From Marinilabiliales bacterium (lineage in GTDB: Bacteria; Bacteroidota; Bacteroidia; Bacteroidales; BM523): 10,181 nucleotides of DNA. A program made the position numbers and the translations under genes. Shown here piece by piece: positions 1-10,181 of the stretch (position 1 is its first letter; the number at the start of each line of letters is the position of its first letter). The stretch lies in contig PKSZ01000621.1 of the NCBI GenBank assembly GCA_002869425.1, positions 1-10,181 on the forward strand, written 5' to 3'. The notes under the pieces are model-generated. The model was not told where the DNA came from. It did not search any database and saw only the letters and a list, made by a program, of their open reading frames with translations.

Positions 1-1
1 A

Positions 2-37
2 AGGATTAAAACTGAAAAAATAATAATTAAAAGATAG
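2..37 (+). CDS. Possible 3' end of an upstream cassette gene
   Basis: Reading from base 2, the frame gives a short lysine-rich tail ending KTEKIIIKR at a TAG (35-37). The other two forward frames close earlier, at 7-9 and 21-23. The stop lies 8 nt before the attC-like site at 46, close to the 12-nt gap seen after each of the next two genes, so this may be the end of the preceding cassette's gene. Only eleven codons are visible and nothing can be said about function. Confidence 0.3.
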   Translation, partial: RIKTEKIIIKR

Positions 38-45
38 TCACATGT

Positions 46-102
46 TTATAACAGCGTGTAAACTCAACCCTGCGGGTGTGTGCTTACACGCGAACGTTAC
101 CC
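46..102 (+). other. attC-like recombination site 1
   Basis: The outer cores are TTATAAC (46-52) and GTTACCC (96-102). Inside them GCGTGTAA (54-61) pairs perfectly with TTACACGC (84-91), and the loop carries a smaller ACCC-TGC-GGGT hairpin (67-77). This is the folded-hairpin plan of integron attC sites, with crossover expected between G96 and T97. The cores keep the AAC/GTT ends but not the full RYYYAAC/GTTRRRY consensus. At 57 bases it is near the lower end of attC lengths. The ATG at 42 that would extend the next gene upstream lies outside the cassette, so it is probably not used. Confidence 0.65.
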
Positions 103-1063
103 ACAAGCGAAGAAAGACCATGCTAGATAAAGAGAAACAACAATTATTGAAGGAATTTGCTGACCAAAGTGATAAACTATTCAATCTGAAAATTATCCGG
201 ACGGATAGTTTCACAGGAGAAATTGGTGAATTTGTTGCTTCAAACCAATTTGGTTTAAAGAAAACAGATAGAGTCACACGAGCAGTTGACGGAATAGATT
301 CTAAGGGTAACAAATATCAAATTAAAGCTAAAGTAATTGAGAATGAGAAATTAAATAACGGAATCGGAAAACTTGACATAGATGAGATTGACTTTTTAGT
401 AATAGTATATTTTGACTTGATTTATCGCCCCAAAAAAATTATCTCTATCAAGTCAAATCAACTTCCAAAAGGAAAAGTTGGAATAAGTAACAAATTTCTG
501 AATTCAATAAAGTATGATACCATTGAAGAAAATGAGATTAAGATTCCAATTAGTCAGAGAAATGAAATATTAAAATTTGGTCGATTATATGAATCATTAC
601 GTAAATTTGGAATCATTCGGAGTCGTCGAATTGTTGGAGATTTAGGTGAATTTTACGCATGTCAACAGCTCAATTTGATACTTAATGAGAATAAAAATGA
701 AAAAGGAGTGGATGCATATGATAAAAATGGAATAAAGTATGAGATAAAGACAAGGCGAGTTTATGAGAGTGGAAGAAGAACTGGAAAATCAAGAAGATTG
801 AATAATCTCGTTGGAAAAGATAGCAAATTTTTAATTATTGTAACTTTAGACAGGAGTTTTAACTGTTCAGGAATGTGGTTGATGCCTATGAAGAATGTAG
901 TAAATCCAAAATCTGCACATCTGCAAATTGTAAATACAACTCCTGGTGTAAAAAAGATAATAAAAAGTAAAATAGCATGGTTGGACTAATAAAACGCCAG
1001 TGGGTAACACGCTCTATAGCAAATAATATGCTGTCGCAAATTACATTGCCATAGAGCCGACCG
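97..1063 (+). mobile_element. Integron-type gene cassette 1
   Basis: The unit runs from the crossover in attC-like site 1 to the crossover in site 2. GTTACCCAC (96-104) at its start is the exact reverse complement of GTGGGTAAC (1000-1008) just after its gene. That is the expected relation, because R' and R'' of one cassette pair when the cassette is circular. It contains one gene with a short leader and a 12-nt gap between stop codon and R'', the usual compact cassette layout. The boundaries are inferred from this pairing. Confidence 0.65.
120..989 (+). CDS. Tandem PD-(D/E)XK nuclease-like protein
   Basis: This 289-residue protein carries two related domains. Domain 1 has GEIGEF (E37) followed by D57-x9-Q67-I-K69. 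Domain 2 has GDLGEF (E177) followed by D198-x9-E208-I-K210. Both then run into a hydrophobic strand (DFLVIVYFDL; KFLIIVTLDR). The spacing fits the PD-(D/E)XK nuclease fold, in which the acidic residues and lysine bind metal and cleave DNA. Domain 1 has Q in place of E, as in Mrr-type enzymes, so it may bind rather than cut. I chose ATG 120 because the in-frame ATG at 42 lies inside the attC site and would add residues encoded by the hairpin. No methyltransferase accompanies it, so it may be a solitary nuclease or a defence gene. The family resembles DUF6998-type proteins, but that name is uncertain. Confidence 0.75.
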   Translation: MLDKEKQQLLKEFADQSDKLFNLKIIRTDSFTGEIGEFVASNQFGLKKTDRVTRAVDGIDSKGNKYQIKAKVIENEKLNNGIGKLDIDEIDFLVIVYFDLIYRPKKIISIKSNQLPKGKVGISNKFLNSIKYDTIEENEIKIPISQRNEILKFGRLYESLRKFGIIRSRRIVGDLGEFYACQQLNLILNENKNEKGVDAYDKNGIKYEIKTRRVYESGRRTGKSRRLNNLVGKDSKFLIIVTLDRSFNCSGMWLMPMKNVVNPKSAHLQIVNTTPGVKKIIKSKIAWLD

Positions 1064-1069
1064 TTGTGC
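1002..1069 (+). other. attC-like recombination site 2
   Basis: R'' is GGGTAAC (1002-1008) and R' is GTTGTGC (1063-1069), with crossover expected at G1063/T1064. The inner arms GCTCTATAGCAA (1011-1022) and TTGCCATAGAGC (1046-1057) pair over 12 bases with one mismatch, closing a 23-base loop. The site starts 12 nt after the stop of the nuclease-like gene and ends 22 nt before the next start codon. As at site 1, the cores keep AAC/GTT but depart from the full consensus. Confidence 0.7.
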
Positions 1070-1091
1070 TTAATACAAAAAAAGACAAAAT

Positions 1092-2342
1092 ATGACATCA
1101 ACAGAATTTGAAAATCATCCGATTTATGAAAAATTAAATCAACTAATTGATAGGCTTTCTCAAGAGGAAGTTATTTCAAAAATTGAAGTTGATAAGTATA
1201 ATTTTTATGATTCAGCATGCAAGTATATAAACGATAGATTAAAGCTGACTATTCCTGTTCTTGTTCCAATTGCAGAAATGAATACTATTTCAACTGAATT
1301 ACAGAATGCATTGGTTCAAATAAATAATTTTTTAGGAAATAATAATGCTGGTCATTTAAACAATGCAGATAATCATTTTAATGCAGCACTTACAAGGATT
1401 AAGAATTTACCTCTTCCATTTTCCAAGAATGACTTTAATTTTACAAAAAGTATAGCAAATTTTGAAAATACAGTCAAGGCAAAACTTGGAGATGTTGAAA
1501 AAGAAAACCAAGAACTAAAAGAGCAATTAAAGAAAATACAAACAGATTTAGTAGCAAAACAAAATGAGATAAAACAAATATCTGATTTGCTTACAGCTAA
1601 GACAAATGAAATAACTAATTTGACTAGTAAATTTCAAACAAATTATGAAAGTATCAAAAGTACTGCATCTCAAAATTACGAAAATGACAGAAAGACTTAT
1701 AGAACAGAAATCACGACTGATAGAGAGTCTTTCCGTAAAGAAATAACACAAGATAGAGAAACTTTCAAAAAAGAGATTGAGGAAAAAATTACTAAAATAG
1801 ATACCGACACTTCACAAATTGTCAGCGAATTAGGAATTAAACTTGAAGAAGCAAAAAAACTTGTTAATGTTATTGGAAACGTTGGTGTAACGGGGAATTA
1901 TCAAAATATTGCTAACGAACATAAAACTGCAGCAAATTTCTGGAGATATTTAGCAATAGCTTTTATGACTGTATTATCTGGTTTGTTAATTTATGCTATT
2001 TGGGATGTTAGTTCCGCAAATTACGATTGGGTAAAATCATTAATACGTGTTATTGCTGCTGCAGCACTATCATATCCTGCTACATATGCAGCAAGAGAAT
2101 CTAGTAAACATCGGAAACTTGAAACTATTAATCGAAAATTAGAACTTGAGTTAGCATCTCTTACTCCATTTATAGAACTACACAGTGAAGAACAAAAAAG
2201 AGATATTAAATCAAAATTAGTAGAAAAATATTTTGGCAATAATATCGAATTGACAGAAGATAAATCAGATAAAAATGAGGATTTATCGATTGGGGGCTTT
2301 GAGAAAATAATTAAAGCAATATTGCCTTTTATTAAAAAATAG
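1092..2342 (+). CDS. Coiled-coil protein with two membrane segments
   Basis: This 416-residue protein has a mostly helical N-terminal part, then a long charged coiled coil (about 130-255). Within the coil is a visible 11-residue repeat, YRTEITTDRES / FRKEITQDRET / FKKEIEEKI, from residue 203. Two hydrophobic segments follow at about 284-305 (WRYLAIAFMTVLSGLLIYAIW) and 318-336 (rich in A, I and V). The C-terminal tail is polar, with PATYAARESSKHRKLE and ASLTPFIELHSEEQKRDIKSKL. No signal peptide is seen, so the coil and the tail probably both face the cytoplasm, tethered by a helical hairpin. It is the only gene of cassette 2. I recognise no enzymatic motif and no named family. A membrane-anchored sensor or stress/defence protein is possible but is only inference. 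Confidence 0.75.
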   Translation: MTSTEFENHPIYEKLNQLIDRLSQEEVISKIEVDKYNFYDSACKYINDRLKLTIPVLVPIAEMNTISTELQNALVQINNFLGNNNAGHLNNADNHFNAALTRIKNLPLPFSKNDFNFTKSIANFENTVKAKLGDVEKENQELKEQLKKIQTDLVAKQNEIKQISDLLTAKTNEITNLTSKFQTNYESIKSTASQNYENDRKTYRTEITTDRESFRKEITQDRETFKKEIEEKITKIDTDTSQIVSELGIKLEEAKKLVNVIGNVGVTGNYQNIANEHKTAANFWRYLAIAFMTVLSGLLIYAIWDVSSANYDWVKSLIRVIAAAALSYPATYAARESSKHRKLETINRKLELELASLTPFIELHSEEQKRDIKSKLVEKYFGNNIELTEDKSDKNEDLSIGGFEKIIKAILPFIKK

Positions 2343-2351
2343 AACAAGTAC

Positions 2352-2370
2352 TAAGCACAACAATGTATAA
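2352..2370 (+). other. Left half of a third attC-like site
   Basis: TAAGCACAAC (2352-2361) is the R'' core that matches the start of cassette 2, and ATGTATAA (2363-2370) sits where the left inner arm should be. No TTATACAT-like right arm or CGTT core occurs in the following 190 bases. The site looks interrupted, probably by the integrative element whose integrase starts at 2564. Confidence 0.5.
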
Positions 2371-2563
2371 AAATAACACGTCCTCATAATGTCTCTATGT
2401 GTCCGCTTAAATCCTTATATAATAAGTATTGTAGAGCTTTTTGCTGATTTCATAAATACCCATAAAAGGACACAAAAGGACAGTTTTGTTGTACCCCATG
2501 TTTTACCTTTTTTAAGAGAAAAACACTATTTTTGTCATGTAAAAATTTTAAATATTTTTTGTC
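2362..2563. other. Non-coding left end with short direct repeats
   Basis: About 200 gene-free bases lie before the integrase. AAAAGGACA occurs twice at a 10-bp step (2464-2472 and 2474-2482), about one helical turn apart, and a reversed TGTCC occurs at 2400-2404. TTTTTGTCATG occurs at 2529-2539 and again at 2556-2566, where it includes the integrase start codon. Such repeats beside an integrase gene could be arm-type binding sites for the integrase, but this is inference. Short open frames here lack any recognisable protein. Confidence 0.4.
2527..2534 (+). promoter_or_regulatory. Candidate -7 box for the integrase gene
   Basis: TATTTTTG fits the Bacteroidota -7 consensus TAnnTTTG and lies 29 nt before the integrase start codon. 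No clear TTTG-type -33 box is seen at the right distance, so the call is weak. Confidence 0.3.
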
Positions 2564-3784
2564 ATGGCAACCGTAAAAGTAGTATTAAGAAAGGATAAAG
2601 TAAATCAAAATACTGGACTGGCTCCTTTGTATCTTCGGATTATTAAGGACAGAAAAAGCAAGTTTATTTCATTAGGTGTAAAAGTTGAACCAAAATACTG
2701 GAATGAAGAGAAGTCAGTAATTAGAAAAGGAGCTGTTAACTATCAGGAATTGAATAACTTCATACTTCAGAAAAGAGCTGAAGCAGAAAGAACTGCCTTA
2801 GATATTGAAGGTACAACAAAGTCAGCTACAACGAAAAGAATCAAAGATGAAATAATTGGTAAAAAGCCAAGCAATTTCTTTGAGTATGCAGAAAGAAAAC
2901 TGAGCGAATTGAAACATACTATTGCTCCCAGCACTCATACAACTTATGGTTTTTATATCGGGAAAATAGAAAAGTTCCTGGGTCATAAAAACATTACTTT
3001 TCAGGAAATGGATATTGATTTTATAAAAAGGTATGAGAAGTATTTGTATGAAGAGGTTGGGAACAAGCCCTCAACTGTTGAGTACTCATTCAGGGTTATT
3101 AAAGTCATGTTTAATTATGCAATCAGCGAAGGTATTGTCGATTATAACACCTATGTATTCCGGCAATATAAATTCAAAAAGCCTAAAGCGGTTAAAAACT
3201 ATCTGAACGAGGAACAGTTCCAGGCACTATTGAAATACGAGCCTCCAAAGCAATTCCTTTATGATGTTTATTATGACATGTTTGTTTTCTCCTGCTATGC
3301 AGGGGGATTAAGACACTTTGATACTCTTGAATTGAAATGGAGCAATTATAATGAGCAGGAAGAACGAATAACCAAGGTGATCAGAAAAACAAAACGCAAA
3401 CATCAAATTAAGTTGCCTCAAAAAGCGGTTGAGATTATCAAAAAGTACAAAACCAAGAAATCAAAAAAATCAGATTTCATTTTTCCTGTATTAAGTAATG
3501 ACATTGATTACGATGTATCAAAAGAGCTTATTTACAATGTAAAGAATACAATAAATGGAAAAACAAACCATTTCTTGCGACAAATGGGAAGAGATCTGGA
3601 GTTGCCTTTTACCCTTTCCTTTCACACGTCTCGTCATACTTTTGCAACCAGGGCGTTAAATAAAGGAATGCGGATCGAACATGTGTCAAAGGTTTTAGAC
3701 CATACAGACATCAGTATCACGCAAGTATATGCAAAAATCGTAAACAAAGAACTTGACAAAGCAATGGAAATTATGGATGATTAG
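2564..3784 (+). CDS. Tyrosine recombinase/integrase
   Basis: This 406-residue site-specific recombinase cuts and rejoins DNA through a tyrosine nucleophile to integrate and excise the element. The N-terminal part (about 1-95, VKVVLRKDKVNQNTG... LGVKVEPKYWN) matches the Bacteroidetes arm-DNA-binding domain. Residues 105-205 form the SAM-like core-binding domain, and about 215-400 the catalytic domain. All catalytic residues are visible: R250 (GGLRHFD), K275 (RKTKRKH), H354 and R357 (HTSRHTF), H380 (LDHTD) and Y389 (VYAK). The length is normal for the family, so the enzyme looks intact. ATG 2564 is chosen because MATVKVVLRKD is a typical start for these proteins. It is the first gene of the element, next to the truncated attC site, which suggests its attachment site is nearby. 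Confidence 0.93.
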   Translation: MATVKVVLRKDKVNQNTGLAPLYLRIIKDRKSKFISLGVKVEPKYWNEEKSVIRKGAVNYQELNNFILQKRAEAERTALDIEGTTKSATTKRIKDEIIGKKPSNFFEYAERKLSELKHTIAPSTHTTYGFYIGKIEKFLGHKNITFQEMDIDFIKRYEKYLYEEVGNKPSTVEYSFRVIKVMFNYAISEGIVDYNTYVFRQYKFKKPKAVKNYLNEEQFQALLKYEPPKQFLYDVYYDMFVFSCYAGGLRHFDTLELKWSNYNEQEERITKVIRKTKRKHQIKLPQKAVEIIKKYKTKKSKKSDFIFPVLSNDIDYDVSKELIYNVKNTINGKTNHFLRQMGRDLELPFTLSFHTSRHTFATRALNKGMRIEHVSKVLDHTDISITQVYAKIVNKELDKAMEIMDD

Positions 3785-3814
3785 GGACGATTTGTGTAAT
3801 TTTTTCGTTTATCG

Positions 3815-3836
3815 GATTATTAATCAAAAAATAATC
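3815..3836 (+). terminator. Weak AT-rich hairpin after the integrase
   Basis: GATTATT (3815-3821) and AATAATC (3830-3836) form a 7-bp stem with an 8-base loop, 31 nt after the integrase stop and 4 nt before the next ATG. The stem is almost all A/T and there is no clear U-tract, so it is at best a weak terminator or a leader structure for the next gene. Confidence 0.2.
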
Positions 3837-3840
3837 TATT

Positions 3841-4522
3841 ATGAAAAATGCACTAATCAACGAATTGGGTAAATGCGATTTGATGTTTACCTGCATTATT
3901 AAAGAAAATGAGAGCCTGTTACAGAAGAAAGAAAAACTGAACAGGCTTTTTTATTTGTTTAAAAATGATGTCAAAGAAAAGCTGAAGGAGTTTACTTTGT
4001 ATGCTGATGCCTTGTTCTACATCAAAGAATTGAAGTATGATTTTTATGATTTGCTTAGAAACTCCATAAATGACAAGCTGCAGGGATTATTGTCGGGAGA
4101 AAAAGATGTTACTGACGATGAATCCCGAAAAAAAAATAAGGGCTGGACTTCTGCTGAACCGGCGTTATTGCCGAAAGATCATTGACTTTTTAGAATTGCA
4201 TGAATCATTACTAATCGAATTGAAAGAGGAATATCTTTCAGACAAGAAATATATGCACGAAAAGTTAAACTGGAACAGTACCCAGATTGATTTTCTTGAA
4301 CTGGTAGATTTTCTCGTAAGAACCAAAATTATAACAAAAAATGACGATTTTGTGAGTTTGAGCGAGGCCGTAAAAATCATTTCTGAACCCTTCAATTTGA
4401 AGATTAAAGATGTTCATTCTAAGCTATCCAAGGCTAGGCAAAGGAAAGAGGGATATGGTATTAAACTGTATCGAAAATGGACGACTTATCAACAATCCAA
4501 AAATTATCTTACTGACCAATAG
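3841..4522 (+). pseudogene. RteC-like regulator, split by a frameshift
   Basis: Two overlapping frames together make one RteC-like protein. The first part (ATG 3841) gives the N-terminal helical region, MKNALINELGKCDLMF to about SRKK, and then runs to a stop at 4185. The second frame continues with NRRYCRKIIDFLELHES and the recognisable C-terminal part LNWNSTQIDFLELVDFLV ... FNLKIKDVHSKLSKARQRK, ending at 4522. The switch falls at a run of nine A (4128-4136); eight A would join the frames into about 226 residues. RteC proteins regulate excision or transfer of Bacteroides conjugative elements, and this gene sits in the usual place between integrase and excisionase. It could be a true pseudogene, a sequencing or assembly error in the homopolymer, or a gene rescued by transcriptional slippage. 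Confidence 0.65.
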
Positions 4523-4549
4523 GGTTTTAAGTTTTCAACAATAAGAAAA

Positions 4550-4575
4550 ACGATACCACACGATACCATGTGGTA
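4550..4575. promoter_or_regulatory. Palindromic operator-like site before the HTH gene
   Basis: ACGATACCA occurs twice in tandem (4550-4558, 4560-4568). The second copy runs into TGTGGTA (4569-4575), giving TACCA-TG-TGGTA (4564-4575) and the wider pair TACCACA (4554-4560)/TGTGGTA. The cluster ends 66 nt upstream of the HTH gene start. It has the look of a regulator or excisionase binding site, but the partner is unknown. Confidence 0.45.
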
Positions 4576-4592
4576 AAATTATTTTTTGGAGT

Positions 4593-4609
4593 GGGGCTAA
4601 TATTGCCCC
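4593..4609 (+). promoter_or_regulatory. GC hairpin in the leader of the HTH gene
   Basis: GGGGC (4593-4597) and GCCCC (4605-4609) form a perfect 5-bp stem around TAATATT, 32 nt before ATG 4642. There is no U-tract after it, so it is not a standard terminator. It may act as a leader structure or protein-binding site. Confidence 0.35.
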
Positions 4610-4641
4610 GTATTTCATTTAATAACTTAAAATTTCTTGTT

Positions 4642-4908
4642 ATGGATTTAAAACTTGTAAAAACAAAAGACATTAATGAGCTAAAAAGGGAACTCAAAGA
4701 CATTAGGAAAGAGAACCTTGAATTACAGGATGAGTGGCTGAGTACTGCGGAAGCAGCAAAATTTCTGAAGGTCAGTAAGAAAACATTGCTTCGATACCGC
4801 AACATGGGCAAATTACCTTATTCAAAGGATGGCAGGAAAGTCCGGTACAAAAAATCCGACATTATCAAGTATCTGAAAAATCATTATTTTTCATTGGAAA
4901 ACCTGTAA
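4642..4908 (+). CDS. MerR/excisionase-type helix-turn-helix protein
   Basis: This small 88-residue DNA-binding protein has a short charged N-terminal coil (1-33) followed by a HTH_17/MerR-like domain. The domain reads WLSTAEAAKFLKVSKKTLLRYRNMGKLP, then a wing with GRKVRYKKSDIIKYL. Proteins like this in Bacteroidota elements act as excisionases or local repressors, bending DNA near the attachment site or controlling the replication genes. ATG 4642 is preferred to the in-frame GTG at 4570 because the extra residues are hydrophobic, do not belong to the fold, and would read through the operator palindrome and GC hairpin. The stop is separated by a single base from the primase-helicase start, so the two genes are probably co-transcribed and translationally coupled. 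Confidence 0.85.
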   Translation: MDLKLVKTKDINELKRELKDIRKENLELQDEWLSTAEAAKFLKVSKKTLLRYRNMGKLPYSKDGRKVRYKKSDIIKYLKNHYFSLENL

Positions 4909-4909
4909 A

Positions 4910-6880
4910 ATGGAAGATATGATTAAACTAAGTGTATTCAGGGGCTTTAACAATATTGTCGCTGAAAAAGATTTTACAGAGATAATTGATGCCGTCCGGA
5001 GCGATAAAATGAAAGATAAGATTGGAGAGCTTCGTGAAATAATGAAAGACGGTAATGAAAAGGAATATGCAAAAAAGAAAAAAGGGCTTATTGCGTTCAC
5101 CCCATCAGGAAGGTTTGAGGGTGGACGTAAGCCGGAATTTCTGAAAGAATACTCAAAGATCATTGTCCTAGATATTGACAAATCCAACAAAAGGACAAAA
5201 AAGCTAAAGGAATTGATCTGTACTTGTCCTTATACGTTAGGTTGTTTTGTCAGTCCCGGAGGAAACGGACTGAAAGTATTTGTGAAAACAGAAACCGATA
5301 TTGAACAGCACAAAGATACTTTCAACCGGATTAAAAAATACTACGAAGGATTGATTCAGTTCAAGGTGGATCCTTCAGGAAAAGATGTCACACGCTTGTG
5401 TTTTTTCTCTTATGACACAGAAGCATATTATAATGAAAACGCATGGCCATTTAAGGGAAATGAAGAAAAAAAAGAAAAGGAACCGGATTACAATCAAATA
5501 TTCCAAAAACAGGTTAAGTTTACCGACAAAATTATTCAATACCATTCGGGAAACCGGAACAATTATATTTACCAACTGGCTTGTAATTGCAATCGGATGG
5601 GAATACCAAAGCATATCACTGGTGATCTTGTACGGCAGAACTACGATCTTGAAAGCGAGGAAATTGAGAAATCTGTTTCCAGTGCGTATGAGAATCATCC
5701 TGCGGAGCACGGGGAAAAACAGGATGAAAATTCCAAAAAGCACACATCAAACAAGTTCACTATCACGGAAGAATACTTGAACGACAAGTATATTATCCGT
5801 TACAATGTGGTAAGCAATAAGTTTGAGTATAAAAAGAATGAAGATGAAAAATACCGGGAACTGAATGAAAACAATCTGTTTGTTCGGCTTCAGAAAGATA
5901 ATATCAATATTAGTCTGAATAATCTGGTAGCTTTATTGAAATCCGACTTTGTAAATGAATTCAATCCGTTCACTGCTTACTTTATGAGCTTGCCGGAATG
6001 GGATGGTCAGACAGATTATATCGGTGAGCTTATTTCTTATCTGAAATCACAGGATGAAAAACGGCTGGAAAGCCATTTCAGAAAGTGGATCGTCCGGGCG
6101 GTGCGGACTGCCATTGATGATAATTATTACAACAAACAGGCATTTGTTTTGGTAAGCAATAAGCAAAATTCAGGGAAGTCAACTTTCTGCCGGTTCCTCT
6201 GCCCTCCCATCCTCAAAGAATACATTATTGAAAACATTGGCACTGATAAAGACAGCTTGATTGCCATTACTGAAAATTTTCTTATAAACTTAGATGAACT
6301 TTCCACTGCAGAGAAAGCAGAAATCAATGCTTTCAAGTCCATGTTCTCAAAAGATAAGGTAAAAGCAAGGTTGACTTATGATAAAAGGGCTTCCGTGCAT
6401 GTTCGCCGTGCCAGTTTCATAGGCAGTACCGACCGATGGGAATTTCTCACAGATGAAAACGGTTCGGTTCGCTGGCTGTGTTTTGACATTAAGTACATTG
6501 ACTGGAATTACTCAAAAAGCATAAACATTGATTTAGTTTACTCACAAGCGTTTCATTTGCTGGTAAAAACAAAGTTCCAGTATGAGCTTACACCGGAAGA
6601 AATTGAGGAAAATGATCGGATAAATAAGCGGTACCAGGTAGGCAGCCCTGAGCGTGATTTAATTCAGAAGTACCTGAAACCATCAAAAAAGGAAAAAGGT
6701 GCATTTTTCACAGCAACTGATGTGCTGGAATACATTACCCAATTCACAACAATAAAGCTCTCCCCTGAGCGTATTGGGAAAGAATTAAAGTTTCTGGGTT
6801 TTGAACGATCGGTAATGTATCAGGATGGAAACAGTCGTTATGGTTATTTTGTTGAAGAAATTTCATACAATCAAGAATAA
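4910..6880 (+). CDS. VirE/BT4734-type primase-helicase
   Basis: This 656-residue replication protein has several parts in order. The BT4734/VirE-N primase-like domain (about 1-175) shows LDID (D88, D90), SPGGNGLK (115-122) and KDVTR (158-162), the acidic, glycine-rich and basic motifs of archaeo-eukaryotic-type primases. A PriCT-like helical segment follows at about 188-275. The VirE ATPase/helicase domain (about 290-600) has Walker A QNSGKST (419-425), Walker B INLDE (D462, E463) and a sensor-like FIGSTDRWEFL. A C-terminal DUF3874-like winged region ends the protein. Its P-loop lacks the first glycine of the textbook motif, which is normal for this family as I know it. Such proteins are thought to start replication of integrative or satellite elements. 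It is probably co-expressed with the HTH gene and is followed directly by an iteron cluster, its likely origin. ATG 4919 is an alternative start. Confidence 0.88.
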   Translation: MEDMIKLSVFRGFNNIVAEKDFTEIIDAVRSDKMKDKIGELREIMKDGNEKEYAKKKKGLIAFTPSGRFEGGRKPEFLKEYSKIIVLDIDKSNKRTKKLKELICTCPYTLGCFVSPGGNGLKVFVKTETDIEQHKDTFNRIKKYYEGLIQFKVDPSGKDVTRLCFFSYDTEAYYNENAWPFKGNEEKKEKEPDYNQIFQKQVKFTDKIIQYHSGNRNNYIYQLACNCNRMGIPKHITGDLVRQNYDLESEEIEKSVSSAYENHPAEHGEKQDENSKKHTSNKFTITEEYLNDKYIIRYNVVSNKFEYKKNEDEKYRELNENNLFVRLQKDNINISLNNLVALLKSDFVNEFNPFTAYFMSLPEWDGQTDYIGELISYLKSQDEKRLESHFRKWIVRAVRTAIDDNYYNKQAFVLVSNKQNSGKSTFCRFLCPPILKEYIIENIGTDKDSLIAITENFLINLDELSTAEKAEINAFKSMFSKDKVKARLTYDKRASVHVRRASFIGSTDRWEFLTDENGSVRWLCFDIKYIDWNYSKSINIDLVYSQAFHLLVKTKFQYELTPEEIEENDRINKRYQVGSPERDLIQKYLKPSKKEKGAFFTATDVLEYITQFTTIKLSPERIGKELKFLGFERSVMYQDGNSRYGYFVEEISYNQE

Positions 6881-7079
6881 ACTTACATACTTACATGAAA
6901 ATAAGAAAAGTATTATATATCAAATGCTTGGACTATGAAAGGTCTCTGTTTTTTAACTTACATGAACTTACATGCTTACATGAAAATCCGGTAAAATGTA
7001 AGTAATATAAAATTTTCCTTACATGACCTTTCATAGTCATAAAGACTGAATACCAAAATATTAAGCCAATTCATGTAAG
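6881..7079. repeat. CTTACAT(G) iteron cluster, candidate replication origin
   Basis: Eight copies of CTTACAT(G) lie in 200 gene-free bases. Forward copies start at 6882 (ending in A), 6890, 6957, 6967, 6975 and 7018; reversed copies are at 6995-7002 (AATGTAAG) and 7072-7079 (CATGTAAG). A longer direct repeat, CTTACATGAAAAT, occurs at 6890-6902 and 6975-6987. GACTATGAAAGGTC (6931-6944) and its exact reverse complement (7025-7038) form a 14-bp inverted repeat that encloses five of the copies and an AT-rich stretch. Iterons plus AT-rich DNA right after a primase-helicase gene is the layout of satellite and plasmid origins. Function as an origin is inferred. An operator for the downstream cargo is the main alternative. 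Confidence 0.6.
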
Positions 7080-7220
7080 AAAGTAAGTAAAAAATGGGAA
7101 AAAGAAAAAAAGTTAATTATTATCAATAGATGTTGTTATTTTTGTTAATTCTGCAATAATTATAGTAAATTTATCAGTCATGAGTTTTTTGCAAAGTTTA
7201 TTGCATAATTGAAGGTTAAT
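7080..7220 (+). promoter_or_regulatory. AT-rich leader of the cargo operon
   Basis: No gene is seen here. TATTTTTG at 7137-7144 fits the Bacteroidota -7 consensus TAnnTTTG and is identical to the box proposed for the integrase gene. A -33 box is not clear. AAGG (7213-7216) lies just before ATG 7221 and could be a weak ribosome binding site. Confidence 0.3.
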
Positions 7221-8726
7221 ATGGCTAAGAAAAATATTAATATCGATCCGAGAAAATACATGAAAATGGCTGTTGAAGTGATGATAAGTTCAATTCAAGA
7301 ACCAAGAACGGATAAGTCTAGCCCTAAAGTTGGTGCTGTTTTAATCAAATCTGACGGGAGTTTTGACACCGCTTTTCGTGGAGAATTAAGACACGGAGAT
7401 CATGCAGAATTTACTGTTATTGAAAGAAAAAATAGAGATACTGATCTATCAGGAGCATTATTATTTGCAACATTAGAGCCTTGTGCTCCTGGTGCAAGAA
7501 ATGCTCCAAAGTTAAGTTGTTCAGAGCGAATTGTTAATGCACGAATTTCGGAAGTTTGGATTGGTATTGAAGACCATGATCCTACTGTTAACCATGCTGG
7601 GATTAATTATCTTTTAAAGCACGGAGTTAAAGTTCATCAATTTGACAGGGATTTGCAAAAAATCATTGAGAAAGAAAATGAGCAATTTTTGACTGAAGCT
7701 AAAAAAAGAGCAGTTGATGCAAAAGACAAAAAAGTTGAGATTAAAAGTATTCTTAATAAATATGCAGAGCATACAGATTTAAGTAGCCTTTCGCAAGAAG
7801 CATTGGAGTCCTTTTTGAAAAAATCAGGTAGCAATCTAAAATGGAATTCTGATGAATTTTACAATGAGCTGAGTCAGATGGCATTACTGGATAAGGATAA
7901 AAATGGTAATTACCTGCCAACTGGTAATGCAATATTATTGTTTGGGAAAAAGCCAAGATTAAAATTTCAACAATCTTCTGTAAAGGCTAAAGTTGATTAT
8001 GGAAATGGAGATATTGATGTTCAAAGTTTTGATGATGCAATAATTCTTATTCCTGATCAGATTGAAAACTGGATAAGAAAAGTATTGCCTGAAAGTTTTG
8101 ATCGTTCAACTTTTACTCGTGAAAAAACACCTGCATATCCTATTCCGGTTATTAGAGAGGCGATAATAAATGCTTTGGTACACAGAGATTATAATATTGA
8201 TACTGCAAAAATTCAATTAGAAATAACACCGGATAGAATAGTAATAAAAAGTCCAGGAAGTCCTGTTTCTCCATTAAAAATAAATGATTTGAAGAATTTT
8301 AGTGCTTCATCATTTACACGAAACAAAAAAATTGCTCTTGTTTTTAATGAGATGAAACTTATTGAGGAAACAGGTGTTGGAATGGATACCTTTAAGTCTT
8401 TACCAGAAAAATACTCTTTGCCATTACCTATTATTCAATATCTGCAATCTAATATTTTTGTAATATTTCCAAGAACCACAGAAGCTATTCGTAAGATAAT
8501 CGGAAGTGAAGATATTGAACAATTAAATGATGAAGAACTTACAGGATTAGATTTTGTTAAACTTAAAGGAGAAGTTAGTAGAAAGGAGTATGCTGCTCAT
8601 TTTGGTTTTAATGATAGGAAAGCAAGTAGGCATCTTTCAAAGATGAGAAATATAGGTCTTATTGGAGATAATGGTAAAGATGTTCGTTCAAAGAATTATA
8701 AATATGTTTTTCTTAAAGATGGATAA
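7221..8726 (+). CDS. RibD-like deaminase - GHKL ATPase - winged-helix fusion
   Basis: This 501-residue multi-domain protein begins with a zinc deaminase fold (about 12-140). It has HAE (H61, E63) and PC-x11-C (C88, C100), the zinc ligands and catalytic glutamate, and DHDPTVNHAGINYLLKHGVKV resembles the end of RibD deaminases. A linker leads to GNAILLFGKKP and a GHKL ATPase domain of the RecG-C-like/HATPase_c_4 type (about 230-420), with E313, N317 and HRD (321-323), PG (345-346) and ETGVGMD (G385, G387). A winged helix (about 440-495) ends it. In relatives the ATPase usually follows an AlbA/Schlafen-like domain; here a deaminase takes that place. The substrate is unknown (a nucleotide or nucleic-acid base). 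ATG 7221 is preferred over TTG 7209. It lies upstream of sufE-dndC in the same direction, so it may regulate or assist phosphorothioation, or act as a defence effector. Confidence 0.82.
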   Translation: MAKKNINIDPRKYMKMAVEVMISSIQEPRTDKSSPKVGAVLIKSDGSFDTAFRGELRHGDHAEFTVIERKNRDTDLSGALLFATLEPCAPGARNAPKLSCSERIVNARISEVWIGIEDHDPTVNHAGINYLLKHGVKVHQFDRDLQKIIEKENEQFLTEAKKRAVDAKDKKVEIKSILNKYAEHTDLSSLSQEALESFLKKSGSNLKWNSDEFYNELSQMALLDKDKNGNYLPTGNAILLFGKKPRLKFQQSSVKAKVDYGNGDIDVQSFDDAIILIPDQIENWIRKVLPESFDRSTFTREKTPAYPIPVIREAIINALVHRDYNIDTAKIQLEITPDRIVIKSPGSPVSPLKINDLKNFSASSFTRNKKIALVFNEMKLIEETGVGMDTFKSLPEKYSLPLPIIQYLQSNIFVIFPRTTEAIRKIIGSEDIEQLNDEELTGLDFVKLKGEVSRKEYAAHFGFNDRKASRHLSKMRNIGLIGDNGKDVRSKNYKYVFLKDG

Positions 8727-8731
8727 CGTCT

Positions 8732-8825
8732 TCGACATATTCATAGACAAGATGTCGATGATAGTGATAACGGTTCTGATCTTGGATCTGGTCATCGACA
8801 TAATCATCGACATAGTGTCGATGAT
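8732..8825. repeat. ATCGACAT-type repeat cluster before sufE-dndC
   Basis: Five copies of one motif occur in 94 bases. They are TCGACAT (8732-8738), its reversed form in ATGTCGATGAT (8752-8762), TCATCGACATA twice at a 12-bp step (8792-8802, 8804-8814), and TGTCGATGAT (8816-8825). ATCATCGACA (8803-8812) and TGTCGATGAT (8816-8825) form a perfect 10-bp inverted repeat with a 3-base centre. The first pair forms a 7-bp inverted repeat with a 13-base centre. The cluster lies between the winged-helix gene and sufE, where an operator for the phosphorothioation genes would be expected. The binding protein is unknown. It could instead be part of an old coding tail, because one frame is open throughout. 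Confidence 0.55.
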
Positions 8826-8906
8826 GAAAGTAATGATGGAACTAAGGACGATAGTAATGATAAATACAAGAGCATATTATATGACCTCATAGAAATTAGT
8901 AATGAA

Positions 8907-9332
8907 ATGGAGAAACCCAGTATAGAAGTTAGGCAGAAAGAAATTATATCAGATTTGAATGAATTTGAAGATTGGAACTCGAAGTATGAATATATAATTG
9001 AGTTTTCCGATAGGTTGAAACTGATTGAGAAAAAGGATTTAGTGGTTGAAAATTTAATTGAAGGGTGTCAGTCAAATGTTTGGATAAAGTCTAATTTTGT
9101 AAATGGTTTTGTATTTTATGTTGGCGATAGTGATGCAGATATTCCTAAAGGAATTTTATCAATGATTACTTATGTTGTAAATGGCTGTTCTCCTGATGAG
9201 ATAATAAATGCAGAATTGTTTTTTTTGCATGAATCTAAATTATTATATCATTTAACACCAACAAGGGTTAATGGATTGAATTCAATGATTGAAAGGATAA
9301 AAAAGATAGCTTTTGACTGTAAGATTAAGTAA
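8907..9332 (+). CDS. sufE: SufE-like sulfur acceptor/transfer protein
   Basis: This 141-residue protein has the length and motifs of SufE/CsdE. DWNSKYEYIIEFSDRL matches the N-terminal helices, GCQSNVW carries the persulfide cysteine (C54), GDSDADIPKG (73-82) is the conserved loop, and HLTPTRVNGL (115-124) holds the conserved arginine R120. SufE accepts sulfane sulfur from a cysteine desulfurase such as SufS and passes it on. Here it ends one base before dndC, so the likely recipient is the DNA phosphorothioation machinery rather than iron-sulfur assembly. No DndA/IscS desulfurase is visible, so a host enzyme would supply the sulfur. ATG 8907 fits the family's start and has no strong ribosome binding site, common in Bacteroidota. 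The frame is open upstream to 8727 without ATG, GTG or TTG. Confidence 0.88.
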   Translation: MEKPSIEVRQKEIISDLNEFEDWNSKYEYIIEFSDRLKLIEKKDLVVENLIEGCQSNVWIKSNFVNGFVFYVGDSDADIPKGILSMITYVVNGCSPDEIINAELFFLHESKLLYHLTPTRVNGLNSMIERIKKIAFDCKIK

Positions 9333-9333
9333 A

Positions 9334-10181
9334 ATGGAGAAAAAATTTCAAGATATAATTGATGAATTAGTAGATCAATATACTTACGCCGACAAAACTG
9401 AAAGGCCTTGGATTATAGGTTTTAGTGGCGGTAAGGATTCAACAGTATTATTGACTTTGGTTTGGCGAGCATTGGAAAAAGTGCGTAAAGAGATGCCGTT
9501 TCCATATCAGTTACGACGACCTGTTTATGTTGTTTGTGTAGATACAATGGTTGAGAACCCAATAATAGAGGAGTATATTGATGATGTTTTAAGTAAAATT
9601 GAACAAGCAGCGAGGGATAATCAGTTGCCAATATTTGTTAAGAAGACAATCCCTAAAATTGAGGCAACGTATTGGGTTAATGTACTTGGCAAAGGTTATC
9701 CTGTTCCGAATACAGTGTTTAGATGGTGTACAGATAAATTAAAAATAAGACCTACTTTATCATTTATTACAGAACAAGTTGATGAAAAAGGGGAAGCAAT
9801 AGTATTAATTGGAACAAGAATTTCTGAAAGCTCAAATAGAGCGAAAACGGTAAAAAGGCATGAAATAAAAGGGAAAAGATTAACAAAACATACTAATCAT
9901 CAAAATACATATGTGTATTCTCCAATAAAGAATTTGCATTTAGAGGAAGTCTGGTATTTAATCAATGCATTCCCATCACCTTGGGGATATGATAATTCAA
10001 AATTATTTAAGATTTATGCTGATGCGAGTGCAGATGATTATGAATGTCCTTCTGTTGTGACTGATAAAAGTCATTCTTCATGTGGTCAAAGTCGATTTGG
10101 TTGTTGGACTTGTACGGTTGTAAAAGAAGACAAATCGATGTCTGCATTAATTGATAACGGAGAAGATTGGATGAGACCACT
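9334..10181 (+). CDS. dndC: DndC, DNA phosphorothioation sulfurtransferase (partial)
   Basis: The first 282 codons are present and the gene runs off the right edge. It belongs to the PAPS-reductase/ATP-pyrophosphatase family. The PP-loop GFSGGKDST (SGGKDS, 31-36) binds ATP, and ETxW-like EATYWVNVLGKGYP with RWCTDKLKIRP (C132) is typical of DndC. C238, C250, C257 and C260 (the last two in GCWTC) are the likely ligands of the 4Fe-4S cluster. DndC works with DndD and DndE to replace a non-bridging phosphate oxygen in DNA with sulfur, which marks self DNA for restriction or gives other protection. ATG 9334 is one base after the sufE stop, so the genes are coupled. dndD and dndE should follow to the right. 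Relatives usually run past 450 residues, so roughly half is seen. Confidence 0.93.
   Translation, partial: MEKKFQDIIDELVDQYTYADKTERPWIIGFSGGKDSTVLLTLVWRALEKVRKEMPFPYQLRRPVYVVCVDTMVENPIIEEYIDDVLSKIEQAARDNQLPIFVKKTIPKIEATYWVNVLGKGYPVPNTVFRWCTDKLKIRPTLSFITEQVDEKGEAIVLIGTRISESSNRAKTVKRHEIKGKRLTKHTNHQNTYVYSPIKNLHLEEVWYLINAFPSPWGYDNSKLFKIYADASADDYECPSVVTDKSHSSCGQSRFGCWTCTVVKEDKSMSALIDNGEDWMRP

Follow-up and report, generated by a model that had tools for sequence, protein, structure and literature searches.

A widespread, uncharacterised family of bacterial proteins joins a RibD-like zinc deaminase, a GHKL ATPase and a winged helix in one chain, and behind most of the genes surveyed lies an array of short DNA elements whose sequence varies together with that of the winged helix. 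Judging from this pattern of variation, it is very probable that the winged helix reads the repeated boxes of the array, and that it reads them as double-stranded DNA; that it physically binds them we strongly infer from the same comparisons. The first-pass annotation of this DNA had described the gene itself correctly and overlooked the co-evolving array that lies 3' of it. Among open-licence full texts, searched by titles and abstract openings, no description of the protein or of the array was found, and with no counterpart there the array appears to be new.

As for what the protein does, we regard the chances as evenly balanced that it is a self-contained, horizontally moving switch of defence type, with a deaminase effector that is coupled to ATP and controlled through the gene's own downstream array. 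The observations behind this reading are that the protein has the three domains, that the array exists and both evolves and is exchanged together with the winged helix, and that the gene is enriched near restriction-modification genes.

Domain structure of the protein

In the window (the whole stretch of 10,181 nucleotides that was analysed), the gene occupies positions 7221..8726 of the + strand and encodes 501 aa, with a possible alternative in-frame start at a TTG at 7209. The domain order proposed earlier was borne out in this intact gene: on the + strand, the RibD-like zinc deaminase domain lies at 7251..7700 (about residues 11-160), the GHKL (HATPase_c_4) ATPase domain at 8121..8495 (about residues 301-425, with the N-box residues E313 and N317) and the C-terminal winged helix at 8514..8714 (about residues 432-498), the last with its recognition helix at about 465-477 and its wing at about 481-497. 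An HAE motif and a PC...C zinc site in a CDA fold place the first domain among the zinc-dependent CDA-fold deaminases (fold comparisons cover Foldseek's own top matches only), and the earlier reading of this site as HAE and PC-x11-C stands, the zinc ligands H61, C88 and C100 and the catalytic E63 being conserved in 89/89 aligned sequences. E313 and N317 are likewise conserved in all 89, and the PF13749 score of 56.6 bits against a cut-off of 26 assigns the ATPase to the HATPase_c_4 branch of the GHKL ATPases.

The protein is nevertheless distinct from RibD/RibG. The profile of the riboflavin biosynthesis enzyme (TIGR00326), whose cut-off is 156 bits, scores 50 and matches residues 30-162 only; no match to a reductase domain was found in the protein; and the loop between the cysteines is longer than C-x8-C, as had been claimed. 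The RibG literature (PMC8256712) gives D101/N103 as ribose-holding positions, and alignment and conservation across the family indicate that the deaminase largely retains the ribose-holding positions of RibG. Because these positions are largely kept, a free nucleotide seems a likelier substrate than DNA, and a free (ribo)nucleotide is what the N-terminal domain probably deaminates. The AlbA_2/Schlafen - HATPase_c_4 - HTH proteins (3lmm), which we take to be COG2865-like, share with this family the ATPase domain, part of the region ahead of it and a C-terminal HTH, but have another domain where the deaminase stands here.

Family and distribution

In a protein search, 2,691 of 7,997 scored candidates matched at 1e-5, and all 120 of the matches listed carry both Pfam domains; with the deaminase part alone as query, 2,186 proteins matched at 1e-10, and the ATPase domain is present as well in 117 of the 120 listed. 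Members that bear a name carry labels of the kind 'ATP-dependent DNA helicase RecG'. In a sample of the host's own phylum, a match at 1e-60 was present in 8/395 genomes, its own genome included, and the closest relatives include one that is 72% identical (P0002). The hosts of the best 80 of 193 loci in named genomes, which form our locus set, are, going by the record titles, mostly Bacteroidota; Planctomycetes, Kiritimatiellia and Desulfobacterales also occur, as do further groups and two Methanolobus archaea. Such a patchy taxonomic spread points to horizontal movement of the gene. No family match was found on plasmids at 1e-30, and phage records gave 15 matches at 1e-10, with identity of at most 31% and none reaching 80% coverage.

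The array behind the gene

The array consists of 33-bp elements that lie directly behind the gene, just outside its coordinates. Each is built from a 9-bp box, 3 bp, the same box, 3 bp and the reverse complement of the box, so that the boxes stand in a 12-bp register and run forward, forward, reverse. In the window, the first element (8729..8761, + strand) reads TCTTCGACA - TCATAGACA - (reverse) TCATCGACA, and the second, 63 bp on (8792..8824, + strand), reads TCATCGACA - TCATCGACA - (reverse) TCATCGACA. A register of 12 was the best in 39/39 hits of a first scan in which registers 10-14 were allowed; by count, 130 elements have register 12, 13 have register 11 (that of the TCGCCA class) and 1 has register 13. 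In 37/75 cases no more than 10 bp separate the stop codon from the start of the first element. An array often has two elements at a distance of 62-63 bp, and overall the distance from element to element is 60-64 bp in 47/66 cases (61-63 in 45), which is close to six helical turns.

The scan found the array in 69/88 loci, against 20/2,380 control windows and 2/88 regions upstream of the gene, and a looser detector raised this to 77/88 loci against a background of 32/746 windows. It is a feature of the deaminase-bearing proteins: relatives of the ATPase without the deaminase, not all of which are AlbA_2 proteins, lack it in 41/41 bacterial and 28/28 viral cases, with 5 more excluded for short flanks. 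The array is almost always sense to the gene. It counts against an array-controlled deaminase that 11/88 loci have no element even by the looser detector and that a pair of elements 60-65 bp apart is present in only 43/88. By eye, three loci (L044, L045, L048) appear to have repeats in another arrangement, and one (L080) has its element pair in front of the gene.

In the host's own assembly, which is 83% complete, the palindrome formed by boxes 2 and 3 occurs, with up to 2 mismatches, only in the two elements of the window, and this palindrome search showed no regulon. There is also no excess of boxes on the gene's own 5' side. Since the palindrome occurs nowhere else in the assembly and boxes are not enriched 5' of the gene, the array has the look of a private address rather than of a regulon. 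Nor is the element a general one of Bacteroidota chromosomes: a GGACA-core pattern was found at 6 places in 4/296 genomes, against 5 for a backward control. Four of the 6 places are two 63-bp-spaced pairs, one behind a gene of the deaminase-ATPase family (G137) and one in a second genome (G046). The pair in the latter (L444, around 1500) stands behind ORFs that resemble type II restriction-modification by eye, and the deaminase gene is absent from the 3 kb examined.

Some loci (L005, L016, L054, L058, L063, L065, L073) have distal elements of another box class after their own one, as if these had been left by earlier occupants or swaps; such arrays are a further point against an array-controlled deaminase. 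In the window, the reading frame of the gene remains open past its stop codon (8724-8726) across 8727-8906, in a stretch rich in His and Asp, into the start of sufE.

Covariation of the boxes with the winged helix

Across 66 of the 88 loci, variation in the boxes follows variation in the winged helix (Spearman 0.64, partial 0.57), the rest having no protein above 440 aa or no forward element that starts within 80 bp. In the same 66 loci, tracking of the adjoining GHKL domain is slight (0.15), and none was found for the deaminase and the middle region. Where the cores are less than 50% identical but the winged helices more than 70%, the boxes differ at a mean of 0.43 of 9 positions; where the winged helices are less than 30% identical, the mean is 4.8 of 9. 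Natural swaps are also seen, in which the cores are 95% identical, the winged helix differs and the boxes differ with it; L014 and L016 are two loci with near-identical cores. Co-inheritance through mere physical linkage would carry the spacers and flanks along as well, yet both track the winged helix far less than the boxes do and decay far faster (a control on 58 of the 66 loci), which disfavours this explanation. The residues informative for box sequence are 453 and 454 at the start of the HTH, 466-470 in the recognition helix and 483-493 in the wing, and these are the parts through which such folds touch DNA.

A different possibility is an action of the array at the RNA level: its 3' transcript, similar to an antitoxin, would inhibit the deaminase as AvcI inhibits AvcD. 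AvcD also carries a nucleotide-binding domain, of kinase-like type, and avcI adjoins avcD. The almost uniform sense orientation of the array and its capacity to form hairpins would suit this possibility, as does the precedent of AvcID, which its description (PMC10511110) presents as a type III toxin-antitoxin deoxycytidylate deaminase that is held by an RNA and acts in phage defence, and which is thus similarly a deaminase with a private accompanying nucleic-acid element. The system at hand differs from AvcID in having a RibD-type C-x11-C deaminase, a GHKL domain in place of the kinase-like one, a winged helix on the same polypeptide and, behind the gene, what is apparently a DNA array and not an RNA. 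The way in which the boxes change argues for DNA too. Between two elements of an array (47 pairs), all three boxes change jointly at 19 positions and boxes 1 and 3 alone at 3, mismatches between boxes 2 and 3 show no G-U bias (31/156), and box 2 is the deviating box in 102/185 cases; joint change of the three boxes without G-U bias suggests that double-stranded DNA rather than RNA is read. As there is also no Rfam match in the window, we consider an RNA hairpin improbable.

The preferred reading, a winged helix that recognises double-stranded boxes, gives the array a practical value. About two thousand database proteins share the deaminase, and for each protein the array predicts the DNA that it is expected to bind; the natural winged-helix swaps are ready-made tests of specificity. 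C proteins control restriction-modification systems, and HsdS swaps target recognition. Similarly, the present family would have private DNA sites that fit an HTH and a specificity that is exchanged as a module, but its sites stand behind the gene in forward-forward-reverse triplets and its reader is fused to an enzyme.

Gene neighbourhood

The gene lies, as described earlier, beside a sufE-like gene (8907..9332, + strand) and dndC (9334..10181, + strand, truncated at the contig end), and on the strength of this position a link to DNA phosphorothioation had been proposed. That the protein is a dedicated component of a dnd system would fit the adjacent and co-directional genes of the window; the comparison with relatives largely refutes it, and we regard it as very improbable indeed. 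No DndC or SufE neighbour was found in 80 loci of relatives (ORFs of at least 70 aa, E 1e-3, flanks of up to 10 kb, many shorter), and dndC (TIGR03183) is present in 2/48 of the carrier genomes searched, a set that covers 48 carriers of the 80 loci and leaves out L033, L044 and the genomes of L053-L082. The suggested check for co-occurrence with dndC thus gave no association beyond the locus of the window, where sufE and dndC are neighbours and not conserved partners, and a dnd partnership can be set aside.

The wider part of the proposed link, to DNA-based defence, has fared better. At least one member of the recurrent defence-type gene clusters is present in 22/80 loci, in 11 of them type I restriction-modification, and the recurring clusters, typed through one representative each, comprise type I restriction-modification, Piwi/Argonaute, HerA with SIR2, a ResIII helicase with a methylase, and Eco57I-type enzymes. 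HsdM-type genes number 9 in 1.06 Mb of flanks against about 1 expected from the 273 PF02384 (N6_Mtase) matches counted over about 302 Mb in 78 carrier genomes, a comparison that mixes BLAST clustering (the 9) with HMM matches (the 273). In two loci, hsdS overlaps the longest ORF of the deaminase-ATPase gene, by 4 bp (L067) and 11 bp (L049); hsdR comes next directly in the former, and two ORFs intervene in the latter. Counting against a defence-type switch, 58/80 loci have no such cluster, a figure that covers recurrent clusters and not rarer defence genes, on contigs many of which are short. Association with defence genes does not show a defence function, and a defence role is suggested by neighbourhood.

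An Argonaute cluster, with Piwi as its one typed member, lies near 6/80 genes. The PADLOC profile for Argonaute-associated (Aga) proteins matches the ATPase side of the protein; the same profile also matches many AlbA- or SIR2-type proteins, and we reject this unspecific hit as proof of a pAgo partner. In six loci (L012, L031, L041, L052, L056, L059) the next gene encodes a small protein; all six belong to a single cluster, whose typed member is DprA-like.

Could the array serve the genes that follow? The protein might control their transcription in the manner of a C protein. The array would then serve hsdR, hsdM, sufE-dndC or Argonaute as an operator or roadblock, and the deaminase and ATPase would sense nucleotides. 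The array stands between the gene and hsdR or hsdM in five loci (L067, L064, L026, L036, L038); in L049 and L062 the order is the same, but one or two additional ORFs intervene; the array of the window stops 82 bp ahead of sufE; and the next ORF (at least 140 aa, within 1.5 kb) is co-directional in 50/71 loci. In the other 21 of the 71, however, it is convergent, the downstream genes vary between loci, and both the 58 loci without recurrent defence-type clusters and the missing box excess on the 5' side speak against such control, which we consider unlikely. It is all the same the form in which the earlier idea of a dnd-operon regulator, unsupported as such, persists as a rival, that is, as a controller of varied downstream genes. 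Of the three functions first suggested (a regulator of the dnd operon, a base-editing effector and a nucleotide-depleting switch), a nucleotide-acting deaminase switch is the likeliest.

Occurrence of the element in phages

The three-box element also occurs in virus contigs, in its 12-bp register and in the same classes: 44 contigs have TTGGACA, 14 have CGCGACA and at least 120 have ATRGACA. As controls for TTGGACA, register 13 and a reversed box each gave 0 contigs, and register 11 gave 1. In 64/137 virus loci the element lies within 30 bp behind an ORF of 270-310 aa. One such ORF was typed as a single-strand binding protein, with a UvsX-like recombinase as its neighbour, and the virus contigs with ssb- and uvsX-like genes are presumably T4-like phages of Bacteroidota. 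A GACA-core pattern occurs exactly once in 45/50 chosen virus records, some of them fragments. A search of 42 of those 50 records, with a winged-helix profile of a kind that recovered 20/20 held-out members, found no winged helix encoded by the phages. Several contigs within L187-L321 (L307 and L275, for example) have elements of the same classes between ssb- and uvsX-like genes, and in related phages this position is taken by boxes of other classes or by unrelated hairpins.

These near-zero controls, the recurrent position, the single copy and the lack of a phage winged helix would fit a protein that uses its winged helix to find phage DNA by an address, the three-box element of phages, for instance between ssb and uvsX, with the array as self copy or storage site. 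We think this doubtful. Phage elements often show complementarity between boxes 1 and 3 and a decayed box 2, with a T-rich run after them, so the phage element may be a terminator; 27/137 virus elements lie inside a predicted ORF; and phages that are attacked via the element should lose it. Moreover, most of 80 ssb loci chosen by protein similarity have other sequences at that place, the 26/80 with an element by a loose threshold including T-rich chance hits.

Proposed mechanism

In the switch that we favour, the RibD-like N-terminal domain would be the effector, probably deaminating a free (ribo)nucleotide, and the GHKL ATPase would link ATP binding and dimerisation to deaminase activity. The C-terminal winged helix would occupy the array of 9-bp boxes that directly follows its own gene, and this binding may keep or set a resting state, through tethering or autoregulation. 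Loss of binding, for example to competitor DNA or through damage to the locus, would then release the deaminase. The parts of this scheme that we infer are the deamination of nucleotides, a toxic or defensive action, and the trigger. The phage copies of the element, which occur in the absence of the winged helix, count against the scheme, as tethering alone does not explain them.

A version that accommodates the phage copies makes the protein a deaminase immune sensor with an exchangeable address. The winged helix would read the three-box site both behind its own gene and in phages, winged helix and array would be swapped as one cassette to follow the site classes of phages, and phage copies would titrate the protein off its array and unleash deamination; we judge this unlikely. 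If a self-address does control a nucleotide deaminase, it would be a new way of restraining an immune or toxic effector, and a shared phage element would link the family to phage recognition or to phage counter-measures.

Other features of the window

An integrative element adjoins the gene at 2564-6880, with a tyrosine integrase, an RteC-like fragment, an HTH_17 protein and a BT4734/VapE primase-like protein. The two ORFs that overlap at 3841-4522, of which the second is partly RteC-like, are possibly one frameshifted gene. An ORF at 42-986 with DUF6998 and a weak PvuII-endonuclease match is possibly a restriction enzyme, and one at 1092-2342, which matches coiled-coil families and SLATT_1 weakly, possibly encodes a membrane protein.
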